Below are positions 1 to 64,000 of a stretch of 64,000 bases of DNA, in pieces; position 1 is the stretch's first letter, and the number at the start of each line of letters is the position of its first letter. This stretch comes from Roseomonas aeriglobus. Lineage in GTDB: Bacteria > Pseudomonadota > Alphaproteobacteria > Sphingomonadales > Sphingomonadaceae. The translations under genes were made by a program, and so were the position numbers. The notes under the pieces were generated by a model. It saw only the letters and a list, made by a program, of their open reading frames with translations. It was not told the origin of the DNA and ran no database searches. The stretch spans positions 3,407,001 through 3,471,000 of the forward strand of contig JAFHKN010000002.1 in the NCBI GenBank assembly GCA_016937575.1. The letters are read 5' to 3'.

Positions 1-1023
1 ACTGTACCGGTACAGATGCTCGTCATTGTCGGCGTAGCGATCGCGGAATTGCGGGGGCACGTTGTAGAAGTCGTAGCCCGGGGGCATTGACTGCCCGACC
101 GACCATTGACTGCCGGTCAGCAGGGCGGCGATGCCGTCGATTGCGCCGGACGTCGGGTTGACGCCAAGAATCGCCCCGTCGCCGTAGCGATAGTCGAGGC
201 CGTCGTTATATCCGAAATAGTCGCCGTAATATTCAGGCACCTGATAATCGGTCGCCGCCTGCGGCCAGATGTTCCCGCCGAACAACGCTCCGCCCAGTAG
301 CGGCAGGAAGGCGCTGACGATGTTGGACCCGCTGTTCGTGCGATAGAGATAGCCATCATCGTACCGATAATCGTACCGCGGATCGTTCCGCCAATCGGCG
401 TAGCGGCCGTACCAGCCGTCGTAGCGATCCGGCCCATCGGCCCAAAGCGGTCGCGCGCGCGTCGGAAGCAGGCAGGCGTCGCCGCGACGGACGGCGCCTA
501 GCGGACAGCCCTCGATCACGCGCGGCGGACCAGCGGCCCAGGCAGCCCGATCGCGGCGCCCCCACGCCTTGCCCTTGGGGTCAGGGCCGGCCCCGTCCGG
601 GCCCCAGCCCTTGCCCCGTGGACCATCGAAGCCCCGATCGTCCTGGCGCTTGGCGCCTAGGCCTTTACCTCTCGGTTCGTCCCATCCGCGCGCGTCGGCG
701 ACATAACGCTCATCCCGCGCGCCGGCGGATGGCGGCGGCGGCGGCGGGCCACGATCGGCGCGGTTTTGCTTGGGCCGACCGCGGTCGGCCTGGGTCGTAC
801 GGTCACGGTCGGGACCCGCCCGGTCCTGCCTGCCGCGGTCGGGACCCTTAGCAGGGCCGACGCGATCGGGCCCGCGGTCGCCACCACCCTTGCCCGCCGG
901 AGGACCGCCGCGGCCGGGGCCGCCGCCGCCCTTGCCCGGGGGTCCATCGGGTCCGCGCCCCTGCGACAGGGCGGGAGCCGCGGCCAACGCGGCTCCGGCA
1001 AGCAACAGACAAAGGCCGCGCAT
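1..1023 (-). CDS. Gly/Arg/Asp/Tyr-rich secreted protein, C-terminus cut by window edge
   Basis: The frame is open for 341 codons from an ATG at 1023 to the left edge, so the C-terminus is missing. The first ~22 residues (MRGLCLLLAGAALAAAPALS) look like a Sec signal peptide. Residues ~23-150 are low-complexity, rich in Gly, Pro, Arg and Asp with repeated RGKG/GKG motifs and a run of five or six prolines. The second half holds a short Cys-containing stretch (EGCPLGAVRRGDACLLP), then Tyr/Asp-rich sequence (DYRYDDGYLYR) and a hydrophobic patch (AFLPLLGGALFGG). It resembles RcnB-like or other periplasmic proteins of sphingomonads, but I do not recognise a definite family. It lies 68 bp downstream of maeB on the same strand. 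No function is assigned. Confidence 0.7.
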   Translation of the reverse strand, partial: MRGLCLLLAGAALAAAPALSQGRGPDGPPGKGGGGPGRGGPPAGKGGGDRGPDRVGPAKGPDRGRQDRAGPDRDRTTQADRGRPKQNRADRGPPPPPPSAGARDERYVADARGWDEPRGKGLGAKRQDDRGFDGPRGKGWGPDGAGPDPKGKAWGRRDRAAWAAGPPRVIEGCPLGAVRRGDACLLPTRARPLWADGPDRYDGWYGRYADWRNDPRYDYRYDDGYLYRTNSGSNIVSAFLPLLGGALFGGNIWPQAATDYQVPEYYGDYFGYNDGLDYRYGDGAILGVNPTSGAIDGIAALLTGSQWSVGQSMPPGYDFYNVPPQFRDRYADNDEHLYRYS

Positions 1024-1090
1024 CTGACTCTCCCGAACTGATGTCGGGAGGGCTAACGCGAGTCGATGCGATGCCGTTCCAACCCCGCGA

Positions 1091-3355
1091 TCAGCGGGCG
1101 ATGCCGCCCGCCGCCAGCACCGCCAGCGTTACCAGCTCGCTGGCGGTTGAGGTCATCGGCGCAATCTGGACCGGCTTCTCCATGCCGAGCAGCATTGGGC
1201 CGATGACCGTCTCGCCCCCGAGCTCGCGCAGCAGCTTGGCGGCGATGTGCGCCGACTGCAGCCCCGGCATGATCAGCACGTTCGCGGGACCCGACAACCG
1301 GGCGAAGGGGTAATTCGCCAGCTGCTTGGGGTTCAGCGCCACGTCCGGCGGCATCTCGCCTTCATATTCGAAGCCGACATCGCGACCGTCGAGCACCGAC
1401 ACCGCGTCGCGGACATTGTCGAGGAACGCGCCCTTCGGATTGCCGAAGGTCGAATAGCTGAGGAAGGCGACCCGCGGTTCATGCCCCATGCGCCGCGCGA
1501 CCGCTGCGGTCTGTTCGGCGAAATCGGCCAGTTGCTCGGCCGTCGGGCGTTCGTTGACCGTCGTGTCGGCGATGAACACGGTATGGCTCTGGCCGACCAG
1601 CACATGAACCCCGAACGGCGTGCGACCGGGTTCGGGATCGATCACGCGCTTCACTTCGCGCATCGACACCGCCCAGGTCCGGGTGATGCCGGTGATCATC
1701 GCGTCCGCTTCACCGAGCTGGAGCAGCGCGGAGCCGAAGATGTTGCGATCCTGGTTGATCATCCGCTCGACATCGCGGCGCAGATACCCGCGGCGCTGGA
1801 GACGGGCGTAGAGGAATTCGACCATCTTCGGGACGAGCGGCGAATTGCGGCTGTTGTGCACCTCGTAGACGCTCGGATCTTCGACGCCCAAGGCACGCAG
1901 ACGGTCGTGCACATCGTCGCGACCGACCAGCACCGGCGTGCCGTAGCCGCCCTCGCGGAACGCGATCGCGGCGCGAAGCACGACTTCTTCCTCGCCTTCG
2001 GCGAACAGCACGCGCTTCGGATTGGCGCGGGCGCCTTCATAGGCCAGCGTGAGCACCGAAGTGGTCGGGTTCAGGCGCGCGCGCAAGGAGTGGCGATATG
2101 CCTCCATGTCCGCGATCGGCTTGGTGGCAAGGCCGGACTCCATCGCCGCCTTGGCGACCGCCATCGATACGACCTCCATCAGCCGCGGATCGAAGGGGGC
2201 GGGGATGATATAATCGGGTCCGAAGACGTGGCGCACGCCGTACGCCGCGGCCACTTCCTCCGGCACCCGGTCGCGCGCCAGTTCGGCGATCGCCTGGGCC
2301 GCGGCGATCTTCATCGCATCGTCGATGCCGGTCGCCCGGACGTCCAGCGCCCCGCGGAAGATGAAGGGGAAGCCGAGAACATTGTTGACCTGGTTCGGAT
2401 AGTCCGACCGGCCGGTCGCGACGATCGCGTCGGGACGCGCGGCCTTCGCGAGCTCGGGGCGGATTTCCGGCTCCGGATTGGCCATCGCGAAGATGATTGG
2501 CGCCGGCGCCATGTCCTTGACCATTTCCGGCTTCAGCGCGCCGGCGGCCGACAGCCCCAGGAACACATCGGCGCCGACCAGCGCCTCGGTCAGCGTCGAC
2601 CGGTCGGTCGCGGTTGCGTGCGCCGACTGCCACTGGTTGATGCCATCGCGGTCGGGGGTGATGACGCCGGTGCGGTCGCACATCAAGACGTGGTCGTTGC
2701 GCACGCCCATCGCCTTGATCAGCTCGGTGCACGCGATCGCGGCAGCGCCCGCGCCGTTCACGACGACGCGAATGTCCTCCAGCCGGCGGTTGGTCAGCAG
2801 GCAGGCATTGATCAGGCCCGCCGCGACGATGATCGCGGTGCCGTGCTGATCGTCATGGAAGACCGGGATGTTCATCCGTTCGCGCAGGGTCTGCTCGATG
2901 ATGAAGCATTCCGGCGCCTTGATGTCCTCCAGGTTAATGCCGCCGAAGCTCGGCTCCATCAGCTCGACCGCGTCGATGATCCGATCGACGTCCTCGGTCT
3001 TCAGCTCGATGTCGATCGCATCGACGTCGGCGAAGCGTTTGAAGAGCACCGCCTTGCCCTCCATCACCGGCTTCGACGCCAGCGCGCCCAGATTGCCCAT
3101 CCCCAGGATGGCGGTGCCGTTGGAGATGACAGCGACCAGATTGCCCTTCGCGGTGTAATCATAGGCGGTCGCGGGATCGTCGGCGATCGCCTGCACGGGA
3201 ACGGCGACGCCGGGCGAATAGGCCAGGCTCAGGTCGCGCTGCGTCGTCAGCGGCTTCGACGCGACGATCTCGATCTTGCCGGGGCGTCCTTCGGAATGGA
3301 ACCGGAGCGCCTCGCGCTCGGAATATTGGACGCTGGTTTCGGCTTCGTCGGACAT
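1091..3355 (-). CDS. maeB: NADP-dependent malic enzyme, MaeB type with C-terminal phosphotransacetylase-like domain
   Basis: Oxidatively decarboxylates malate to pyruvate, linking the TCA cycle to pyruvate and supplying NADPH in the cytoplasm. The 754-residue length is that of the two-domain MaeB family: malic N-terminal and NAD-binding domains over about the first 425 residues (nucleotide loop NGAGAAAIACTEL), then a phosphotransacetylase-like regulatory domain (NSPLVPKMVEFLYARL). The start at 3355 is chosen over an in-frame ATG 40 codons upstream because AGGAGAGGAA lies just before it and family homology begins at MSDEAET. It is divergent from the toxin-antitoxin remnant and mutS. In enteric MaeB the C-terminal domain senses acetyl-CoA; that role here is family knowledge, not seen directly. 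Confidence 0.95.
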   Translation of the reverse strand: MSDEAETSVQYSEREALRFHSEGRPGKIEIVASKPLTTQRDLSLAYSPGVAVPVQAIADDPATAYDYTAKGNLVAVISNGTAILGMGNLGALASKPVMEGKAVLFKRFADVDAIDIELKTEDVDRIIDAVELMEPSFGGINLEDIKAPECFIIEQTLRERMNIPVFHDDQHGTAIIVAAGLINACLLTNRRLEDIRVVVNGAGAAAIACTELIKAMGVRNDHVLMCDRTGVITPDRDGINQWQSAHATATDRSTLTEALVGADVFLGLSAAGALKPEMVKDMAPAPIIFAMANPEPEIRPELAKAARPDAIVATGRSDYPNQVNNVLGFPFIFRGALDVRATGIDDAMKIAAAQAIAELARDRVPEEVAAAYGVRHVFGPDYIIPAPFDPRLMEVVSMAVAKAAMESGLATKPIADMEAYRHSLRARLNPTTSVLTLAYEGARANPKRVLFAEGEEEVVLRAAIAFREGGYGTPVLVGRDDVHDRLRALGVEDPSVYEVHNSRNSPLVPKMVEFLYARLQRRGYLRRDVERMINQDRNIFGSALLQLGEADAMITGITRTWAVSMREVKRVIDPEPGRTPFGVHVLVGQSHTVFIADTTVNERPTAEQLADFAEQTAAVARRMGHEPRVAFLSYSTFGNPKGAFLDNVRDAVSVLDGRDVGFEYEGEMPPDVALNPKQLANYPFARLSGPANVLIMPGLQSAHIAAKLLRELGGETVIGPMLLGMEKPVQIAPMTSTASELVTLAVLAAGGIAR

Positions 3356-3524
3356 GCGGTTCCTCTCCTGGCTGCAACCTGCTTTAGGGGGCGGGGCGCA
3401 AGAAGGGAACCGGGCTTGCCGCAGGGGAAATGCGGGGATTGCCGGTTTGCCGGACAGAAATGGGCGGAAATCCACACAATCGAGGTGACTGGCAAAGAGG
3501 GCACCAGAAGCCTATGGTAGGTCG

Positions 3525-3785
3525 ATGGAGCGCGAACCCGGCGACTTTTCCCGAGACGACGTCCCCGGCTTTGTCGAGGGCGATGACACGCTTGACCGGT
3601 TGCTTGCCGGTATTCCACCGGCACCGGCAATCAAACACGTCGACGAGCCAACAGACGATGACGATGCCGCAGCATTGGCAGACATCGCCGCTAGTCGGTT
3701 CGTGACACAAGAGCAGCTTGCACATTGGGCGCGAAGCGTCGGAACGTCGGACTATCGTCCCATGCCGCGTGAATGGCTCGAGTAA
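3525..3785 (+). CDS. putative type II antitoxin (partner of ParE/RelE-like toxin)
   Basis: This 86-residue acidic protein has a disordered, Asp-rich middle (EPTDDDDAAALADIA). Its C-terminus, ADIAASRFVTQEQLAHWARS followed by GTSDYRPMPREWLE, resembles the toxin-binding end of CopG/ParD-like antitoxins. The stop overlaps the start of the following toxin frame by 13 bases, the usual arrangement for such a pair. The upstream Shine-Dalgarno is weak (GGTAGG). It may still be translated although its partner is frameshifted. Family assignment rests on the C-terminal pattern and the neighbour, so it is moderate. Confidence 0.6.
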   Translation: MEREPGDFSRDDVPGFVEGDDTLDRLLAGIPPAPAIKHVDEPTDDDDAAALADIAASRFVTQEQLAHWARSVGTSDYRPMPREWLE

Positions 3786-4047
3786 TTTGGTCACGTCCGG
3801 CGCTGCGAAACCTCGCGTCGATCACGACTATCTGATGGACCACGATCCCGCCGCTGCCAGCGCCATCGTCGGACGGTTACTGGCGCTGGGATATAGTCTC
3901 GAACATTTCCCAAGTCGCGGACGCCCAAGTGGTCGGTGCAGAGAATTAACGACCGTTCCGCCGTACGTTCTACGATACTCCGTCGCCGACGACCTGGTCC
4001 GAATCCTCTCCATCCGCCACGGCCGCCGCCGCCCTCTTGCAGACTGA
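3773..4047 (+). pseudogene. ParE/RelE-family toxin, frameshifted
   Basis: Reading from the ATG at 3773 gives MARVIWSRPALRNLASITTI and then a TGA at 3833-3835. Moving to the other frame at about 3823 gives HDYLMDHDPAAASAIVGRLL, and this frame continues through RELTTVPPYVLRYSVADDLV and RILSIRHGRRRPL to the stop at 4045. Together the pieces match the ParE/RelE fold order: beta strand plus helix pair, then the RELxxxPYVLRY strand and the final IRHGRR. A single missing base near 3821-3824 (ATC-CAC read as ATCAC) explains the break. Either the toxin is dead or there is a sequencing error. Only 6 bases separate it from mutS. Confidence 0.7.
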
Positions 4048-4053
4048 TCCCGC

Positions 4054-6642
4054 ATGACCGCCGCCCCTACCCCGATGATGGCGCAGTATCTGACGCTGAA
4101 GGCCGAGGCCGAGGATTGCCTGCTGTTCTACCGCATGGGCGACTTCTTCGAGCTGTTCTTCGACGATGCGAAGATCGCCAGTGGCGTGCTCGACATTGCG
4201 CTCACCGCACGCGGCGAGCATGTCGGACAGCCGATCCCGATGTGCGGCGTGCCCGTGCATGCCGCGACCGCGTACCTCCAGCGGCTGATCAAGGCCGGCC
4301 ACCGCGTCGCCATCGCCGAACAGACCGAAACGCCCGAACAGGCCAAGAAGGCGCGCGGGTCGAAGGCGCTGGTCGGGCGCGCGATCGTGCGCGTCGTCAC
4401 CGCCGGTACGCTGACCGAGGAAGCCCTGCTCGATTCTCGCGCCGCCAACTGGTGCGCGGCGGTGGGCGAAGCGGGTGGCGGTTTCGCGATTGCCGCGGCG
4501 GATATCTCGACCGGCGACTTCGTGGTCATCGAAAGCGACCGCGCGAACCTGTCGGCCGATCTCGCCCGGCTGGGTGCGGCGGAGGTGATCGCGGCCGAAG
4601 GATCGGACGCACCCGCCACCGGGCATCGGCCCAAACACGACTTCGACAGCGCGCGCGGCGAGGAACGGTTGAAGACGCTGCACGGCGTCGCGACGCTCGA
4701 CGGGTTCGGGACAATCGGTCGCGCAGGCCTCGCCGCGGCGGGCGGGCTGGTGGCGTACCTCGATCACACCGCCAAAGGCGCGCTGCCCTTCCTGCGCCCG
4801 CCGCGTGTCGTCCAGTCGACCGCGACGATGGCGATCGACGCCGCCACGCGCGAGAGTCTGGAAATCTGCCAGGCTCAAGGCGGCGCGCGGGCCGGATCGC
4901 TGCTCGACGCGGTCGATCGCACCGTCACCGGCGCCGGCGCGCGTTTGCTGGGCCAGGACCTCGCCGCGCCGTTGATGGATCGCACCGCGATCGAGGCCCG
5001 GCTGGCGACGGTCGCGTGGTTTCATGACGATGCCGGCGCGCGTGACCGGGTGCGGGGGGCACTGCGCGCCTTGCCGGACATCGGCCGCGCACTCGGCCGC
5101 CTCGCCGCGGGGCGGGGTAGTCCCCGCGATCTCGGGCAGCTGCGCGATGGCCTCGACGGGGCGTGGCGGCTGGGCGAAAGCCTCGACACGCTGCCCGACG
5201 CGCCCGACCTGCTCCGCCAGCTGGCCCCCTCGCTGCGCGGTCACGGCGCGCTGATCGACCTGCTGCAACGCGCACTGGTGCCGAGCCCACCGGTCGACGC
5301 CGCACAGGGCGGCTATATCGCGGCTGGCTATGACGCCGCCCTCGACGACCTGCGCAATGCGGGCGCGGGCGGACGCCGGGCGATTGCCGCGCTGGAGGCG
5401 CAATACCGCACCAGCACGGGCATCGCCGCGCTGAAGATCCGCCACAACGGCGTGCTCGGCTATCATATCGAAGTGCCTGCGCGGTCGGCCGACCCGCTGA
5501 TGGCCGAGGGCAGCGGCTTTACCCATCGCCAGACGCTGGCGGGCGTGGTCCGCTTCAACGCCCCCGAACTCCATGACGTCGCGATTCGGGTCAGCCAGGC
5601 CGGGGCCCATGCGCTCGCCGCCGAGGCTGCGCATCTCGAAGAACTCACCGCCGCCGCGCTTACCGATCGCGAAGGCGTAGCGCGTACCGCCGACGCGCTC
5701 GCAAGGATCGACGTCGCGGCGGGGCTTGCCGAACGCGCAGCCGAAGGGGGCTGGGCCCGGCCCACGCTGGTCGACCACGCCTGTTTCGAGGTCGAGGGCG
5801 GTCGCCACCCCGTCGTCGAGAGCGCGGTCGCCAAATCGGGCGGGCGCTTCGTCGCCAACGATTGCAAACTCTCCGAATCCTCGCGCTTGTGGCTGGTCAC
5901 CGGGCCCAACATGGGCGGCAAATCGACCTTCCTGCGCCAGAATGCGCTGATCGCCGTCCTCGCCCAGGCCGGCAGCTTCGTGCCCGCGACCAGAGCCACG
6001 CTTGGCCTGGTGGATCGCCTGTTCAGCCGCGTCGGGGCGTCGGACAATCTCGCGCGCGGGCGATCGACCTTCATGGTCGAGATGGTCGAAACCGCCGCGA
6101 TCCTGGCGCAAGCGACACCGCGCAGTTTCGTCATTCTCGACGAGGTCGGCCGCGGCACCAGCACCTATGACGGCTTGGCGATCGCCTGGGCGGTGGTCGA
6201 AGCGATTCACGAGGACAACCGCTGCCGCTGCCTGTTCGCGACGCATTATCACGAGCTGACGCGCCTCGCCGAGCGCTGCGATGCCCTGACCCTCCACCAC
6301 GTCCGCGCGCGCGAGTGGAAGGGCGATCTTGTCCTGCTGCACGAAGTCGCCGAAGGGCCGGCCGACCGCAGCTATGGTCTCGCCGTGGCGCGCCTGGCCG
6401 GTCTGCCCCCGGTCACGATCAAGCGCGCCAAAGCGGTGCTCGACAAGCTGGAGGCCGGGCGCGCCAAGACCGGCGGGATCGCGGCAGGGCTCGACGACCT
6501 GCCGCTGTTCGCCGCCGCTGCGCAGGCCGAGGAAGAGGTGGTCGATGAACTGCGCGCGGAACTCGGCGCGCTCGACGTCGACGCGCTGTCGCCGCGCGAG
6601 GCGCTCGATGCGCTTTACAGGCTGAAGGGGCTGATCGCATGA
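4054..6642 (+). CDS. mutS: DNA mismatch repair protein MutS
   Basis: Recognises mispaired and small looped bases and starts methyl-independent or MutL-dependent repair. The protein has 862 residues, normal for the family. The mismatch-contacting Phe-X-Glu motif is at F31-x-E33 (GDFFELF). Connector, lever and clamp regions follow. The C-terminal ABC-type ATPase has Walker A GPNMGGKST near residue 617, the Walker B/signature stretch FVILDEVGRGTSTYDGLA, and the switch FATHYHEL. Its stop overlaps the folA start (ATGA), so the two are probably co-transcribed and translationally coupled. It is divergent from maeB across the toxin-antitoxin remnant. Confidence 0.98.
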   Translation: MTAAPTPMMAQYLTLKAEAEDCLLFYRMGDFFELFFDDAKIASGVLDIALTARGEHVGQPIPMCGVPVHAATAYLQRLIKAGHRVAIAEQTETPEQAKKARGSKALVGRAIVRVVTAGTLTEEALLDSRAANWCAAVGEAGGGFAIAAADISTGDFVVIESDRANLSADLARLGAAEVIAAEGSDAPATGHRPKHDFDSARGEERLKTLHGVATLDGFGTIGRAGLAAAGGLVAYLDHTAKGALPFLRPPRVVQSTATMAIDAATRESLEICQAQGGARAGSLLDAVDRTVTGAGARLLGQDLAAPLMDRTAIEARLATVAWFHDDAGARDRVRGALRALPDIGRALGRLAAGRGSPRDLGQLRDGLDGAWRLGESLDTLPDAPDLLRQLAPSLRGHGALIDLLQRALVPSPPVDAAQGGYIAAGYDAALDDLRNAGAGGRRAIAALEAQYRTSTGIAALKIRHNGVLGYHIEVPARSADPLMAEGSGFTHRQTLAGVVRFNAPELHDVAIRVSQAGAHALAAEAAHLEELTAAALTDREGVARTADALARIDVAAGLAERAAEGGWARPTLVDHACFEVEGGRHPVVESAVAKSGGRFVANDCKLSESSRLWLVTGPNMGGKSTFLRQNALIAVLAQAGSFVPATRATLGLVDRLFSRVGASDNLARGRSTFMVEMVETAAILAQATPRSFVILDEVGRGTSTYDGLAIAWAVVEAIHEDNRCRCLFATHYHELTRLAERCDALTLHHVRAREWKGDLVLLHEVAEGPADRSYGLAVARLAGLPPVTIKRAKAVLDKLEAGRAKTGGIAAGLDDLPLFAAAAQAEEEVVDELRAELGALDVDALSPREALDALYRLKGLIA

Positions 6643-7109
6643 CCGAGATCGTCTTCTACCTTGCCCGTGCGGAGAACGGCGTGATCGGTATCGATGGCGA
6701 CCTGCCGTGGCGCATCCCGGCGGACCTGAAGCGGTTCAAGGCGATGACGATGGGCAAGCCGATGGTGATGGGTCGCAAGACCTTCGAGAGCTTTCCTGCC
6801 CCGCTGCCCGGCCGTCGCCACATCGTCCTGACGCGCGCGTCCGACTGGTCGGCGGACGGCGCGGAGGTCGCCCATACGCCCGACGACGCGCTGGCGCTGG
6901 CCGGGGACGTGCCCGAAGTGGCGGTGATCGGCGGGGCACAGATCTTTGCGCTGTTTCAGCCAAAGGCGACGCGGATCGAGCTCACCGAAGTCCATGCCGC
7001 CCCCGAAGGCGATGCGATCGTGCCGCCATTTGAAGGTTGGCGTGAGACAGCGCGGGAGGATTGCGACGGGTATAGCTTCGTAACGCTGGTGCGGCATTCG
7101 AACCACTGA
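6639..7109 (+). CDS. folA: dihydrofolate reductase
   Basis: Reduces dihydrofolate to tetrahydrofolate with NADPH in the cytoplasm. The length of 156 residues matches bacterial FolA. The substrate site is seen in GDLPWRIPADLKRFKAMTMG, with the catalytic acid in the IPADLKRFK helix, followed by the NADPH-binding VMGRKTFES and GRRHIVLTR. A further glycine-rich motif is AVIGGAQIFALF. The start overlaps the mutS stop by four bases; there is no independent promoter in view, so expression probably follows mutS. Confidence 0.97.
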   Translation: MTEIVFYLARAENGVIGIDGDLPWRIPADLKRFKAMTMGKPMVMGRKTFESFPAPLPGRRHIVLTRASDWSADGAEVAHTPDDALALAGDVPEVAVIGGAQIFALFQPKATRIELTEVHAAPEGDAIVPPFEGWRETAREDCDGYSFVTLVRHSNH

Positions 7110-7227
7110 CGCTCACCACCCCGGCCGCCGCGCGTAGGGCGTCGAGGTACCGTCGCGAATTGATGGTTCTCGCGGCAGCACCTTTTGCGTAGCTAGCGAC
7201 GTCCTTTTCTACCCGGAGAAATCCGCC

Positions 7228-8127
7228 ATGCCCCGCCTCGTCCTCCTGGTCCTGATGCTCGTCTGTACGGCCGCTCCCGCGCACGCCGCAACGACCTGTG
7301 CGATCGGACCCGCAGGCACCACACAACGCGTGCCCATCGGCGACACCGGCCGGGCGATGACCGTCCACCTGCCCAGCGGCTTCGACTCTGCCAAACCTGC
7401 TCCGCTCGTGCTGCTGCTCCACGGCAGCGGCTCGACCGGTGCGGCAATGCTGCGCGATTCGAAATTGGCGGAGGCAGCCGACGGCCATGGCTTCATCGTC
7501 GCCGCGCCCGACGCGGGCATCCCCCACGACCAGGGCTTCGTCTGGAATATTCCCGGCGTGCCGACCGTGGCGGGTCGCATTCCGGGCCCGCAGGACGCCG
7601 ACGACGTCGCCTATCTCGGCCGTGCGATCGACTGGTTCGTCAGCCAGGGGTGCGCGGACCAGGCGCGCGTTTATGCGACCGGCCTGTCGGGCGGCGGGCG
7701 GATGACCTCGTGGCTCGGCTGCGTCGCCGCACCGCGCCTTGCCGCGATCGCGCCGGTGGTGGGCCTGCGCGCCGGCAACCCGCGCAAGGACGATCCGACC
7801 CGGCCCGATACGAAGAGCTGCCGGCCGGCGAAACCGATGCCGGTCATCGCCTTTGCCGGCGACGCCGACCGGACCAACCCGACTCAAGGCGGTGGGGCGG
7901 GCTATTGGCAATATACGATGCACGCCGCCGAGGCGCGTTGGGCGGCGCTCAACGGGTGTTCTGCGGCGCCGACGACGCGCTGGGTCGCCGCCGGTGTGTA
8001 TGAGGAACTGTATTCGGGCTGCCGGGGCGATGCCGACGTAGCGGGGCGGATCACCGTCGGCGGCGGGCATAGCTGGGTTGCGGACAACGACGCGATGTGG
8101 TCATTCTTCGCGCGGCACCGGCGGTAG
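7228..8127 (+). CDS. secreted alpha/beta-hydrolase esterase, PHB-depolymerase/LpqC-like
   Basis: The 299-residue protein starts with a clear signal peptide (MPRLVLLVLMLVCTAAPAHA) and is probably exported. The core is an alpha/beta-hydrolase: VLLLHGSGSTGAAM gives the oxyanion region, YATGLSGGGRMTSW holds the nucleophile in a G-x-S-x-G motif, and GGGHSW near the C-terminus supplies the catalytic His. This pattern belongs to the polyhydroxybutyrate depolymerase / feruloyl-esterase-like (LpqC) group; the actual substrate cannot be read from sequence. Several Cys residues suggest periplasmic disulfides. GGAG lies 11 bases before the ATG. It is monocistronic, followed by 281 bp of repeats. Confidence 0.85.
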   Translation: MPRLVLLVLMLVCTAAPAHAATTCAIGPAGTTQRVPIGDTGRAMTVHLPSGFDSAKPAPLVLLLHGSGSTGAAMLRDSKLAEAADGHGFIVAAPDAGIPHDQGFVWNIPGVPTVAGRIPGPQDADDVAYLGRAIDWFVSQGCADQARVYATGLSGGGRMTSWLGCVAAPRLAAIAPVVGLRAGNPRKDDPTRPDTKSCRPAKPMPVIAFAGDADRTNPTQGGGAGYWQYTMHAAEARWAALNGCSAAPTTRWVAAGVYEELYSGCRGDADVAGRITVGGGHSWVADNDAMWSFFARHRR

Positions 8128-8204
8128 AGGTCACTCTTTCCCGTTCGTTATGAGCGTGTCGAAGCGCCTTCGTTCGAGCGTAATCCAGGTCCTTTAAAGT
8201 GCCT

Positions 8205-8278
8205 GTGCTCCGGCGAAGGCCGGAGCGTTGGCAGATACAGCCCTTCGGTGTCCACGGCTCCCGCCTCCGCCGGAGCAC
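8205..8278. repeat. 74-bp palindromic element (TGCTCC family)
   Basis: The arms GTGCTCCGGCG (8205-8215) and CGCCGGAGCAC (8268-8278) are perfect 11-bp inverted repeats, with further inner complementarity (GGCCGGAGC / GGCTCCCGCC). A 76-bp relative lies at 52666-52741. It sits in the convergent gap between the esterase and the ABC ATPase. The rest of 8128-8204 holds only a half-copy of the CCGTTCGT...GAGCGTG hairpin seen entire at 59163. Confidence 0.7.
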
Positions 8279-8329
8279 GAGCAATTCAAGCCAAGTGAGT
8301 CAGGCTTTAGCGCCGCATCGATGCTTGGT

Positions 8330-8398
8330 TCGCGCCGCGGCAAAGCCGCGTCGTCGGTCAGGCTGCGCCTGCCGGCCGTGCGCCGGGCCGCGACGCGG
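8330..8398. repeat. GC-rich hairpin repeat (GCCGCGTCGTC family)
   Basis: TCGCGCCGCGG, then AAGCCGCGTCGTCGG, then CCGGCCGT closely match the stretch at 58202-58257. Related, reverse-oriented copies lie near 44841-44921 and 45595-45643. It ends 10 bases from the 3' end of the ABC ATPase gene and could be part of its transcript end. Confidence 0.5.
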
Positions 8399-8408
8399 AT
8401 TAGCGTTG

Positions 8409-9344
8409 CTATTCCGCTGCCCGGCGCGTGAGGCTTAGGAACACGTCTTCCAGATCCGGCTCCTTCGTCGACACATCGACGATGCCATAGCCGTCCGCCT
8501 GCACCGCCGCGAGCACTTCGCCCGCGTTCGCCACGTTTTTGCGATAGGTGATCGTCAGCAATCGTCCCGCCGTCTCGACCTTCTCGAAACAGCGCGCCTC
8601 GGGCACTGCGGCGATGTCGCGGTCGACGGTTACCTCGACCACTTTCTCCTGCGCGCGGCCGACCAGCTCCCGGGTCGGTTCATTGGCGACCAGACGACCG
8701 TGGTTGATGATCGCAATGCGATCGCACAGCTCCTCGGCTTCCTCCAGATAATGCGTCGTCAGCACCACCGTCGTCCCCGCGGCGTTGAGCGTGCGGACAT
8801 ACGCCCAGAGTTGCTGGCGCAATTCGATATCGACGCCCGCGGTCGGCTCGTCGAGAACGAGCACCGGCGGATTGTGGACAAGGGCCTTGGCGACCATCAG
8901 TCGACGCTTCATGCCCCCCGAGAGCGTTCGGGCATAGGCCTTCGCCTTGTCCTCCAGATGCACCGCGCGCAGCAGGTCCATCGACCGCCGCTGTGCCTTG
9001 GGCACGCCGTACAGCCCGGCCTGGATTTCGAGCGTCTCGACCGGCGTGAAGAACGGATCGAACAGGATTTCCTGATTGACGATCCCGATCGACGCCTTGG
9101 CGTTGCGCGGATGTGCGTCGATGTCGAAACCCCAGATGCGCGCCGACCCGCTGGTCTTGTTGACGAGGCCCGCCAGGATATTGATCAGCGTCGACTTGCC
9201 CGCCCCATTCGGCCCCAGCAACCCGAAGATCTGCCCGCGAGGTACGTCGAAGCTGACCCCGTCGAGCGCACGCTTCGGCGCCGCCGACCCGGCGGCAGCA
9301 TAGGTTTTGCACAGGTCGCGGATCGAGATGGCGGCTTCGGTCAT
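8409..9344 (-). CDS. ABC transporter ATP-binding protein
   Basis: ATPase subunit of a membrane transporter, 311 residues. The nucleotide-binding domain is complete: Walker [13 protein letters not shown] near residues 43-54, Q-loop region [13 protein letters not shown], signature [20 protein letters not shown], Walker [13 protein letters not shown] and the H-loop [18 protein letters not shown]-terminal tail of about 90 residues matches the DUF4162-like extension of drug and polysaccharide exporters (YadG type). No permease gene is adjacent: the neighbours are a convergent esterase and a divergent zinc-finger gene. Its membrane partner must be elsewhere and the substrate is unknown. Confidence 0.9.
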
Positions 9345-9410
9345 GGGGTGCCCTTACCGCCTTCACATGCCCGATTGAAGGGCGCCCGCGCGATTGCTAT
9401 CGCACCTTCC

Positions 9411-9641
9411 ATGATCGCCCCGCCCGAAATCACCCGCGTCACCACCGCCCGCGTCGCCTGCGACGGCGCTCATGATGGCCTGCCGGCCGCGCTTGGCCAT
9501 CCGCGGGTGTGGTTGCAGATCGACGAGCATGGTTATGTCGACTGCGGCTATTGCGACCGGCGCTTCGTGCTGATCGGCGGCCCGGCCGATGGGGTCGATC
9601 AGGCGACGCTGCCCGATATTTCCGAGGGCGCGAGCAACTGA
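9411..9641 (+). CDS. zinc-finger (CHCC-type) small protein
   Basis: A 76-residue protein with CDG...[24 protein letters not shown], the spacing of the zf-CHCC family (one Cys, one His, then CxxC) that also includes the mitochondrial complex I accessory subunit NDUFS6. A bacterial role in respiratory complex assembly is plausible from that relation but is inference. The ATG at 9411 follows CACCTTCC and has no strong ribosome binding site. A YedK-like gene begins 18 bases downstream, so the two may form an operon. It is divergent from the ABC ATPase. Confidence 0.8.
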
Positions 9642-9659
9642 TCGGGGGCGGGCTTCGTC

Positions 9660-10256
9660 ATGTGCAACGAAGCCTATCGCCGCACCCAGATCGGAGAAAT
9701 CGCGCGCGACTGGGGCGAGACGCGCATTCCGCTCGTCTTTCCCGAAGGCCTTCCCAACATCGGCGAGCAACCGTCGATCCGCATTACCGATCGTGCGCCG
9801 ATCATTCGCCGCACCGACAGCGGCACACCCGAACTGGTTGTGCGCCGCTGGAGCTGGCCGGCGCCGGGCGGGCGGCCAGTCTATAATTTCCGATCCGACG
9901 GCCGCCGGATCGACAGCGGGCGCTGCCTGATTCCGGTCGACGGCTTCTTCGAGTTCACCGATCCGCCGAAGGATCCTGGGATCACGGGCCGACAGCCCAA
10001 GTCGAAATGGGCCTTCACGCTGACCGGACACGGCTGGTTCTGCATCGCGGGCATCTGGCGCAGCGATCCGGCGGTGGGCGAAGCGTGGTCGATGCTGACC
10101 TGCCCGCCCGGCCCCGATATCGCCCCGTATCACGACCGGCAGGTGGTCGTGCTGGGGCGCGACGATTGGACCCAGTGGCTCGACCCCGCTGTCCCGAGCG
10201 CCGAGCTGTGCCGTCCGCTGCCGGGCGGAAGCCTGTCGGTCACGCAGATACGGTGA
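9660..10256 (+). CDS. SOS response-associated peptidase family protein (YedK/HMCES-like)
   Basis: Proteins of this SRAP family form a covalent thiazolidine link between their second residue, Cys2, and abasic sites in single-stranded DNA, shielding them. This 198-residue protein has Cys2 (MCNEAYRR rather than the usual MCGRY/F), the DNA-binding YNFRSDG, the Glu of LIPVDGFFEF and the His of APYHDRQVVVL, so all expected active-site residues are present. It is slightly shorter than E. coli YedK. It follows the zinc-finger gene by 18 bp and precedes tldD by 30 bp on the same strand. Confidence 0.88.
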   Translation: MCNEAYRRTQIGEIARDWGETRIPLVFPEGLPNIGEQPSIRITDRAPIIRRTDSGTPELVVRRWSWPAPGGRPVYNFRSDGRRIDSGRCLIPVDGFFEFTDPPKDPGITGRQPKSKWAFTLTGHGWFCIAGIWRSDPAVGEAWSMLTCPPGPDIAPYHDRQVVVLGRDDWTQWLDPAVPSAELCRPLPGGSLSVTQIR

Positions 10257-10286
10257 CTTGCGCGGGCGACACCCTATATTCCCTGC

Positions 10287-11711
10287 ATGAACGCTCCCAC
10301 CGACCCCCGCCAGTTTCTCTACCGTTCGGGCCTGGACCCCGATACCGCGCAAGCGTTGACCGCCGATACGCTCGCGCGCGCCGATGACGGCGAACTGTAC
10401 CTGCAGTATCGCAAGTCGGAAGCGTTCGGATTCGATGACGGGCGGCTGAAAACCGCGAGCTACGACACGCACGCCGGGTTTGGTCTGCGCGCGGTTTCGG
10501 GGGAAACGACGGCTTTCGCGCACGCCAACGAACTGTCGGAAGCCGCGATCCGCCGCGCCGGCGAGACAATGGCGCTGATCGATCCTGCGGTCGGGCCCCG
10601 CCCCGGCCCGCCGCCGAAGACGAACCGACACCTCTATACCGACGCCGATCCGCTCGATCTGGTGCCGTTCGCCGACAAGGTGAACCTCTGCCAGACGATC
10701 GACGCCGCCGCGCGGGCGCGTGACCCGCGAGTAGCGCAGGTTTCGGTGTCGCTGCTCGGGTCGTGGAGCGTGGTCGAGATCGTCCGTGCCGACGGCTTTG
10801 TCGCAACCGACGTGCGGCCGCTGGTACGGCTGAACGTGACGATCGTTGTCGAGGCGAACGGGCGCCGCGAGACGGGCAGCTTCGGCACCGGCGGGCGTAC
10901 GACTTACGACCGCCTGCTCGAGCCTGCGACATGGAACCGCGCGATCGACGAGGCGCTGGCGCAGGCACTGGTCAATCTCGATTCCGTCGCCGCGCCCGCG
11001 GGCGAGTTCACCGTGTTGCTCGGGCCGGGCTGGCCCGGTGTCCTGCTGCACGAAGCGATCGGGCATGGTCTGGAGGGCGATTTCAATCGCAAGGGATCGT
11101 CGGCCTTCTCCGGGCGCATCGGCGAACGGGTGGCAGCGCCCGGCGTGACGGTGGTCGACGACGGATCGATCCACGACCGCCGCGGGTCGCTCAGCATCGA
11201 TGACGAAGGCACGCCGACGCAGGAAAATATCCTGATCGAGGACGGCATTCTGAAGGGCTATATCCAGGACCGCCTCAACGCGCGGCTCATGGGCGTCGCC
11301 CCGACCGGCAACGGCCGACGCGAGAGCTTCGCGCATGCGCCGATGCCGCGGATGACCAACACTTTCATGCGCGGCGGCCAGGACGATCCGGCCGAGCTTC
11401 TCAGCCGCGTCAAGACCGGCATCTTCGCCAAGTCGTTCGGCGGTGGTCAGGTCGACATCGTGTCGGGCAAGTTCGTCTTCAGCTGCACCGAGGCCTATCG
11501 CATCGAAAACGGCCGGCTCGGCGCGCCGATCAAGGGCGCGACGCTGATCGGCGACGGCCCGTCGGTCCTGACCCGCGTGCGCGGCATCGGTAACGACATG
11601 GCGCTGGACGAAGGTATCGGCATGTGCGGGAAGGGCGGGCAGAGCGTCCCGGCGGGCGTCGGGCAGCCGACGCTGCTGGTGGACGGACTGACTGTCGGCG
11701 GGACGGGGTGA
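10287..11711 (+). CDS. tldD: metalloprotease TldD
   Basis: TldD, with TldE/PmbA, forms a zinc protease that degrades unstructured peptides; in E. coli it processes microcin B17 precursor and affects CcdA stability. The 474-residue length is normal. The zinc motif HEAIGH is at residues 255-260 (in LLHEAIGHGLEGD) and the C-terminal CGKGGQSVPAGVGQP stretch is conserved. No tldE/pmbA is in the window. It is immediately followed, convergently and 6 bp away, by the ccdAB pair, whose antitoxin type is a known E. coli TldD/E substrate; whether that adjacency means anything is unknown. Confidence 0.95.
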   Translation: MNAPTDPRQFLYRSGLDPDTAQALTADTLARADDGELYLQYRKSEAFGFDDGRLKTASYDTHAGFGLRAVSGETTAFAHANELSEAAIRRAGETMALIDPAVGPRPGPPPKTNRHLYTDADPLDLVPFADKVNLCQTIDAAARARDPRVAQVSVSLLGSWSVVEIVRADGFVATDVRPLVRLNVTIVVEANGRRETGSFGTGGRTTYDRLLEPATWNRAIDEALAQALVNLDSVAAPAGEFTVLLGPGWPGVLLHEAIGHGLEGDFNRKGSSAFSGRIGERVAAPGVTVVDDGSIHDRRGSLSIDDEGTPTQENILIEDGILKGYIQDRLNARLMGVAPTGNGRRESFAHAPMPRMTNTFMRGGQDDPAELLSRVKTGIFAKSFGGGQVDIVSGKFVFSCTEAYRIENGRLGAPIKGATLIGDGPSVLTRVRGIGNDMALDEGIGMCGKGGQSVPAGVGQPTLLVDGLTVGGTG

Positions 11712-11717
11712 GGGTCG

Positions 11718-12008
11718 TCAGTAACCCGAGATCTGCATGTCGAAGGCGGACTTGATCGCATATTCGTGCGGTAACAAGGACTCGATGATCGCTTCTATAT
11801 CGCGAACGTCGATGGCCCCCGCGAGAGGCGTGAACATCGCATAATCGCGCCCATCGATCGTAAAGACCGGCGTCAGCCGTTGCATGACACTGGCATCGGC
11901 AGGTCGCAGGGGAACGACGAAGCGGGTCGGCAAGCTATCGAGGAGGTTGGCTTGGCAATCGATCACCAAACCGCCACCGCGGATACGGCAAACGTCAAAT
12001 TGCGCCAC
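11718..12008 (-). CDS. ccdB: CcdB-family toxin
   Basis: CcdB-type toxins poison DNA gyrase. This 96-residue protein has the family's shape: an N-terminal strand pair (QFDVCRIRGGGLVIDCQANLL), TRFVVPLRPAD, then TPVFTIDGRDYAMFTPLAGA and a C-terminal helix (IEAIIESLLPHEYAIKSAFD). The last residues are QISGY; the Trp-Gly-Ile end that E. coli F-plasmid CcdB uses against GyrA is absent, so gyrase poisoning should not be assumed. Its start overlaps the ccdA stop by one base. Convergent with tldD. Confidence 0.85.
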   Translation of the reverse strand: MAQFDVCRIRGGGLVIDCQANLLDSLPTRFVVPLRPADASVMQRLTPVFTIDGRDYAMFTPLAGAIDVRDIEAIIESLLPHEYAIKSAFDMQISGY

Positions 12009-12259
12009 TAGCGAACACGCAGTCCAGCCAATGGATCACCGTCGCGTCTGTACCATTCGTCAAAGGCAGCTATGGCCGCCTTATTATCTTCACGCCATCG
12101 TCGCTCGTGCTCGACCTTGACGGCGATGCGCAGCGCGTCTTCGGTCACGCGCGAGAAGTTCACCCCGACCGCCCGAGCAGCCGCCACGATGCCGGTATCG
12201 ATCGACAGATTAACTGCCTTGCGCTTGCCGGACGGGATTGGGTCATGCTTCATGCGCAT
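12008..12259 (-). CDS. ccdA: CcdA-family antitoxin
   Basis: An 83-residue protein with an N-terminal ribbon-helix-helix-like DNA-binding part (RKAVNLSIDTGIVAAARAVG followed by VNFSRVTEDALR) and a C-terminal toxin-binding tail (EDNKAAIAAFDEWYRRDGDP), the pattern of CcdA. It precedes ccdB with a one-base overlap. Two ATGs (12259, 12253) are possible; the upstream one is listed. It is divergent from the flavin-fold protein gene by 28 bp, so autoregulation by CcdA may also touch that promoter (inference). Confidence 0.85.
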   Translation of the reverse strand: MRMKHDPIPSGKRKAVNLSIDTGIVAAARAVGVNFSRVTEDALRIAVKVEHERRWREDNKAAIAAFDEWYRRDGDPLAGLRVR

Positions 12260-12287
12260 AAACTATACGCAAGGAAAGGTGCGATCA

Positions 12288-12845
12288 ATGGCCGAATTCT
12301 TCCCCGCCCTGACCAACGCCCATATCGATTTCATCGCCCGCCAGCCGGTGTTCTTCGTGGCGACCGCCGCGGAAGGCGCGCGGATCAGCCTCAGTCCCAA
12401 GGGCTATGACGCGTTCCGGGTGATCGATGCGAACACCGTCGCGTATCTCGATCTCGGCGGGTCGGGGAACGAGACGCAGGCGCATCTGGCGGCGGATGGC
12501 CGGATCACGGTCATGTTCTGCGCTTTCGACAATCCGGCGCTGATCCTGCGGCTCTATGGCCACGGCGTTGCGGTGTTGCCGCAGGACGACGGCTTTTCCA
12601 CGCTCGCCGAGCGTTTTCCGAAGCTGCCCGGCGTGCGGCAGGTGTTCGTAATCCGCGTCGACAGCGTCCAGACGAGTTGCGGCTGGGGGGTGCCGCGAAT
12701 GACGCTCCAGGCCGAGCGTCAGACCCTGGTCAAATTCCATGCCCAGCAGGACCCCGTTGCGCGAATGGAAGTCAATCGCTCCCGCGACCGCAGCATCGAT
12801 GGCCTGCCGGTGCGCGTTCAGACCTTCATCCCGCCGGCCGCGTGA
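12288..12845 (+). CDS. pyridoxamine 5'-phosphate oxidase-fold protein
   Basis: A 185-residue split-barrel flavin-binding protein. MAEFFPALTNAHIDFIARQP and VFFVATAAEGARISLSPKG are the typical opening of the PNPOx-like family; TVAYLDLGGSGNETQAHL and ILRLYGHG follow. The C-terminus contains SCGWGVPRM, common in this subgroup. The exact reaction is unknown; members bind FMN or F420 or act in general stress. AAGGAAAGG lies 8 bases before the ATG at 12288. Its TGA overlaps the next start (TGATG), so the DUF2007 gene is translationally coupled. Confidence 0.85.
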   Translation: MAEFFPALTNAHIDFIARQPVFFVATAAEGARISLSPKGYDAFRVIDANTVAYLDLGGSGNETQAHLAADGRITVMFCAFDNPALILRLYGHGVAVLPQDDGFSTLAERFPKLPGVRQVFVIRVDSVQTSCGWGVPRMTLQAERQTLVKFHAQQDPVARMEVNRSRDRSIDGLPVRVQTFIPPAA

Positions 12846-13045
12846 TGGCCCTCGTCGAACTGACCCGGGTCGACCGTAACCTGGCGACCATCATCGTCGG
12901 ACGACTGGAAAGCGAAGGCATCCTCGCGCTCGCGTTCGATGGCGGCGCGAGCATCGCCGACGGAAGCTGGCTGCTGATCCCGGTGCGGGTAATGGTCGGC
13001 GAGGACGATCTCGCCGCAGCGCGTCGCTTGCTCGATCCTGCCTGA
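12845..13045 (+). CDS. DUF2007-type small protein
   Basis: A 66-residue protein beginning MALVELTRVDRNLATIIVGR and ending DDLAAARRLLDPA, which fits the DUF2007 ('putative prokaryotic signal transducing') family, a ferredoxin-like fold of unknown role. The start overlaps the stop of the preceding flavin-fold gene by one base. The stop codon is embedded in an inverted repeat at 13039-13055 (TGCCTGA / TCAGGCA, loop TTT) that may act as a weak transcription end before glnK; it lacks a T tract. Confidence 0.75.
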   Translation: MALVELTRVDRNLATIIVGRLESEGILALAFDGGASIADGSWLLIPVRVMVGEDDLAAARRLLDPA

Positions 13046-13140
13046 TTTTCAGGCAACGCTCTTCGCATATGCACAAAAATTAACAAAGCGTAACGATGGA
13101 CTTCCGATCTTAATACTCTGAATCCAAACCCTTTGCCGCT

Positions 13141-13157
13141 TTGGCACACCGCTTGCG
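13141..13157 (+). promoter_or_regulatory. sigma-54 (RpoN) promoter of glnK-amtB
   Basis: TTGGCACACCGCTTGCG carries GG at 13143-13144 and GC at 13155-13156, exactly the 10-base spacing of the -24/-12 elements (consensus TTGGCAC-N5-TTGC). Transcription should start near 13168, about 23 bases before the glnK ATG. No convincing NtrC dimer site was found in the 95 bases upstream. Confidence 0.85.
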
Positions 13158-13190
13158 AAGCTGATCCCCGGAACTGCGAAGGGGGCGCGC

Positions 13191-13529
13191 ATGAAGCTGA
13201 TCATCGCCATCATCAAACCGTTCAAGCTCGACGAGGTGCGCGAGGCGCTGACCGAAATCGGCGTGGCGGGGATGACCGTGACCGAGGTGAAGGGGTTCGG
13301 CCGCCAGAAGGGCCAGACCGAAATCTACCGCGGTGCGGAATACAGCACCAACATGGTGCCTAAGATCAAGATCGAGGTCGTCTGCGCCTCCGACGTCGCG
13401 CCGGGCGCGATCGAGGCGATCCAGGCCGCGGCCAACACCGGCGCGATCGGCGACGGCAAGATCTTCGTGCTCGACGTGGGCCAGGCGGTGCGCATCCGCA
13501 CCGGCGAAACCGACCAGACCGCGCTGTGA
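13191..13529 (+). CDS. glnK: nitrogen regulatory protein P-II (GlnK/GlnB)
   Basis: A cytoplasmic trimeric signal protein that senses 2-oxoglutarate, ATP and ADP, and gates AmtB. The 112-residue length is standard. The T-loop carries the uridylylation site Tyr51 (RGAEYSTNMVPK), preceded by VKGFGRQKGQTEIYRGAE, and the C-terminal GDGKIFVLDVGQAVRIRTGE contributes to nucleotide binding. The sigma-54 promoter upstream and amtB only 11 bp downstream show a GlnK-type, nitrogen-limitation-induced operon rather than a glnA-linked GlnB. Confidence 0.97.
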   Translation: MKLIIAIIKPFKLDEVREALTEIGVAGMTVTEVKGFGRQKGQTEIYRGAEYSTNMVPKIKIEVVCASDVAPGAIEAIQAAANTGAIGDGKIFVLDVGQAVRIRTGETDQTAL

Positions 13530-13540
13530 GGGGGGACGCG

Positions 13541-14872
13541 ATGAAGACCATGTTCAAGACCGCCGCGGCGCTGGGCGCCACTGCATTGCTGGCGAGCCCC
13601 GCGCTCGCCGCTGCCCCGGTCGCCGCTACGGTGGACAAGGGTGACACCGCCTGGATGATGACGTCGACCGTTCTCGTCCTGATGATGATCCTGCCGGGCC
13701 TGGCGCTGTTCTATGGCGGCCTTGCCCGCACCAAGAACATGCTGTCGGTGATGACCCAGATCGGCGCCGTCGCGTGCCTCGCGATGCTGCTCTGGGTCAT
13801 GTATGGCTATTCGCTGGCGTTCGGTCCCAACCTCGACGGGTCGGCGGGCAAATTCCTGTCGGGCTTCGGCAAGGCGTTCCTCGCCGGCATCACGCCCGCG
13901 TCGCAGGCGGCGACCTTCACCAAGGGGGTCGAGATCCCCGAATATGTGTTCGTCTGCTTCCAGATGACCTTCGCCGCGATCACCATCGCGCTGGTACTGG
14001 GGTCGGTGATCGAGCGCATCAAGTTCAGCGCGGTGATGCTGTTCGCCGCCGTCTGGCTGACGATCGTCTATTTCCCCGTCGCCCACATGGTCTGGGCGGC
14101 CGGCGGCCTGTTCTTCGACATGGGCGCGCTGGACTTCGCCGGCGGCACCGTTGTGCACATCAACGCGGGCGTCTCTGCGCTGGTGGCCGCTCTGCTGCTG
14201 GGCAAGCGCATCGGCTTCCCGCAGGAGCGGATGGCTCCGCATTCGCTGACGCTGACGATGGTCGGCACGGGCCTGCTGTGGGTCGGCTGGTTCGGCTTCA
14301 ACGCGGGCTCCGCGCTCGAAGCCAACGGGTCGGCAGCGCTGGCGATGATCAACACGCTCGTCGCAACCGCCAGCGCCGGCCTGTTCTGGATGCTCGCGGA
14401 GCGCCTGCACGGTCACAAGGGTTCGGCGCTCGGTTTCTGCTCGGGCATCATCGCCGGCCTGGTCGCCGTCACGCCGGCCGCGGGCAATTCGGGTCCGTTC
14501 GGCGCGATCGTGCTCGGCGCCGTCGCCTCGATCATCTGCTTCTATGCGGTCACCGTTGTGAAGCCCAAGCTCGGCTATGACGACAGCTTGGATGCGTTCG
14601 GCATCCACGGCGTCGGCGGCATCGTCGGCGCGATCGGCACCGCGGTCGTCTACGCCCCCTCGCTCGGCGGGCCGGGGGCTGCGGATTACGAGATCGGCGC
14701 CAAGCTGGTCGTCCAGCTGCTCGCGGTCGGCACGACGATCGTCTGGGCTGCGGTCGGCACTGCCATCGCCTTCTTCGCCGCCAAGGCCGTGACCGGCGGT
14801 CGCGTCACCGCGGACGTCGAGCGCGAAGGCCTCGACCTCGGCGAGCATGGCGAGCGCGCCTACAACTATTAA
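13541..14872 (+). CDS. amtB: ammonium transporter AmtB
   Basis: Inner-membrane ammonium channel, 443 residues. A signal peptide (MKTMFKTAAALGATALLASP) precedes about 11 membrane segments. The pore twin-histidine positions are seen in GGTVVHINAG and FGIHGVGGIVGAI. The C-terminal cytoplasmic tail (DVEREGLDLGEHGERAYNY) is the conserved GlnK-contact region. The ATG at 13541, with GAGGGGGG 7 bases upstream, is preferred to a GTG at 13526 that overlaps the glnK stop. It is co-transcribed with glnK and ends at a strong terminator. Confidence 0.97.
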   Translation: MKTMFKTAAALGATALLASPALAAAPVAATVDKGDTAWMMTSTVLVLMMILPGLALFYGGLARTKNMLSVMTQIGAVACLAMLLWVMYGYSLAFGPNLDGSAGKFLSGFGKAFLAGITPASQAATFTKGVEIPEYVFVCFQMTFAAITIALVLGSVIERIKFSAVMLFAAVWLTIVYFPVAHMVWAAGGLFFDMGALDFAGGTVVHINAGVSALVAALLLGKRIGFPQERMAPHSLTLTMVGTGLLWVGWFGFNAGSALEANGSAALAMINTLVATASAGLFWMLAERLHGHKGSALGFCSGIIAGLVAVTPAAGNSGPFGAIVLGAVASIICFYAVTVVKPKLGYDDSLDAFGIHGVGGIVGAIGTAVVYAPSLGGPGAADYEIGAKLVVQLLAVGTTIVWAAVGTAIAFFAAKAVTGGRVTADVEREGLDLGEHGERAYNY

Positions 14873-14896
14873 TCCAGGTTCCTCCTGCGGACGACT

Positions 14897-14932
14897 GGGC
14901 CGGTGGCTGCGAAGCTACCGGCCCTTTTTTTG
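14897..14932 (+). terminator. rho-independent terminator after amtB
   Basis: A 12-bp stem (GGGCCGGTGGCT pairing with AGCTACCGGCCC, one G-U pair), loop GCGA, followed by seven T residues. It begins 24 bases after the amtB stop. Confidence 0.93.
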
Positions 14933-14934
14933 GC

Positions 14935-15051
14935 TCACTGATAGCCGCGGTCCTCTTCGCGCTCGTGCGCGGCTTCTTCCTGCACGGCTTCCATCTCGCT
15001 CTCGTCCTGTTCCGGCCGGGGCTTTTCCGTCTTCTCGGGGTCGTTGATCAT
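14935..15051 (-). CDS. small acidic hypothetical protein
   Basis: A 38-residue frame, MINDPEKTEKPRPEQDESEM and then EAVQEEAAHEREEDRGYQ. It is very rich in Glu, Asp and Arg with no hydrophobic segment and is probably disordered. GGAG lies about 9 bases before the ATG at 15051. The stop codon lies just beyond the T tract of the amtB terminator on the opposite strand. Similar tiny charged proteins are common in sphingomonads, but no function is known to me. Confidence 0.45.
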   Translation of the reverse strand: MINDPEKTEKPRPEQDESEMEAVQEEAAHEREEDRGYQ

Positions 15052-15090
15052 CGCATCGTCTCCTTCAACGAAGGGACAACGCCGGTCCGG

Positions 15091-16734
15091 TCAGCGAAGG
15101 TCCGTGGCGATGAAATCGGCGCAGCGTTCACCGATCATGATCGTCGGGGCGTTGGTATTGCCGCCGATCAGTCGAGGCATGACCGACGCATCGGCGATCC
15201 ACAATCGTTCGATACCGCGCACCGCCAGCCGCGGTGAGCAGACGGCGGCAGCGTCCGACCCCATCCGGGCGGTACCGACCGGATGATAGACCGTGTCGGC
15301 GCGCGCCCGGATCAATCGCTCGAGTGCAAGATCATCGGCGAGGTCGATCGCGTTGCGGTCGCGGCCGTTCAGCGCCCGCAGCGCCGGCGCCGTCAGGATA
15401 CGATACATCGCGCGGACGCCGCGCATCAGCGTGGCGACGTCGGCGGGTGCGGTCAGGAACGCCGGATCGATCAGAGGCGCGCTCCGGGCGTCGCCATCTG
15501 CCAGTCGCACCGTGCCACGACTTTCGGGCCGCAACACGCAGACGTGGCAGCTGTAGCCATGCCCGTTCAGCTTGGCGCGGCCGTGATCCTCGACCATCGA
15601 GATGACGAAATGATATTGCACGTCGGGCGCTGCCAGGCCGGGCAGGGTCGCGACGAAGCCCCCGGCCTCCGCAAAGGGCGTGGTCATCGGCCCCGTGCGA
15701 TTGCCGAACCACCGCGCCATGCCGGCCAGCGCCGCGACCGACCCTCTCGCCGATCGGCCGAGGAGGCCCGGGGCATCGCACTCGAAGGTCGCGACATAAT
15801 CGATATGGTCCTGCAGATCGGCCCCGACCCCCGCCCGATCGATCCGCACCGCGATACCGTGGTCGACCAGGTGCCGCGCCGGCCCGATCCCCGACAGCAT
15901 CAGCAGCTGCGGGGTCGCGAAGGCCCCGCCCGCCAGCACCACGCCGCCGCGGGCGCGGATGATGTGGCGCTGGCCGCCCCGAAGACAGGCGACGCCCCAG
16001 GCGCGACCATCCTCGAACAGCACCCGCTCGACCAACGTGCCGGTCAGGACGTGCAGGTTCGGACGCGGCGAGAGGTAGGCGCGGGCGCTGGTCCAGCGTT
16101 CGCCGGCCTTCTGGGTCACCTGATACAGACCGACGCCATCCTGGGTGGCACCGTTGAAGTCGGGATTGACCGGGATCTGCAGACTCGCGGCAGCGTCGAT
16201 GAAGGCGCGCGAGGCGGGATGGACGTGCTGCTGATCGCTGACCCACAGCGGCCCGTCGCCGCCATGCCAGGCGTCGGCGCCGCGCGTGTTCGCTTCCGCC
16301 CGCCGAAACCACGGCAGCACATCGTCATACGCCCAGCCGTGGCAGCCGAGGGTCGCCCAGCCGTCGTAGTCAGACGGGTGCCCGCGGACGTAGAGCATCG
16401 CGTTGATCGCACTCGACCCGCCGAGCCCGCGCCCGCGGGGCTGGTAGCCGCGGCGACCGTTCAGTCCGCGCTGCGGCACCGTCTGATAGCCCCAGTTGGT
16501 CGCCGGGGTCTGGAACGGGATCGCGCCGGGCATCTTGGTGCGCCAGCCGGTGTTACGGCCGCCGGGGTCGATCACCACGACGGTCCGCCCCGGGCTTTCG
16601 GCCAGACGCCCCGCGACCGCGGCACCGCCCGATCCGCCCCCGACGACGACGATGTCCGCTTCCTCGATCACGCCGGCCGGTGTGCCCGATGCCGGCGTGC
16701 GCGAAAAGCGGTTAGGGTCGTGCGCCTGTCCCAT
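15091..16734 (-). CDS. GMC-family FAD-dependent oxidoreductase (choline dehydrogenase-like)
   Basis: Oxidises an alcohol, sugar or choline-like substrate with FAD. The 547-residue protein has the N-terminal FAD dinucleotide fold EEADIVVVGGGSGGAAVAGR, the GMC signature 1 region (QPRGRGLGGSSAINAMLYVR) and signature 2 (GGAFATPQLLMLSGIGPARH). The C-terminal motif VYHPVGTARMG contains the catalytic His, and GGNTNAPTIMIGERCADFI is the usual ending. The substrate cannot be told. It lies 63 bp downstream of the PQQ-type dehydrogenase on the same strand, so the two may be one transcript for periplasmic and cytosolic sugar or alcohol oxidation (inference). Confidence 0.92.
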   Translation of the reverse strand: MGQAHDPNRFSRTPASGTPAGVIEEADIVVVGGGSGGAAVAGRLAESPGRTVVVIDPGGRNTGWRTKMPGAIPFQTPATNWGYQTVPQRGLNGRRGYQPRGRGLGGSSAINAMLYVRGHPSDYDGWATLGCHGWAYDDVLPWFRRAEANTRGADAWHGGDGPLWVSDQQHVHPASRAFIDAAASLQIPVNPDFNGATQDGVGLYQVTQKAGERWTSARAYLSPRPNLHVLTGTLVERVLFEDGRAWGVACLRGGQRHIIRARGGVVLAGGAFATPQLLMLSGIGPARHLVDHGIAVRIDRAGVGADLQDHIDYVATFECDAPGLLGRSARGSVAALAGMARWFGNRTGPMTTPFAEAGGFVATLPGLAAPDVQYHFVISMVEDHGRAKLNGHGYSCHVCVLRPESRGTVRLADGDARSAPLIDPAFLTAPADVATLMRGVRAMYRILTAPALRALNGRDRNAIDLADDLALERLIRARADTVYHPVGTARMGSDAAAVCSPRLAVRGIERLWIADASVMPRLIGGNTNAPTIMIGERCADFIATDLR

Positions 16735-16797
16735 AGCCGCACCGCCCGATGGATCGCCTGCACCGACCCACGGCTCGCGGCGGCGATCCGCGATCAG

Positions 16798-18132
16798 TTA
16801 ACGCTGGTTACCAGCCGCTCGCACCCGCCAGATGACGTTGCCCACGTCGTCCGCCACCAGCAGCGCGCCGCTCGCATCGGTGATGACCCCCACCGGGCGG
16901 CCACGCGCGCGGCCTTCGCTGTCGAGAAAGCCGGTCAGCACATCGACCGGCTTGGCTTGGCGGTCGGGGAAGGCGTTGGCGCCGAACGGCACGTAGAGCA
17001 CCTTGTACCCGGCCTTGGGCTCGCGGTTCCACGATCCGTGCTGGCCGACGAAGGCGCCGTTGGCAAAGCGGGGTCCCAGCTTCGCATCGCCGGCGAAGGC
17101 GAGGCCGAGCGAGGCGGTATGCGCCCCCAGCGCGTAATCGCCACGCTTCGAATATTCCTGCAACGCCGGGTTGGCCGGCTCGACCCGCGTGTCGGGATAA
17201 CCGCCCCAATAATACCAGGGCCAGCCGAAGTTATCCCCCAGGTCGACCGCCGCCATATAGTCGGGCGGCACGTCGGAGCCGAGCATGTCGCGTTCGTTCA
17301 CGACCGTCCACAGCCGCTGCGACCGCGGTTCGATGGCCAAGCCGACAGGGTTGCGCAGCCCGGCGGCGTAGAGGCGCTTGTACTTCGTGTCCGGGAACAC
17401 TTGCAGGATGCCGGCGCGGTTCCTTTCCACGTCCATCCCGTTTTCGCCGATGTTCGACGCAGAGCCGACCGAAACGTACAACGTCTTGCCATCGGGCGCC
17501 GCGACCAAGCCACGGGTCCAGTGATTGCCGCCGCCCGGATAGGTGGTGACGACTTCCGGCTTGGCGCTGATCGTCGTCGCGCCCGGCGTGTAGCGCACCC
17601 GGACCAGCGCGTCGGTGTTGGCGACGTACAGCCAGTCGCCGACCAGGGCCATGCCGAACGGCGAATTCAGCCCGGTCATGAAGGCCGTCTTCGTCTCCGC
17701 GACGCCATCGCCGTTCGCGTCGCGCAGCAGCGAGATCCGGTTGGCTGACGGGGTATCGGCACCGGCGCGGCCCATCAGCAGCTTCATCGCCCAGCCGGTG
17801 ATCCCGCCGCCCTCCCGCGGGGGCGAGTTCGTCTCGGCAACCAGTACATCGCCGTTCGGCAGGCGGTACATCCAGCGCGGATGGTCGAGCCCTTGCGCAA
17901 ACGCCGCGACCTGCAGGCCCGCGCCCGGCGTCGGCTTGCCGCCGTTCCAACCGACGACTTCGGCGATGCCGATCGTCGGGAACCATTGTTTGCGCGGATC
18001 GGTGATGTTGGGCCGCACCCCCATCACCGCCTCGACCGGCAGCCGCGCGACGTCGGGCCGCGTCAGATAATAGGCCGCGCCGCCTGCGATGACGAGGAAG
18101 ATGCCGAGCACGATCAGGATGTGTTTGCGCAT
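16798..18132 (-). CDS. membrane-anchored PQQ-dependent sugar dehydrogenase (sorbosone/glucose dehydrogenase-like)
   Basis: A 444-residue beta-propeller protein anchored by one N-terminal membrane helix (ILIVLGIFLVIAGGAAYYL). Propeller repeats are seen as HPRWMYRLPNGDVLVAETNS, GLNSPFGMALVGDWLYVANT, GNHWTRGLVAAPDGKTLYVS and AAGLRNPVGLAIEP, as in the soluble glucose/L-sorbosone dehydrogenase family. WNREPKAGYKVLYVPF and VLTGFLDSEGRARGRPVGV match the C-terminal blades. The start at the ATG at 18132 gives a proper membrane anchor; an ATG 12 codons upstream is also open and neither has a strong ribosome binding site. The substrate is unknown. Confidence 0.88.
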   Translation of the reverse strand: MRKHILIVLGIFLVIAGGAAYYLTRPDVARLPVEAVMGVRPNITDPRKQWFPTIGIAEVVGWNGGKPTPGAGLQVAAFAQGLDHPRWMYRLPNGDVLVAETNSPPREGGGITGWAMKLLMGRAGADTPSANRISLLRDANGDGVAETKTAFMTGLNSPFGMALVGDWLYVANTDALVRVRYTPGATTISAKPEVVTTYPGGGNHWTRGLVAAPDGKTLYVSVGSASNIGENGMDVERNRAGILQVFPDTKYKRLYAAGLRNPVGLAIEPRSQRLWTVVNERDMLGSDVPPDYMAAVDLGDNFGWPWYYWGGYPDTRVEPANPALQEYSKRGDYALGAHTASLGLAFAGDAKLGPRFANGAFVGQHGSWNREPKAGYKVLYVPFGANAFPDRQAKPVDVLTGFLDSEGRARGRPVGVITDASGALLVADDVGNVIWRVRAAGNQR

Positions 18133-18236
18133 GGAGACAAGGGTACGCGGCGAAGCGCGACGGTGCAATCGTCCCTGCCGAACGCGCGGCGATCGGGCAA
18201 AAGTTGCGATACCGCGGTCTATTCGTCAGCCTTCGT

Positions 18237-18263
18237 CACTTTTGGCACTTTTGACACTTTTGA
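18237..18263. repeat. three tandem 9-bp repeats
   Basis: CACTTTTGG, CACTTTTGA and CACTTTTGA in direct succession, in the roughly 450-bp gap between the PQQ dehydrogenase start and the katG terminator. The remainder of 18264-18585 holds CCCCTCCCCT-type palindromes (18419-18440 and 18552-18575, the latter CCCCTCCCC TGAA GGGGAGGGG) and no convincing gene. Confidence 0.6.
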
Positions 18264-18585
18264 CGTGGGCGGACCGCACGGTGCCTGGTCGCGCGTGGGC
18301 AAACTTACGAGGTCAAGGAGCGACGGCGGAAGGCCGATCGGGACCGAAGCAAATGAATTCCAACATTGCAATGGCGACGACGGGTGTTGCTGGGAGGGTG
18401 AGCAACAGTCTCAAGCCCCTCCCCTCCAGGAGTGGCAGGTCAGTCAGGCCCCCGGTCTGACCTAAGCGATTCGGGGCATCGCTTCCCTGCAACTGGGTTG
18501 GGGTGGGGCAGTTCCTCAAGCGAATCGCCAGTGGAGAGGCCCCACCACTAACCCCTCCCCTGAAGGGGAGGGGGGTAAAGACAGC

Positions 18586-18623
18586 AAAACGGCCGCGGGG
18601 GAGGGAGGAGCCCCCGCGGCCGT
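18586..18623 (-). terminator. rho-independent terminator after katG
   Basis: Read on the minus strand, a 13-bp perfect stem (ACGGCCGCGGGGG at 18611-18623 pairing with 18589-18601) has a 9-base loop and ends in a short T run. It lies 25 bases past the katG stop. Confidence 0.85.
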
Positions 18624-18647
18624 CCTGCACTCAACCTCGCCGAAGGG

Positions 18648-20978
<2,331 letters not shown>

Positions 20979-21059
20979 TCAGCTACACGAGGATGACTGA
21001 TCGACAAAATGCGAAATTGCGAAGGCTTTGATCGGGTGAGGCGATGAGGGATTCCGTCT

Positions 21060-21183
21060 GGTCCTCCTCTGCAAGGGAGGTGGCGCGCGTCAGCGCGACG
21101 GAGGGGGTGTCCCGCTATCCGGAGGGGGGGGCGACACCCCTCCGTCATGCTTTGGATGCCACCTCGCCTTGCCGGGGAGGAAT
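21060..21183. repeat. 124-bp nested palindrome (CCTCCCC family)
   Basis: The outer arms (21061-21084 and 21158-21182) are complementary around GAGGTGGC / GCCACCTC and GTCCTCC / GGAGGA, and the inner arms GACGGAGGGGGTGTC (21098-21112) and GACACCCCTCCGTC (21133-21146) are nearly perfect. It occupies the 3' half of the gap between the corC-like stop and katG and resembles the element inside ligD. The upstream part of the gap, 20847-21059, holds no gene. Confidence 0.7.
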
Positions 21184-21191
21184 TTGAGACC

Positions 21192-22103
21192 CTAAGCCTC
21201 GACGCCTTCAGGCACCGGCTTGGGCGGATGCAGCCGCAGTTTCGACACGCGCTTGGCGTCCGATTCGACGACCTCGATCTGCCAGCCGCTGTCGTGCGTC
21301 AGCGTCTCGCCCGCTTCGGGCACATGCCCAGCCAGCACGACCGCGAGGCCACCGATCGTATCGACGTCTTCCTCGACTTCGCCCAGCCGCGGGTCGATCG
21401 CCTCGGCAATGTCCTCCAGCTCGGCGCGCGCATCCGCCTGCCAGGCGCCGCCGCCCAGCGGAACGATCAGCGCCTCGGGCGCCTCGTCATGCTCGTCCTC
21501 GATCTCGCCAACGATCTCCTCGATCAGATCCTCGATCGTGATCAGGCCTTCGGTGCCCGAATATTCGTCGAGGACGATCGCGAGATGCGTCCGGCTGGCG
21601 CGCATCTGCGCGAGCAGGTCGATCGCGCCCATCGATTGCGGCACATAGAGCGGCTGGCGGATCAGGCTCTCGATCGTCGCGGGCCTTTCCGCGCCGGTGG
21701 CCAGGATGGGGAAGACGTCCTTGATGTGGACCATGCCGACGATCGTATCGAGCCGCTGGCGATAGACCGGCAGACGGCTGTGCCCCGCATCGGCGAACAG
21801 CGCGACGAGCGCGTCGAAGCTGGTGCCCTCCTCCACCGCGATGATGTCGGCGCGCGGCACGCCCATGTCGCCGGCGTCGCGCTCACCGAAATGCAGCAGG
21901 TTCTTGAGCATCTGGCGCTCGATCGGTGCCAGGTCGCCGGCGATCGGCCGGGCCTTTTCGTCGTCGTGACGCTCGAGCACGTCCTCGATCTGGTCGCGCA
22001 GCGTTTCGGCGGATTCGTCGCCGAAGATCAGGGTCCTCAGACCCGTCCAGATGCTGCCGTTTTCGGAGTCGCCGTTACCGGCGCGACTTCGGTCCTCTGC
22101 CAT
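21192..22103 (-). CDS. CorC/HlyC-type CBS-domain protein
   Basis: A 303-residue cytoplasmic protein with two CBS domains (MGVPRADIIAVEEGTSFDAL and VPQSMGAIDLLAQMRASRTH) followed by the CorC/HlyC C-terminal domain (EEDVDTIGGLAVVLAGHVPE). Between them VLDEYSGTEGLITIEDLIEE is the classic CorC motif. It lacks the N-terminal CNNM membrane domain. Such proteins are linked to Mg2+/Co2+ efflux and, in this operon position, to ribosome and envelope maintenance. It follows ybeY by 10 bp, completing the phoH-ybeY-corC order. Confidence 0.92.
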   Translation of the reverse strand: MAEDRSRAGNGDSENGSIWTGLRTLIFGDESAETLRDQIEDVLERHDDEKARPIAGDLAPIERQMLKNLLHFGERDAGDMGVPRADIIAVEEGTSFDALVALFADAGHSRLPVYRQRLDTIVGMVHIKDVFPILATGAERPATIESLIRQPLYVPQSMGAIDLLAQMRASRTHLAIVLDEYSGTEGLITIEDLIEEIVGEIEDEHDEAPEALIVPLGGGAWQADARAELEDIAEAIDPRLGEVEEDVDTIGGLAVVLAGHVPEAGETLTHDSGWQIEVVESDAKRVSKLRLHPPKPVPEGVEA

Positions 22104-22113
22104 TGGAAATGCG

Positions 22114-22626
22114 TCAATCCTCGCGGATCAGATAGGGATCGGCGATGCCGAGACCGGAGAGCACGTCGCGCTCCAGCCCCTCCATCACCTCGGCTTCCGC
22201 ATCGGTGCCGTGGTCGTGGCCTAGCAGATGCAGGGTGCCGTGGACAATCAAATGGGTGGCGTGATCGTCGACCGACACCCCCTTTTCCGCCGCCTCGGCC
22301 GCGCAAACGCCGTGGGCGAGGACGATGTCGCCGAGCAACACTTCGCCGTCGTCCGAGCCTTGGGTGACCGTATCGAGCAGGTCGGGCTGGACCATCGGGA
22401 AGGAGAGCACGTTGGTCGGCTTGTCCTTTTCGCGATATTGGCGGTTGAGCGTGTGAACCTCGTCGTCGCTGGTCAGCCGGACGGCGATCTCGATCTGCAC
22501 CGGATGCGCCAGCCAGTCGCGCTGCGGTGTCGCCCGAATCGCGGCGGTGGCGGCGCGGGTGGCGAGCGCCTCCCAATCGGTCGCATCGGGCCAGGGGTCT
22601 TCGCGGAGGACGGCGATATCGATCAT
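22114..22626 (-). CDS. ybeY: endoribonuclease YbeY
   Basis: Metal-dependent RNase needed for 16S rRNA 3'-end maturation and ribosome quality control. The 170-residue protein carries the zinc motif H-x3-H-x5-H in HLIVHGTLHLLGHDH. Other conserved parts are NRQYREKDKPTNVLSFP and LLGDIVLA. Its ATG overlaps the TGA of vapC by four bases (ATGA), so translation is probably coupled to the toxin gene instead of to phoH as in the usual operon. Confidence 0.95.
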   Translation of the reverse strand: MIDIAVLREDPWPDATDWEALATRAATAAIRATPQRDWLAHPVQIEIAVRLTSDDEVHTLNRQYREKDKPTNVLSFPMVQPDLLDTVTQGSDDGEVLLGDIVLAHGVCAAEAAEKGVSVDDHATHLIVHGTLHLLGHDHGTDAEAEVMEGLERDVLSGLGIADPYLIRED

Positions 22627-23018
22627 GCGAGGTCCGTTTTCGAGAAATCATCGCCCTTGTAGAGCAACGTCGCACCGTTGGTCTTGGCGCAGGCGTAGGC
22701 GAAGCAATCGCCCATGTTCAGATTGGCAGGGTGCCGGCCCTTGCCGTACCGCTCGTATGCGTCGATCGCGATCCGCATCTCATCCGTCCCAATGGAAACC
22801 GTCCGAACGTTGGCAGCGGTCACGAGATCCTGAATCCGTCTGGAAGCCAATCCCATGTCTTCAGATCGGCGCTTCGCGACCGCGACCGTCGCTTCCCAAC
22901 CCGCGACCGGCGACATCACCGGGTCCTCGAAAGAGGCCAAGCGCGCGGCTTGACCGAGCGCGTCCTCTTCATCGTTGAGAATTGCGACAATCACTGATGC
23001 GTCGACGAATACCGTCAT
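22623..23018 (-). CDS. vapC: VapC-family PIN-domain toxin
   Basis: Predicted PIN-domain ribonuclease, 131 residues. The acidic active-site set is visible: Asp6 in MTVFVDASVIVAIL, the Glu of AGWEATVAVAKRR, the Asp of NMGDCFAYACAK and the Asp of LLYKGDDFSKTD. The GKGRHPANLNMGD stretch is typical of VapC. Its start overlaps the vapB stop by four bases, and its own stop overlaps ybeY. The catalytic residues appear intact, so it should be active when unneutralised. Confidence 0.93.
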   Translation of the reverse strand: MTVFVDASVIVAILNDEEDALGQAARLASFEDPVMSPVAGWEATVAVAKRRSEDMGLASRRIQDLVTAANVRTVSIGTDEMRIAIDAYERYGKGRHPANLNMGDCFAYACAKTNGATLLYKGDDFSKTDLA

Positions 23019-23290
23019 CGCTTGGACGCATCTTCGACGTCTTCCTCACCCGAGAGCCAGTCGAAGAATGCCTTGTCCGCAGTGAAGCCGTCCGATGGCG
23101 GCAGTGGATTCCGCTGGTGATACGCCTTCACCCAAGCAACTAGGTCAGGTTTATGCGTTTCCGGCGCAAACGTCGCCTTCTTCTCGCGCAATGCGGTTCG
23201 CACCGCTTCTGTCTTGGTCGTGCCCATCCGACGCGCGACTTCCGCCGCCAGCGCTGCCGTCTCCTCGTCCTTGATGTACAGCGATGCCAT
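23015..23290 (-). CDS. vapB: VapB-family antitoxin
   Basis: A 91-residue protein starting MASLYIKDEETAALAAEVAR followed by RMGTTKTEAVRTALREK, a ribbon-helix-helix-type DNA-binding start of the VapB/'PSK transcription factor' group, then an acidic, Trp-containing C-terminus (DWLSGEEDVEDASKR) that would bind VapC. The ATG at 23290 has GGAG 9-10 bases upstream; a GTG three codons earlier is less likely. It lies 48 bp downstream of phoH, separating it from ybeY. Confidence 0.87.
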   Translation of the reverse strand: MASLYIKDEETAALAAEVARRMGTTKTEAVRTALREKKATFAPETHKPDLVAWVKAYHQRNPLPPSDGFTADKAFFDWLSGEEDVEDASKR

Positions 23291-23338
23291 TACCCGCACT
23301 CCGTCAGGAGCGGGATATACTGCGGGATATCCCCGGCT

Positions 23339-24340
23339 TCAACCGTCCTGCCCCTCATAGGCTTCGACGATCCGGCCGACGATCGGGTGGCGGACGACGT
23401 CGGCGGCCGAGAAGCGGGTGACGGCGATGCCCTCGACGCCCTCCAGTCGTGCGACAGCGTCGGCCAGACCGGAGCCGGCGACACCGCCGGGCAGGTCGAC
23501 CTGCTTCGGGTCGCCGCACACCACCATGCGGCTGCCTTCGCCGAAGCGGGTCAGGAACATCTTCATCTGCGCAGGCGTGGTGTTCTGTGCCTCGTCGAGG
23601 ATGATGAAGGCATCCGCCAGCGTGCGGCCGCGCATGAAGGCGATCGGGGCGATCTCGATCTCGCCGCTGGCGATGCGCCGCTCGACCTGTTCGGCGGGCA
23701 GGCAATCGTGGAGCGCGTCGTACAGCGGGCGGAGATAGGGATCGACCTTCTCCTTCATGTCGCCCGGCAGGAAGCCCAGCTTCTCCCCCGCCTCCACCGC
23801 GGGACGCGACAGGATCAGGCGCTGGATGCTGCCGGTGATGAGCTGCGATACGGCCTGGGCCACCGCAAGATAGGTCTTGCCGGTGCCCGCGGGGCCAAGC
23901 GCGAAGATGATGTCGTGGCCGACCAGATCGCGCATATAATGCGTCTGGGCGATCGTCCGCGGCACGATCGTCTTCTTGCGCGTCCGGATCATGATCGGCG
24001 GGATGCCGTGGCCACGCTCGGTCGAAATGATGCCGTCGAGCACCGGCTGCGCGGCGAGCGCGATCACGGCGTCGACCATGCCGGGGTCGATGTCCTGGCC
24101 CTGGAGGATACGGGTGTGGAGGCCGTTCAGCACGTCGCGCGCCAGCGCCACCTGCTCCGCCGTTCCCTCCACCTGCACGCGGTTGCCGCGCGCGGTGATG
24201 TAGACCCCCAGCCGATTCTCCAGCGCGACCAGATTGGTGTCGAACTCCCCGAACAGCTGCGGCAGCAGCTCCGGACGGTCGAAGACCACTTCGGTACGGC
24301 TGCGCTCGCCGGACTGGGCGGGAACGGGCTTTCGGCTCAT
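23339..24340 (-). CDS. PhoH-like ATPase (PhoH family)
   Basis: Cytoplasmic P-loop NTPase, 333 residues, of the PhoH/YbeZ family that works with YbeY in rRNA processing. Walker A is ALGPAGTGKTYLAVAQAV, Walker B is ADAFIILDEAQNTTPAQMKM, and RMVVCGDPKQVDLPGG and the C-terminal RHPIVGRIVEAYE follow. A short KH-like N-terminal part (RLGVYITARGNRVQVEG) is present. AAGGAG lies 5 bases before the ATG at 24340, which fixes the start against an upstream in-frame ATG. Head of the phoH-vapB-vapC-ybeY-corC run. Confidence 0.93.
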   Translation of the reverse strand: MSRKPVPAQSGERSRTEVVFDRPELLPQLFGEFDTNLVALENRLGVYITARGNRVQVEGTAEQVALARDVLNGLHTRILQGQDIDPGMVDAVIALAAQPVLDGIISTERGHGIPPIMIRTRKKTIVPRTIAQTHYMRDLVGHDIIFALGPAGTGKTYLAVAQAVSQLITGSIQRLILSRPAVEAGEKLGFLPGDMKEKVDPYLRPLYDALHDCLPAEQVERRIASGEIEIAPIAFMRGRTLADAFIILDEAQNTTPAQMKMFLTRFGEGSRMVVCGDPKQVDLPGGVAGSGLADAVARLEGVEGIAVTRFSAADVVRHPIVGRIVEAYEGQDG

Positions 24341-24513
24341 CGGGCTCCTTGGGGTCGCGTCACGGGTCTGGGAAGTGTGGCAGAGGCCGCCTGAAAGACA
24401 ACGGCATTTGTGTGACGCCGCCGATTTGGGGAGTGCGTGGCGGCGGCGCAACAGGCGCGGTGGAACCGCAGGGCGACGTCGTCCGCTTGGGGCTGCGAAA
24501 AGGAGAGCCCTCT

Positions 24514-24948
24514 ATGCCCAAATATCTGACCGACCTCGCCGAAATCATGCGCGATATCGACTTCACGATGCTGTCGACCAAGACCGCCGACGGCGGCATT
24601 GCCGCCCGCCCGATGAGCAACAACCGCGACGTGGATTACGACGGCGACAGCTTCTTCTTCGCGCTCGACAGCACGCATACGGTGAAGGAAATCCAGGCCG
24701 ATCCGAACGTCGGACTGACGCTCCACGGTAACAAGGGGCTGCTCGGCAAGCCGCCGGTCTTCATCGCCGCAGAGGGCAAGGCCGAGATCATCCGCGACAA
24801 GGCCGCGTTCGAGGCGCACTGGGTGAAGGATCTCGAGCGCTGGTTCGAACAGGGCACCGACACGCCCGGCCTGGTGCTGATCAAGGTCCACGCCGACCGC
24901 ATCCATTATTGGGACGGCGAGGATCAGGGCGAGATCACATTCGCCTGA
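24514..24948 (+). CDS. pyridoxamine 5'-phosphate oxidase-fold general stress protein
   Basis: A 144-residue split-barrel flavoprotein of the 'general stress protein 26' type: IMRDIDFTMLSTKTADGGIA, ARPMSNNRDVDYDGDSFFFA, then EIQADPNVGLTLHGNKGLLG and HADRIHYWDGEDQG. Members bind flavin or cobalamin-like ligands, and their reaction is not settled. AAAGGAGAG lies 6 bases before the ATG at 24514. It is convergent with the EamA gene, overlapping it by 14 bases. It is distinct in sequence from the other PNPOx-fold protein at 12288. Confidence 0.88.
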   Translation: MPKYLTDLAEIMRDIDFTMLSTKTADGGIAARPMSNNRDVDYDGDSFFFALDSTHTVKEIQADPNVGLTLHGNKGLLGKPPVFIAAEGKAEIIRDKAAFEAHWVKDLERWFEQGTDTPGLVLIKVHADRIHYWDGEDQGEITFA

Positions 24949-25861
24949 CCGCCCGCGCGCCGAGCAGACCGATCGCCAGCCCGACCAGGATCAGCGCCAT
25001 GCCGATGGCGTGATAGCCGTGGAGCGTTTCGCCCAGCAGCGCCGCTGCCAGGAGCGCGCCGAATAGCGGCATCAGGTTGATCGTCTGCCCGGCGCGCCCC
25101 GCCCCCAGTGCCGCGACGCCGGCGCCGAACAACAGGTAGGAGAGCAGCGAGGGGAAGACGGCGACGTAGCCGACCACGGCGATCGTGGTCGGGGTCCAGT
25201 GCAGCCGTGCGCCGCCCGCCAGCTCGGCGACCGACAAGGGGAGCAAGGCGACGAGCCCCGCCATGAAGGTCGCCGCCAGGAATGCGAGCGGATGCGCATC
25301 GGGCTTGGTACGCAACAGGCTGGTGTACAGCGCCCAGACCACCACCGAGACGAGAATGATCGCATCGCCGCGGCCGAGCACGAAGCCGACCAACAGTGCT
25401 GGATCACCGCGGAATACGATCACCGCGACGCCGACCGTCGAGACGGCGACGCCTGCGACGGCGCTCCACCCCGGGCGGATGCCGAAGATCAGTCGGTCGC
25501 AGACCAGGACGAGGGTCGGGATCAGCGCCTGGAGCAACAGCCCGTTGCTCGCCGTCGTGTAATGCAGCCCGAAATAATAGAGCGCGTTGAATGCAGCGAC
25601 GCCCAGGAGCCCGATCACGACCACCCGTGGCCAGGCGGCGATCAGCACCGCACGGTCGCGCACCAGATGTCCCCAGGCGAAGGGGAGCAGTAGCGCGAGT
25701 GCGCCCACCCAGCGCATCAGGCTGAGCGTCGCTGGCGGGATATCGTCACGGACCAGCCGTCCGGCTATCGCATTGCCCGCCCAGAACAGCATCGCCGCCG
25801 CCAGCATGGCGTACGGCCGCAGGGTGCGGCGGTCGGTCACGCGCCCAGCGTCAGGCGGCAA
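24935..25861 (-). CDS. EamA-family (drug/metabolite) transporter
   Basis: Inner-membrane permease of 308 residues with about ten hydrophobic helices in two EamA repeats: the first around [20 protein letters not shown] and the second around [20 protein letters not shown]. The substrate is not predictable. Its start overlaps the end of miaB by 11 bases on the same strand, so it is probably read through from miaB. The 3' end overlaps the convergent stress-protein gene. Confidence 0.9.
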
Positions 25862-27152
25862 GCGCGAGCACCGGCACGCCGGTCAGCGACACCGGCCCCG
25901 CCGCGGTGATCTCGACATCGAGCAGGGTGCCGATCGGGGGACCGTTCTCGACCACCACCGATTGCAGCCATGGCGATTTTCCGATCATCTGCCCCGGCTT
26001 GCGGCCCGGTCGTTCGATCAGGATCGTGCACCGCCGACCGACCGTCGCGGCGTTGAACGCCGCCTGATCGCGGCCGAGCGCGTCCTGCAGGCGCGCGAGG
26101 CGATCGACCATCACCTCCGGCGCGATCTGATCGGGCAGGTCCGCGGCGGGCGTACCGGGGCGCGGGCTGTACTTGAAGCTGAACGCCATCGCGTGGCGCA
26201 CCTCGGCAACCAGGCTCAGTGTATCAGCGAACTCGGCTTCGGTCTCGCCGGGAAAGCCGACGATGAAGTCGCCCGACAGCGCGATATCGGGCCGCGCGAC
26301 GCGGACGTTGTCCAGGATGCGCAGGTAGCTGTCGCGCGTGTGGCTGCGGTTCATCGCCTTGAGGATGCGGTCGTTGCCCGACTGCACCGGCAGATGGAGG
26401 AACGGCATCAGCGATTCGACGTCGCGGTGGGCGTCGATCAGCCCCTGCGTCATGTCGTTGGGATGGCTGGTCGTGTAGCGGATGCGCGCCAGGCCGGGGA
26501 TGCGGTCGAGCGTGCGGATCAGGCTGCCCAGATCCTCGCCGTCCGAGCCCCACGCATTCACATTCTGCCCGAGCAGCGTGATTTCCTTGGCGCCGGCGTC
26601 GACCAGCGCCCTGGCTTCGTCGACGATCGCCGCGAACGGCCGGCTGATTTCGGCGCCGCGGGTATAGGGCACCACGCAATAGGTGCAGAATTTGTCGCAG
26701 CCTTCCTGCACGGTCAGGAACGCCGAGGGGCCGACGCGGCGGCGGGCGGGGAGCGCCCCGAACTTGCTGAGCGCAGGCATGTCGGTGTCGATCGTCGCAG
26801 CGCCCTTGGCCGCATCGGCGACCAGCTGCGGCAGATTGTGGTAGGCTTGCGGGCCGACGACGACGTCGACCTTCGCGCGGCGGACGATCTCCGCGCCTTC
26901 GGCCTGCGCGACGCAGCCGGCGACGGCGATCATCTGATTCGGGCGGTCCTTCTTCATCCGGCCGATGTCGGAATAGACCTTCTCGGTCGCCTTCTCGCGG
27001 ATGTGACACGTGTTGAGCACGACCAGGTCGGCGTCCTCGCCGGTCGCGGCGGTATAGCCCGCCGCCGCCATCGCCTCGGCCATCCGCTCGCCGTCGTAGA
27101 CGTTCATCTGGCAGCCGAAGGATTTGACGTGAAAGGTTTTTGGCACGGTCAT
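25851..27152 (-). CDS. miaB: tRNA-2-methylthio-N6-dimethylallyladenosine synthase MiaB
   Basis: Radical-SAM methylthiotransferase that modifies A37 of tRNAs reading UNN codons, 433 residues. The N-terminal MTTase domain holds its cysteines in FGCQMN, NTCHIRE and AGCVAQAEG; the radical-SAM cluster is [18 protein letters not shown]; a TRAM domain ends the protein. The start [15 protein letters not shown] at 27152 is the family start; the longer upstream frame is repeat DNA. It is followed by an overlapping EamA gene, and upstream lies a 221-bp inverted repeat separating it from the acyltransferase gene. Confidence 0.96.
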
Positions 27153-27204
27153 GATGTGGCGCCTGTAGCGGTTTTGACAGGAGGCGGGAAGAAGAAGGGT
27201 TTTG

Positions 27205-27425
27205 TCACGCGAAGGCGCGAAGGCGCGAAGATTTTGGTTCACGCGGAGGCGCGGAGACGCGGAGGTGTCCCGCCCGCTGCGCCAGCAGCCTGTTATTAAG
27301 TCGAGCATCCGGGCGGCGCAGTTTGGGTTAAGAGAAGCACGCTGCCGCGCGCGATACACCTCTGCGCCTCGGCGCCTCCGCGTGAAATCACATCTTCTTC
27401 TTAGCGCCTTCGCGCCTTTGCGTGA
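27205..27425. repeat. 221-bp nested inverted repeat (CGCGAAGGC/CGCGGAGGC)
   Basis: Two arm pairs face each other. The inner arms, 27238-27268 and 27356-27386, match at 28 of 31 positions when one is reverse-complemented; the outer arms, 27205-27230 and 27400-27425, match at about 24 of 26. Each arm is itself a tandem run of GCGAAGGC or GCGGAGGC units. It fills the gap between plsC (whose stop it touches) and miaB. Confidence 0.85.
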
Positions 27426-27426
27426 A

Positions 27427-28182
27427 TCAAACCTTCTTCTGAACCATCCGCGCCCGCGCCTCCGCCGCCACCGCCTTGCGGCCGGGATAGTCCGCCGGGT
27501 CGAACGAATCGAGAAAGGTCAGCGTCGCGGTGAAGGCGCCGCGCCGCGACAGGATGCGGCGGGCGTTGACCGCGCCGGGTTCGTCGCCCAGCCACGCCAG
27601 ATCGGCCATCGCCGGGCCGTAATCGATCAGCACCGGCTGGACCAGGACGCCGGGCGGCGGAGGGTCGAGCACGGCGAGCAGCGCGGGCTTGAAGGGGAGC
27701 AGCGTCGTGCCGTCGCCGGTCGTGCCTTCGGCGAAGATCGTGATCGACCACACTTCCGCCAGTGCATCGCGCAGCTGGGCGATCTGGTCGGCGACGCCCA
27801 TCCGCGCGGTGCGATCGACGAACAGCGTGCGATTGAGGCCGCAGAGCCAGCCGATCACCGGCACGTTCGCCAGGTCCGACTTGGCAACGAACGCGGTCCC
27901 GTTGCGCCCGGCGAGCAGCGGGATGTCGAGCCAGCTCAAGTGATTCGACAGGAAGACGACGTCGCGTTTGAGGGAACGACCGATCGTGCGGCGGCGGGCG
28001 CCGATGATCCATGCGACCGCTGCGAGGAAATACATCGGCCAGGGCGAGGAAAGGCGGAACAGCCGCCACAGGCCGTGGAACGGGAGCGCAAGGATCAGCG
28101 CAAGGGCGATGCCGGTCAGGCGGACGGCGAATCGGAGGTTCGCGGCAAGGGAGTAGCGGGGATGAAAGGCGGCGGCGGTCAC
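27427..28182 (-). CDS. 1-acyl-sn-glycerol-3-phosphate acyltransferase (PlsC family)
   Basis: Transfers an acyl chain to lysophosphatidic acid or a related lysolipid at the inner membrane. The 251-residue protein has an N-terminal hydrophobic segment ([20 protein letters not shown]), the catalytic NHxxxxD motif in [15 protein letters not shown], and the phosphate-binding motif [15 protein letters not shown]. Further motifs [18 protein letters not shown] and [11 protein letters not shown] agree with the family. It lies between fur (136 bp upstream, separated by a 94-bp palindrome) and miaB on the same strand. Head-group specificity is unknown. Confidence 0.92.
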
Positions 28183-28197
28183 CTGTTCCCCTCCACC

Positions 28198-28291
28198 GTC
28201 ATCCCCGCGGAGGCGGGGATCAATTCTGGCTGACGTTTCGGCTTTATGACCATGTTCGGCGCCAATTTATTCCCGCCTTCGCGGGAATGAC
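28198..28291. repeat. 94-bp palindromic element, copy 1 (GTCATCCCCGC family)
   Basis: Begins GTCATCCCCGCGGAGGCGGG and ends in the near-complement CCCGCCTTCGCGGGAATGAC, with the inner pair AATTCTGGC / GCCAATTTA. It lies between plsC and fur. Other copies: 30547, 34263, 35111, 56200. Confidence 0.85.
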
Positions 28292-28317
28292 GATCGAAAG
28301 GTGGCGGGAGCCTGCCT

Positions 28318-28740
28318 TCAAACCTTCCTGTCGAGGCTGACGCCGTACAGCTCCATCCGGTGGTCGACCAACCGGAATCCCAGCCGCTCGGCGATCTGTT
28401 TCTGGAGCAGTTCCAACTCGGGATCGACGAACTCGATGACCTTGCCCGTCTCGACGTCGATCAGGTGATCATGATGCGCCTCGGGCGACGGCTCGTAGCG
28501 TGCGCGACCGTCGCCGAAGTCGTGGCGATCGAGGATCCCCGCCTCTTCGAACAGGCGGACGGTGCGATAGACGGTCGCGATCGAAATGCCCGGATCGATC
28601 GCCGAGGCGCGCTCATACACCTTCTCGACGTCCGGGTGATCCTCCGCCTCGGACAACACGCGCGCGATGACCTTGCGCTGTTCGGTGATGCGCAGGCCCT
28701 TCTGGTGACACAGGGCTTCGAGGTCGATCTTGCGAGGCAT
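28318..28740 (-). CDS. fur: Fur-family transcriptional regulator
   Basis: Metal-responsive repressor, 140 residues. The winged helix is CHQKGLRITEQRKVIARVLS with DNA-reading GISIATVYRTVRLFEEAG, and the metal-site stretch is YEPSPEAHHDHLIDVETGKVIEF. The structural-zinc CxxC pairs of E. coli Fur are missing: the sequence reads LIDVETGK where that protein has LxCxxCGK. Such a protein is normal for alphaproteobacteria, where Fur may sense iron or manganese (then called Mur). The start at 28740 is fixed by homology. It follows rimI by 71 bp. Confidence 0.93.
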   Translation of the reverse strand: MPRKIDLEALCHQKGLRITEQRKVIARVLSEAEDHPDVEKVYERASAIDPGISIATVYRTVRLFEEAGILDRHDFGDGRARYEPSPEAHHDHLIDVETGKVIEFVDPELELLQKQIAERLGFRLVDHRMELYGVSLDRKV

Positions 28741-28811
28741 TCGGCTGATGTAAGGGATGCGCGCGCGGGTTGGAAGCGCAAGCGACTCGCAATTTGCAGG
28801 TGACCGGGGCG

Positions 28812-29291
28812 TCAGCCGGTCAGCGGCAGGGCATAGGTATGGGCATCGAACGCCTCGCCGGTCGGGCCGCGATAATAGGCGCGCCGCTGGCCGACCTGGG
28901 TGAACCCATGCGCGCGGTACAGGCCGAGCGCGGGGTTGCCGGCCCGCATTTCCAGGTGCAGCCGCTCGGCTTGCTTCTCCCGCGCGTCGGCGATGACGCT
29001 GCGCAGCAGCGTGCCACCGATGCCGCGTCCGCGCCGCTCGGGCTCGACCGCCAGCAACAGCAGCTCGCCATCGCCCGCCACCGCGCGCGCCATCGCAAAA
29101 CCGACCAACGCCTGGCCCTCGCACGCCAGCGTCACCCATACGCCCTGCAGCGCGAGCATGCCGATACACTGCGCCGACGACCACGCCTCACCGAATCGCG
29201 GGTCGAACGCGCGGTTCATGATGTGGACGACGGCGTTCAGGTCGGTGACGTCGCCGCTGCGCAGATCGATCAGGCGCGGCGCCGTGCTCAT
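28812..29291 (-). CDS. rimI: ribosomal-protein-alanine N-acetyltransferase RimI-like
   Basis: GNAT acetyltransferase of 159 residues. The acetyl-CoA loop is LAVEPERRGRGIGGTLLRS (R/Q-x-x-G-x-G/A pattern), followed by HLEMRAGNPALGLYRAHGFT and the C-terminal RRAYYRGPTGEAFDAHTYAL, which is RimI-like. RimI acetylates the N-terminal alanine of ribosomal protein S18. Its ATG overlaps the tsaB stop (ATGA), the usual tsaB-rimI arrangement, and this supports the name over a generic GNAT. Confidence 0.9.
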   Translation of the reverse strand: MSTAPRLIDLRSGDVTDLNAVVHIMNRAFDPRFGEAWSSAQCIGMLALQGVWVTLACEGQALVGFAMARAVAGDGELLLLAVEPERRGRGIGGTLLRSVIADAREKQAERLHLEMRAGNPALGLYRAHGFTQVGQRRAYYRGPTGEAFDAHTYALPLTG

Positions 29292-29923
29292 CGCGACGCC
29301 TGCGGCCGTTCGACGCGGTTCACAGCAGGTTTTGCGTCGGGCGCGCGGCCATAGATCGGACGCGGCGGCAGCGTGCGCAGCGCTTCGGGCAGCAGGATCG
29401 CGCGCGCCGCCTCGGGCAATGCGTCGACCCCCCGTATGTCGACGAGCCAGCGCACGCCGGTGCCGATCGCAGGGCGCGCGCCGATCGCGGCTGCGGCCGC
29501 ATCGGGCTTCAGCGAAGCGAGGGCGCCTGCGGGGGCGAGGGGGCGGTCATAGGCCTGCACGAACAGCTCACCGTGCCCGCCTTCGAGCACGACGGCAAGA
29601 CCCTGCCAACCTATGTTATCCGCCAATCCCGCCGCGGCGATCAGTGCGGTCGAGCTATATCCGCTCACCGGCACGCCCCAGCCGATCCCCAGGCCGATCG
29701 CGGCGGCGATGCCGACCCGTACCCCGGTGAAGCTGCCCGGGCCGACATCGACCAGGATCGCATCCGCCCGGCCACCGTCCGGCAGCTCGGCGATCATCGG
29801 CACCAGCCGTTCGGCATGCCCGCGACCGACGACCTCATGGCACGCCGCCACGACGCGGCCGCCGTCGATCAGCGCGACCGAACAGGCCGCGGTCGCGGTG
29901 TCGATGACGAGCGTGCACGCCAA
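29288..29923 (-). CDS. tsaB: tRNA threonylcarbamoyladenosine biosynthesis protein TsaB
   Basis: Partner of TsaD and TsaE in making t6A37 of ANN-reading tRNAs. The 211-residue ASKHA-fold protein starts LVIDTATAACSVALIDGGRV and has ILVDVGPGSFTGVRVGIAAA, the TsaB hallmark. It lacks the metal-binding HxxxH of TsaD, as expected. It overlaps rimI at its 3' end and is preceded 4 bp upstream by the nitroreductase stop, so the run nitroreductase-tsaB-rimI may be one transcript. Confidence 0.95.
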   Translation of the reverse strand: MACTLVIDTATAACSVALIDGGRVVAACHEVVGRGHAERLVPMIAELPDGGRADAILVDVGPGSFTGVRVGIAAAIGLGIGWGVPVSGYSSTALIAAAGLADNIGWQGLAVVLEGGHGELFVQAYDRPLAPAGALASLKPDAAAAAIGARPAIGTGVRWLVDIRGVDALPEAARAILLPEALRTLPPRPIYGRAPDAKPAVNRVERPQASR

Positions 29924-29927
29924 GGCG

Positions 29928-30521
29928 TCAGGCGATCCGGTTGAACTTGCCGAAATCGGGGCGCGGGCTGCGATCGAAGATCGTCGACGGGTCGCCGTAT
30001 CCCAGGGTCGAGATGAAGTTGACCGTCACGCCCGGTTGGTCGGCAAAGAACGCCTTGTCCACCGCGCCGCCATCGAAGCCCGACATCGGCCCGGTATCGA
30101 GCCCGAGCGCCCGCGCGGCGATGATGAAATAAGCGCCCTGGAGCGAGGAATTGCGAAACGCCGAGGCCTTGCGCAATTCGAGGTTGCCGTCGAACCACGA
30201 TTTCGCATCGGTGTGCGGGAAGAGTTCGGGCAGATGCTCGTGGAAATTCTCGTCCATGCCGATGACGACGCTGACCGGCGCCTTGCGGATCTTGTCGGCG
30301 TTGCTGTCGCTGGCACAGGCCGCGAGCTTCTCCTTAGCTTCGTCGCTGACGCACCAGACCAGGCGGGCGGGCAGCTGGTTGGCGGAGGTCGGACCGAACT
30401 TCATCAGATCCCAGATCGCGTGAAGCTTGTCCTCGCCAACGGCCTTGTCGAGGTAGCCGTTATAGGTCCGCGCGGCGCGGAAGATCGTGTCGAGCGCGGT
30501 ATCGTCGAGCGGCTGGCCCAT
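29928..30521 (-). CDS. nitroreductase family protein (RutE/HadB-like, malonic semialdehyde reductase type)
   Basis: An FMN-dependent NAD(P)H oxidoreductase of 197 residues. The start MGQPLDDTALDTIFRAARTY and TSANQLPARLVWCVSDEAKE are typical of the RutE/HadB branch, as are VVIGMDENFHEHLPELFPH, NSSLQGAYFIIAARALGLDT and GYGDPSTIFDRSPRPDF. The rut pathway is not nearby, so the substrate is uncertain. The ATG at 30521 is used because the frame upstream of it is translated repeat DNA (it reads PACAGMT), and AGGA lies ~11 bases before the ATG. Confidence 0.88.
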   Translation of the reverse strand: MGQPLDDTALDTIFRAARTYNGYLDKAVGEDKLHAIWDLMKFGPTSANQLPARLVWCVSDEAKEKLAACASDSNADKIRKAPVSVVIGMDENFHEHLPELFPHTDAKSWFDGNLELRKASAFRNSSLQGAYFIIAARALGLDTGPMSGFDGGAVDKAFFADQPGVTVNFISTLGYGDPSTIFDRSPRPDFGKFNRIA

Positions 30522-30546
30522 GTGCAGATTTCCTATCCCATCGTTC

Positions 30547-30640
30547 GTCATCCCCGCGCAGGCGGGGATCAATTCTGGCGGAGCGTGCGGCTGGAGTCGA
30601 ACGGCCAGCCACAATATATCCCCGCCGTCGCGAGGATGAT
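30547..30640. repeat. 94-bp palindromic element, copy 2 (GTCATCCCCGC family)
   Basis: Opens GTCATCCCCGCGCAGGCGGG and closes CCCCGCCGTCGCGAGGATGA, with more arm mismatches than copy 1. It sits between the nitroreductase start and the NifU-type gene's stop. Confidence 0.8.
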
Positions 30641-30651
30641 GATGTTGCTGC

Positions 30652-31236
30652 CTAGACCGCCCGCACCTCGGTCACTTCGGGCACATAATGACGCAGCAAT
30701 TGCTCGATGCCCTGCTTCAGCGTCGCGGTGGACGAAGGGCAGCCCGAGCATGCGCCCTGCATCTGCAGATAGACCTTGCCCTTGTCGAACCCGCGATAGA
30801 CGATGTCGCCGCCGTCGTTGGCGACCGCGGGGCGGACGCGGGTTTCGATCAGTTCGCGGATCTGCGCGACGATGTCGGCATCCTCGGGATCGTCACCGAA
30901 GCTCGCATCATCGCCCGGCACGCTGATCCCCGCGGCCGAACCCGGACGGAACAGCGGCATGTTCGCGCTGAAATGATCGAGCAGCACTGCCAGCACGTCG
31001 CCCTTCAGCCCCGCCCAGTCGACGCCGGGCGCTGCGGTGACGCTCACGAAGTCGCGGCCGAAGAATACGCCGGTCACGTCGCCCAGTCCGAACAGCGCAT
31101 CGGCGAGCGGGGACGCCTCTGCCTCCTCCGGCGTCGCGAAATCGCGGGTGCCGGCGTCCATGACGGTGCGGCCGGGCAGGAATTTGAGCGTCGCCGGATT
31201 GGGCGTGCGTTCGGTTTCGATCAGCATGCCGCCCAT
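30652..31236 (-). CDS. NifU-family iron-sulfur cluster protein (Nfu type)
   Basis: Carrier or scaffold for Fe-S clusters, about 194 residues. An N-terminal Nfu_N domain (MLIETERTPNPATLKFLPGR) is followed by a NifU C-terminal domain with the cluster-binding CxxC in MQGACSGCPSSTATLKQGIE, plus RPAVANDGGDIVYRGFDKGK. An ATG three codons inside the listed start (31227) is equally likely and fits the family start better. It has its own upstream gap; divergent from the M16 peptidase by 97 bp. Confidence 0.93.
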   Translation of the reverse strand: MGGMLIETERTPNPATLKFLPGRTVMDAGTRDFATPEEAEASPLADALFGLGDVTGVFFGRDFVSVTAAPGVDWAGLKGDVLAVLLDHFSANMPLFRPGSAAGISVPGDDASFGDDPEDADIVAQIRELIETRVRPAVANDGGDIVYRGFDKGKVYLQMQGACSGCPSSTATLKQGIEQLLRHYVPEVTEVRAV

Positions 31237-31333
31237 GTGGGCCGGTCAGCCGACACGATCAAGCGCGCTTTCGCGAAACGCTTTGTTGCCCGGTGCGTGG
31301 TTCAGCTAGGCGCAAGGTTCGGGGCGGTCTAGG

Positions 31334-34240
31334 ATGGCGGTGATGCTACGTCCTTCCCGGCTGAGCCGCGTCGCCTTTGCCACGCTCCCGTTCCTGCTGA
31401 TCGCCGGCGCGCTGCCCGCGCAACAGGCCCCGCAACGCGCAGCAACGACGCAGGCGCCGCCCGTCACGGTCGACAAGAGCGCGTGGTTGTACAAGGGCAG
31501 CGACATCACCCCCGACCCGGACTGGCGGTTCGGAACGTTGCCGAACGGGCTGCGCTATGCCGTTCGCAAGAACGGGGTGCCGCCGGGGCAGGTGGCGATC
31601 CGGGTGCGAATGGACGTCGGCTCGCTGCATGAAAGGGACGACGAGCGCGGCTTCGCGCATCTGATCGAGCATCTGAGCTTTCGCGGCTCGGAACACGTTC
31701 CCGATGGCGAAGCGAAGCGCATCTGGCAGCGGATGGGCGTGACCTTCGGCGCTGATACCAACGCGTCGACCAGCTTCACCCAGACCGTCTACAAGCTCGA
31801 TCTGCCCATGGCCAACCAGGACGGGCTCGACGAAAGCCTGAAGATCCTGGCGGGCATGATGGCCGGACCGAGCCTGACCCAGGCCGCGCTCGATGCCGAA
31901 CGGCCGGTCGTGCTGTCGGAAGCGCGCGAGCAGCCCGGACCACAGGTGCGACTGGGCGATGCGACACGCGAAGTGTTCTTCGCCGGCCAGCCGCTCGCCA
32001 ACCGCTCGCCGATCGGCACGACGGAGACGCTGTCGGGCGCGACCGCGGCGAGCGTGAAGGCGTTCCACGATCGCTGGTATCGTCCCGAACGCGCCGTCGT
32101 CGTCATCTCGGGCGACATGGACCCGGCGCTGTTCGAAGCCGCGATCGTCAAGAACTTCGCCGACTGGCGCGGCATCGGCCCGGCCGTTCCGGCACCCGAT
32201 TTCGGCAGCCCCAGGCCCGCCAAGTCGGACACGGCGGCGCTGGTCGAGCCGCAGCTGCCGCCGCTCGTCAGCCTGGCGTGGCTGCGGCCGTGGACGGTCG
32301 GCGACGACACGGTGATCTTCAACCAGAAGCGGATGATCGACATGGTCGCCATCCGCATCGTCAACCGCCGGCTGGAAAGCCGGGCGCGCGGCGGGGGAAG
32401 CTTCATTTCGGCCGGCGCGAACCTCGAAGACATTTCGCGCTCGGCCAATGCGACGCTGATGAACATCCTGCCGCTCGGCAACGATTGGCAGACCGCGTTG
32501 AAGGACGTGCGCACGGGTATCGCCGACGCGATCGCGACGCCGCCGACGCAGGGCGAGATCGATCGCGAGCTGACCGAGATTCAGACCGCGATGAAGGCAT
32601 CGGTCGACCAGGCGCGGGTCGAGGCAGGTGCGAAGAAGGCCGACGATCTGGTCGAGGCGGTCGATATCAAGGAAACCACGACCACCCCGCAGACCAGCCT
32701 GGGCATCCTGCAGGATGCGATCGCGAAAAAGATGTTCACGCCGGCCGCGGTGCAGGCATCGGCCAAGGCGGTGTTTTCAGGCGTTGCGCTGCGCGGCGTC
32801 GTCAATACGCCGCAACCACAGGAGAATGCCGCCGCGGCGCTGCAGGCTGCGCTGGCCGCCGAGGTGAAGCCCGGCACGGCGGCGGCGAGCAAGCTCGGCA
32901 CGATCGGGTTCGACGCGCTGCCCAAGCTTGGGGCCCCGGGCAAGGTCGTCGCGCGCACGGTCGCCGTGAACGACCCGAAGATCGAGAAGGTGACGTTCGC
33001 GAACGGCGTGAACCTGCTGCTGTTCGAAAACCCGTCGGAGGCGAGCCGCGTCTACGTCCGCGTGCGCTTCGGCCGCGGGATCGCCGGGCTGCCGTCGGAT
33101 CGCCAGACGCCGGCCTATGCCGGGGACCTGGCGCTGGCCGCCAGCGGGATCGGGAAGCTGGGGCAGGAGGAGATCGATCGCATCACCAGCGGCCGGCGAA
33201 TCACACTCGACTTCGCGATCGACGAGGACGCGTTCCTGTTCGGCGCGACGACATCGGCCGAGGATCTGGCCGACCAGCTGAAGCTGATCGCCGCCAAGCT
33301 CGCTGCGCCGGGTTGGGACCCGAAGCCGGTGGCGCGTGCCAAGGCCGTGATGCTGGCGAGCTACGCGTCGATGGACGCGTCCCCCGACGGCGTTCTGGGG
33401 CGCGATCTCGACCGGTTGCTTCACGACGGCGACCCGCGCTGGGGCACACCGACACGCGTCGATTTGGAAAAGCTCGATGCAAAGTCCTTCCGCGCATTCT
33501 GGGAACCGATCCTGGCGAGTGGGACGATCGAAGTGCAGATCTATGGCGACATGAAATCCGATTCGGCGATCGCCGCGGTCGCATCATCGCTGGGCGCGCT
33601 GAAGCCGCGCAAGGAGGCCGCCGTCGCTACCGCGCCGATCCGCTTCCCGGCGCCGACCGCAACCCCCGTCGCGCGGACTCATGACGGGCGCGACACCCAG
33701 GCCGCAGCGGTCATCGCCTGGCCGACCGGCGGTGGTAGCGACGGCATCGCGACGGGTCGCAAGCTGGAGGTGCTGGCCGCGGTCTTCCGCGATCGGCTGC
33801 TGGACAGGCTGCGGTCGGCGGCGGGGATCAGCTATACGCCGAACGTGGCGTCCAGCTGGCCGGTCGGGCTCAGCGGCGGTGGGCGCATCATGGCGATCGG
33901 CAGCGTGCCGCCCGATAAAACCGGCTATTTCTTCGACCTGTCGCGCGAAATCGCCGCCGACCTGGTCGCCAAGCCGATCGACAACGACGAGCTGCGCCGC
34001 GCTCTGGTGCCGGTCGTCCAATATGTCGCGCGGCTGTCGACCGGAAACCAGTTCTGGCTGATGCAGACCGAGGGCGGCAGCTTCGATCCGAAGCGGCTCA
34101 AGGCGCTCGACACGATCGCGACCGACCTGACGACGATCACGCCGCAGGAATTGCAAGCGCTGGCGGCGAAATATCTGGTGCCGGCGAAGGCCTGGACGAT
34201 GACGGTATTACCGAAGGATACGGCCAAGCCGGCGAAGTAA
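31334..34240 (+). CDS. M16-family zinc metallopeptidase (insulinase-like), two-domain
   Basis: A 968-residue exported protease. A signal peptide (LSRVAFATLPFLLIAGALPA) follows an N-terminal start at 31334 or, three codons in, 31343. The zinc motif HXXEH is HLIEH in the segment DERGFAHLIEHLSFRGSEH near residue 107, and the downstream Glu is in ERPVVLSEAREQPG. Two M16 halves with M16_C domains follow (RWYRPERAVVVISGDMDPAL; FRAFWEPILASGTIEVQIYG), which is the length of pitrilysin-like periplasmic or outer-membrane-associated members. Target peptides are unknown. Monocistronic. Confidence 0.93.
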   Translation: MAVMLRPSRLSRVAFATLPFLLIAGALPAQQAPQRAATTQAPPVTVDKSAWLYKGSDITPDPDWRFGTLPNGLRYAVRKNGVPPGQVAIRVRMDVGSLHERDDERGFAHLIEHLSFRGSEHVPDGEAKRIWQRMGVTFGADTNASTSFTQTVYKLDLPMANQDGLDESLKILAGMMAGPSLTQAALDAERPVVLSEAREQPGPQVRLGDATREVFFAGQPLANRSPIGTTETLSGATAASVKAFHDRWYRPERAVVVISGDMDPALFEAAIVKNFADWRGIGPAVPAPDFGSPRPAKSDTAALVEPQLPPLVSLAWLRPWTVGDDTVIFNQKRMIDMVAIRIVNRRLESRARGGGSFISAGANLEDISRSANATLMNILPLGNDWQTALKDVRTGIADAIATPPTQGEIDRELTEIQTAMKASVDQARVEAGAKKADDLVEAVDIKETTTTPQTSLGILQDAIAKKMFTPAAVQASAKAVFSGVALRGVVNTPQPQENAAAALQAALAAEVKPGTAAASKLGTIGFDALPKLGAPGKVVARTVAVNDPKIEKVTFANGVNLLLFENPSEASRVYVRVRFGRGIAGLPSDRQTPAYAGDLALAASGIGKLGQEEIDRITSGRRITLDFAIDEDAFLFGATTSAEDLADQLKLIAAKLAAPGWDPKPVARAKAVMLASYASMDASPDGVLGRDLDRLLHDGDPRWGTPTRVDLEKLDAKSFRAFWEPILASGTIEVQIYGDMKSDSAIAAVASSLGALKPRKEAAVATAPIRFPAPTATPVARTHDGRDTQAAAVIAWPTGGGSDGIATGRKLEVLAAVFRDRLLDRLRSAAGISYTPNVASSWPVGLSGGGRIMAIGSVPPDKTGYFFDLSREIAADLVAKPIDNDELRRALVPVVQYVARLSTGNQFWLMQTEGGSFDPKRLKALDTIATDLTTITPQELQALAAKYLVPAKAWTMTVLPKDTAKPAK

Positions 34241-34262
34241 TGCCGGAATCGGACTTTTGACC

Positions 34263-34355
34263 GTCATCCCCGCGGAGGCGGGGATCAGTTGTGGCTGGCT
34301 TTCGTGAGACCCACGACGTTCAGCGACTATTGATCCCCGCCTCCGCGGGGATGAC
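34263..34355. repeat. 93-bp palindromic element, copy 3 (GTCATCCCCGC family)
   Basis: Starts GTCATCCCCGCGGAGGCGGG and ends CCCCGCCTCCGCGGGGATGAC-like at 34355; the terminal arms pair almost perfectly over about 22 bases. It lies between the convergent M16 and DedA genes and could also act as their transcription end. Confidence 0.85.
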
Positions 34356-34370
34356 GGTTGCTAGAGGACT

Positions 34371-35036
34371 TTACCCCTCAGCCCGATCGATCGCCGCCAG
34401 TTCCGCCTTGGACTTCCGGATCGCCTTCAACCGGTGACGGACGTACCAGATCACCGCCACAACGATCGCGACGCCGATCACCGCGTCGAGCGAATGGAAG
34501 ACCGCCCGCACGCGGGGATCACCGTGCCACGCCTCGCCCAGTTCGCGCCCGACCCAGGCGAGCGCGAAGCAGAAGGGCCAGCTGCCGACGAAGGTGTAGA
34601 TGTGGAACGGGACAAGCTTCATTCGCGCGACCCCTGCGGGGAAGGCGATGAAGGTGCGGATGACGGGCAGCAGGCGGCCGACGAACACCGCGGCCGATCC
34701 CCAGCGCGCAAAGAAACGATCCGCCGCATCGAGTTCGTCGGCACCGATCAGCAGATACTTGCCATAACGCAGCACGAACGGCCGCCCGCCGCGCTTGCCG
34801 ACTTCATAGGCGACGATCGAACCGAGGTTGCACCCCAGCGCACCGGCGGTCGCGGCGAGCCAGATGTCCATCTTGCCCTGGCTGACCAGATAGCCGGCGA
34901 ACGGCATGATGAGTTCGGATGGCAGCGGCACGCAGGCGCTTTCGATCGCCATGAGGAGCGCGACGCCCCAATAGCCGGTGGCTTCGATGACGCTGATGAC
35001 GATGCCCGCGAGGAAGGACAGGATTTGTTCGACCAT
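34371..35036 (-). CDS. DedA-family (SNARE-associated/VTT domain) membrane protein
   Basis: An inner-membrane protein of 221 residues with the DedA core: ESACVPLPSELIMPFAGYLV, GALGCNLGSIVAYEVGKRGG, FARWGSAAVFVGRLLPVIRT and FIAFPAGVARMKLVPFHIYT. DedA proteins act in undecaprenyl-phosphate or phospholipid recycling and membrane homeostasis. The ATG at 35036 is the family start; the in-frame extension upstream is not supported. It is bounded on both sides by copies of the same 94-bp palindrome (34263 and 35111). Confidence 0.92.
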   Translation of the reverse strand: MVEQILSFLAGIVISVIEATGYWGVALLMAIESACVPLPSELIMPFAGYLVSQGKMDIWLAATAGALGCNLGSIVAYEVGKRGGRPFVLRYGKYLLIGADELDAADRFFARWGSAAVFVGRLLPVIRTFIAFPAGVARMKLVPFHIYTFVGSWPFCFALAWVGRELGEAWHGDPRVRAVFHSLDAVIGVAIVVAVIWYVRHRLKAIRKSKAELAAIDRAEG

Positions 35037-35110
35037 GGGTGCGCCAAGTGGCCGATGACGCAGGGAAAGGCCAGAGGCAAAGCGATGCAATGCGCCGCAC
35101 TCTCGCATCC

Positions 35111-35204
35111 GTCATTCCCGCGAAGGCGGGAATCAATTCTGGCTGACCGTGCGGCTCTTTCCCTACAGTCAGCCAGAATTTATCCCCGCCTTCGCGGGGA
35201 TGAC
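35111..35204. repeat. 94-bp palindromic element, copy 4 (GTCATCCCCGC family)
   Basis: Starts GTCATTCCCGCGAAGGCGGG and ends CCGCCTTCGCGGGGATGAC, with the inner pair AATTCTGGCTGAC / GTCAGCCAGAATT a perfect 13-bp match. Between dedA and the ligD stop. Confidence 0.87.
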
Positions 35205-35217
35205 GAGGGAGGGGGGC

Positions 35218-37740
35218 TTAAACCTCCGGCAGCACCTGGTCCGACACACCCCAATGAGTCAGTGATCGCCCGTTTGCACGGCTCAGCAGCGTATTGAGAT
35301 CGCGCGGGGAGAATGCCGCCGGGCTATCGATATCGCCAAGTTCGCTCCACGTCACCGGCGTCGCCACGCCGGCGCCGGCGCGCGCACGGACGACGTAAGG
35401 AAGTACCGCGGTCGAGCCGCGCTGGTTGCGGAGCCAGTCGAGGAAGATCCGCCCCGTGCGCTCCGCCTTCTTCATGTTCGCGGTGAAGCGGTGGCCCTCG
35501 GCCTCGCCCAGCGCGCGCGCGAAGCGTTCGGCAAAGGATTTGACCGCCGGCCACTGCGCCTCCGGCTTCAGCGGCACGATGACATGGACGCCTTTGCCGC
35601 CCGACAGCATCGGGTAGCTGGTGAGGCCGATGTCGGCGAGGTGCTGCTTGATGTCCTCCGCCGCGCGCTTCACGTCGTCGAAGCCGAGGCCTTCGTCGGG
35701 GTCGAGGTCGAAGACCATCCGGTCGGGCTTCTCGACGTCGGAAACCAGGCTGCCCCAGCCGTGGAACTCGATCGTCCCCATCTGGACGCAGGCAAGCATC
35801 CCGTCGGCGCTGTCGACGTACAGATAGGGTTCGGTCGATCCGTCCTTTTCGCGAATGTCGACGTGGTGGACGTGGTCGCCGAACGATCCGGCATCGTGCT
35901 TCTGGAAGAAACACTGTTTCGCCCGCCCCTGCGGACAGCGGACCAGGCTGATCGGGCGGTTGGCGAGCCACGGCAGCATCGCGGGCGCCAGCGCCTCGTA
36001 ATAGGCGGCGAGCTGCCCTTTCGTCAGCTTGCTGGTCGGGTCGATGATGCGGTCGGGGCTGCTGATCTTGACCGACGAGGTGGCGGTGGGGACGTCGGCG
36101 GGCTTCTCGGCGACCACTTCGTCGGCCGGCTTGTCCTCGCGCAACCCTAAGAAGCTCGCGTGGCGCACGACATCCTCGGCGGTGAATTCGGCAAAGGCAA
36201 CCTCGGCGACAAGCTTCGGGCTCACCCAATGCGCCCCGCGCGCGGCGGCGCGAGGGACGTCGACCGAGGCGGTCTTGCGGGCGAGCGTGTCGAGCTTGGC
36301 GCGCAGGTCGAGCATCGTTTCGGTCGAGAAGCCCGTCCCCACTTTCCCCGCATAGCGTAAGCCCTCCGGACCGTTCAGCCCGAGCAGCAACGCACGAAAC
36401 CCGCGACCCGCCTTGTCGCTTTCCGACCAGCCGACGATGACGAATTCCTGGCGCAGGGTGCATTTCGTCTTCACCCAGCCCTTGGTCCGGGTGCCGCGAT
36501 ACGGGGCGTCGGCCTGTTTCGAGACAACGCCTTCGAACCCTTCCGCACACATCGCCTCGAACAGCTTTTCGCCCGATCCGACGACGTGTTCGGAATAGCG
36601 CAGCGTATCGTCGGCGCCGTCGAACAGCGGGCGAAGGCGGTCCTTTCGTTCGACGAGGGGACGGGCAGCGATATCTTCGCCGTCGAGCTCGAGCAGATCG
36701 AACGCGAACATCGCGAGGCCGTTGCCGCCGTTGGAAATCGCCTCCTGCAGCGTCGAGAAGTCGGGCTTGCCGTCCTTGAACGCGACGATCTCGCCGTCGA
36801 TCAGCGCGCTGTCGACGGGCAGCTGCGCCGCGGCGGCGGCGACCCCGGGGAATTTCTCGGTCCAGTCCAGCCCAGTGCGGGTGTAGACCTTCGCCTTGCC
36901 TCCGGCGACCGCGACCAGCGCGCGGTAGCCGTCGTATTTCATCTCGTGGAGCCAGCCGTTGCCGGTCGGCACGCTGTCGACGAGGGTGCAGAGTTGCAGC
37001 GGGCGGAATTTGGGTGGCGCTGATCCTCCCCGGCGCGGGGAGGGGGGCTTGCGCGAGCGAGTCGTGCGCGGCCCTCCCCCTCCACCACCAGCTTCGCTGG
37101 CGGTCCCCCTCCACGTGCCGGGGAGGATCTTGTGCGGCGGCCAGGTCTTCAGGGTCTTGGCCTTTTTGCCCTCGGCGATTTCCTGCATCGTCCGACCGGT
37201 CTTCACGCTGGTCAGCCCGGCTTCGACCAGTTCATCGGCGCCGCCTGCGTCCGCATCGTCGATCTTGCGAAGCAGCCAGTTCTCGCGTTTCTCCTTGCCG
37301 CGGGGCTTCAGGCGGATGAGCAGCCATTCGCCGCGCATGCGTTCGCCCTGCAACACGAAATGCAGATGTCCTTTCTCCAGGTCCTTCGCACTTTTGCCCT
37401 CGATCGGCGCCCAGAGACCATCGTCCCACAGCATGACCGTGCCGCCGCCATATTCGCCCTTGGGAATGGTCCCTTCGAAATCGGCGTAGGACAGCGGGTG
37501 ATCCTCGGTCCGCACCGCCAGCCGCTTTTCCGCCGGGTCGAGGCTCGGCCCGCGCGTCACCGCCCAGCTTTTGAGCACGCCATCGAGTTCAAGCCGGAAA
37601 TCCCAGTGCAGCCGCGTCGCGTCATGCTTCTGCACCATGAAGCGGTTGCCGGTTCCGGCCGCGATCTCGCCTGCGGGCTCGGCAGTCTTCGCGAAGTCGC
37701 GCTTGGCGTTGTATTTCTCGAGAGGGTCGGGCTTCGCCAT
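35218..37740 (-). CDS. ligD: DNA ligase D (phosphoesterase-ligase-polymerase), NHEJ
   Basis: Ku's partner in bacterial non-homologous end joining; 840 residues. Order: N-terminal 3'-phosphoesterase (VQKHDATRLHWDFRLELDGV, residues ~35-160), ATP-dependent ligase with the adenylated lysine in EMKYDGYRALVAV near residue 268, its OB fold, then a C-terminal primase-polymerase with the metal-binding MVFDLDPDEG and GGKGVHVIVPL. Residues ~204-240 (from ILPGT to PRRGGS) are encoded by a palindromic element (37022-37129) inserted in frame between the phosphoesterase and ligase domains. One base separates its ATG from the ku stop, so it is co-transcribed with ku. Confidence 0.95.
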   Translation of the reverse strand: MAKPDPLEKYNAKRDFAKTAEPAGEIAAGTGNRFMVQKHDATRLHWDFRLELDGVLKSWAVTRGPSLDPAEKRLAVRTEDHPLSYADFEGTIPKGEYGGGTVMLWDDGLWAPIEGKSAKDLEKGHLHFVLQGERMRGEWLLIRLKPRGKEKRENWLLRKIDDADAGGADELVEAGLTSVKTGRTMQEIAEGKKAKTLKTWPPHKILPGTWRGTASEAGGGGGGPRTTRSRKPPSPRRGGSAPPKFRPLQLCTLVDSVPTGNGWLHEMKYDGYRALVAVAGGKAKVYTRTGLDWTEKFPGVAAAAAQLPVDSALIDGEIVAFKDGKPDFSTLQEAISNGGNGLAMFAFDLLELDGEDIAARPLVERKDRLRPLFDGADDTLRYSEHVVGSGEKLFEAMCAEGFEGVVSKQADAPYRGTRTKGWVKTKCTLRQEFVIVGWSESDKAGRGFRALLLGLNGPEGLRYAGKVGTGFSTETMLDLRAKLDTLARKTASVDVPRAAARGAHWVSPKLVAEVAFAEFTAEDVVRHASFLGLREDKPADEVVAEKPADVPTATSSVKISSPDRIIDPTSKLTKGQLAAYYEALAPAMLPWLANRPISLVRCPQGRAKQCFFQKHDAGSFGDHVHHVDIREKDGSTEPYLYVDSADGMLACVQMGTIEFHGWGSLVSDVEKPDRMVFDLDPDEGLGFDDVKRAAEDIKQHLADIGLTSYPMLSGGKGVHVIVPLKPEAQWPAVKSFAERFARALGEAEGHRFTANMKKAERTGRIFLDWLRNQRGSTAVLPYVVRARAGAGVATPVTWSELGDIDSPAAFSPRDLNTLLSRANGRSLTHWGVSDQVLPEV
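37022..37129. repeat. 108-bp palindromic element inside ligD coding sequence
   Basis: The terminal inverted repeats are perfect over 13 bases: GATCCTCCCCGGC at 37022-37034 and GCCGGGGAGGATC at 37117-37129. Secondary pairs (GGGGAGG / CCTCCCC, GCTTCGCTGG) fold inside. Length 108 is a multiple of three and the reading frame of ligD stays open through it, adding 36 residues of Gly/Arg/Pro-rich linker. The related long palindrome is at 21060-21183. Confidence 0.88.
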
Positions 37741-37741
37741 T

Positions 37742-38635
37742 TCAGGCGCGCTTCTTCGCCGGTGCCTTCTTGGCCGGCGCCTTGGCGGCAGGCTTGCGCG
37801 CGGGCGCCTTCTTCGCGGGGGTAGCCTTGGCGGTCGTCGTCCCGCCCTTCCCCTCCAGCGATTTCTTCAGCGCCGCCATCAGGTCGACGACGTTGCCGCC
37901 CGATGGTCGCGCGCCGCTGTCGGGGTCCTCGATGATCTTGCGGCCCTTCGCCTTTTTCTTGCGTTCGATCAGGTCCTTCAACGCATCGACATAGCGGTCG
38001 TGGAATTCCTGCGGATCGAACTTCGCGGTCTTCTTGTCGATCAGCGTGGAGGCGAGGTCGAGCAGGTCGGCGTCGGGCTCGTCATCGGGAATGTCGCGGA
38101 AATAGCCCTGCGCCTTGTTGACTTCGTCGGCGTAGCGCAGCGTCTCCAGCACCATGCCGCGGCCGCACGGCTTCAGGCTGACGACATATTCGCGGCCGCG
38201 CATCGCGAGTTGTCCGAGCCCGACCTTACGCGCCTTGCGCAGCGCCTCGCGCAGCACGATGAACGCCTCTTCCGCCAGGTCGTCGGCGGGGACGACGAAA
38301 TAGGGGCGTTCGTAGTAAAGCACGTCGATCTCGTCGGCATCGACGAACTGGGTCAGCTCCAGCGTCTTCTTCGATTCGAGCTTCACCGCGTCGATCTCGT
38401 CCTGTTCGAGCAGGACATATTCGTCCTTCGACAGCGCGAAGCCCTTCACGATCTCGTCGGTGTCGACGGGTCCTAAGCCGGGCACCACCTTTTCGTACTT
38501 CACCCGCTTACCGCTGGGTTCGTGGACCTGATGAAAGGCGATCTGGGCGCCCGATTTGGTCGCCGAATAGATTTCCACCGGGATCGACACGAGCGCGAGC
38601 CGGATCTGTCCCTGCCAATAGGCGCGTGCGGCCAT
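37742..38635 (-). CDS. ku: Ku protein, NHEJ end-binding
   Basis: A homodimeric ring that binds broken DNA ends and recruits LigD; 297 residues. The core reads YWQGQIRLALVSIPVEIYSA, FHQVHEPSGKRVKYEKVVPG and YYERPYFVVPADDLAEEAFI, then a minimal C-terminus. The last ~40 residues are a Lys/Ala/Pro tail (KKAPARKPAAKAPAKKAPAK) of the histone-like type seen in many alphaproteobacterial Ku proteins, which adds DNA affinity. It is directly upstream of ligD with one intervening base. 89 bp separate it from hisZ on the same strand. Confidence 0.96.
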   Translation of the reverse strand: MAARAYWQGQIRLALVSIPVEIYSATKSGAQIAFHQVHEPSGKRVKYEKVVPGLGPVDTDEIVKGFALSKDEYVLLEQDEIDAVKLESKKTLELTQFVDADEIDVLYYERPYFVVPADDLAEEAFIVLREALRKARKVGLGQLAMRGREYVVSLKPCGRGMVLETLRYADEVNKAQGYFRDIPDDEPDADLLDLASTLIDKKTAKFDPQEFHDRYVDALKDLIERKKKAKGRKIIEDPDSGARPSGGNVVDLMAALKKSLEGKGGTTTAKATPAKKAPARKPAAKAPAKKAPAKKRA

Positions 38636-38724
38636 ATGCGTCGGCTCCGTCGTTGCGAGGCCGATTCAATTGTCGGACGGCGATTCGGGTTCCCGCAGAG
38701 GGCCGGAGGACTCGCTGTCCTACG

Positions 38725-39825
38725 TTAAGCGCCGGCCAACTCCGCGCGACCACCAAGCCAGACATGGGTGCACAACTGCGCCTCGGGCGTATCGGTCGCC
38801 TCCAGCGCAGCGACCGTTACCCAGCCTTCGCTACGCAGCTTGGCGCCTTCGGCCGGGTCGGTGCCGACCGGCAGGAACAGCCGCCGCCGCTCGGGCGTGC
38901 GCGCCAGGCTGCCCAGCACGGGATCGAGGAACAGCGACATGCCGACCGCGGGTTCCTCGCGGCCGTCGGCGTGCAGGATGACATAGCTGCCGCCGCGCCC
39001 GATCTCGCGCAGCGCACCGGCCGCGAAGATCGAGAAGCCGAACCAGCTCTGATATTCGAAGCCGTGGCGTTCGGTCGGATCGAGCGTCAGCTGGGTGCCG
39101 GCGGGCAGCGCTGCGGCGATCTGTTCCAGCCCGTCGATGCGGCCTGCCAGCGCGCCGCCGGTGTCGTGCGCGCGCAGCCGCGCGATGGCGGCATCGAACG
39201 GGCCGGCGGCCTCAATCAGTGGCAGGTACGTCGCATCGATCGCAGCGACGCGTCCGGCGTCCTTCGCATCGAGCGCTTCGCGGAGCTCGGTCAGGCGCGC
39301 ATCGGGCCAGTTCTCGGCCAGCGTCGGCACCAGGTCGGGCAAAGTGAAGTCGACCGACACGCCGGCGATTCCCGCCTGGGTCAGCGCCTCGACCGCGACC
39401 GACACGACCTCGCGCGCGGCGGCGACCGAATCGAGGCCGATCAGCTCGATGCCCAACTGACGCATCGCGCGCGCAGGGTTGAGGTCGCTGCCGCGCAGTT
39501 TCAGCACCGGGCCGGCGTAGGAGAGGCGCAAGGGGCGCGGATGATGGCCCATGCGCGTCGCAGCTATGCGGCCGACCTGTGCGGTGATATCCGGCCGGAT
39601 CGCCAGATTGCGCTGCGACACGGGATCGACGAACCGCACCGCGCCGTGGGCACCGCCCGCCTTCAGCCGCGCGCTGAGTTCATCCTCGAACTCGGCGAGC
39701 GGCGGGTCGACCTGCTCGTATCCGTACCCGCGCGCGACATCGAGCACGCCCCGCTCGATCCGCGCGGCGACATCCGCCAGCGGCGGCAGGCGATCGTCGA
39801 ACCCTTCAGGGAGGAGGCCGGTCAC
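38725..39825 (-). CDS. hisZ: ATP phosphoribosyltransferase regulatory subunit HisZ
   Basis: HisRS-like subunit that activates the short HisG enzyme at the first step of histidine synthesis; 366 residues. MTGLLPEGFDDRLPPLADVA opens the protein, with class II synthetase-like motifs in RFVDPVSQRNLAIRPDITAQ and GRIAATRMGHHPRPLRLSYA, and the late REIGRGGSYVIL. The start codon is GTG at 39825 and overlaps by one base the TAG of the DUF559 gene, so translation may now depend on that inserted gene. hisG is not in the window, and the purA gene I would expect next to hisZ in sphingomonads is replaced by ku-ligD (inference from synteny memory). Confidence 0.92.
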   Translation of the reverse strand: MTGLLPEGFDDRLPPLADVAARIERGVLDVARGYGYEQVDPPLAEFEDELSARLKAGGAHGAVRFVDPVSQRNLAIRPDITAQVGRIAATRMGHHPRPLRLSYAGPVLKLRGSDLNPARAMRQLGIELIGLDSVAAAREVVSVAVEALTQAGIAGVSVDFTLPDLVPTLAENWPDARLTELREALDAKDAGRVAAIDATYLPLIEAAGPFDAAIARLRAHDTGGALAGRIDGLEQIAAALPAGTQLTLDPTERHGFEYQSWFGFSIFAAGALREIGRGGSYVILHADGREEPAVGMSLFLDPVLGSLARTPERRRLFLPVGTDPAEGAKLRSEGWVTVAALEATDTPEAQLCTHVWLGGRAELAGA

Positions 39826-40211
39826 TATAGCCCTCTCCCCTGCGGGGAGAGGATTGGGAGAGGGGCAGACGTCACGGCACCCAGGATCGTTTGCAGAACC
39901 CCGTCCAAATTCGTCATCACATCAGCATTGGTAAAGCGCAGCACGCGATAGCCCTGTCTTTCAAGCACAGCGGTCCGCCGCGCGTCGTAAGCCTCGCTAA
40001 TGGCGTGCGTGTCGCCGTCAACCTCGATGACAAGGTTGTGGCTGCGGGCAACGAAGTCGGGGATGGCGCGGCCGCGGACAGTTTGGCGGACGAACTTGAT
40101 GCCGTTCAGGCGTTTGGCGCGGATGGCGAGCCAGAGACGGGTTTCGGGTTCGGTCATTCCGAAGCGGAGGGCACGGGCTCGCTTCAACAACTCCCTGTCG
40201 ATTTGCGGCAC
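39825..40211 (-). CDS. DUF559-domain protein (Vsr-like endonuclease fold) carried by a palindromic element
   Basis: A 128-residue protein starting from a GTG (MPQIDRELLKRARALRFGMT) with the DUF559 core: EPETRLWLAIRAKRL, NGIKFVRQTVRGRAIPDFVA, HNLVIEVDGDTH and RRTAVLERQGYRVLRFTNADV. The fold is that of very-short-patch-repair/PD-(D/E)XK endonucleases, with candidate catalytic acids D (IPDF) and E-x-D (IEVDGD). The Shine-Dalgarno and GTG lie in the right palindrome arm, and the last ~13 residues (APLPILSPQGRGL) and the TAG come from the left arm. It sits between serA and hisZ. Biological activity is unproven. Confidence 0.8.
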   Translation of the reverse strand: MPQIDRELLKRARALRFGMTEPETRLWLAIRAKRLNGIKFVRQTVRGRAIPDFVARSHNLVIEVDGDTHAISEAYDARRTAVLERQGYRVLRFTNADVMTNLDGVLQTILGAVTSAPLPILSPQGRGL

Positions 40212-40248
40212 GGCCCCTCTCCCAACCCTCTCCCCATAGGGGAGAGGG
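39831..40248. mobile_element. palindromic element carrying a DUF559 gene (418 bp)
   Basis: The left arm 39831-39865 (CCCTCTCCCC, TGCGGGGAGAGG, GGGAGAGGGG) and the right arm 40212-40248 are inverted relatives. The right arm holds a 29-base block at 40207-40235 that is identical to 41916-41944 in the 103-bp copy of the same family. The DUF559 gene takes the place of that copy's short spacer. No transposase or target duplication is visible. Confidence 0.7.
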
Positions 40249-40262
40249 CTTTTATGTGGGAC

Positions 40263-41840
40263 TCAGAACGACAGCGCCATCGCGGTCTTCACCCCGCCCA
40301 GCGCCTTGACCTTTGCCAGCAGGTCCGGCGTCACCGCTTCGTCGACCGACAACAACAGCACCGCCTCGCCACCGGCTTCGCGGCGACCGAGGTGGAAGGT
40401 GCCGATGTTGACGCCCGCTTCGCCCAGCAGCGAGCCGAGACGCCCGATGAAGCCCGGTGCGTCCTCGTTCACGACATACAGCATGTGACCGACCAGATCG
40501 GCCTCGACCTTGATCCCGAACAGCTCGACCAGCCGCGGGGCGCGGTTGCCGAACAGGGTGCCGGCGACCGAGCGTTCGCCCGCGTCCGTCTTCACCGACA
40601 CGCGCAACAGCGTGTGGTAATCGCCTTCGCGTTCCGTGCGGACCTCGCGCACTTCGATGCCGCGTTCCTTGGCCAGGAACGGCGCGTTGACCATGTTCAC
40701 CGTGTCGGTCTGGGTGCGCAGGAAGCCCGCCAGAACTGCGCTGACGATCGGCTTCTGGTTGACCTCGGCGGCAGCCCCCTCGCTGTGGATCGAGATGCGC
40801 GGGATGGCGCCGGTCGACAGCTGGCCCACCAGCGAACCCAGCTTTTCGGCGAGCGCCATGTACGGCTTCACCCGCGGCGCTTCCTCGGCCGAGATCGATG
40901 GCGAGTTGAGCGCGTTGGTGACGCCGCCGGTCATCAGGAAGTCGGCCATCTGCTCGGCGACCTGGATCGCGACATTGACCTGCGCTTCGCTGGTCGAGGC
41001 GCCCAGGTGCGGGGTCGCGACGAAGTTCGGGGTGCCGAACAGCGCATGTTCCTTGGCCGGTTCGGTCACGAACACGTCGAGCGCGGCGCCGGCGATGTGG
41101 CCCGAATCGAGCAGCTCCTTCAGCGCCGCCTCGTCGATCAGCCCGCCGCGCGCGCAGTTGATGATGCGCACGCCCTTCTTGGTCTTGGCAAGGTTTTCGG
41201 CCGACAGGATGTTGCGGGTCTGGTCGGTCAGCGGGGTGTGGAGCGTGATGAAGTCGGCGCGCGCCAGCAGCTGGTCGAGCTCGACCTTCTCGACGCCCAG
41301 TTCCACCGCGCGCTCGGGCGACAGGAACGGATCGAAGGCGATGACCTTCATCCTGAGACCCAGCGCACGGTCGGCGACGATCGAGCCGATGTTGCCCGCG
41401 CCGATCAGGCCCAAGGTCTTGCCGGTCACTTCGACGCCCATGAAGCCGTTCTTCGGCCACGTCCCCGCCTGGGTCTGCGCATTGGCTTCGGGCAGCTGGC
41501 GGGCGAGCGCGAACATCAGCGCAATGGCGTGTTCGGCGGTGGTGATCGAGTTGCCGAAGGGGGTGTTCATCACCACCACGCCCTTGGCCGACGCGGCGGG
41601 GATATCGACGTTGTCGACGCCGATGCCGGCGCGGCCGACGACCTTCAGGTTGGTGGCGGCGTCGAGGATCGCCTTCGTCACCTTGGTCGAGCTGCGGATG
41701 GCGAGCCCGTCGTAATCGCCGATGATCGCGATCAGTTCTTCGGGCGTCTTGCCGGTGATCTCGTCGACCTCGACGCCGCGCTCACGGAAGATCTGCGCGG
41801 CCTTGGGGTCCATTTTGTCGCTGATGAGGACTTTGGGCAT
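40263..41840 (-). CDS. serA: D-3-phosphoglycerate dehydrogenase
   Basis: First step of serine synthesis: 3-phosphoglycerate to 3-phosphohydroxypyruvate with NAD+. The 525-residue length is that of the long form with an intervening domain and a C-terminal ACT domain (GFIGRLGSLLGEAGVNIGTF). Substrate and NAD motifs are RSSTKVTKAILDAATNL, GRAGIGVDNVDIPAASAKG, GLIGAGNIGSIVADRALG, and the catalytic Arg/Glu/His set in NCARGGLIDEAAL and TPHLGASTSEAQ. It follows serC after a 126-bp gap that contains a 103-bp palindrome, so serC-serA co-transcription would pass through that element. Confidence 0.97.
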   Translation of the reverse strand: MPKVLISDKMDPKAAQIFRERGVEVDEITGKTPEELIAIIGDYDGLAIRSSTKVTKAILDAATNLKVVGRAGIGVDNVDIPAASAKGVVVMNTPFGNSITTAEHAIALMFALARQLPEANAQTQAGTWPKNGFMGVEVTGKTLGLIGAGNIGSIVADRALGLRMKVIAFDPFLSPERAVELGVEKVELDQLLARADFITLHTPLTDQTRNILSAENLAKTKKGVRIINCARGGLIDEAALKELLDSGHIAGAALDVFVTEPAKEHALFGTPNFVATPHLGASTSEAQVNVAIQVAEQMADFLMTGGVTNALNSPSISAEEAPRVKPYMALAEKLGSLVGQLSTGAIPRISIHSEGAAAEVNQKPIVSAVLAGFLRTQTDTVNMVNAPFLAKERGIEVREVRTEREGDYHTLLRVSVKTDAGERSVAGTLFGNRAPRLVELFGIKVEADLVGHMLYVVNEDAPGFIGRLGSLLGEAGVNIGTFHLGRREAGGEAVLLLSVDEAVTPDLLAKVKALGGVKTAMALSF

Positions 41841-41855
41841 GTCGGTTCCTTGGCT

Positions 41856-41958
41856 CCCTCTCCCCTTCGGGGGAGAGGGTCGGGGAGAGGGGAATTCTGC
41901 TATCGTGGGAGATGAGGCACGGCCCCTCTCCCAACCCTCTCCCCTGATGGGAAGAGGG
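41856..41958. repeat. 103-bp palindromic element (CCCTCTCCCC family), minimal copy
   Basis: Arms at 41856-41892 and 41920-41958 with a ~27-bp spacer between. The right arm shares the 29-base identical block (41916-41944) with the DUF559 element at 40207-40235. It lies between serC and serA. Confidence 0.82.
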
Positions 41959-41966
41959 CTATAAGG

Positions 41967-43097
41967 TCAGCCCGCTTTCGCGGTCGCGTAGGCCCAGTCG
42001 AGCCACGGGCCGAGCGCTTCGATATCGGCGGTGTCGACGGTCGCGCCGCACCAGATGCGCAGGCCCGGGGGGGCGTCACGGTAGCCGGCGACATCGTACG
42101 CCGCGCCGACCTTTTCGAGCGCGCCGGCCATCGTCTTGATGAACGCCTCGTCGGCGCCGGCAACGGTCAGGCACACGCTGGTCTTCGACCGCGAAGCTTC
42201 GTCCTGCGCGAGATGGCCCAGCCAGTCGCGCTCGGCGACGATCCTGTCGAGCGCCGCTGCGTTCGCGTCCGACCGCGCGATCAGCCCGCCCTCGCCCAGC
42301 GACTTGGCCCATTCCAGACTGGCGATACAGTCCTCGACGGCCAGCATCGACGGCGTGTTGATCGTCTCACCCTTGAAGATGCCTTCGGTGAGCTTGCCCT
42401 TCGAGACGAGGCGGAAAACCTTCGGCAGCGGCCAGGCCGGGGTGTAGCTTTCCAGCCGCTCGACCGCGCGGGGGCCGAGGATCAGGACGCCGTGGCCGCC
42501 TTCGCCGCCCAGCACCTTTTGCCAGCTGAAGGTCGCGACATCGATCTTGTCCCACGGCAGGTCGTAGGCGAACACCGCGCTCGTTGCGTCGGCGAAGCTG
42601 AGACCTTCACGGGTCTCGGCAATCCAGTCGCCGTTCGGCACGCGCACGCCGCTGGTGGTGCCGTTCCAGGTGAAGAGAACGTCGTTCGACCAGTCGACCG
42701 CATCCAGGTCCGGCAGCTGGCCGTAATCGGCGCGCAGGACGGTGGGGTCGAGCTTCAGCTGCTTGACCGCATCGGTGACCCAACCTTCACCGAAGCTTTC
42801 CCACGCCAGCGTCGTGACGGGGCGTGCGCCCAACATCGTCCACATCGCCATTTCGAACGCGCCGGTATCCGAACCGGGCACGATGCCGATGCGATGGGTC
42901 TCGGGCAGGCGCAGCAGCTCGCGCATCAGGTCGATGCAATATTGGAGGCGCGCCTTGCCGATCTTCGAGCGGTGCGAGCGGCCGAGCGATTCGGTAGCGA
43001 GATGTTCGGGGGCCCAGCCCGGCGGCTTCGCGCAGGGGCCGGAAGAGAAAAACGAACGCGCCGGCTTCACCGCCGGGGCGACAGGTAGTTCAGTCAT
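41967..43097 (-). CDS. serC: phosphoserine aminotransferase
   Basis: Second step of serine synthesis: a PLP transaminase converting 3-phosphohydroxypyruvate to phosphoserine; the family also serves pyridoxine synthesis. The 376-residue protein has PARSFFSSGPCAKPPGWAPE at the start, the alphaproteobacterial form, and PLP-binding motif WDKIDVATFSWQKVLGGEGG with the Schiff-base lysine in SWQK. RIGIVPGSDTGAFEMAMWTM is another landmark. The start at 43097 is set by AGGAGAG just upstream, inside the probable serC leader RNA. It heads serC-serA. Confidence 0.96.
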   Translation of the reverse strand: MTELPVAPAVKPARSFFSSGPCAKPPGWAPEHLATESLGRSHRSKIGKARLQYCIDLMRELLRLPETHRIGIVPGSDTGAFEMAMWTMLGARPVTTLAWESFGEGWVTDAVKQLKLDPTVLRADYGQLPDLDAVDWSNDVLFTWNGTTSGVRVPNGDWIAETREGLSFADATSAVFAYDLPWDKIDVATFSWQKVLGGEGGHGVLILGPRAVERLESYTPAWPLPKVFRLVSKGKLTEGIFKGETINTPSMLAVEDCIASLEWAKSLGEGGLIARSDANAAALDRIVAERDWLGHLAQDEASRSKTSVCLTVAGADEAFIKTMAGALEKVGAAYDVAGYRDAPPGLRIWCGATVDTADIEALGPWLDWAYATAKAG

Positions 43098-43100
43098 GTA

Positions 43101-43160
43101 GACTCTCCTCACAGAGAGCACGCGCGGCGTTGGGACCGCGTGGCCCGTCGGCGGCCCTAA
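43101..43160 (-). promoter_or_regulatory. probable serC-motif cis-regulatory RNA
   Basis: On the minus strand, directly upstream of the serC ATG, the stretch starting TTAGGGCCGCCGACGGGCCA is followed by a stem CACGCG / CGCGTG around a loop containing CCCAAC, and then CTCTC-TGTGAG-GAGAG, which would pair the Shine-Dalgarno. This layout is what I recall of the 'serC' RNA motif found upstream of serC in alphaproteobacteria. The match is by eye; the RNA's ligand, if any, is not established. Confidence 0.65.
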
Positions 43161-43260
43161 CGAAGCTTGAGCGCCTGTCAAACGTAACATCGGTTACGAT
43201 TGCGTCCGGCCGGTGGCGCGGCGCGACGAAGCCCGCGTGACAAAGCGCGTTCCGCCTCCG

Positions 43261-43926
43261 ATGATTGCGCCCGTGTTCCGGTTCCTCGCGCTCGTCCTCG
43301 CCCTGTTTCTCGCTGCGTGCGGCAGCGGACGCCCGCAACAGCCTGCCCGCCCGGCCGGCGCGCCGCCCGTCACGCTCAACCAGCCGCCCAGCCGGGCGAC
43401 GCAACAGTGTTTCGCCGACCTGTCGCGCGAGAACGTGCGCTACTCGCCGCTGCCCGATCGCGACATCGGCGGCGGGTGCCTGCTGGTCGGCACCGTCCAG
43501 CTGATCGATTACGGCGTCCCGACGACCAATTTGAAGGCGATGGCCTGCCCGCTTGCCCGCACCTTCACCGCCTGGGTGCGCAACGGCGTGGTTCCGGCAG
43601 GCCGAGAAATCCTGGGCAGCGAGGTACGCAAGGTGGAGACGTTCGGCACCTATGCCTGCCGCAACCGCGTCGGCACTGCGACGTCGAGGCTTTCCGAACA
43701 TGCCACCGGTAACGCCGTCGACATCGCCGCCTTCGTACTGGCCGACGGGCGTCGGATCACGATCGAACGCGACTGGCGGACGACGGACCCCGACGTCCAG
43801 CAATTCCTGGCCGTCATCCGCCAATCGGCCTGCCGCCGGTTTCGCACCGTGCTGTCGCCCGACTATAACGCAGCGCATTACAACCACCTCCACCTCGATC
43901 TGGGCGGTGCTGCATTGTGCCGGTAG
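43261..43926 (+). CDS. extensin-family lipoprotein
   Basis: A 221-residue secreted protein with a lipoprotein signal: MIAPVFRFLALVLALFLAAC has a lipobox LAAC with Cys20. The rest is the extensin-like C-terminal domain common in alphaproteobacteria: CFADLSRENVRYSPLPDRDI, then RLSEHATGNAVDIAAFVLAD and HYNHLHLDLGG. The SEHATGNAVDIA and HYNHLHLD histidines and aspartate are arranged like the zinc site of LAS/VanY-type peptidoglycan peptidases, so cell-wall hydrolysis is a reasonable guess. The ATG at 43261 (lipobox-proximal) is preferred to one 16 codons upstream. It runs divergent from serC. Confidence 0.85.
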   Translation: MIAPVFRFLALVLALFLAACGSGRPQQPARPAGAPPVTLNQPPSRATQQCFADLSRENVRYSPLPDRDIGGGCLLVGTVQLIDYGVPTTNLKAMACPLARTFTAWVRNGVVPAGREILGSEVRKVETFGTYACRNRVGTATSRLSEHATGNAVDIAAFVLADGRRITIERDWRTTDPDVQQFLAVIRQSACRRFRTVLSPDYNAAHYNHLHLDLGGAALCR

Positions 43927-43951
43927 CGAAACGCGCGTAACCCTCCCGAAA

Positions 43952-44827
43952 ATGACAGATACCAAAGTACCAGAGCGCGTCTTTCCGCGCGCGAAACAGG
44001 ATGCCGAGACCGCCAAGCAGGGCGTGTCGACCCCCCAGACCGAGCATCCGTCCTACCGCCTCGCCTTCCAGGACATGGACTTCCTGTTGCGCGAAGACCT
44101 GCGACCGGTGCGCTTCCAGCTCGAGCTGCTAAAGCCCGAACTGATCCTGGAAGAAGCGAAGATCGCCTCGACCTTCGTGTTCTACGGTTCGGCGCGTATT
44201 CCCGAACCCGAGAAGGCGCGCGCGCTGCTCGACGCCGCCCCCGCCGACGGCCCGGCGCGCAAAATCGCCGAAAAGCTGGTCGAGAAGTCGAAATATTACG
44301 ACGTCGCGCGGGAGCTGGCGCAAAAGGTCAGCAACTTCCCGCTCGACGAGGCGGGAATGCGCCACTTCGTCGTATGTTCGGGCGGCGGACCATCGATCAT
44401 GGAGGCGGCGAACCGCGGCGCGGCGGACGTGGGCGCCGATTCGGTCGCGCTGAACATCGTTCTGCCGCACGAGCAGGCGCCCAATCCCTATGTCACGCCG
44501 GCGCTGAGTATGCAGTTCCACTATTTCGCGCTGCGCAAGATGCACTTCCTGCTCCACGCCCGCGCGCTGGCTGCCTTCCCGGGCGGGTTCGGCACGTTCG
44601 ATGAGCTGTTCGAGCTGCTGACGCTGATCCAGACCGGCAAGATCAAGCCGATGCCGGTCCTGCTGTTCGGCCGTGCCTTCTGGGAACGCGTCGTCAATTT
44701 CCCCGCGCTGGTGGAAGAGGGCGTGATTTCCGAGAAGGACCTGTCGCTGTTCACCTATTGCGAGACGGCGGAGGAAGGCTGGGAGGTCGTGCGCAAGCAC
44801 TACGCGGAGCATGATCCGACGCTCTGA
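43952..44827 (+). CDS. LOG-family (TIGR00730-like) Rossmann-fold protein, probable nucleotide 5'-monophosphate nucleosidase
   Basis: A 291-residue protein. The LOG/lysine-decarboxylase-like signature PGGxGTxxE is present as FPGGFGTFDELFELLTL, with GGGPSIMEAANRGAADVGA and an N-terminal helix bundle (YRLAFQDMDFLLREDLRPVR). Members split cytokinin or other nucleoside 5'-monophosphates into base and ribose phosphate. It is longer than the basic LOG enzymes because of the N-terminal ~85 residues, the PpnN-like side of the family. The ATG at 43952 is 25 bp after the extensin stop, suggesting a shared transcript. Confidence 0.88.
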   Translation: MTDTKVPERVFPRAKQDAETAKQGVSTPQTEHPSYRLAFQDMDFLLREDLRPVRFQLELLKPELILEEAKIASTFVFYGSARIPEPEKARALLDAAPADGPARKIAEKLVEKSKYYDVARELAQKVSNFPLDEAGMRHFVVCSGGGPSIMEAANRGAADVGADSVALNIVLPHEQAPNPYVTPALSMQFHYFALRKMHFLLHARALAAFPGGFGTFDELFELLTLIQTGKIKPMPVLLFGRAFWERVVNFPALVEEGVISEKDLSLFTYCETAEEGWEVVRKHYAEHDPTL

Positions 44828-44840
44828 GCGGGCGGCCGCC

Positions 44841-44921
44841 GGGTTTGCGCAAGCAAACCCGCGGACGCGCCACGTCGGGCAGCGGTGCCGGCGCAGCCGG
44901 CTCCGTCTGACGACGTGGCGT
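44841..44921. repeat. GC-rich hairpin repeats (GCCGCGTCGTC family)
   Basis: GGGTTTGC / GCAAACCC (44841-44860, loop GCAA) sits 13 bases past the LOG stop and may end its transcription. CGCCACGTCG (44868-44877) pairs with CGACGTGGCG (44911-44920). It is a relative of the elements at 8330, 45595 and 58202. The remaining 44922-45090 shows no gene. Confidence 0.6.
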
Positions 44922-45090
44922 CCCCGAAAGTCGCGAAGTTCACGCCAAACGCGTTTTCCGCAGCCTAAACCGCGGCCGACGAAAACCCAATCCCGACAAT
45001 GCCAAAGAGCGCGTAGCGGCTTAGCCTAGCGCGGGATCTCCAACATTAATCCAACAAAATGTCGCGTTCGTGGGCGTGTACGTTTGCCAC

Positions 45091-45480
45091 TTATCCCACG
45101 AAAAACCGCGCCACCTCCGGATCGACGTTGCGCAGCAGCAGCCGGAGGCGCTGTTCGGCATCCTGCGGGTGATCGCCCGGCAGACCGGCCATCGCCCAAT
45201 CGGCGAACTGGCGGTCGGTGACGCCGCGATCGTCGAGGATCTGGATGTCGCAGTGGCGGGTATCGCGGCGGATGCGATCGAACGCTTCGTCGATGCTGTC
45301 CGACGGCCCTTCGAGCACCTGAAGATAGCGATCGCCCTGGCTCCAGAGGATGCCCGAAATGCCGTCCATCCCATTATTCCGGCGGGATTCGGCGAGGATA
45401 TCGTGCTTGTCCTCGCGCGGGTCGTGACCGACTGCGCGGCTGGAATAGATCAGGCGGCGAAGAGACGTAGTAGCGAGCAT
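45091..45480 (-). CDS. BLUF-domain blue-light sensor protein
   Basis: A 129-residue protein that is a BLUF domain plus a short tail. All key residues stand at the spacing of AppA: Tyr12 (LIYSSR), Asn36 (SRRNNGMDG), Gln54 (RYLQVLEGP), then Trp95 and Met97 (DWAMAGL). These bind FAD and switch hydrogen bonds on blue light. There is no output domain in the same chain, so a partner protein must carry the signal. The gene stands alone between a terminator-like repeat and an unrelated cytochrome gene. Nothing nearby is an obvious light-response target. Confidence 0.92.
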   Translation of the reverse strand: MLATTSLRRLIYSSRAVGHDPREDKHDILAESRRNNGMDGISGILWSQGDRYLQVLEGPSDSIDEAFDRIRRDTRHCDIQILDDRGVTDRQFADWAMAGLPGDHPQDAEQRLRLLLRNVDPEVARFFVG

Positions 45481-45548
45481 TGATGCAAATTAGTCGCTGG
45501 CGGGACGTTTCAGAAGAGGCGATTTTCATGCGCCGTGCGGCTGCAAGG

Positions 45549-45575
45549 AAAAAGCCGGGGTGATGGCCCCGGCTT
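45549..45575 (-). terminator. rho-independent terminator (minus strand) between cytochrome c and BLUF genes
   Basis: A stem AAGCCGGGG / CCCCGGCTT with loop TGATGG; read on the minus strand it is followed by a run of T. It lies ~108 bp past the cytochrome c stop. Confidence 0.75.
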
Positions 45576-45594
45576 CGTGTATTTACGTATATCT

Positions 45595-45643
45595 GCCACG
45601 CCGTCAGACGCGACGGCTGCGCCGCCGCGCTGCCGTCGTGGCG
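45595..45643. repeat. GC-rich hairpin repeat, partial copy
   Basis: GCCACG...GTCAGACGCGACGG and CCGTCGTGGCG form an imperfect hairpin related to 44868-44921. It lies just 3' of the cytochrome c stop. Confidence 0.4.
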
Positions 45644-45682
45644 CGTGCGCGGGTCAGCTTTCGCCAACCCGACGGCCGCCCG

Positions 45683-46375
45683 TTATTTCGGCGCGCGCTC
45701 GGCTGCTGCCGGATCGACCGACGGTGCGCCGCTGGCCGGGGTCGCGGCGTTCTGGACGTCGGCAGTGTTGCCGAGCGTGCCGGCGCCGTCCTTGTTGGTC
45801 GCGGTATCCGGCGTCGGGGTGCCCTCCGCCGGCGCTGCGTCGGCAGCCGGGGCGGCGGGGAGCGGCAGGTTCGAACCCTGCGAATTGAGGTATGCGATCA
45901 CGTTCGCGCGCTCCTCGGCATTGCCGAGACCGGCGAAGGTCATCTTGGTGCCGTCGGCAAACTTGCGGGGGCTCTTCAGCCAGGCATCCATCGCGTCGAA
46001 CGTCCAGGTGCCGCCCTTTGCCTTCAGCGCTTCGGAGAAGGCGAAGCCGCCCTTACCCTGCGCGATCGCTTCACCCATGGTCGCCCACAGGTTCGGGCCG
46101 ACGCCGTTCGCCCCACCCTGGTTGATCGTGTGGCAGGCCGCGCATTTGGCAAAGCTCGCCTGGCCCTTGGCCACGTCGGCGGTGGCCAGACGGGCCGCGA
46201 TCGGTGCTTCGGCCGAACCGCCGCCGGCGCCGCCTTCTTCGACACCCTCGATCGGATAGCCCATCTTTTCCGGGCGACCGCCGTGGAACGCCATGCCGCT
46301 CGCGATCGACAGCCCGAGGGCGCAGACGCAGCCTGCCAGCACCCAGCCCGCGATGGTGTTGCTCCGATTGTCCAT
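45683..46375 (-). CDS. membrane-anchored cytochrome c
   Basis: Electron carrier of 230 residues. One N-terminal membrane helix (TIAGWVLAGCVCALGLSIAS) anchors the protein to the inner membrane with the heme domain outside. The heme site is CAACH at residues 78-82 with TINQGGANGVGPNLWATMGE following; the Met ligand is in DGTKMTFAGL. This is the arrangement of CycM/cytochrome c552 that links complex III to the terminal oxidase in alphaproteobacteria. The last ~60 residues are an Ala/Pro-rich tail (PAADAAPAEGTPTPDT), longer than in most relatives. Divergent from pheA by 91 bp. Confidence 0.93.
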   Translation of the reverse strand: MDNRSNTIAGWVLAGCVCALGLSIASGMAFHGGRPEKMGYPIEGVEEGGAGGGSAEAPIAARLATADVAKGQASFAKCAACHTINQGGANGVGPNLWATMGEAIAQGKGGFAFSEALKAKGGTWTFDAMDAWLKSPRKFADGTKMTFAGLGNAEERANVIAYLNSQGSNLPLPAAPAADAAPAEGTPTPDTATNKDGAGTLGNTADVQNAATPASGAPSVDPAAAERAPK

Positions 46376-46466
46376 TGCCGCCCGTTTGGAAAAGAGTTGT
46401 AAGTCCCCCCGCCCTTAAAGCGCAGGATTGCCCATCGCAAGCATGGCGATTACGCGGCCTGCGGTT

Positions 46467-47357
46467 ATGGAAAATTACGCGCCCCCCGCGCGCCCGATCG
46501 TGGCGCGAATGACTGAAGCGGCCAGAAGCGAGCCGAATCGTGCCGTCGCCTTTCAGGGGGCGCCGGGCGCCAACAGCCACGTCGCGGCGATGGAGGCCTT
46601 TCCCGATGGCCTGCCGCTGCCGTGCTTCGACTTCGCCGACGCGATCGAGGCGGTGCAGACGGCACAAGCCGACTGCGCGATCATCCCCATCGAAAACTCG
46701 CTCCACGGCCGCGTCGCCGACATGCATTTCCTGCTGCCGGAATCGGGGCTGGTCATCACCGGTGAGCACTTCCTGAACATCCGCCACGCCCTGCTGGCGC
46801 TCGGTGATCGCGTCGAGGTGCGCGAGGCAATGAGCCACCCGCAGGCGCTGGGCCAATGCCGCCACTGGCTGCGCGAGGCGGGGATCAAGCCGGTCGCCTA
46901 TCCCGACACCGCCGGCGCAGCGGCGGTGGTCGCGGACCTGAGGGACCCGGCGATCGCGGCACTGGCCCCGCCGGCGGCGGCGAAGCTCTATGGGCTGACC
47001 GTTCTGGAAGAGGATGTGTCGGACGCCGCGCACAACGTCACGCGCTTCGTGACGCTCGCTCGCGCAGGCCGGCCGGTCGAGGGCGCAGGGCCGTTCATCA
47101 CGACGTTCGTGTTCGAAGTGAAGAACATCCCCGCTGCGCTCTACAAGGCGCTGGGCGGCTTTGCGACCAACGGCGTCAACATGACGAAGCTGGAAAGCTA
47201 CCAGCGCGAGGCGCGGTTTTCGGCGACCGAATTCTACGCGGATATCGTCGGGATGCCTGGCGACGCGGCGGTCGATCGGGCGATGGATGAGCTGCGCTAT
47301 CATTCGAAATGGGTGCGGGTGCTGGGGACGTATCCGCAGGCGCGGGTGCGGGGGTAG
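46467..47357 (+). CDS. pheA: prephenate dehydratase
   Basis: Converts prephenate to phenylpyruvate in phenylalanine synthesis; 296 residues from MENYAPPARPI. The dehydratase domain contains AFQGAPGANSHVAAMEAF, ADCAIIPIENSLHGRVADMH, HPQALGQCRHWL and the catalytic-threonine motif NVTRFVTLARAG. The C-terminal ACT domain (NIPAALYKALGGFATNGVNM, LESYQREARFSATEFYADI) gives feedback control by phenylalanine. There is no chorismate mutase part. The ATG at 46467 has no strong ribosome binding site; an ATG 13 codons upstream (46428) is the alternative. Convergent with nudC across a short hairpin. Confidence 0.95.
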   Translation: MENYAPPARPIVARMTEAARSEPNRAVAFQGAPGANSHVAAMEAFPDGLPLPCFDFADAIEAVQTAQADCAIIPIENSLHGRVADMHFLLPESGLVITGEHFLNIRHALLALGDRVEVREAMSHPQALGQCRHWLREAGIKPVAYPDTAGAAAVVADLRDPAIAALAPPAAAKLYGLTVLEEDVSDAAHNVTRFVTLARAGRPVEGAGPFITTFVFEVKNIPAALYKALGGFATNGVNMTKLESYQREARFSATEFYADIVGMPGDAAVDRAMDELRYHSKWVRVLGTYPQARVRG

Positions 47358-47384
47358 GTCAAGGGGGCGGGCGATCTTTTGAAG

Positions 47385-47408
47385 CCCTCTCCCCTTCGGG
47401 GGAGAGGG
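47385..47408. terminator. CCCTCTCCCC hairpin between convergent pheA and nudC
   Basis: CCCTCTCCCC TTCG GGGGAGAGGG is a 10-bp perfect stem with a tetraloop; it is flanked by TTTT-GAAG on the left, so on the minus strand it could end nudC transcription. It belongs to the same family as 39831 and 41856. Confidence 0.65.
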
Positions 47409-47410
47409 CT

Positions 47411-48277
47411 TTAGATGGCAGCCCATTCTTCCAGCAGCGTCCGCGCGATCGCGTAGGGCGGTGGCGGGAGGAACTTTGCGTCCTCCGCCCCCGCCAACGC
47501 CGCCCGAACCTCATCGCGGGTCACCCAGAAGGCATCCTCGATCTCCTTCGTATCGATCGTCAGCGCATCGCTCTCCGCCGTCGCGATCGCCGCGAGCATC
47601 AGCTGGCCCGGGAACGGCCAGGGCTGGCTGGCGAGATAGCGGACGTCGGACACGCGCACGCCGGCTTCCTCGAACAGTTCGCGCGCCACCGCCTCCTCCA
47701 GCGATTCGCCCGGTTCGACGAAGCCCGCCAGCGCCGAATAGCGTCCTGCAGGCCACGCCGCCTGCCGCCCGACCAGCGCGCGGCCGTCATATTCGGCAAG
47801 CATGATCACGACCGGATCGACGCGCGGGAAATGCTCGGCGCCGCAATCGGGGCAGGACCGTGCCCAGCCGCCGCGGATGATCGCGGTCGCAGCCCCGCAG
47901 TTGGCGCAATAGCCGTGGCGGGCGTGCCAGCCGGTCACGCTGCGCACCGTGCCGAAGATCGCCGCGTCCCCGGGCGGCATCGCGTCGAGCATTCGCATCA
48001 GCGCGCCCGACCGCGCCGGCGCGGCGGTGTCGCCCACGCAGGCTTCCGCGAAATAGGGCCGCTGCTCGGCATCGAGGCCAAGGAAAATCGGCGTACCCTG
48101 GACGTTGGCGATCGATGTCCAGGCGATAGCGCCGTCCGCGTCCACCGCCGGGTCACCATTTTCCAGCCGCATCAGCCGCGCGCGTGGATCCGCCAGCGCC
48201 GCCGCCAGCGCCGGCTCGTCGCTCCGAACGGGATCGGCGCGGTCGAGCCAGGCGCCGGTGAAGCCGGTCGCGATCAC
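47411..48277 (-). CDS. nudC: NAD(+) diphosphatase / deNADding hydrolase NudC
   Basis: Hydrolyses NADH/NAD+ and removes NAD caps from RNA. The 288 residues carry an N-terminal domain, then a zinc ribbon (YCANCGAATAIIRGGWARSC and SCPDCGAEHFPR) and the Nudix box GFVEPGESLEEAVARELFEE followed by AG. The downstream SQPWPFPGQLMLAAIA is the NudC-specific SQPWPFPxS motif. Its start overlaps the stop of the serine hydrolase gene by four bases, which suggests co-translation. Confidence 0.94.
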   Translation of the reverse strand: MIATGFTGAWLDRADPVRSDEPALAAALADPRARLMRLENGDPAVDADGAIAWTSIANVQGTPIFLGLDAEQRPYFAEACVGDTAAPARSGALMRMLDAMPPGDAAIFGTVRSVTGWHARHGYCANCGAATAIIRGGWARSCPDCGAEHFPRVDPVVIMLAEYDGRALVGRQAAWPAGRYSALAGFVEPGESLEEAVARELFEEAGVRVSDVRYLASQPWPFPGQLMLAAIATAESDALTIDTKEIEDAFWVTRDEVRAALAGAEDAKFLPPPPYAIARTLLEEWAAI

Positions 48278-49602
48278 CGGGCGCGCGCGTCGGCGTAGAG
48301 CGCCTTAACCACGTCGCTGCGCACCGGCCAGCGATCGGCGGGAAAGTAATTGACCATCACCGTACCGCGGATCTTCTTGACCGGATCGACCCAGGCGACG
48401 GTGCCGGCCGCCCCACCCCAGCCATAGGTGCCCTTGCTCGCCCCGCCCGGCACGTCGGCGAGATACACCGATCCACCCGCGCCATAGCCCATCGTCGGCC
48501 CCTGCGTGCCGCCCGTCGCACCGCCGACACCCTGGAAGGTCACGCCGGGCGGCAGCAGGTTCGAGAGCGCGAGACGCACCGTCTGCGGCTTCATGACGCG
48601 CACGCCGTCGAGCATACCCTCATTGGCCAGCATATGGAGGAAACGGTCATAGTCGCGTGCCGACGATACCAGCCCGGCGCCGCCATAGGGAAAGCTCGGC
48701 GGCTGGGTGAAGGCCGACGCCTTGGCCGGATCGAGCGGAGTCAGCGTCGTGCCGGCGATCAGATAATTGTCGGCGAAGCGGCCGATCTCCGACTGGGGCA
48801 CGGTCCAATAGCTGGAGCGCATCTTGAGCGGGTCGAACAGCCGCGTCTGGACGAAGCGTTCGAAGGCCATGCCCGACACCTTTTCGACCACCGCGGCAGT
48901 CAGGTCGAGCGCGATCGAATATTCCCATTTCGTGCCCGGCTGAGCGATCAGCGGCGCCTGGGCGACGCGCTTGGCAAACTCCTGGAGCGACTTCGGCCGG
49001 GCGAGCTTCGCCTGCGCCTCGACCGCGGCGTTGATCGCGCCCGGCAGGAGCCCGAGGCGCTCATACTCTTTGAGCAGCGGGCCCTTGGCCGAGATGTTGT
49101 AGCTCAATCCGGCGGTGTGGGTCAGCAGCATGCGAATGGTGATCGGCCGCGTCGCGGGCACCGAAGCGAGCGCGGTGTCAGGGCTGGTCAGCACGCGCAT
49201 CTGCTTGAATTCGGGGTAGATGTCGCTGAGCGGCTGGTCGAGCGTCAGCTTGCCATCCTCGATCAGCAGCATCGCCGCCATCGCGGAGATCGGCTTGGTC
49301 ATCGAATAGATGCGCCAAAGGGTGTCGGGACCGGCCTTTGCCGCGCCGGGGTCGAGCGAGATCCGCCCGGCCGATACGAAGAGCGGCGCTTCGTTACCGC
49401 GACCGACGGCGGCGACGATGCCCGGCATCTTCCCGTCGGCGACATAGCCGTCGAACAGCGTCTGCAGCGCGGGATGGGTGCGGGTGTCGACCAGAACCGG
49501 GGGGGCCGGGCGCGGCTGCGGGTTGCGCTGCGCTTCCCACCCATGCGCCGCTACCGTGCTGCCCACCGCCAGCGCCAACGCAATCACGAGCTTCGACCGC
49601 AT
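48274..49602 (-). CDS. serine hydrolase, beta-lactamase class C/penicillin-binding-like
   Basis: A 442-residue exported protein with a signal peptide (MRSKLVIALALAVGSTVAAH). The SxxK active site is S100-M-T-K103 in WRIYSMTKPISAMAAMLLIE, the Tyr motif is in GTKWEYSIALD, and C-terminal GTYGWGGAAGTVAWVDP provides the KTG-like region. This class covers esterases, D-aminopeptidases and PBP4*-like enzymes; activity on beta-lactams is not implied. GGAGG lies upstream of the ATG at 49602, which overlaps the mutY stop (TGATG). It overlaps nudC downstream, so mutY, this gene and nudC are an operon. Confidence 0.9.
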   Translation of the reverse strand: MRSKLVIALALAVGSTVAAHGWEAQRNPQPRPAPPVLVDTRTHPALQTLFDGYVADGKMPGIVAAVGRGNEAPLFVSAGRISLDPGAAKAGPDTLWRIYSMTKPISAMAAMLLIEDGKLTLDQPLSDIYPEFKQMRVLTSPDTALASVPATRPITIRMLLTHTAGLSYNISAKGPLLKEYERLGLLPGAINAAVEAQAKLARPKSLQEFAKRVAQAPLIAQPGTKWEYSIALDLTAAVVEKVSGMAFERFVQTRLFDPLKMRSSYWTVPQSEIGRFADNYLIAGTTLTPLDPAKASAFTQPPSFPYGGAGLVSSARDYDRFLHMLANEGMLDGVRVMKPQTVRLALSNLLPPGVTFQGVGGATGGTQGPTMGYGAGGSVYLADVPGGASKGTYGWGGAAGTVAWVDPVKKIRGTVMVNYFPADRWPVRSDVVKALYADARAR

Positions 49603-50630
49603 CAATCCCTCCGAAACATATCCGCTGCCTTTGCGAACAGGGTCGGCAGGCCTGCATCCGCCAGGCCCGCGACCGGCCACCATTCGCCGCCAGCGCCCGC
49701 TTCCTGCGCCTCCACGCGCGCCACGGCAAGCCGGCAGATCAGGCGGAAGTGGGTGAAGACGTGGACGATCCGATCGTCCCGCCACTGCCAGTCGGCCTGG
49801 GCGGGGGCGCCGTCGAGTCCGGGGTCGTCCGCAACCCACGGCCCGGTCGGCAGGGCGCGCATGCCGCCGAGCAGGCCTGTATCGGGTCGGCGGACGAGGA
49901 GCACGTCGTCGCCGCGCGCCAGCCAGAAGATGGTGCCGTAGCGGGTCGGCTTCGCCGCCTTCGCCTTTTTCGCCGGGAAGGCTTCCGGGTCGCCGGTCGC
50001 GACGCCCGCGCAGTCGTCGCGCAGCGGACACAACAGGCACTTCGGCGCCCGCGCGGTACAGATGGCCGAGCCGAGATCCATCATCGCCTGCGCGAAATCG
50101 CCGGCGCGGTCGTCGGGCGTGACGGAATCGGTCAGCGCGCGAATGTTCGCCCCATCGTCCGCGAACAGCCGCGCTACGACCCGCTTCACATTGGCGTCGA
50201 TCACCACCGCGCGTCGGCCGAAGGCGATCGCGGCGATCGCGGCGGCGGTATAGTCGCCCAGGCCCGGCAGGGTGCGCAGTTCGGCCTCGCTGTCGGGAAA
50301 ACGTCCGCCGTGATCGGCGACGACCGCGCGGGCGCATTTCAGCAGGTTGCGGGCACGGGCATAGTAGCCCAGCCCCGCCCACGCCGCCATGACGTCTTCG
50401 TCCGATGCCGCGGCGAACGTCGCCAGTGTCGGCCATCGCGCGACCCAGGCTTCGAATCGCGGCCGCACGGCGGCGACCGTCGTCTGCTGGAGCATGACCT
50501 CCGACAGCCAGACGCGGTACGGGTCGGGCGGCTCGCTACCCGGTGGGCTGCGCCAGGGGAGCGCACGAGCGTTCGCATCGTACCAGGCAAGCAGGCGCGC
50601 GGCGATGGGCGAGGAGACCTTTGCGGACAC
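49602..50630 (-). CDS. mutY: A/G-specific adenine glycosylase MutY
   Basis: Removes adenine mispaired with 8-oxoguanine; about 342 residues. The HhH-GPD core is in VMLQQTTVAAVRPRFEAWVA, LPGLGDYTAAAIAAIAFGRR (HhH plus catalytic Asp in VIDANVKRVV), and the Fe-S cluster is CTARAPKCLLCPLRDDC with spacing C-x6-C-x2-C-x5-C. The C-terminal domain is Nudix/MutT-like for 8-oxoG. A GTG at 50630 gives MSAKVSSPIAARLLAWYDAN, the usual start; an upstream ATG at 50660 would overlap the divergent DUF721 gene. Head of the mutY-serine hydrolase-nudC run. Confidence 0.93.
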   Translation of the reverse strand: MSAKVSSPIAARLLAWYDANARALPWRSPPGSEPPDPYRVWLSEVMLQQTTVAAVRPRFEAWVARWPTLATFAAASDEDVMAAWAGLGYYARARNLLKCARAVVADHGGRFPDSEAELRTLPGLGDYTAAAIAAIAFGRRAVVIDANVKRVVARLFADDGANIRALTDSVTPDDRAGDFAQAMMDLGSAICTARAPKCLLCPLRDDCAGVATGDPEAFPAKKAKAAKPTRYGTIFWLARGDDVLLVRRPDTGLLGGMRALPTGPWVADDPGLDGAPAQADWQWRDDRIVHVFTHFRLICRLAVARVEAQEAGAGGEWWPVAGLADAGLPTLFAKAADMFRRD

Positions 50631-50658
50631 GCGCCCTCTATGGCATGGATCCCTGAGC

Positions 50659-51189
50659 ATGCCGAAGCCTCCCCAACCGAAACCTGTCAAAGCCGAACCG
50701 GTTCGCGCCAACCGCGCACGTCAGGTCAGCGAACTGCTGCCCGACGTCGGCCGCGCCGCTTTTCGCCGATTCGGCTTCGTCCAATCGTCGGTGGTGACGC
50801 GCTGGGGCGAGATCGTCGGCGATCGGTATGCCCGCGTGTCCTCGCCCGAATCGATCCGTTTCCCGCACGGCGAGCGTGCGAACGGCGTGCTGACCTTGGT
50901 CGTGCAGGGCGCGCACGCGACGATGATGCAGCACATCGCGCCCGAGATCATCGATCGGGTGAACCGTTTCTTCGGCTATGGCGCGGTCGCGCGGCTGACG
51001 ATCCGCCAGGGCGAGGTGAAGCGCGAGGTCCGCCGCGCCCCGCCCGCGGTCCGCCCGGTCAGCCACGAACTGGGCGAATCGCTGCGCACCATCGCCGACC
51101 CGGAACTGAAGGAAGTGCTCGCCGCGCTTGCCGCCGGGGTCGAAAGCGCCCCGCCCATCCCCGTCCCCTTCCTTGGAAAGATCAGCTGA
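50659..51189 (+). CDS. DUF721 domain-containing protein (DciA-like)
   Basis: A 176-residue protein with an N-terminal basic stretch and a DUF721 domain (ELLPDVGRAAFRRFGFVQSS, VTRWGEIVGDRYARVSSPES and VLTLVVQGAHATMMQHIAPE). DUF721 includes DciA, a helicase-operating factor that works with DnaB. A DNA-replication role is likely from the family and not shown here. It runs divergent from mutY across a 28-bp gap and overlaps the next gene by one base (TGATG), opening the DUF721-thioredoxin-DsbA-smc run. Confidence 0.85.
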   Translation: MPKPPQPKPVKAEPVRANRARQVSELLPDVGRAAFRRFGFVQSSVVTRWGEIVGDRYARVSSPESIRFPHGERANGVLTLVVQGAHATMMQHIAPEIIDRVNRFFGYGAVARLTIRQGEVKREVRRAPPAVRPVSHELGESLRTIADPELKEVLAALAAGVESAPPIPVPFLGKIS

Positions 51190-51860
51190 TGCGCTTGCCC
51201 TTCGCTCTCGCTGCCGCCGTGGTGCTGGCGGCCGCCGCGCCGCAGGCGGCCAAGGACTGGCGCACGACCGCCACCGCCACGCCGACGGGCAGCATCGCCA
51301 TCGGCAATCCGGCGGCGAAGGTGAAGCTGGTCGAATATCTGAGCTTCACCTGCCCGCATTGCGGCCATCTGGTCGCCGAATCGAAGCCGGTGCTGCACGA
51401 TGCGATGGTCCGCGGCGGCACGGTGCGCGTCGAAACGCGTGCCGCGGTGCGCGATCCGTTCGACCTGGCCGCCTGGTCGGTCGCCAAGTGCAGCGGCCCG
51501 GCCCGGTTCGGCGCGGTATCGCGCGCGATCTTCGCCGCGCAGGAAGACTGGATGACGAAGGGCGACACCTATGTCCAGGCCAATCTTGCCGCGCTGAAGG
51601 GCATGGGGCAGCAGGCCCAGGTTCGCGCGATCGCGGACAATTCGGGGCTGTCCGCCATCGCGACCCGCGCCGGCGTCGCGCCGGCTGCGCTCAACCGCTG
51701 CCTGGCCGACCCCGCGCAGACGAAGCAACTGGTGGCGATGACCGAAGCCGCCTTCGCCAAGATCAAGTCGACGCCCAGCGCCGAGGTCAATGGCGCGCTG
51801 AACGACGGCATCAGCTGGGCGACGCTCGAACCCAAGCTGCGCGCGGCCGGCGCCAAGTAA
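51189..51860 (+). CDS. exported thioredoxin-fold (DsbA-like) protein, CPHC site
   Basis: A 223-residue periplasmic disulfide-type protein with a signal peptide (MRLPFALAAAVVLAAAAPQA). The active site is CPHC in VEYLSFTCPHCGHLVAESKP, the same as E. coli DsbA, followed by a DsbA-like helical insert. The cis-Pro loop reads around TPSAEVNG. The redox partner (DsbB) is not in the window. Its ATG overlaps the DUF721 stop. It is the first of two related proteins in tandem, with the second starting 28 bp on. Confidence 0.88.
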   Translation: MRLPFALAAAVVLAAAAPQAAKDWRTTATATPTGSIAIGNPAAKVKLVEYLSFTCPHCGHLVAESKPVLHDAMVRGGTVRVETRAAVRDPFDLAAWSVAKCSGPARFGAVSRAIFAAQEDWMTKGDTYVQANLAALKGMGQQAQVRAIADNSGLSAIATRAGVAPAALNRCLADPAQTKQLVAMTEAAFAKIKSTPSAEVNGALNDGISWATLEPKLRAAGAK

Positions 51861-51888
51861 TCCAGATTTCCTAGGAGTAATCCCGACG

Positions 51889-52635
51889 ATGCGTTTCCTG
51901 ACCGTCCTGGCCCTCGCCACTGCGCTCACCGCCTGCGGCGGCGGCAACAGCAGCAACACGACGACCGTCGACAACGTCACCGCCGCGGCACCCGTCGCGG
52001 GCAAGGCGGCACCGGCAGGGACCAGCTGGGTCGACACCGTCACCCGCACGCCCGAGGGCGGCTGGCTGATGGGTAACCCCGACGCACCGGTGAAGCTGGT
52101 CGAATATGGCAGCCGTACCTGCCACGTCTGCCAGGAGTTCGACGAAAAGGCGTTCACCCCGCTGACGCAGAATTATGTCGCGAGCGGCAAGGTGAGTTAC
52201 GAATTCCGCGACTATCTGCGCAACGGCGCCGACATCGCCGGTGCGCTGGTCGGTGGTTGCGGCGGACCGGGGCCGTTCTTCACCCTCCTGAACCAGATGT
52301 ATGCCGACCAGCCGCGCACGCTCGACGTGCTGCAGAAGCTGCCGCAGAGCTATTACGAGGAACTCGGCAAGCTGCCGCTCGGCCAGCAGGCGACGAAGTT
52401 CGCGGAAGGTGCGGGCTACCTCGATTTCGTCAAGCAGCGCGGCATCCCGGAAGCGAAGGCGCGCCAGTGCCTGGCCGACACCGCGGAAGCCACCCGGCTG
52501 CAGAAGATGAACGAGAAGGCCAACCAGGATTACCCGATCCCCGGCACGCCGACCTTCCTGCTGAACGGCAAGATGCTCGAGAATACGGTCAGCTGGGAAC
52601 AGGTCGAAGCGGCGTTGAAGGCTGCGGGGGCGTAA
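51889..52635 (+). CDS. DsbA-like lipoprotein thiol oxidoreductase, CHVC site
   Basis: A 248-residue protein with a lipoprotein signal (MRFLTVLALATALTAC, lipobox LTAC), so likely membrane-anchored on the periplasmic side. The thioredoxin fold has CHVC in VEYGSRTCHVCQEFDEKAF and the cis-Pro region in IPGTPTFLLNGKMLEN. CHVC is an unusual dipeptide between the cysteines. Several more cysteines (CGG and ARQCLA) are present. AGGAGTAA lies just before the ATG. It follows the CPHC paralog and precedes smc in the same direction. Confidence 0.88.
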   Translation: MRFLTVLALATALTACGGGNSSNTTTVDNVTAAAPVAGKAAPAGTSWVDTVTRTPEGGWLMGNPDAPVKLVEYGSRTCHVCQEFDEKAFTPLTQNYVASGKVSYEFRDYLRNGADIAGALVGGCGGPGPFFTLLNQMYADQPRTLDVLQKLPQSYYEELGKLPLGQQATKFAEGAGYLDFVKQRGIPEAKARQCLADTAEATRLQKMNEKANQDYPIPGTPTFLLNGKMLENTVSWEQVEAALKAAGA

Positions 52636-52665
52636 CTATCGCCCGGGGGGCCGACATAGTCGCCA

Positions 52666-52741
52666 TGCTCCCGCGCAGGTGGGAGCCCAGGGCCAAGAGC
52701 GACACGGCTTGCGGCCCTAGGCTCCCGGCTGCGCGGGCGCA
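52666..52741. repeat. 76-bp palindromic element (TGCTCC family)
   Basis: Arms TGCTCCCGCGCAG (52666-52678) and CTGCGCGGGCGCA (52729-52741) face each other with inner GGGAGCC / GGCTCCC and GGGCC / GGCCC pairs. A relative of 8205-8278. It separates the DsbA-like gene from smc and may end the former's transcript. Confidence 0.7.
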
Positions 52742-52757
52742 CGCTTAGGCATATCCC

Positions 52758-55700
52758 ATGCGCATCAAGCGCCTGCGGCTGACCGGCTTCAAGAGCTTCG
52801 TCGACCCCGCCGACCTGCGCATCGAACCCGGTCTGACCGGCGTCGTCGGCCCGAACGGCTGCGGCAAGTCCAACCTGCTCGAAGCGTTGCGATGGGTGAT
52901 GGGCGAGACCAGCGCCAAGTCGATGCGCGGCGCCGGCATGGAGGACGTGATCTTCGCCGGCACCCAGGCCCGGCCCGCGCGCGACTTCGCCGAAGTGTCC
53001 GTGCTGGCCGACCAGGTGATCGACGTCGGCACGGGTCAGGCGGAAGAATTCGAGGTCGTCCGTCGGATCGAACGCGGGGCAGGCAGCGCCTACCGGATCA
53101 ACGGCCGCGACGTGCGCGCGAAGGACGTCGCGCTCGCCTTTGCCGACGCCGCGACCGGCGCACATTCGCCGGCACTGGTCAGCCAGGGGCGGATCGGCGC
53201 GATCATCGCCGCCAAGCCCGCCGAACGCCGCGCGATGCTGGAGGAGGCTGCGGGAATCGCCGGGCTGCACGTCCGCCGCAAGGATGCGGAAGCAAAGCTG
53301 CGGGCGACGGAAACCAACCTCGCACGGCTCGACGAGGTCATTTCCGACCAGGAGGCCCGCGCCGCGCAGCTGAAGCGCCAGGCGCGGCAGGCCGAACGCT
53401 ATCGGCTGTTGTCGTCGCAGATCCGCGTGGCGGAGGGGCGAATGATCTTCGCCCGCTGGCGTGACGCGGCAGCGGCGGCCGATGTCGCGAAAGCGGAAAG
53501 CAAGGCGGCCGAGGCACTGGTCACCGAGCGATCGGCGACGGTGGCGGAGACGAGCGCGGCGCAGGAGGCAGCGACGCGTGCCCTGGCCGATGCCCGCACC
53601 GCCGCGCTTGCCGCGCGTGATCGGGCAAGCGAGGTCGGCCACGCCCTGTCGGCGCTGCGCGCGCAAAAGGCGGCCGCCGAGCGGCGCCTGGGCGAGCTTG
53701 ACGAGCAGATGGCGCGGCTCGTCGATGACCGGACGCGCGAAGGCGCCCTGGCGCACGACGCCGCCGAGGCGATCGAGCGGTTGATGGCGGAGGGCAAGAT
53801 GCTCGACGCGCGGATCGCCGACGCGGCAGCGCGACTGCCACAGATCGATGCGCAGCTGGCGGACGCCGAGCGCACGGCACGCGATGCCGAGGTCGCGCTG
53901 GCGCAGGCGTTGGCGGCACAGGCGACCGAAGCGGCCGAGGCGCGCGTCGCCGCTGCCGCGCGCGATGCCGCGCGCGGGCGGACCGATCGGGTGCGGCGTG
54001 ACGTGGCACTGCTCGACCGCGACCGCGCGAGCCTTGCCGATGCCGCACCGATCGCGGCGGAGCGGGACCGGGCGGCGGCCGCCCGGGCCGAGGCGGTCGC
54101 GGCGGGTGACGCCGCGCGCACCGTGCTGGAAACGGCGCTGGCCGCCGAACGCACCGCGCAGGACGGGCGCGATGCGGCACAGTCCGCCCGATCGGCCGCA
54201 CATGCCGAGCTGACCGCGATCGACGGCGAAATGCGTGCGCTGGCCAAGACGGTCCAGCCGAGCCCGCGCGACCGATTGCTCGACCGCGTACAGCCGGCAC
54301 CGGGCTATGAGCGCGCCTTGGCCGCGGCGCTGGGCGACGATCTCGACGTGGGGCTCGACCCGGCTGCCGAACGACACTGGGCTGGCGCGGCGCCCCAGCC
54401 GGGCGATCCGGTCGCGCCCGCCGATACGGTCGCGCTAACGGATCACGTCAGCGCACCGGAGGCAATTGCGCGGCGGCTGGCGCAGGTGTTCGTGACCGCC
54501 GACGACGCCGGCCAGCCGCTTGCGGTCGGGCAGCGGCTGGTAACGCGCGCGGGTGTGCTGCGGCGGTGGGATGGCTATGTCGCGCGGAGCGGCGGCGCCG
54601 CGGCGGCGGAGCGGCTGGAGCGGGTGAATCGCCTGCGCGCGCTGGAGCAGGCGCGGCCGGCAGCGGCGCATGCGGTGGCCGAGGCCGATGCAACGCTTGT
54701 CGCGATCGATGCCGCCGTCGCACAGGCGCGGGCCGATGCGACGATCGCGCGGCGAACGACCGATGCCACCGAACTGTCCGCTCGCGAGGCGACGCGGGCG
54801 GAGGATCGGGCGGCGGCGACACTCGAACGACTGGCGGCGCAGCGCGGCGATCTCGATTCCCGCGCCGCGCGATTGGCCGAGGACGCGCAGGATGCCGAGG
54901 CGGAGCTGGCGCGGGCGGAGGCGGCGCTCGCGGCGCTGCCCGATGGCGCGGAGACGCGTCTTCGCGTTGCGGCCCTGTCGACCGCGGCGGAGGCAGCGCG
55001 CGGGGCCGTGGCGACGGTGCGGGCCGAGCGCGCGGGGGTCGATCGCGACGCCGCTACCGCGCGGGAACGCGCCGCGGCGGCGGCGGCGGAGGCGAAGGGG
55101 TGGAAGGCGCGCGCCGGTGAGGCCGCCCGCCGCATCGCCGATATGGCCAAACGCGAATCGACGCTGGCGGAGGAGCGCGCCGGGCTCGCGGCGCGGCCGG
55201 GACAGCTGGCCGACCGTATCGCCACGACCGAGCAGGCCGCGGCCACCGCACGCGCCGAGGCCGATGCGCTCGCCGCGGCCGAGCGTGCGGCGGAGACCGC
55301 TTTGCGCACGGCCGAGAGCGCGGCACGGACGGCGGCCGAAGCGCTATCGGTCGCGCGCGAGGCCCGCGCCGGTGCGATGGCCCGGGCCGAAAACCAGGAA
55401 TTGCGCCGGGTCGAGATGGGCCGGTTGTCGGGCGAGCGCTTCGAATGTCCCGCGCCGCTGCTGCCCGAGCGCGCCGGTTTCGAATCCGCCGAGGTCGGTT
55501 CGCCCGCCGACGAATCGGCACGCCACGAACGGCTGACTCAGGATCGCGAGCGGATCGGACCGGTCAATCTGGTCGCCGAGACCGAACTCGCCGAACTGGA
55601 GGCAGGCGCGCTGACCAATGCCCAGGAGCGAGAAGAATTGGCGCTTGCGGTCAATCGCCTGCGCGGATCGATCGGCACGCTCAATCGCGAGGGGCGCGAA

Positions 55701-56180
55701 CGGCTGCGCGCCGCGTTCGAGGCGGTCGACGGGCATTTCCGGCGGCTGTTCACGACGTTGTTCAATGGCGGCCAAGCGCATCTGGCGCTCGTCGACTCGG
55801 ACGACCCGCTGGAGGCCGGGCTGGAGATCATGGCGCAACCACCGGGCAAGCGGCTGCAATCGCTGACCCTGCTGTCGGGCGGCGAGCAGGCGCTGACCGC
55901 GGTCGCGCTGATCTTCGCGCTGTTCCTGACCAACCCCGCACCGATCTGTGTGCTGGACGAAGTTGACGCGCCGCTGGACGACGCGAACATCGACCGGTTC
56001 TGCGACCTGCTCGACCGGATGGTGGCGGAAACCGACACCCGCTACCTGATCGTGACGCACAATGCCGCGACGATGAGCCGCATGCACCGATTGTTCGGGG
56101 TAACGATGGTCGAGAAGGGAGTCAGTCGGCTGGTGTCGGTCGATCTGGGCGGCGCGGAGGGGTTGCTGGCGGCGGAGTGA
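52758..56180 (+). CDS. smc: chromosome segregation ATPase SMC
   Basis: Condensin core of 1140 residues. The N-terminal FKSFVDPADLRIEPG and Walker A GPNGCGKSNLLEALRW (residues 31-45) are followed by about 300 residues of Ala/Arg-rich coiled coil, a hinge near residues 490-640 and a second coiled coil. The C-terminus has signature LLSGGEQALTAVALIFALFL (~residue 1039), Walker B ICVLDEVDAPLDDANIDRFC and the D-loop/H-loop YLIVTHNAATMSRMHRLFGV. The length is near that of alphaproteobacterial SMC. No scpA/scpB are in view. The ATG at 52758 follows closely on a palindrome, with no clear Shine-Dalgarno. Confidence 0.96.
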   Translation: MRIKRLRLTGFKSFVDPADLRIEPGLTGVVGPNGCGKSNLLEALRWVMGETSAKSMRGAGMEDVIFAGTQARPARDFAEVSVLADQVIDVGTGQAEEFEVVRRIERGAGSAYRINGRDVRAKDVALAFADAATGAHSPALVSQGRIGAIIAAKPAERRAMLEEAAGIAGLHVRRKDAEAKLRATETNLARLDEVISDQEARAAQLKRQARQAERYRLLSSQIRVAEGRMIFARWRDAAAAADVAKAESKAAEALVTERSATVAETSAAQEAATRALADARTAALAARDRASEVGHALSALRAQKAAAERRLGELDEQMARLVDDRTREGALAHDAAEAIERLMAEGKMLDARIADAAARLPQIDAQLADAERTARDAEVALAQALAAQATEAAEARVAAAARDAARGRTDRVRRDVALLDRDRASLADAAPIAAERDRAAAARAEAVAAGDAARTVLETALAAERTAQDGRDAAQSARSAAHAELTAIDGEMRALAKTVQPSPRDRLLDRVQPAPGYERALAAALGDDLDVGLDPAAERHWAGAAPQPGDPVAPADTVALTDHVSAPEAIARRLAQVFVTADDAGQPLAVGQRLVTRAGVLRRWDGYVARSGGAAAAERLERVNRLRALEQARPAAAHAVAEADATLVAIDAAVAQARADATIARRTTDATELSAREATRAEDRAAATLERLAAQRGDLDSRAARLAEDAQDAEAELARAEAALAALPDGAETRLRVAALSTAAEAARGAVATVRAERAGVDRDAATARERAAAAAAEAKGWKARAGEAARRIADMAKRESTLAEERAGLAARPGQLADRIATTEQAAATARAEADALAAAERAAETALRTAESAARTAAEALSVAREARAGAMARAENQELRRVEMGRLSGERFECPAPLLPERAGFESAEVGSPADESARHERLTQDRERIGPVNLVAETELAELEAGALTNAQEREELALAVNRLRGSIGTLNREGRERLRAAFEAVDGHFRRLFTTLFNGGQAHLALVDSDDPLEAGLEIMAQPPGKRLQSLTLLSGGEQALTAVALIFALFLTNPAPICVLDEVDAPLDDANIDRFCDLLDRMVAETDTRYLIVTHNAATMSRMHRLFGVTMVEKGVSRLVSVDLGGAEGLLAAE

Positions 56181-56199
56181 CACCCCCGAGCTCACCGCC

Positions 56200-56292
56200 G
56201 TCATCCCCGCGGAGGCGGGGATCAATAGTCGCCGAACGTGCTGAGACTCGCTTTGGTCCGCCAGAATTTGTCCCCGCCTTCGCAGGGATGAC
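56200..56292. repeat. 93-bp palindromic element, copy 5 (GTCATCCCCGC family)
   Basis: Starts GTCATCCCCGCGGAGGCGGG and ends CCCCGCCTTCGCAGGGATGAC-like at 56292. It lies between the convergent smc and ribA genes. Confidence 0.83.
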
Positions 56293-56306
56293 GGGACGGG
56301 TGAGCG

Positions 56307-57356
56307 TCAGAGCTGATGTCCGGTCCGGTCCCGCTTCGTCTCCAGATATTTGGCGTTATGCGGGTTCGCCGGCAGCATCAGCGGCACGCGCTCGGCGACC
56401 GAAATTCCGGCCGCTTCCAACCCCGCGACCTTTGCCGGATTGTTCGTTAGCAACCGCACGTCGCGCTGCCCGAGCAGGTCGAGCATCCGCGCCGCCACGC
56501 GGAAATCGCGTGCGTCGATCGCAAAGCCGAGCCGCGTGTTGGCATCGACCGTGTCGAACCCCTGGTCCTGAAGCGCATAGGCGCGCAACTTGTTGACCAG
56601 GCCGATCCCGCGCCCCTCCTGCCGCAGGTAGAGCAGGATACCCCAGCCGCCGCCGGCGATCCTGGCCAGCGCCTCATTGAGTTGCGGGCCGCAATCGCAT
56701 TTGAGACTGCCGAGCACGTCGCCCGTCAGGCATTCGCTGTGCAGCCGCACCAGCGGCGGCGTGCCGTCGGGGCGGCCGAGGATCAGCGCGACATGCTCGC
56801 CGGCGGCCTCGGGCGTACGGAACGCGACGATCTCGGCATCTTCGATCGCCGCGACGGGCAAGCGCGCGCGGGTGGCGATGACGAGACGGGTCGCATCCTC
56901 ATGCGCGGCGATGTCATCGCGCGTGATCGCGACGTCGCCGGTCTCATCTTCGCGGACGAAAAAAGCCGGCAGCACTCCGGCAACCCGCGCCAGCAGCAGG
57001 GCGGCGGCGGCATCCTCGGCGTGCGGCACGGCGATCGCGCGGAAAGGGCCCTTCAGCGGTGTCGCCAGGTCGCGCTGCGGGTCGGCGAGTGCGGTCGCCG
57101 TCACGAAGTCGAGCCATGGCGCGCGGTCGATCAGCACCGGCGCATCGGGCACGGCGGCGTCACGCTGGTTGGCAAGCTTCAGCGTTGCTGCACGCCCGGC
57201 CGACAGCAGCACCCCGGCCCTGGTCTCGGGATCGAACGCCTCCAGCCGCGCCGTGTCGGCCGTCTCGATCGCGAGCAATGTCAGCGCGCCGACCGATACC
57301 GGCCAGCCGCGCCGCAGCGCGTCGATCGCGCGGGCGGTCGCCTTCGCGTCGCTCAA
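56307..57356 (-). CDS. ribA: GTP cyclohydrolase II
   Basis: First enzyme of riboflavin synthesis from GTP; 349 residues read from a TTG start ([18 protein letters not shown]). The C-terminal GTPCH II domain (from ~residue 140) has zinc-ligand cysteines in [20 protein letters not shown] and [20 protein letters not shown]. The N-terminal part ([40 protein letters not shown]) resembles a degenerate DHBP synthase domain and lacks an obvious catalytic set. The TTG at 57356 overlaps the xthA stop by three bases (TTGA), which is why I chose it over the longer upstream frame. Confidence 0.88.
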
Positions 57357-58141
57357 AGGTCGAACTCGGTGATGATGGGGACGTGATCGGACGGTTTGAG
57401 CCAACTGCGGCACGGCTCGCATACGCGGTGCGCCACCGCCTTGTCGGCAACCGCGGGGCTCGCCCACATATGGTCGAGCCGCCGCCCGCGGTCCGACGCC
57501 GCCCAGTCCTTGGCGCGGTAGCTCCACCACGTGTGGAGGCGCGCGGGGGCGGGGTGGAACTTGCGGCCGAGATCGACCCAGCCGTGCGCCTTTTGCAGCC
57601 GGTCGAGCGCTTCGACCTCTACGGCCGTATGGCTGACCGTGTCGAGCAGCGCCTTGTGGCTCCACACATCCTCCGGGAGAGGCGCGATGTTGAAGTCGCC
57701 GGTCAGCACCGTCGGCACGTCGAGCGTCTCCGACCAGCGCGTCATCCGCTCGACGAAATCGAGCTTCTGGCCGAACTTCGGGTTCACGTCGCGGTCGGGT
57801 ACGTCGCCGCCGGCAGGGACGTAGACATTCTCCAGCCGCAGGCCGTTCGGCAAGCGTACCCCGACATGCCGCGCCTCGCCATTCGCCTGCCAGTCGAGCC
57901 GGTCGTCTTCGATAAGCGGCACCCGGCTGACGATCGCGACGCCGTGATGCATCCGCTGGCCGTGGATGATGACATGGTCATAGCCCAGCGCCCGGAACGC
58001 GGCGGCGGGGAAGTCCGCGTCGATGACCTTGGTTTCCTGCAGGCACAGGATGTCCGGCGATTCCTCGATGAGGAACTGCTCGACGATGCCGATGCGGAAG
58101 CGGACGGAATTGATGTTCCAGGACGCGATGCTGAGGGTCAT
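57353..58141 (-). CDS. xthA: exodeoxyribonuclease III
   Basis: AP endonuclease / 3'-5' exonuclease of base-excision repair; 262 residues. The exonuclease-endonuclease-phosphatase fold shows [32 protein letters not shown] with the metal Glu, [29 protein letters not shown], the RRLDHMWAS motif and the C-terminal [10 protein letters not shown] with the catalytic Asp-His. The ATG at 58141 is the family start. Its stop overlaps the ribA TTG start, so the order is lolA, xthA, ribA on one strand with a 343-bp gap (58142-58483) before xthA. Confidence 0.95.
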
Positions 58142-58251
58142 GACGCGCGGGATGTAGGGGATGGTCGCGGGTCGGGGAAGGGTCGTCCCTCTGGCGGCGG
58201 CTCGCGCCGCGGTGAAGCCGCGTCGTCGGACGGGGCCGGGACGGCCCCGCC

Positions 58252-58306
58252 GGCCGTTTCGTTTGCGTGGTCGCGGCGGCACGCCGCGGCCCGCAAACGA
58301 AATGGC
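58252..58306. repeat. 27-bp near-perfect hairpin upstream of xthA
   Basis: GGCCGTTTCGTTTGCG (58252-58267) continues into TGGTCGCGGCG and pairs with 58280-58306 (CGCCGCGG, then CGCAAACGAAATGGCC), three wobble mismatches in about 27 positions. The preceding stretch 58202-58251 is a GCCGCGTCGTC-family copy like 8330. Between here and lolA (58336-58483) I see nothing else. Confidence 0.72.
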
Positions 58307-58335
58307 CCCCGCTCCGGGGGCATGGAGCGAGGGCC
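58304..58335 (-). terminator. hairpin downstream of lolA, possible terminator
   Basis: On the minus strand, GGCCCTCGCTCC and GGAGCGGGGGCC form a 12-bp stem with one G-U, followed by ATTTCGTTT, a weak T-rich stretch. It is 149 bp past the lolA stop. It abuts the larger hairpin at 58252. Confidence 0.5.
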
Positions 58336-58483
58336 GACCTGTCGTTCGTCACGCAGGCTGGAGGGGGGGCCGGATAGGTCCGGGCAACAGGGGGAATCCC
58401 GAACGGGAAAGCCCCCGCCTCCGCACGCAAATGAATAGCCGGCTAATCCTGTCCCTCAGATGAACACATTCGTTCATTTTGGC

Positions 58484-59095
58484 TCAGTTCCGTACCGACC
58501 CCCTCTTCGGATCGCGCCATTTGAACGCTTGGTCGCTGACAGGCACCCCGAACTGCTGATTCGACAAGCGGATCGATGTCCGATTGCCCTGGCTATCCAG
58601 CGCGACCCAGCCCTGAAGCATCAGCCCGCCCGGCGCGGACGCCTGCTTGGCAAAGATCAGAGTGATTCGCCCGAATTCGGGTCGCTTGGGATCGCGTACT
58701 TCCAGACTGACCACGCCGGGATTGCTGGTCGGCTGGACCGTCGCATAGCGCGAGATGTCCTTGTTCGGATCGAGCAGCACGCCCAAAGGCGAATTGCCGA
58801 CCGGCCATCGCGACTTCTGCCCGACCGAATAGTCGAGGAACCACAGGTCCTTGCCGTCGCCGACGATCAGGATCGGCACGTTCTTCTCATACTGGAACCG
58901 CACCTTGCCCGGCTTCTTGAGCGTCACCGTGCCCGTCAGCACCTTTCCGGCGCGGTCGGTCTGACTGAAATTGGCGGTCATCGTCGAAACGGCCTGCAGA
59001 TGCCGCTGCACCTGCACGATCTCCGGCGCGGTCTGCGCGACGGCGGGCGCCGCCATGGCGACCACCATGGCGGTCAAAAAAAGTGGCTTGAACAT
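58484..59095 (-). CDS. lolA: outer-membrane lipoprotein carrier protein LolA
   Basis: Periplasmic chaperone taking lipoproteins from LolCDE to LolB. The 203-residue protein has a signal peptide (MFKPLFLTAMVVAMAAPAVA) and a LolA fold: VQRHLQAVSTMTANFSQTDR, GKVRFQYEKNVPILIVGDGK and DLWFLDYSVGQKSRWPVGNS. The ATG at 59095, with GAGGAC upstream, is favoured over one four codons earlier. It follows ftsK by 121 bp with a strong palindrome between them; ftsK-lolA-xthA is a common alphaproteobacterial order. Confidence 0.9.
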   Translation of the reverse strand: MFKPLFLTAMVVAMAAPAVAQTAPEIVQVQRHLQAVSTMTANFSQTDRAGKVLTGTVTLKKPGKVRFQYEKNVPILIVGDGKDLWFLDYSVGQKSRWPVGNSPLGVLLDPNKDISRYATVQPTSNPGVVSLEVRDPKRPEFGRITLIFAKQASAPGGLMLQGWVALDSQGNRTSIRLSNQQFGVPVSDQAFKWRDPKRGSVRN

Positions 59096-59162
59096 GAAAG
59101 TCCTCATGAGAGCGGGGCGTTGAACGCGGCGTGAACCCCGCCGTTCCCGCTGCGCAACGATA

Positions 59163-59216
59163 CCTTTTCCGTTCGTGCTGAGCGTGCCCGCCACGCTCAG
59201 CACGAACGGAGAAAGG
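59163..59216. repeat. 24-bp-stem hairpin between ftsK and lolA
   Basis: CCTTTTCCGTTCGTGCTGAG (left) runs on to GCGTG and pairs with CACGCTCAGCACGAACGGAG plus AAAGG, with a loop of CCCGC; only one bulge. It touches the ftsK stop codon at 59217. A half-copy with the same CCGTTCGT...GAGCGTG core is at 8137-8163. Confidence 0.8.
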
Positions 59217-61556
59217 TCACGCCAACGGCCGACCGTCCTCGTCCATCAGCACTTCGCGGCGGCCGACGTGATCGGGTTTGCCGACCAGGCCGTCCTTTTC
59301 CATCCGTTCGATCAGGCGCGCGGCGGAATTATAGCCGACGCGCAGCTGGCGCTGGAGCCAGCTGGTCGAGGCCTTCTGGCTCTGTGCGACATGCTGGACG
59401 GCCTGGCGGTAGAGCGCATTCTCGGGCGTGTCGTCGCCGATCGGCGCGCCGTCCAGCGCGAAGCCGCCCTCTTCGGGGTCGTTGGTGACCGCGTCGATAT
59501 ATTCAGGCTCGCCCTGCGCACGCCAGAAGTCGGCGACGGCCTGGACCTCGTCGTCGCTCACGAACGGCCCGTGGACACGCGCGGTGCCGCGGCCGCCGGG
59601 CATGTAGAGCATGTCGCCCTTCCCCAGTAGCTGTTCGGCGCCCTGTTCGCCCAGGATGGTGCGCGAATCGATCTTCGACGTGACGTGGAAGCTGATTCGC
59701 GTCGGCAGGTTCGCCTTGATGACGCCGGTGATGACGTCGACCGACGGGCGCTGCGTCGCCATGATCAGGTGGATGCCCGCCGCACGCGCCTTTTGCGCCA
59801 GGCGCTGGATCAGGAATTCGACTTCCTTGCCCGCGGTCATCATCAGGTCGGCAAGCTCGTCGACGATGATGACGATCTGCGGCAGCGGATTGAGGTCGAG
59901 CGTCTCCTCCTCGTACATCGGCTTGCCGTTGTCGTCGTAGCCGACGTGAACCTTGCGGCCCAACGTCTGCCCCTTGGCCTTCGCCGCGCGCACCTTTTCG
60001 TTGAAGCTGGCGAGGGAGCGGACGTTGACGCTCGCCATCATGCGATAGCGGTCCTCCATCTGCTCGACTGCCCATTTCAGCGCACGGACGGCCTTGGGCG
60101 GATCGGTGACGACGTCGGCCAGCAGGTGCGGGATGCCCTTGTAGATGCTGAGTTCGAGCATCTTGGGGTCGATCATGATCATCCGGCACTGGTCCGGGGT
60201 CAGCCGGTAGAGCAGCGACAGGATCATGCTGTTGAGGCCGACCGACTTGCCCGAACCGGTCGTGCCCGCGACGAGCAGGTGGGGCATCGGCGCGAGATCG
60301 GCGACGACGGGATCGCCGGCGATATTCTTGCCGAGCACCAGCGGCAGGCCCTGTGCGGCGTCGAACGCGTCGCTGCCGATCAGTTCCTGCAGTGCCACCG
60401 CCTCGCGCCGGGCGTTGGGCAGTTCGATGCCGATGACGGTGCGGCCCGGAATCGTCGCGACACGCGCCGAAATCGCCGACATGTTGCGCGCGATGTCGTC
60501 GGCCAGCGCGATGACGCGGGTCGCCTTGATGCCGGGTTCGGGCTCGAGCTCGTACATCGTCACGACCGGGCCCGGGCGAACCTCGACGATCGCGCCCTTC
60601 ACCTTGAAGTCGTCGAGCACGCTTTCGAGCAGGCGCGCGTTGCGCTCCAGCGCGGCCTTGTCGATCGTCGGGTTGGCATTGGGCGGCGGGGGTTTGAGCA
60701 GGTCGAGCGGCGGCAGCTTGTAATTGTCGCGCAGGTCCAGGCTCTGCTGGCGGGCTTCCTTCTTTGCCGCCGGGGCGGGCGCCACCTGGCGGTCGGCGAT
60801 CAGCGGGCCCGGACGGTCGATCGGCACCGCAACCTTGCGCGGGGCGGGACCGGTGGCGACGGGCGCATCGTCCGCAGCATCTTCGACGTCCTCATCATCG
60901 AATACGTCGTAGGCGTCGATCTCGCCGGGTCGGCTACGCGTCCGCGGCGACGACGCGCGGCGCAGGCGCGGCAGGCGGGCTTCGGGCAGGTCGAGATTGA
61001 CCCCGCGCGTCCAGACGAAGACGCCGATCAGCCCCACCGCGACCCCGATGATTCGCATCGCCCAGAGCTCGGCCGCTTCGTTGCCGATCAGCGCGACGCC
61101 CCACCGCACCGCATCGGCCACCGCCAGCCCGACGACGCCGCCCCATCCGCCGGGCAGCGCCATCACCGCCTCGGATGACAAAAAAGCAAAGGCGCTCGCC
61201 ATCAGCGCGACACCGATCAGCGTCGTGCGCAGCATCCGCCCCCAGCGTCCGAGCGGAACGTCGCGCCACAGACGCGAGGCGAAGACAAGTCCAAGCGGCA
61301 ACACCAGCGCGACCGCCGGGCCGAACAGGACGAACAGTGCGTCCGCGGCATAGGCGCCGGGCACGCCCAGCAGGTTGCGCACCGGGCCGCCGGCCGCGGT
61401 GTTCAACGACGGGTCACCCGAATGATAGCTCGCCAACGCACAGGCGAGCGCGATCGTGCCGACGATCAGCAGCACCGCCGTCAGCATCGCCCCCGATCGC
61501 CGCGCGCCGGCCTTCACCGTGTCCCGCCAAAGATACGGCGCAGCCCGGCTCGCCAT
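59217..61556 (-). CDS. ftsK: DNA translocase FtsK
   Basis: Septum-located DNA pump that clears and aligns chromosome dimers at division; 779 residues. The N-terminal ~200 residues contain about four membrane helices (MLTAVLLIVGTIALACALAS; LFGPAVALVLPLGLVFASRL), then a short Pro/Asp linker. The motor has Walker A HLLVAGTTGSGKSVGLNSMI near residue 435 and Walker B IVIIVDELADLMMTAGKEVE. The C-terminal gamma winged-helix domain (STSWLQRQLRVGYNSAARLI) reads KOPS-type DNA motifs. The linker is short compared with E. coli, normal for this group. Confidence 0.97.
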   Translation of the reverse strand: MASRAAPYLWRDTVKAGARRSGAMLTAVLLIVGTIALACALASYHSGDPSLNTAAGGPVRNLLGVPGAYAADALFVLFGPAVALVLPLGLVFASRLWRDVPLGRWGRMLRTTLIGVALMASAFAFLSSEAVMALPGGWGGVVGLAVADAVRWGVALIGNEAAELWAMRIIGVAVGLIGVFVWTRGVNLDLPEARLPRLRRASSPRTRSRPGEIDAYDVFDDEDVEDAADDAPVATGPAPRKVAVPIDRPGPLIADRQVAPAPAAKKEARQQSLDLRDNYKLPPLDLLKPPPPNANPTIDKAALERNARLLESVLDDFKVKGAIVEVRPGPVVTMYELEPEPGIKATRVIALADDIARNMSAISARVATIPGRTVIGIELPNARREAVALQELIGSDAFDAAQGLPLVLGKNIAGDPVVADLAPMPHLLVAGTTGSGKSVGLNSMILSLLYRLTPDQCRMIMIDPKMLELSIYKGIPHLLADVVTDPPKAVRALKWAVEQMEDRYRMMASVNVRSLASFNEKVRAAKAKGQTLGRKVHVGYDDNGKPMYEEETLDLNPLPQIVIIVDELADLMMTAGKEVEFLIQRLAQKARAAGIHLIMATQRPSVDVITGVIKANLPTRISFHVTSKIDSRTILGEQGAEQLLGKGDMLYMPGGRGTARVHGPFVSDDEVQAVADFWRAQGEPEYIDAVTNDPEEGGFALDGAPIGDDTPENALYRQAVQHVAQSQKASTSWLQRQLRVGYNSAARLIERMEKDGLVGKPDHVGRREVLMDEDGRPLA

Positions 61557-61663
61557 GAGTCACAACCCCCAGAAAATGCAGGCGCCTATTGTCCGCGCCC
61601 GCGGACTCGACGTCAAGGCGGCGGCGCCTTGCGCTCGCGACGCCCCTGCCGCAGGGTAACGGC

Positions 61664-62242
61664 ATGTTGACCGCGATCGCGCTTCTGCTCGCACAGACCG
61701 CCACACCGACATGTACCTATGACCGTGCGGCCCTCCTGAAGCTCGACATGCGCGCCTTCGATCAGGACATGGCCGGCGGCTGGCGCGCGCTCTCGATGCG
61801 CGGGTGCGAGTCGGAAGCCGCCGACCTGATCCGCGACTACCGGCTGGCAAACACGCTGACGCCCGAGCAGATCGGACTGCTAAAATGGCACGAGGGACAG
61901 TTGCGCGCGAACCTGAATGAGACCGCAGCGGCGATCGCATTGTTCGAAGAAGCCTATAAGAATCCCGAGATCGACAAGGATTTCGGATGGAATTGGTATG
62001 TCGACGGGACCATCGCCTTCCTTCGTCGGGATCGGGAGGCCCTCGAAGCGGCGCTTACGGGTCTGGCCGCGGTGCCGCGCCCGGCCGGACTCGACCCGCG
62101 CGGCCCCGACGGCAAGCCGATCGCGATCCGCTGGCCGATGAACCTCAACGTACTGGAAAATTTCCAGCGCTGTTGGGACCAACCGTACAAGGCGGCATAT
62201 GTCTGCCCGCCCGCGGTTGGCACCGCGCCCCCGGCCCGTTAG
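61664..62242 (+). CDS. hypothetical exported protein, helical (TPR-like)
   Basis: A 192-residue protein beginning MLTAIALLLAQTATPTCTYD, a short hydrophobic start that may be a signal peptide. Helical pairs such as WHEGQLRANLNETAAAIALF with EEAYKNP, and DREALEAALTGLAAVPRP, suggest a TPR-like solenoid. Two cysteine pairs (CTYD...MRGCESE and RCWDQPYKAAYVCPP) would fit a periplasmic location. Divergent from ftsK by 107 bp and followed 10 bp on by the UbiH-type gene. No family name could be assigned. A weak AGGG precedes the ATG. Confidence 0.7.
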   Translation: MLTAIALLLAQTATPTCTYDRAALLKLDMRAFDQDMAGGWRALSMRGCESEAADLIRDYRLANTLTPEQIGLLKWHEGQLRANLNETAAAIALFEEAYKNPEIDKDFGWNWYVDGTIAFLRRDREALEAALTGLAAVPRPAGLDPRGPDGKPIAIRWPMNLNVLENFQRCWDQPYKAAYVCPPAVGTAPPAR

Positions 62243-62252
62243 GGCTGTCGCC

Positions 62253-63470
62253 ATGAACCGCGCAGACGTTCTCATCCTCGGCGGCGGGCTGGTCGGCAGT
62301 GCGCTGGGTGTCGCGCTGTCGGCTCATGGCCTGACCAGTATCATCGTCGACATCGCCGACAAGGACACGATCCTGGCCGCCGGCTTCGACGGCCGCGCCT
62401 CGGCGATCGCCAGCGCACCGTACCGGATGCTGTCGGCGATCGGTGTGATCGACCGGCTGGCCGGGGTCGGCTGCCCGATCGAAGGCATCCGGGTGAGCGA
62501 CGGGCTGGATCCGGGCGCGCTCGACTTCGCTCCCGACGAACCCGGCGACGCGCTCGGCACGATGTTCGAGAACCGCCATTTGCGCCGCGCGCTGTTGGAG
62601 GCGGCGGAAGGGGCCGAGCACGTCGACCTGCGGATGACGACGCGCGCGGTGTCGATCGATCGCGGTCCGTTCGGCGTCACCGCGACGCTGAGTGATGGAT
62701 CGACCGTCCACGCCCCCCTTTTGATCGCAGCCGAGGGACGCAATTCGCCGACGCGCGAGGCGGCCGGCCTGCGTGTCGCGCGCTGGACCTACGACCATGC
62801 CGCTATGGTCTCGTCGTTCCACCACGCCGAGAGCCACGAGAACATCGCGTACGAGATCTTCTACCCCAGCGGCCCGTTCGCGCTGCTGCCATTGGTCGAC
62901 GACGAAGAGGGGCATCGCTCGGCGATCGTCTGGTCGGTGCGGGCGAGCGACGCGCCGGGCATGCTGAAACTGAGCGATCGCGCCTGGCTGCACGAGGCGG
63001 AAAAACGCATGGGCGGGTTCCTGGGGCCACTCAGCAAGCTCACGCGGCGGCAAAGCTATCCGCTCGGCTTTCACCATGCCGCGACGATCACGGCCGAACG
63101 GCTGGCGCTGGTCGGCGACGCCGCGCACGGCATCCACCCGATCGCGGGCCAGGGCGTCAACGTCGGTTTCCGCGACGTGGCGACGCTGGTCGAAGTGCTG
63201 GTCGAGGGCAAGCGGATGGGCCTCGACCTGGGCGATGCGCAACTGCTCGCGCGCTACGAACGCTGGCGCAGCCTGGACACCTTCATGGTCTCGGTCGCGA
63301 CCGATGGCCTCACGCGTCTGTTCGGAGTCCCCGGCAAGACCGCCAGCGCGGTACGGCGGTTCGGACTGTCGACAGTCCAGCGGATCCCGGCGCTGAAGGA
63401 CAGGTTCATGGCCGAAGCGCGCGGCGAAAGCGGCCAGGTGCCGAAACTGCTTTCAGGGTTGATGGTTTGA
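62253..63470 (+). CDS. UbiH/UbiF-type FAD-dependent monooxygenase
   Basis: A 405-residue flavoprotein hydroxylase of the ubiquinone-biosynthesis group. The FAD-binding start is DVLILGGGLVGSALGVALSA, the NAD(P)H-linked DG-like region is LLIAAEGRNSPTREAAGLRV, and the GD motif is LALVGDAAHGIHPIAGQGVN with VGFRDVATL. Members hydroxylate ring positions C1, C5 or C6 of ubiquinone precursors; the sequence does not say which. It follows the hypothetical gene closely, probably on one transcript. AGGG lies 9 bases before the ATG at 62253. Confidence 0.91.
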   Translation: MNRADVLILGGGLVGSALGVALSAHGLTSIIVDIADKDTILAAGFDGRASAIASAPYRMLSAIGVIDRLAGVGCPIEGIRVSDGLDPGALDFAPDEPGDALGTMFENRHLRRALLEAAEGAEHVDLRMTTRAVSIDRGPFGVTATLSDGSTVHAPLLIAAEGRNSPTREAAGLRVARWTYDHAAMVSSFHHAESHENIAYEIFYPSGPFALLPLVDDEEGHRSAIVWSVRASDAPGMLKLSDRAWLHEAEKRMGGFLGPLSKLTRRQSYPLGFHHAATITAERLALVGDAAHGIHPIAGQGVNVGFRDVATLVEVLVEGKRMGLDLGDAQLLARYERWRSLDTFMVSVATDGLTRLFGVPGKTASAVRRFGLSTVQRIPALKDRFMAEARGESGQVPKLLSGLMV

Positions 63471-63507
63471 CGATCGAACACAGACTGCGCCGTACGAGTA
63501 CCGACCG

Positions 63508-63654
63508 ATGATTCTGGATTTCGAACGCGAGCATGTTGCCTACAGCATCATCATCGCCGTGCTGATCGTCGCGATCCCGGCGGCCATCGTCGTGATGCGG
63601 CGACGCAAGCGCGAGAAGTTGCGGCGGCGCGGGATCAAGACCCACGGACATTGA
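63508..63654 (+). CDS. small single-pass membrane protein
   Basis: A 48-residue frame that reads MILDFEREHVAYSIIIAVLI, then VAIPAAIVVMRRRKREKLRR and a charged end GIKTHGH. There is one hydrophobic helix (YSIIIAVLIVAIPAAIVV) followed by a positive stretch, so N-outside and C-inside topology is expected. It starts 37 bp after the UbiH-type gene. No family is recognised. The intact Arg/Lys tail and clean hydrophobic segment favour a real protein. Confidence 0.55.
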   Translation: MILDFEREHVAYSIIIAVLIVAIPAAIVVMRRRKREKLRRRGIKTHGH

Positions 63655-63666
63655 TCCGCTGGGGCG

Positions 63667-63685
63667 TCGGCGGACCGTCCGCCGA
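63667..63685. terminator. short hairpin between convergent genes
   Basis: TCGGCGGA CCG TCCGCCGA is a perfect 8-bp stem with a 3-base loop and no T tract, between the small membrane protein and the Lon-domain gene. A bidirectional end is possible. Confidence 0.45.
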
Positions 63686-63694
63686 GCCCGCCGC

Positions 63695-64000
63695 CTATTG
63701 CAGCGTTCCAGAATCCTCGTCGTGATGACCGAAGAACGTCATCAGCTGCACGATCAGCTCCGCCCGCTGCGACAGCGTCGCCGCTTCGAGCAGCGCCTGT
63801 TTCGACGCAGGATCGAACGGCGCGATCTGGGCGATGCCGTTGACGAGCGATTCGTCGTCCAGCCGCGCGACGCCTTCCCAGTCGACGGCATAGCCGTGGA
63901 CGTCGGCGAACTTGCGCGATTCGGCCTCCAGCGCCGCGCGTTCGCCGAGGTTGAGGATTTCGCCGGCCGGCGTCGGCTCCAGCATCGCCTCGACCTGACG
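63695..64000 (-). CDS. LON peptidase substrate-binding domain protein, N-terminus cut by window edge
   Basis: The right edge cuts this gene; the frame continues past the ATG at 63985, reading RQVEAMLEPTPAGEIL, so that ATG is internal. The visible 101 residues are the C-terminal helical part of the Lon N-terminal (LAN, substrate-binding) domain: LDDESLVNGIAQIAPFDPAS and LLEAATLSQRAELIVQLMTF are its typical motifs. Such stand-alone proteins have no ATPase or protease domain and unknown function. The missing N-terminal half lies beyond the window. Confidence 0.85.
   Translation of the reverse strand, partial: RQVEAMLEPTPAGEILNLGERAALEAESRKFADVHGYAVDWEGVARLDDESLVNGIAQIAPFDPASKQALLEAATLSQRAELIVQLMTFFGHHDEDSGTLQ

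Follow-up and report, generated by a model that had tools for sequence, protein, structure and literature searches.

In the window (the whole stretch analysed: 64,000 nt of the Roseomonas aeriglobus genome, contig JAFHKN010000002.1, positions 3,407,001 to 3,471,000), an intergenic gap of about 440 bp between serA and hisZ houses a gene for a protein of the DUF559 family (PF04480; 118 bits against a curated Pfam cut-off of 20.6, E = 2e-34). Its left and right arms are one 37-nt REP-like unit in inverted orientation, as established by reading and by a script check (Table 1); that the gene lies between inverted arms had been foreseen in the original prediction. In each arm a purine tail, TTGGGAGAGGGGC, comes after a CCCTCTCCCC-loop-GGGGAGAGG hairpin, and both tails point to the gene. 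Where the prediction saw the arms of one palindromic element, they are rather two separate hairpin-plus-tail repeats. The final 13 residues of the DUF559 protein (APLPILSPQGRGL) are encoded within the left arm, as had been proposed; the stop codon, placed in the same arm by that proposal, falls just beyond it. The GAGAGGGG of the right arm does stop 2 bases short of the putative GTG start; its proposed role as a Shine-Dalgarno sequence is more doubtful, since the spacing is short for one and the start codon is itself putative.

Table 1. Features of the serA-hisZ locus and of the nearby gene-less doublet (positions in the window)
Feature	Positions	Strand	Remarks
hisZ	38725..39825	-	neighbour on the other side of the DUF559 gene
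DUF559 (PF04480) Vsr/EDxHD-type nuclease gene	39825..40211	-	128 aa; start GTG; stop in 1-base overlap with the hisZ GTG
REP-like unit, class A, 3' side of the DUF559 gene	39830..39866	+	GCCCTCTCCCCTGCGGGGAGAGGATTGGGAGAGGGGC; tail gene-ward, hairpin outward
REP-like unit, class A, 5' side of the DUF559 gene	40213..40249	-	inverted copy; GCCCTCTCCCCTATGGGGAGAGGGTTGGGAGAGGGGC
serA	40263..41840	-	neighbour; anchor in the empty-site comparison
First REP unit of the gene-less doublet	41856..41892	+	between serA and serC
Spacer of the gene-less doublet	41893..41921		29 nt
Second REP unit of the gene-less doublet	41922..41959	-	within exact 29-base identity, 41916-41944 = 40207-40235

The gene-less form of the element had likewise been predicted. 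It measures 104 nt (41856-41959) rather than 103 bp and is made up of two units placed tail-to-tail; the 29-base block that it has in common with the right arm is exact, and includes GGCACG beyond the 37-nt core. As single-stranded DNA this doublet folds far better than its shuffled versions (z = -5.8). Hairpin-plus-tail units, and doublets in which two of them meet tail-to-tail, are how REPs and REPINs are built. The hairpin pattern, when 2 mismatches at most are allowed, occurs at 46 sites of the window's genome and the pattern read backward at 1; a fixed-loop pattern run across the window picks up just one unit, because loop length varies among the window's REP units. A lone class-A-type CCCTCTCCC hairpin stands at 47385-47408 of the window, with no partner unit nearby. 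No Rfam family reaches its gathering threshold at the four loci searched. PADLOC and PHROGs return nothing beyond weak matches (E 0.003 or worse).

The fold of the window's DUF559 protein is that of Vsr and the EDxHD homing endonucleases, the closest characterised relatives being I-Bth0305I (PDB 3r3p) and Vsr (1cw0); in comparison with I-Bth0305I, the window protein has both the fold of the catalytic domain and the E, D, H and D residues. Matches to toxin B subunits in the fold search were low-scoring and were taken as chance. As it is described in the literature, I-Bth0305I is a long multi-domain protein, whereas DUF559 here is a stand-alone domain of ~110-130 aa that lies between REPs.

Inverted arms around DUF559 genes, in the genus and beyond

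DUF559 genes are present in 57 of 61 genomes of the genus, which is probably Sphingomonas, judging by a sufB-sufC element apparently shared with a named S. parapaucimobilis record. The window's genome has seven, and the repeats beside them fall into several different classes; inverted matched units bracket five of these genes, and at the other two a unit pair stands on one side alone. When 300-bp flanks are scored against a single fixed threshold of 38, matched inverted arms are found at 86 of 98 DUF559 loci of the genus (70/79 in a first set and 16/19 in a further one). The same threshold is passed by 3 of 1592 random segments, by 1 of 115 short ORFs taken from the same stretches and by none of 30 loci of PIN nucleases, which are small accessory genes and were handled identically; the score of the window's own locus, 61, is reached by 0/1592 and 0/115, respectively. 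Twelve of the 98 loci lie under the threshold. The nine misses among the first 79 comprise six loci with the pair on one side, two with diverged arms and one near a contig end; corrected scores near contig ends are 18 for a PIN locus (L223) and 32 for a DUF559 locus (L047; shared 16-nt tail), both below 38.

The enrichment of arms at DUF559 genes, which the original prediction had named as a check, is borne out by the comparison with PIN loci and short ORFs. It is not exclusive: GIY-YIG genes of the genus (L173-L202), picked as a neutral control, proved to be a second positive, and PIN was therefore added as a control. Inverted arms flank 22 of the 30 GIY-YIG loci. These arms are mostly of another palindrome family (CCGTTCGTCCTGAGC..GTCGAAGG type), and 20 of the 21 loci tested have a GTTCG/CGAAC core (CCGTTCG..TCGAAGG type) in them. 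Arm similarity at GIY-YIG loci also follows protein similarity (1/2000 permutations, 21 loci).

Within the same class, presumably Alphaproteobacteria, 19 of 30 loci pass the arm test, against 0 of 164 controls (30 genomes in 29 families); the sample takes the best-scoring locus of each genome rather than loci drawn at random, and a DUF559 match was present in 64 of 190 genomes. In a plasmid collection, 7 of 12 records pass, the 12 having been taken from 38 with a DUF559 match; 'plasmid' is the collection's own label, because some of its records carry chromosomal genes. The records that pass include two from Deinococcus, one from a cyanobacterium and one from Sinorhizobium. Those below the threshold include E. 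coli, Photobacterium, Azospirillum brasilense and two of the three cyanobacterial loci. A Pseudanabaena plasmid record (L257) has its DUF559 gene between long arms in inverted orientation (score 128); two hairpins with C and G runs make up each arm.

Correspondence of nuclease and repeat class

Pairwise, the similarity of two nucleases predicts the similarity of their arms. The nearest-neighbour arm similarity is 0.786, against a mean of 0.488 when arms are shuffled among the paralogues inside each genome, a permutation that keeps relatedness intact; 0/2000 permutations are as high. Upon removal of pairs at homologous sites, the value is 0.614 against a permuted mean of 0.431 and maximum of 0.580 (0/5000 permutations; 42 loci in 17 genomes). 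Both tests are restricted to the 70 loci above the arm threshold. Related nucleases, in short, carry related arms, also at unrelated genomic sites.

The association holds in the opposite direction. A search of the 61 genomes for facing class-D tails 345-375 bp apart, with no gene required, yields 25 pairs of gene size in 22 genomes, and DUF559 lies inside all 25. A control spacing of 245-275 bp yields one class-D pair, without DUF559. The search is exhaustive and not blind, because the spacing was chosen after five wide pairs had been seen, three of which were known DUF559 loci. The window's genome has 21 facing class-D pairs within 2 kb (drawn from 65 of its 67 counted sites): the spacer is 28-32 nt long in 20 of them, and the remaining pair, with a 362-nt spacer, contains a DUF559 gene. 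The spacers of the mini-doublets differ from one another in sequence, and the bases past the tail that are common to gene-bearing arms and mini-doublets are just loosely conserved (50 arms, 12 distinct mini spacers).

These results bear on one of the rival accounts, in which REPs are frequent targets for insertion between genes, or terminators, and DUF559 genes simply happened to land among them. IS elements are known to target REPs (PMC1525189), which would favour such passive placement. It is nevertheless very improbable given that arms surround 0/30 PIN loci and 1/115 short ORFs, that arm class follows nuclease similarity and that DUF559 occupies every gene-size D pair; passive placement was rejected on the PIN, short-ORF and random-segment counts together with the pairing and reverse tests.

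Class-D repeats are found in 53 of the 61 genomes. The median number of dispersed class-D sites is 22.5 where an exact gene-size D pair is present (22 genomes) and 3 where it is absent (39 genomes; p = 0.00016, uncorrected for relatedness); the four DUF559-free genomes have 1, 0, 0 and 2. Five of those 39 genomes nonetheless hold 47-100 class-D sites, and one of the five, G021, has a sampled DUF559 gene with D-type arms (L092). Class-A counts split the genomes weakly according to the presence of the serA-site gene (p = 0.017, with 3 subtracted per filled genome and uncorrected for relatedness); the class-A purine pattern reads nearly alike backwards, which deprives the backward read of its value as a true control, and the counts are used without it. 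The expectation that a genome rich in class-A-type repeats should have a matching class-A DUF559 gene failed in G031, which has 18 such sites, yet whose two DUF559 loci (L233 and L089) bear class B and class C arms. Its class-A-type repeats are apparently orphans, or have been spread in trans by something else.

Filled and empty sites, and the inheritance of the nuclease gene

A DUF559 gene lies just downstream of serA in at least 24 of 61 species (22 of them confirmed by profile). The serA-hisZ gap was resolved at 27 of 30 serA loci: the element is present in 10 and absent from 17, so that the empty sites for which the original prediction had suggested looking do exist. In direct comparison the window's genome has a 438-bp insert where G038 has a gap of 20 bp, and four gene-less gaps measure 22-30 bp. 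None of the 17 gene-less gaps (15 read whole, two scanned for core motifs) shows a doublet; that of G049 has a lone hairpin. Doublets, too, occur in filled and empty versions. The 96 candidate filled/empty comparisons are redundant and were chosen because their inserts contain REP motifs; the flanks are 74-93% identical in the 25 rows shown, too diverged for a target-site duplication to be read.

The similarity of serA-site DUF559 genes partly tracks that of serA (rho = 0.39 in 22 genomes; rho = 0.20 in a second comparison of 19 genomes, with 86/2000 Mantel permutations as high). G014 departs from this: it shares 92% with G013 in serA and 61% in DUF559, and its DUF559 is closer (75%) to that of the more distant G033. 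The behaviour of the DUF559 gene seems closer to that of a resident, slowly inherited at a few sites, than to that of a freely jumping element.

The main rival explanation attaches to these sites. In it the DUF559 protein would be a free-standing homing-type endonuclease that cuts the gene-less site, whereupon its gene is copied in by repair; the REPs would serve as recognition site and as short homology arms, and the spread of doublets would be a by-product. It takes first place among the rivals because the DUF559 fold and GIY-YIG are both homing-endonuclease folds (PMC3943268). I-Bth0305I and Vsr as closest characterised fold relatives, the REP-bracketing of GIY-YIG genes as well, a serA-hisZ site that at least 24 of 61 species have filled while others have it empty, and a G014 gene nearer to that of G033 than to that of its near relative G013 are all in keeping with homing. 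Homing is allelic, however, whereas class-D REP sites occupy dozens of places; the count of doublets in gene-less serA-hisZ gaps, 0/17, and the partial agreement of serA-site similarity with serA itself also speak against it. On balance, a homing origin for the whole arrangement is unlikely.

Across nine pairs of DUF559 genes dN/dS ranges from 0.06 to 0.38, and the nuclease is therefore kept functional by purifying selection. Such low ratios would also suit an enzyme in the service of its host: a domesticated Vsr-like hairpin or mismatch nuclease that processes or limits REP hairpins, for genome stability or regulation, with the arms as a regulatory or address signal. The Caulobacter DUF559 protein VsrA (CCNA_02930) is held responsible for an SOS response in the absence of a cytosine methyltransferase, which fits the same idea; it has the same Pfam domain as the window protein and was studied in the context of methylation, and the main text of that work mentions neither palindromes nor transposition (PMC12907096). 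A host-directed nuclease would not readily explain why a genome should keep several differently addressed paralogues, nor the higher class-D load that goes with a gene-bearing element, and we regard it as improbable.

A RAYT/REPIN-like arrangement with another enzyme

REPs are abundant in many bacterial genomes. The known REP mobiliser is RAYT, and each RAYT typically pairs with its own REP class. In RAYT/REPIN systems, doublets have a short and diverse spacer, the enzyme gene is long-lived and repeats are more numerous where the gene is present (PMC8049555; RAYT, or TnpA_REP, with its REP/REPIN populations, together called REPtrons, is also the subject of PMC3733652 and PMC2817692). Here, too, a small gene is flanked by REPs, inverted doublets with a short, diverse spacer are dispersed through the genome, and the enzyme gene lies within its own REP class (86/98 loci, with class following nuclease similarity). 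The analogy with RAYT and REP that was drawn in the original prediction thus holds for the correspondence of repeat class and nuclease similarity, for the fixed-spacer doublets and for the higher class-D load that accompanies a gene-bearing element. There are also differences. RAYT is an HUH tyrosine transposase and the enzyme here has the Vsr/EDxHD (restriction-endonuclease-like) fold; the window units lack the GTAG tag; and several differently addressed paralogues coexist in one genome. IS elements and the MITEs that their transposases mobilise offer a second parallel (background in PMC3733652), in that a gene-bearing element with terminal inverted repeats has gene-less derivatives with the same ends; the ends here are REP hairpins, however, and the nuclease belongs to another superfamily.

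Might the repeats simply be spread in trans by RAYT or other Y1 (HUH) transposases? RAYT is the known agent of REP mobility, and there is one Y1_Tnp gene in the window's genome, on another contig (G000 C4:32485-32841, L266). Y1_Tnp/RAYT transposases occur in 5 of the 61 genomes of the genus, however, against 53 with class-D repeats, and all four window units are devoid of GTAG and CGTC tags on either strand. RAYT was rejected as the general mobiliser on the rarity of Y1_Tnp, and spread in trans by these transposases is extremely improbable.

The best reading of these analogies is that DUF559 genes and their REPs form a RAYT/REPIN-like system that would operate with another enzyme. More precisely, we assign a probability of about 0.6 to the explanation that the DUF559 gene and the pair of inverted REP-like units around it constitute one element, comparable to a RAYT with its REPINs and built around an unrelated enzyme. 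The nuclease gene would nest tail-to-tail between copies of its own palindrome. The Vsr/EDxHD nuclease would most likely recognise the hairpin and purine tail of its cognate REP, probably on a single-stranded or extruded doublet, and cut beside the REP, so that short REP doublets (REPIN-like, with a ~30-nt spacer) come to be copied to new intergenic sites; cutting would then be the spreading step. Gene-less doublets would be the non-autonomous form, and a slowly inherited gene would keep its own REP class. This agrees with the mobilising role that the original prediction had given to the DUF559 protein. What the data show is the arrangement itself, the enrichment, the pairing of classes, the filled and empty sites, the purifying selection and the scarcity of Y1 transposases; binding, cutting and copying, and cutting as the spreading step, are inferred. 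The position of the gene between inverted copies and the pairing of class with nuclease suggest that DUF559 nucleases spread and maintain the repeats, a role that to our knowledge has been known just for an unrelated class of transposases. Among the matches listed in a literature search, none links DUF559 or Vsr-like nucleases to REPs in its title or the start of its abstract; preprints and most subscription papers lay outside that search, and an earlier description is possible.

A broader proposition is put forward tentatively, with somewhat less than even confidence: that in a general class of bacterial repeat-spreading systems the driving enzymes are not transposases but small stand-alone nucleases of homing folds (DUF559/EDxHD and, separately, GIY-YIG), each sustaining and propelling a population of palindromic doublets of its own, in Alphaproteobacteria, Deinococcota and Cyanobacteriota. 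If true, this would explain much of the abundant intergenic palindromes in such genomes. For REP families without RAYT the mobiliser is still open, as it is for the CGTC family (PMC3733652). DUF559, a family of unknown function, is now tied to REP populations, enzyme class by repeat class, in genomes that mostly lack Y1, and gains a concrete candidate substrate. Should the nuclease spread the repeats, a genome-wide repeat population could be founded and kept by a cutter of the homing type and not by a transposase.

DUF559 elements are also met at other places. A Sphingomonas parapaucimobilis record (L254) has one between sufB and sufC, and a DUF559 element of the window's genome (L002) apparently stands ahead of sufC, judging from its downstream sequence; sufB-sufC is probably another conserved DUF559 site. 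At L252 (G046 C3:452005-452414), chosen solely for its two inverted class-A-type tails ~390 bp apart, DUF559-like pieces in different frames lie between those tails, apparently a decayed DUF559 copy.
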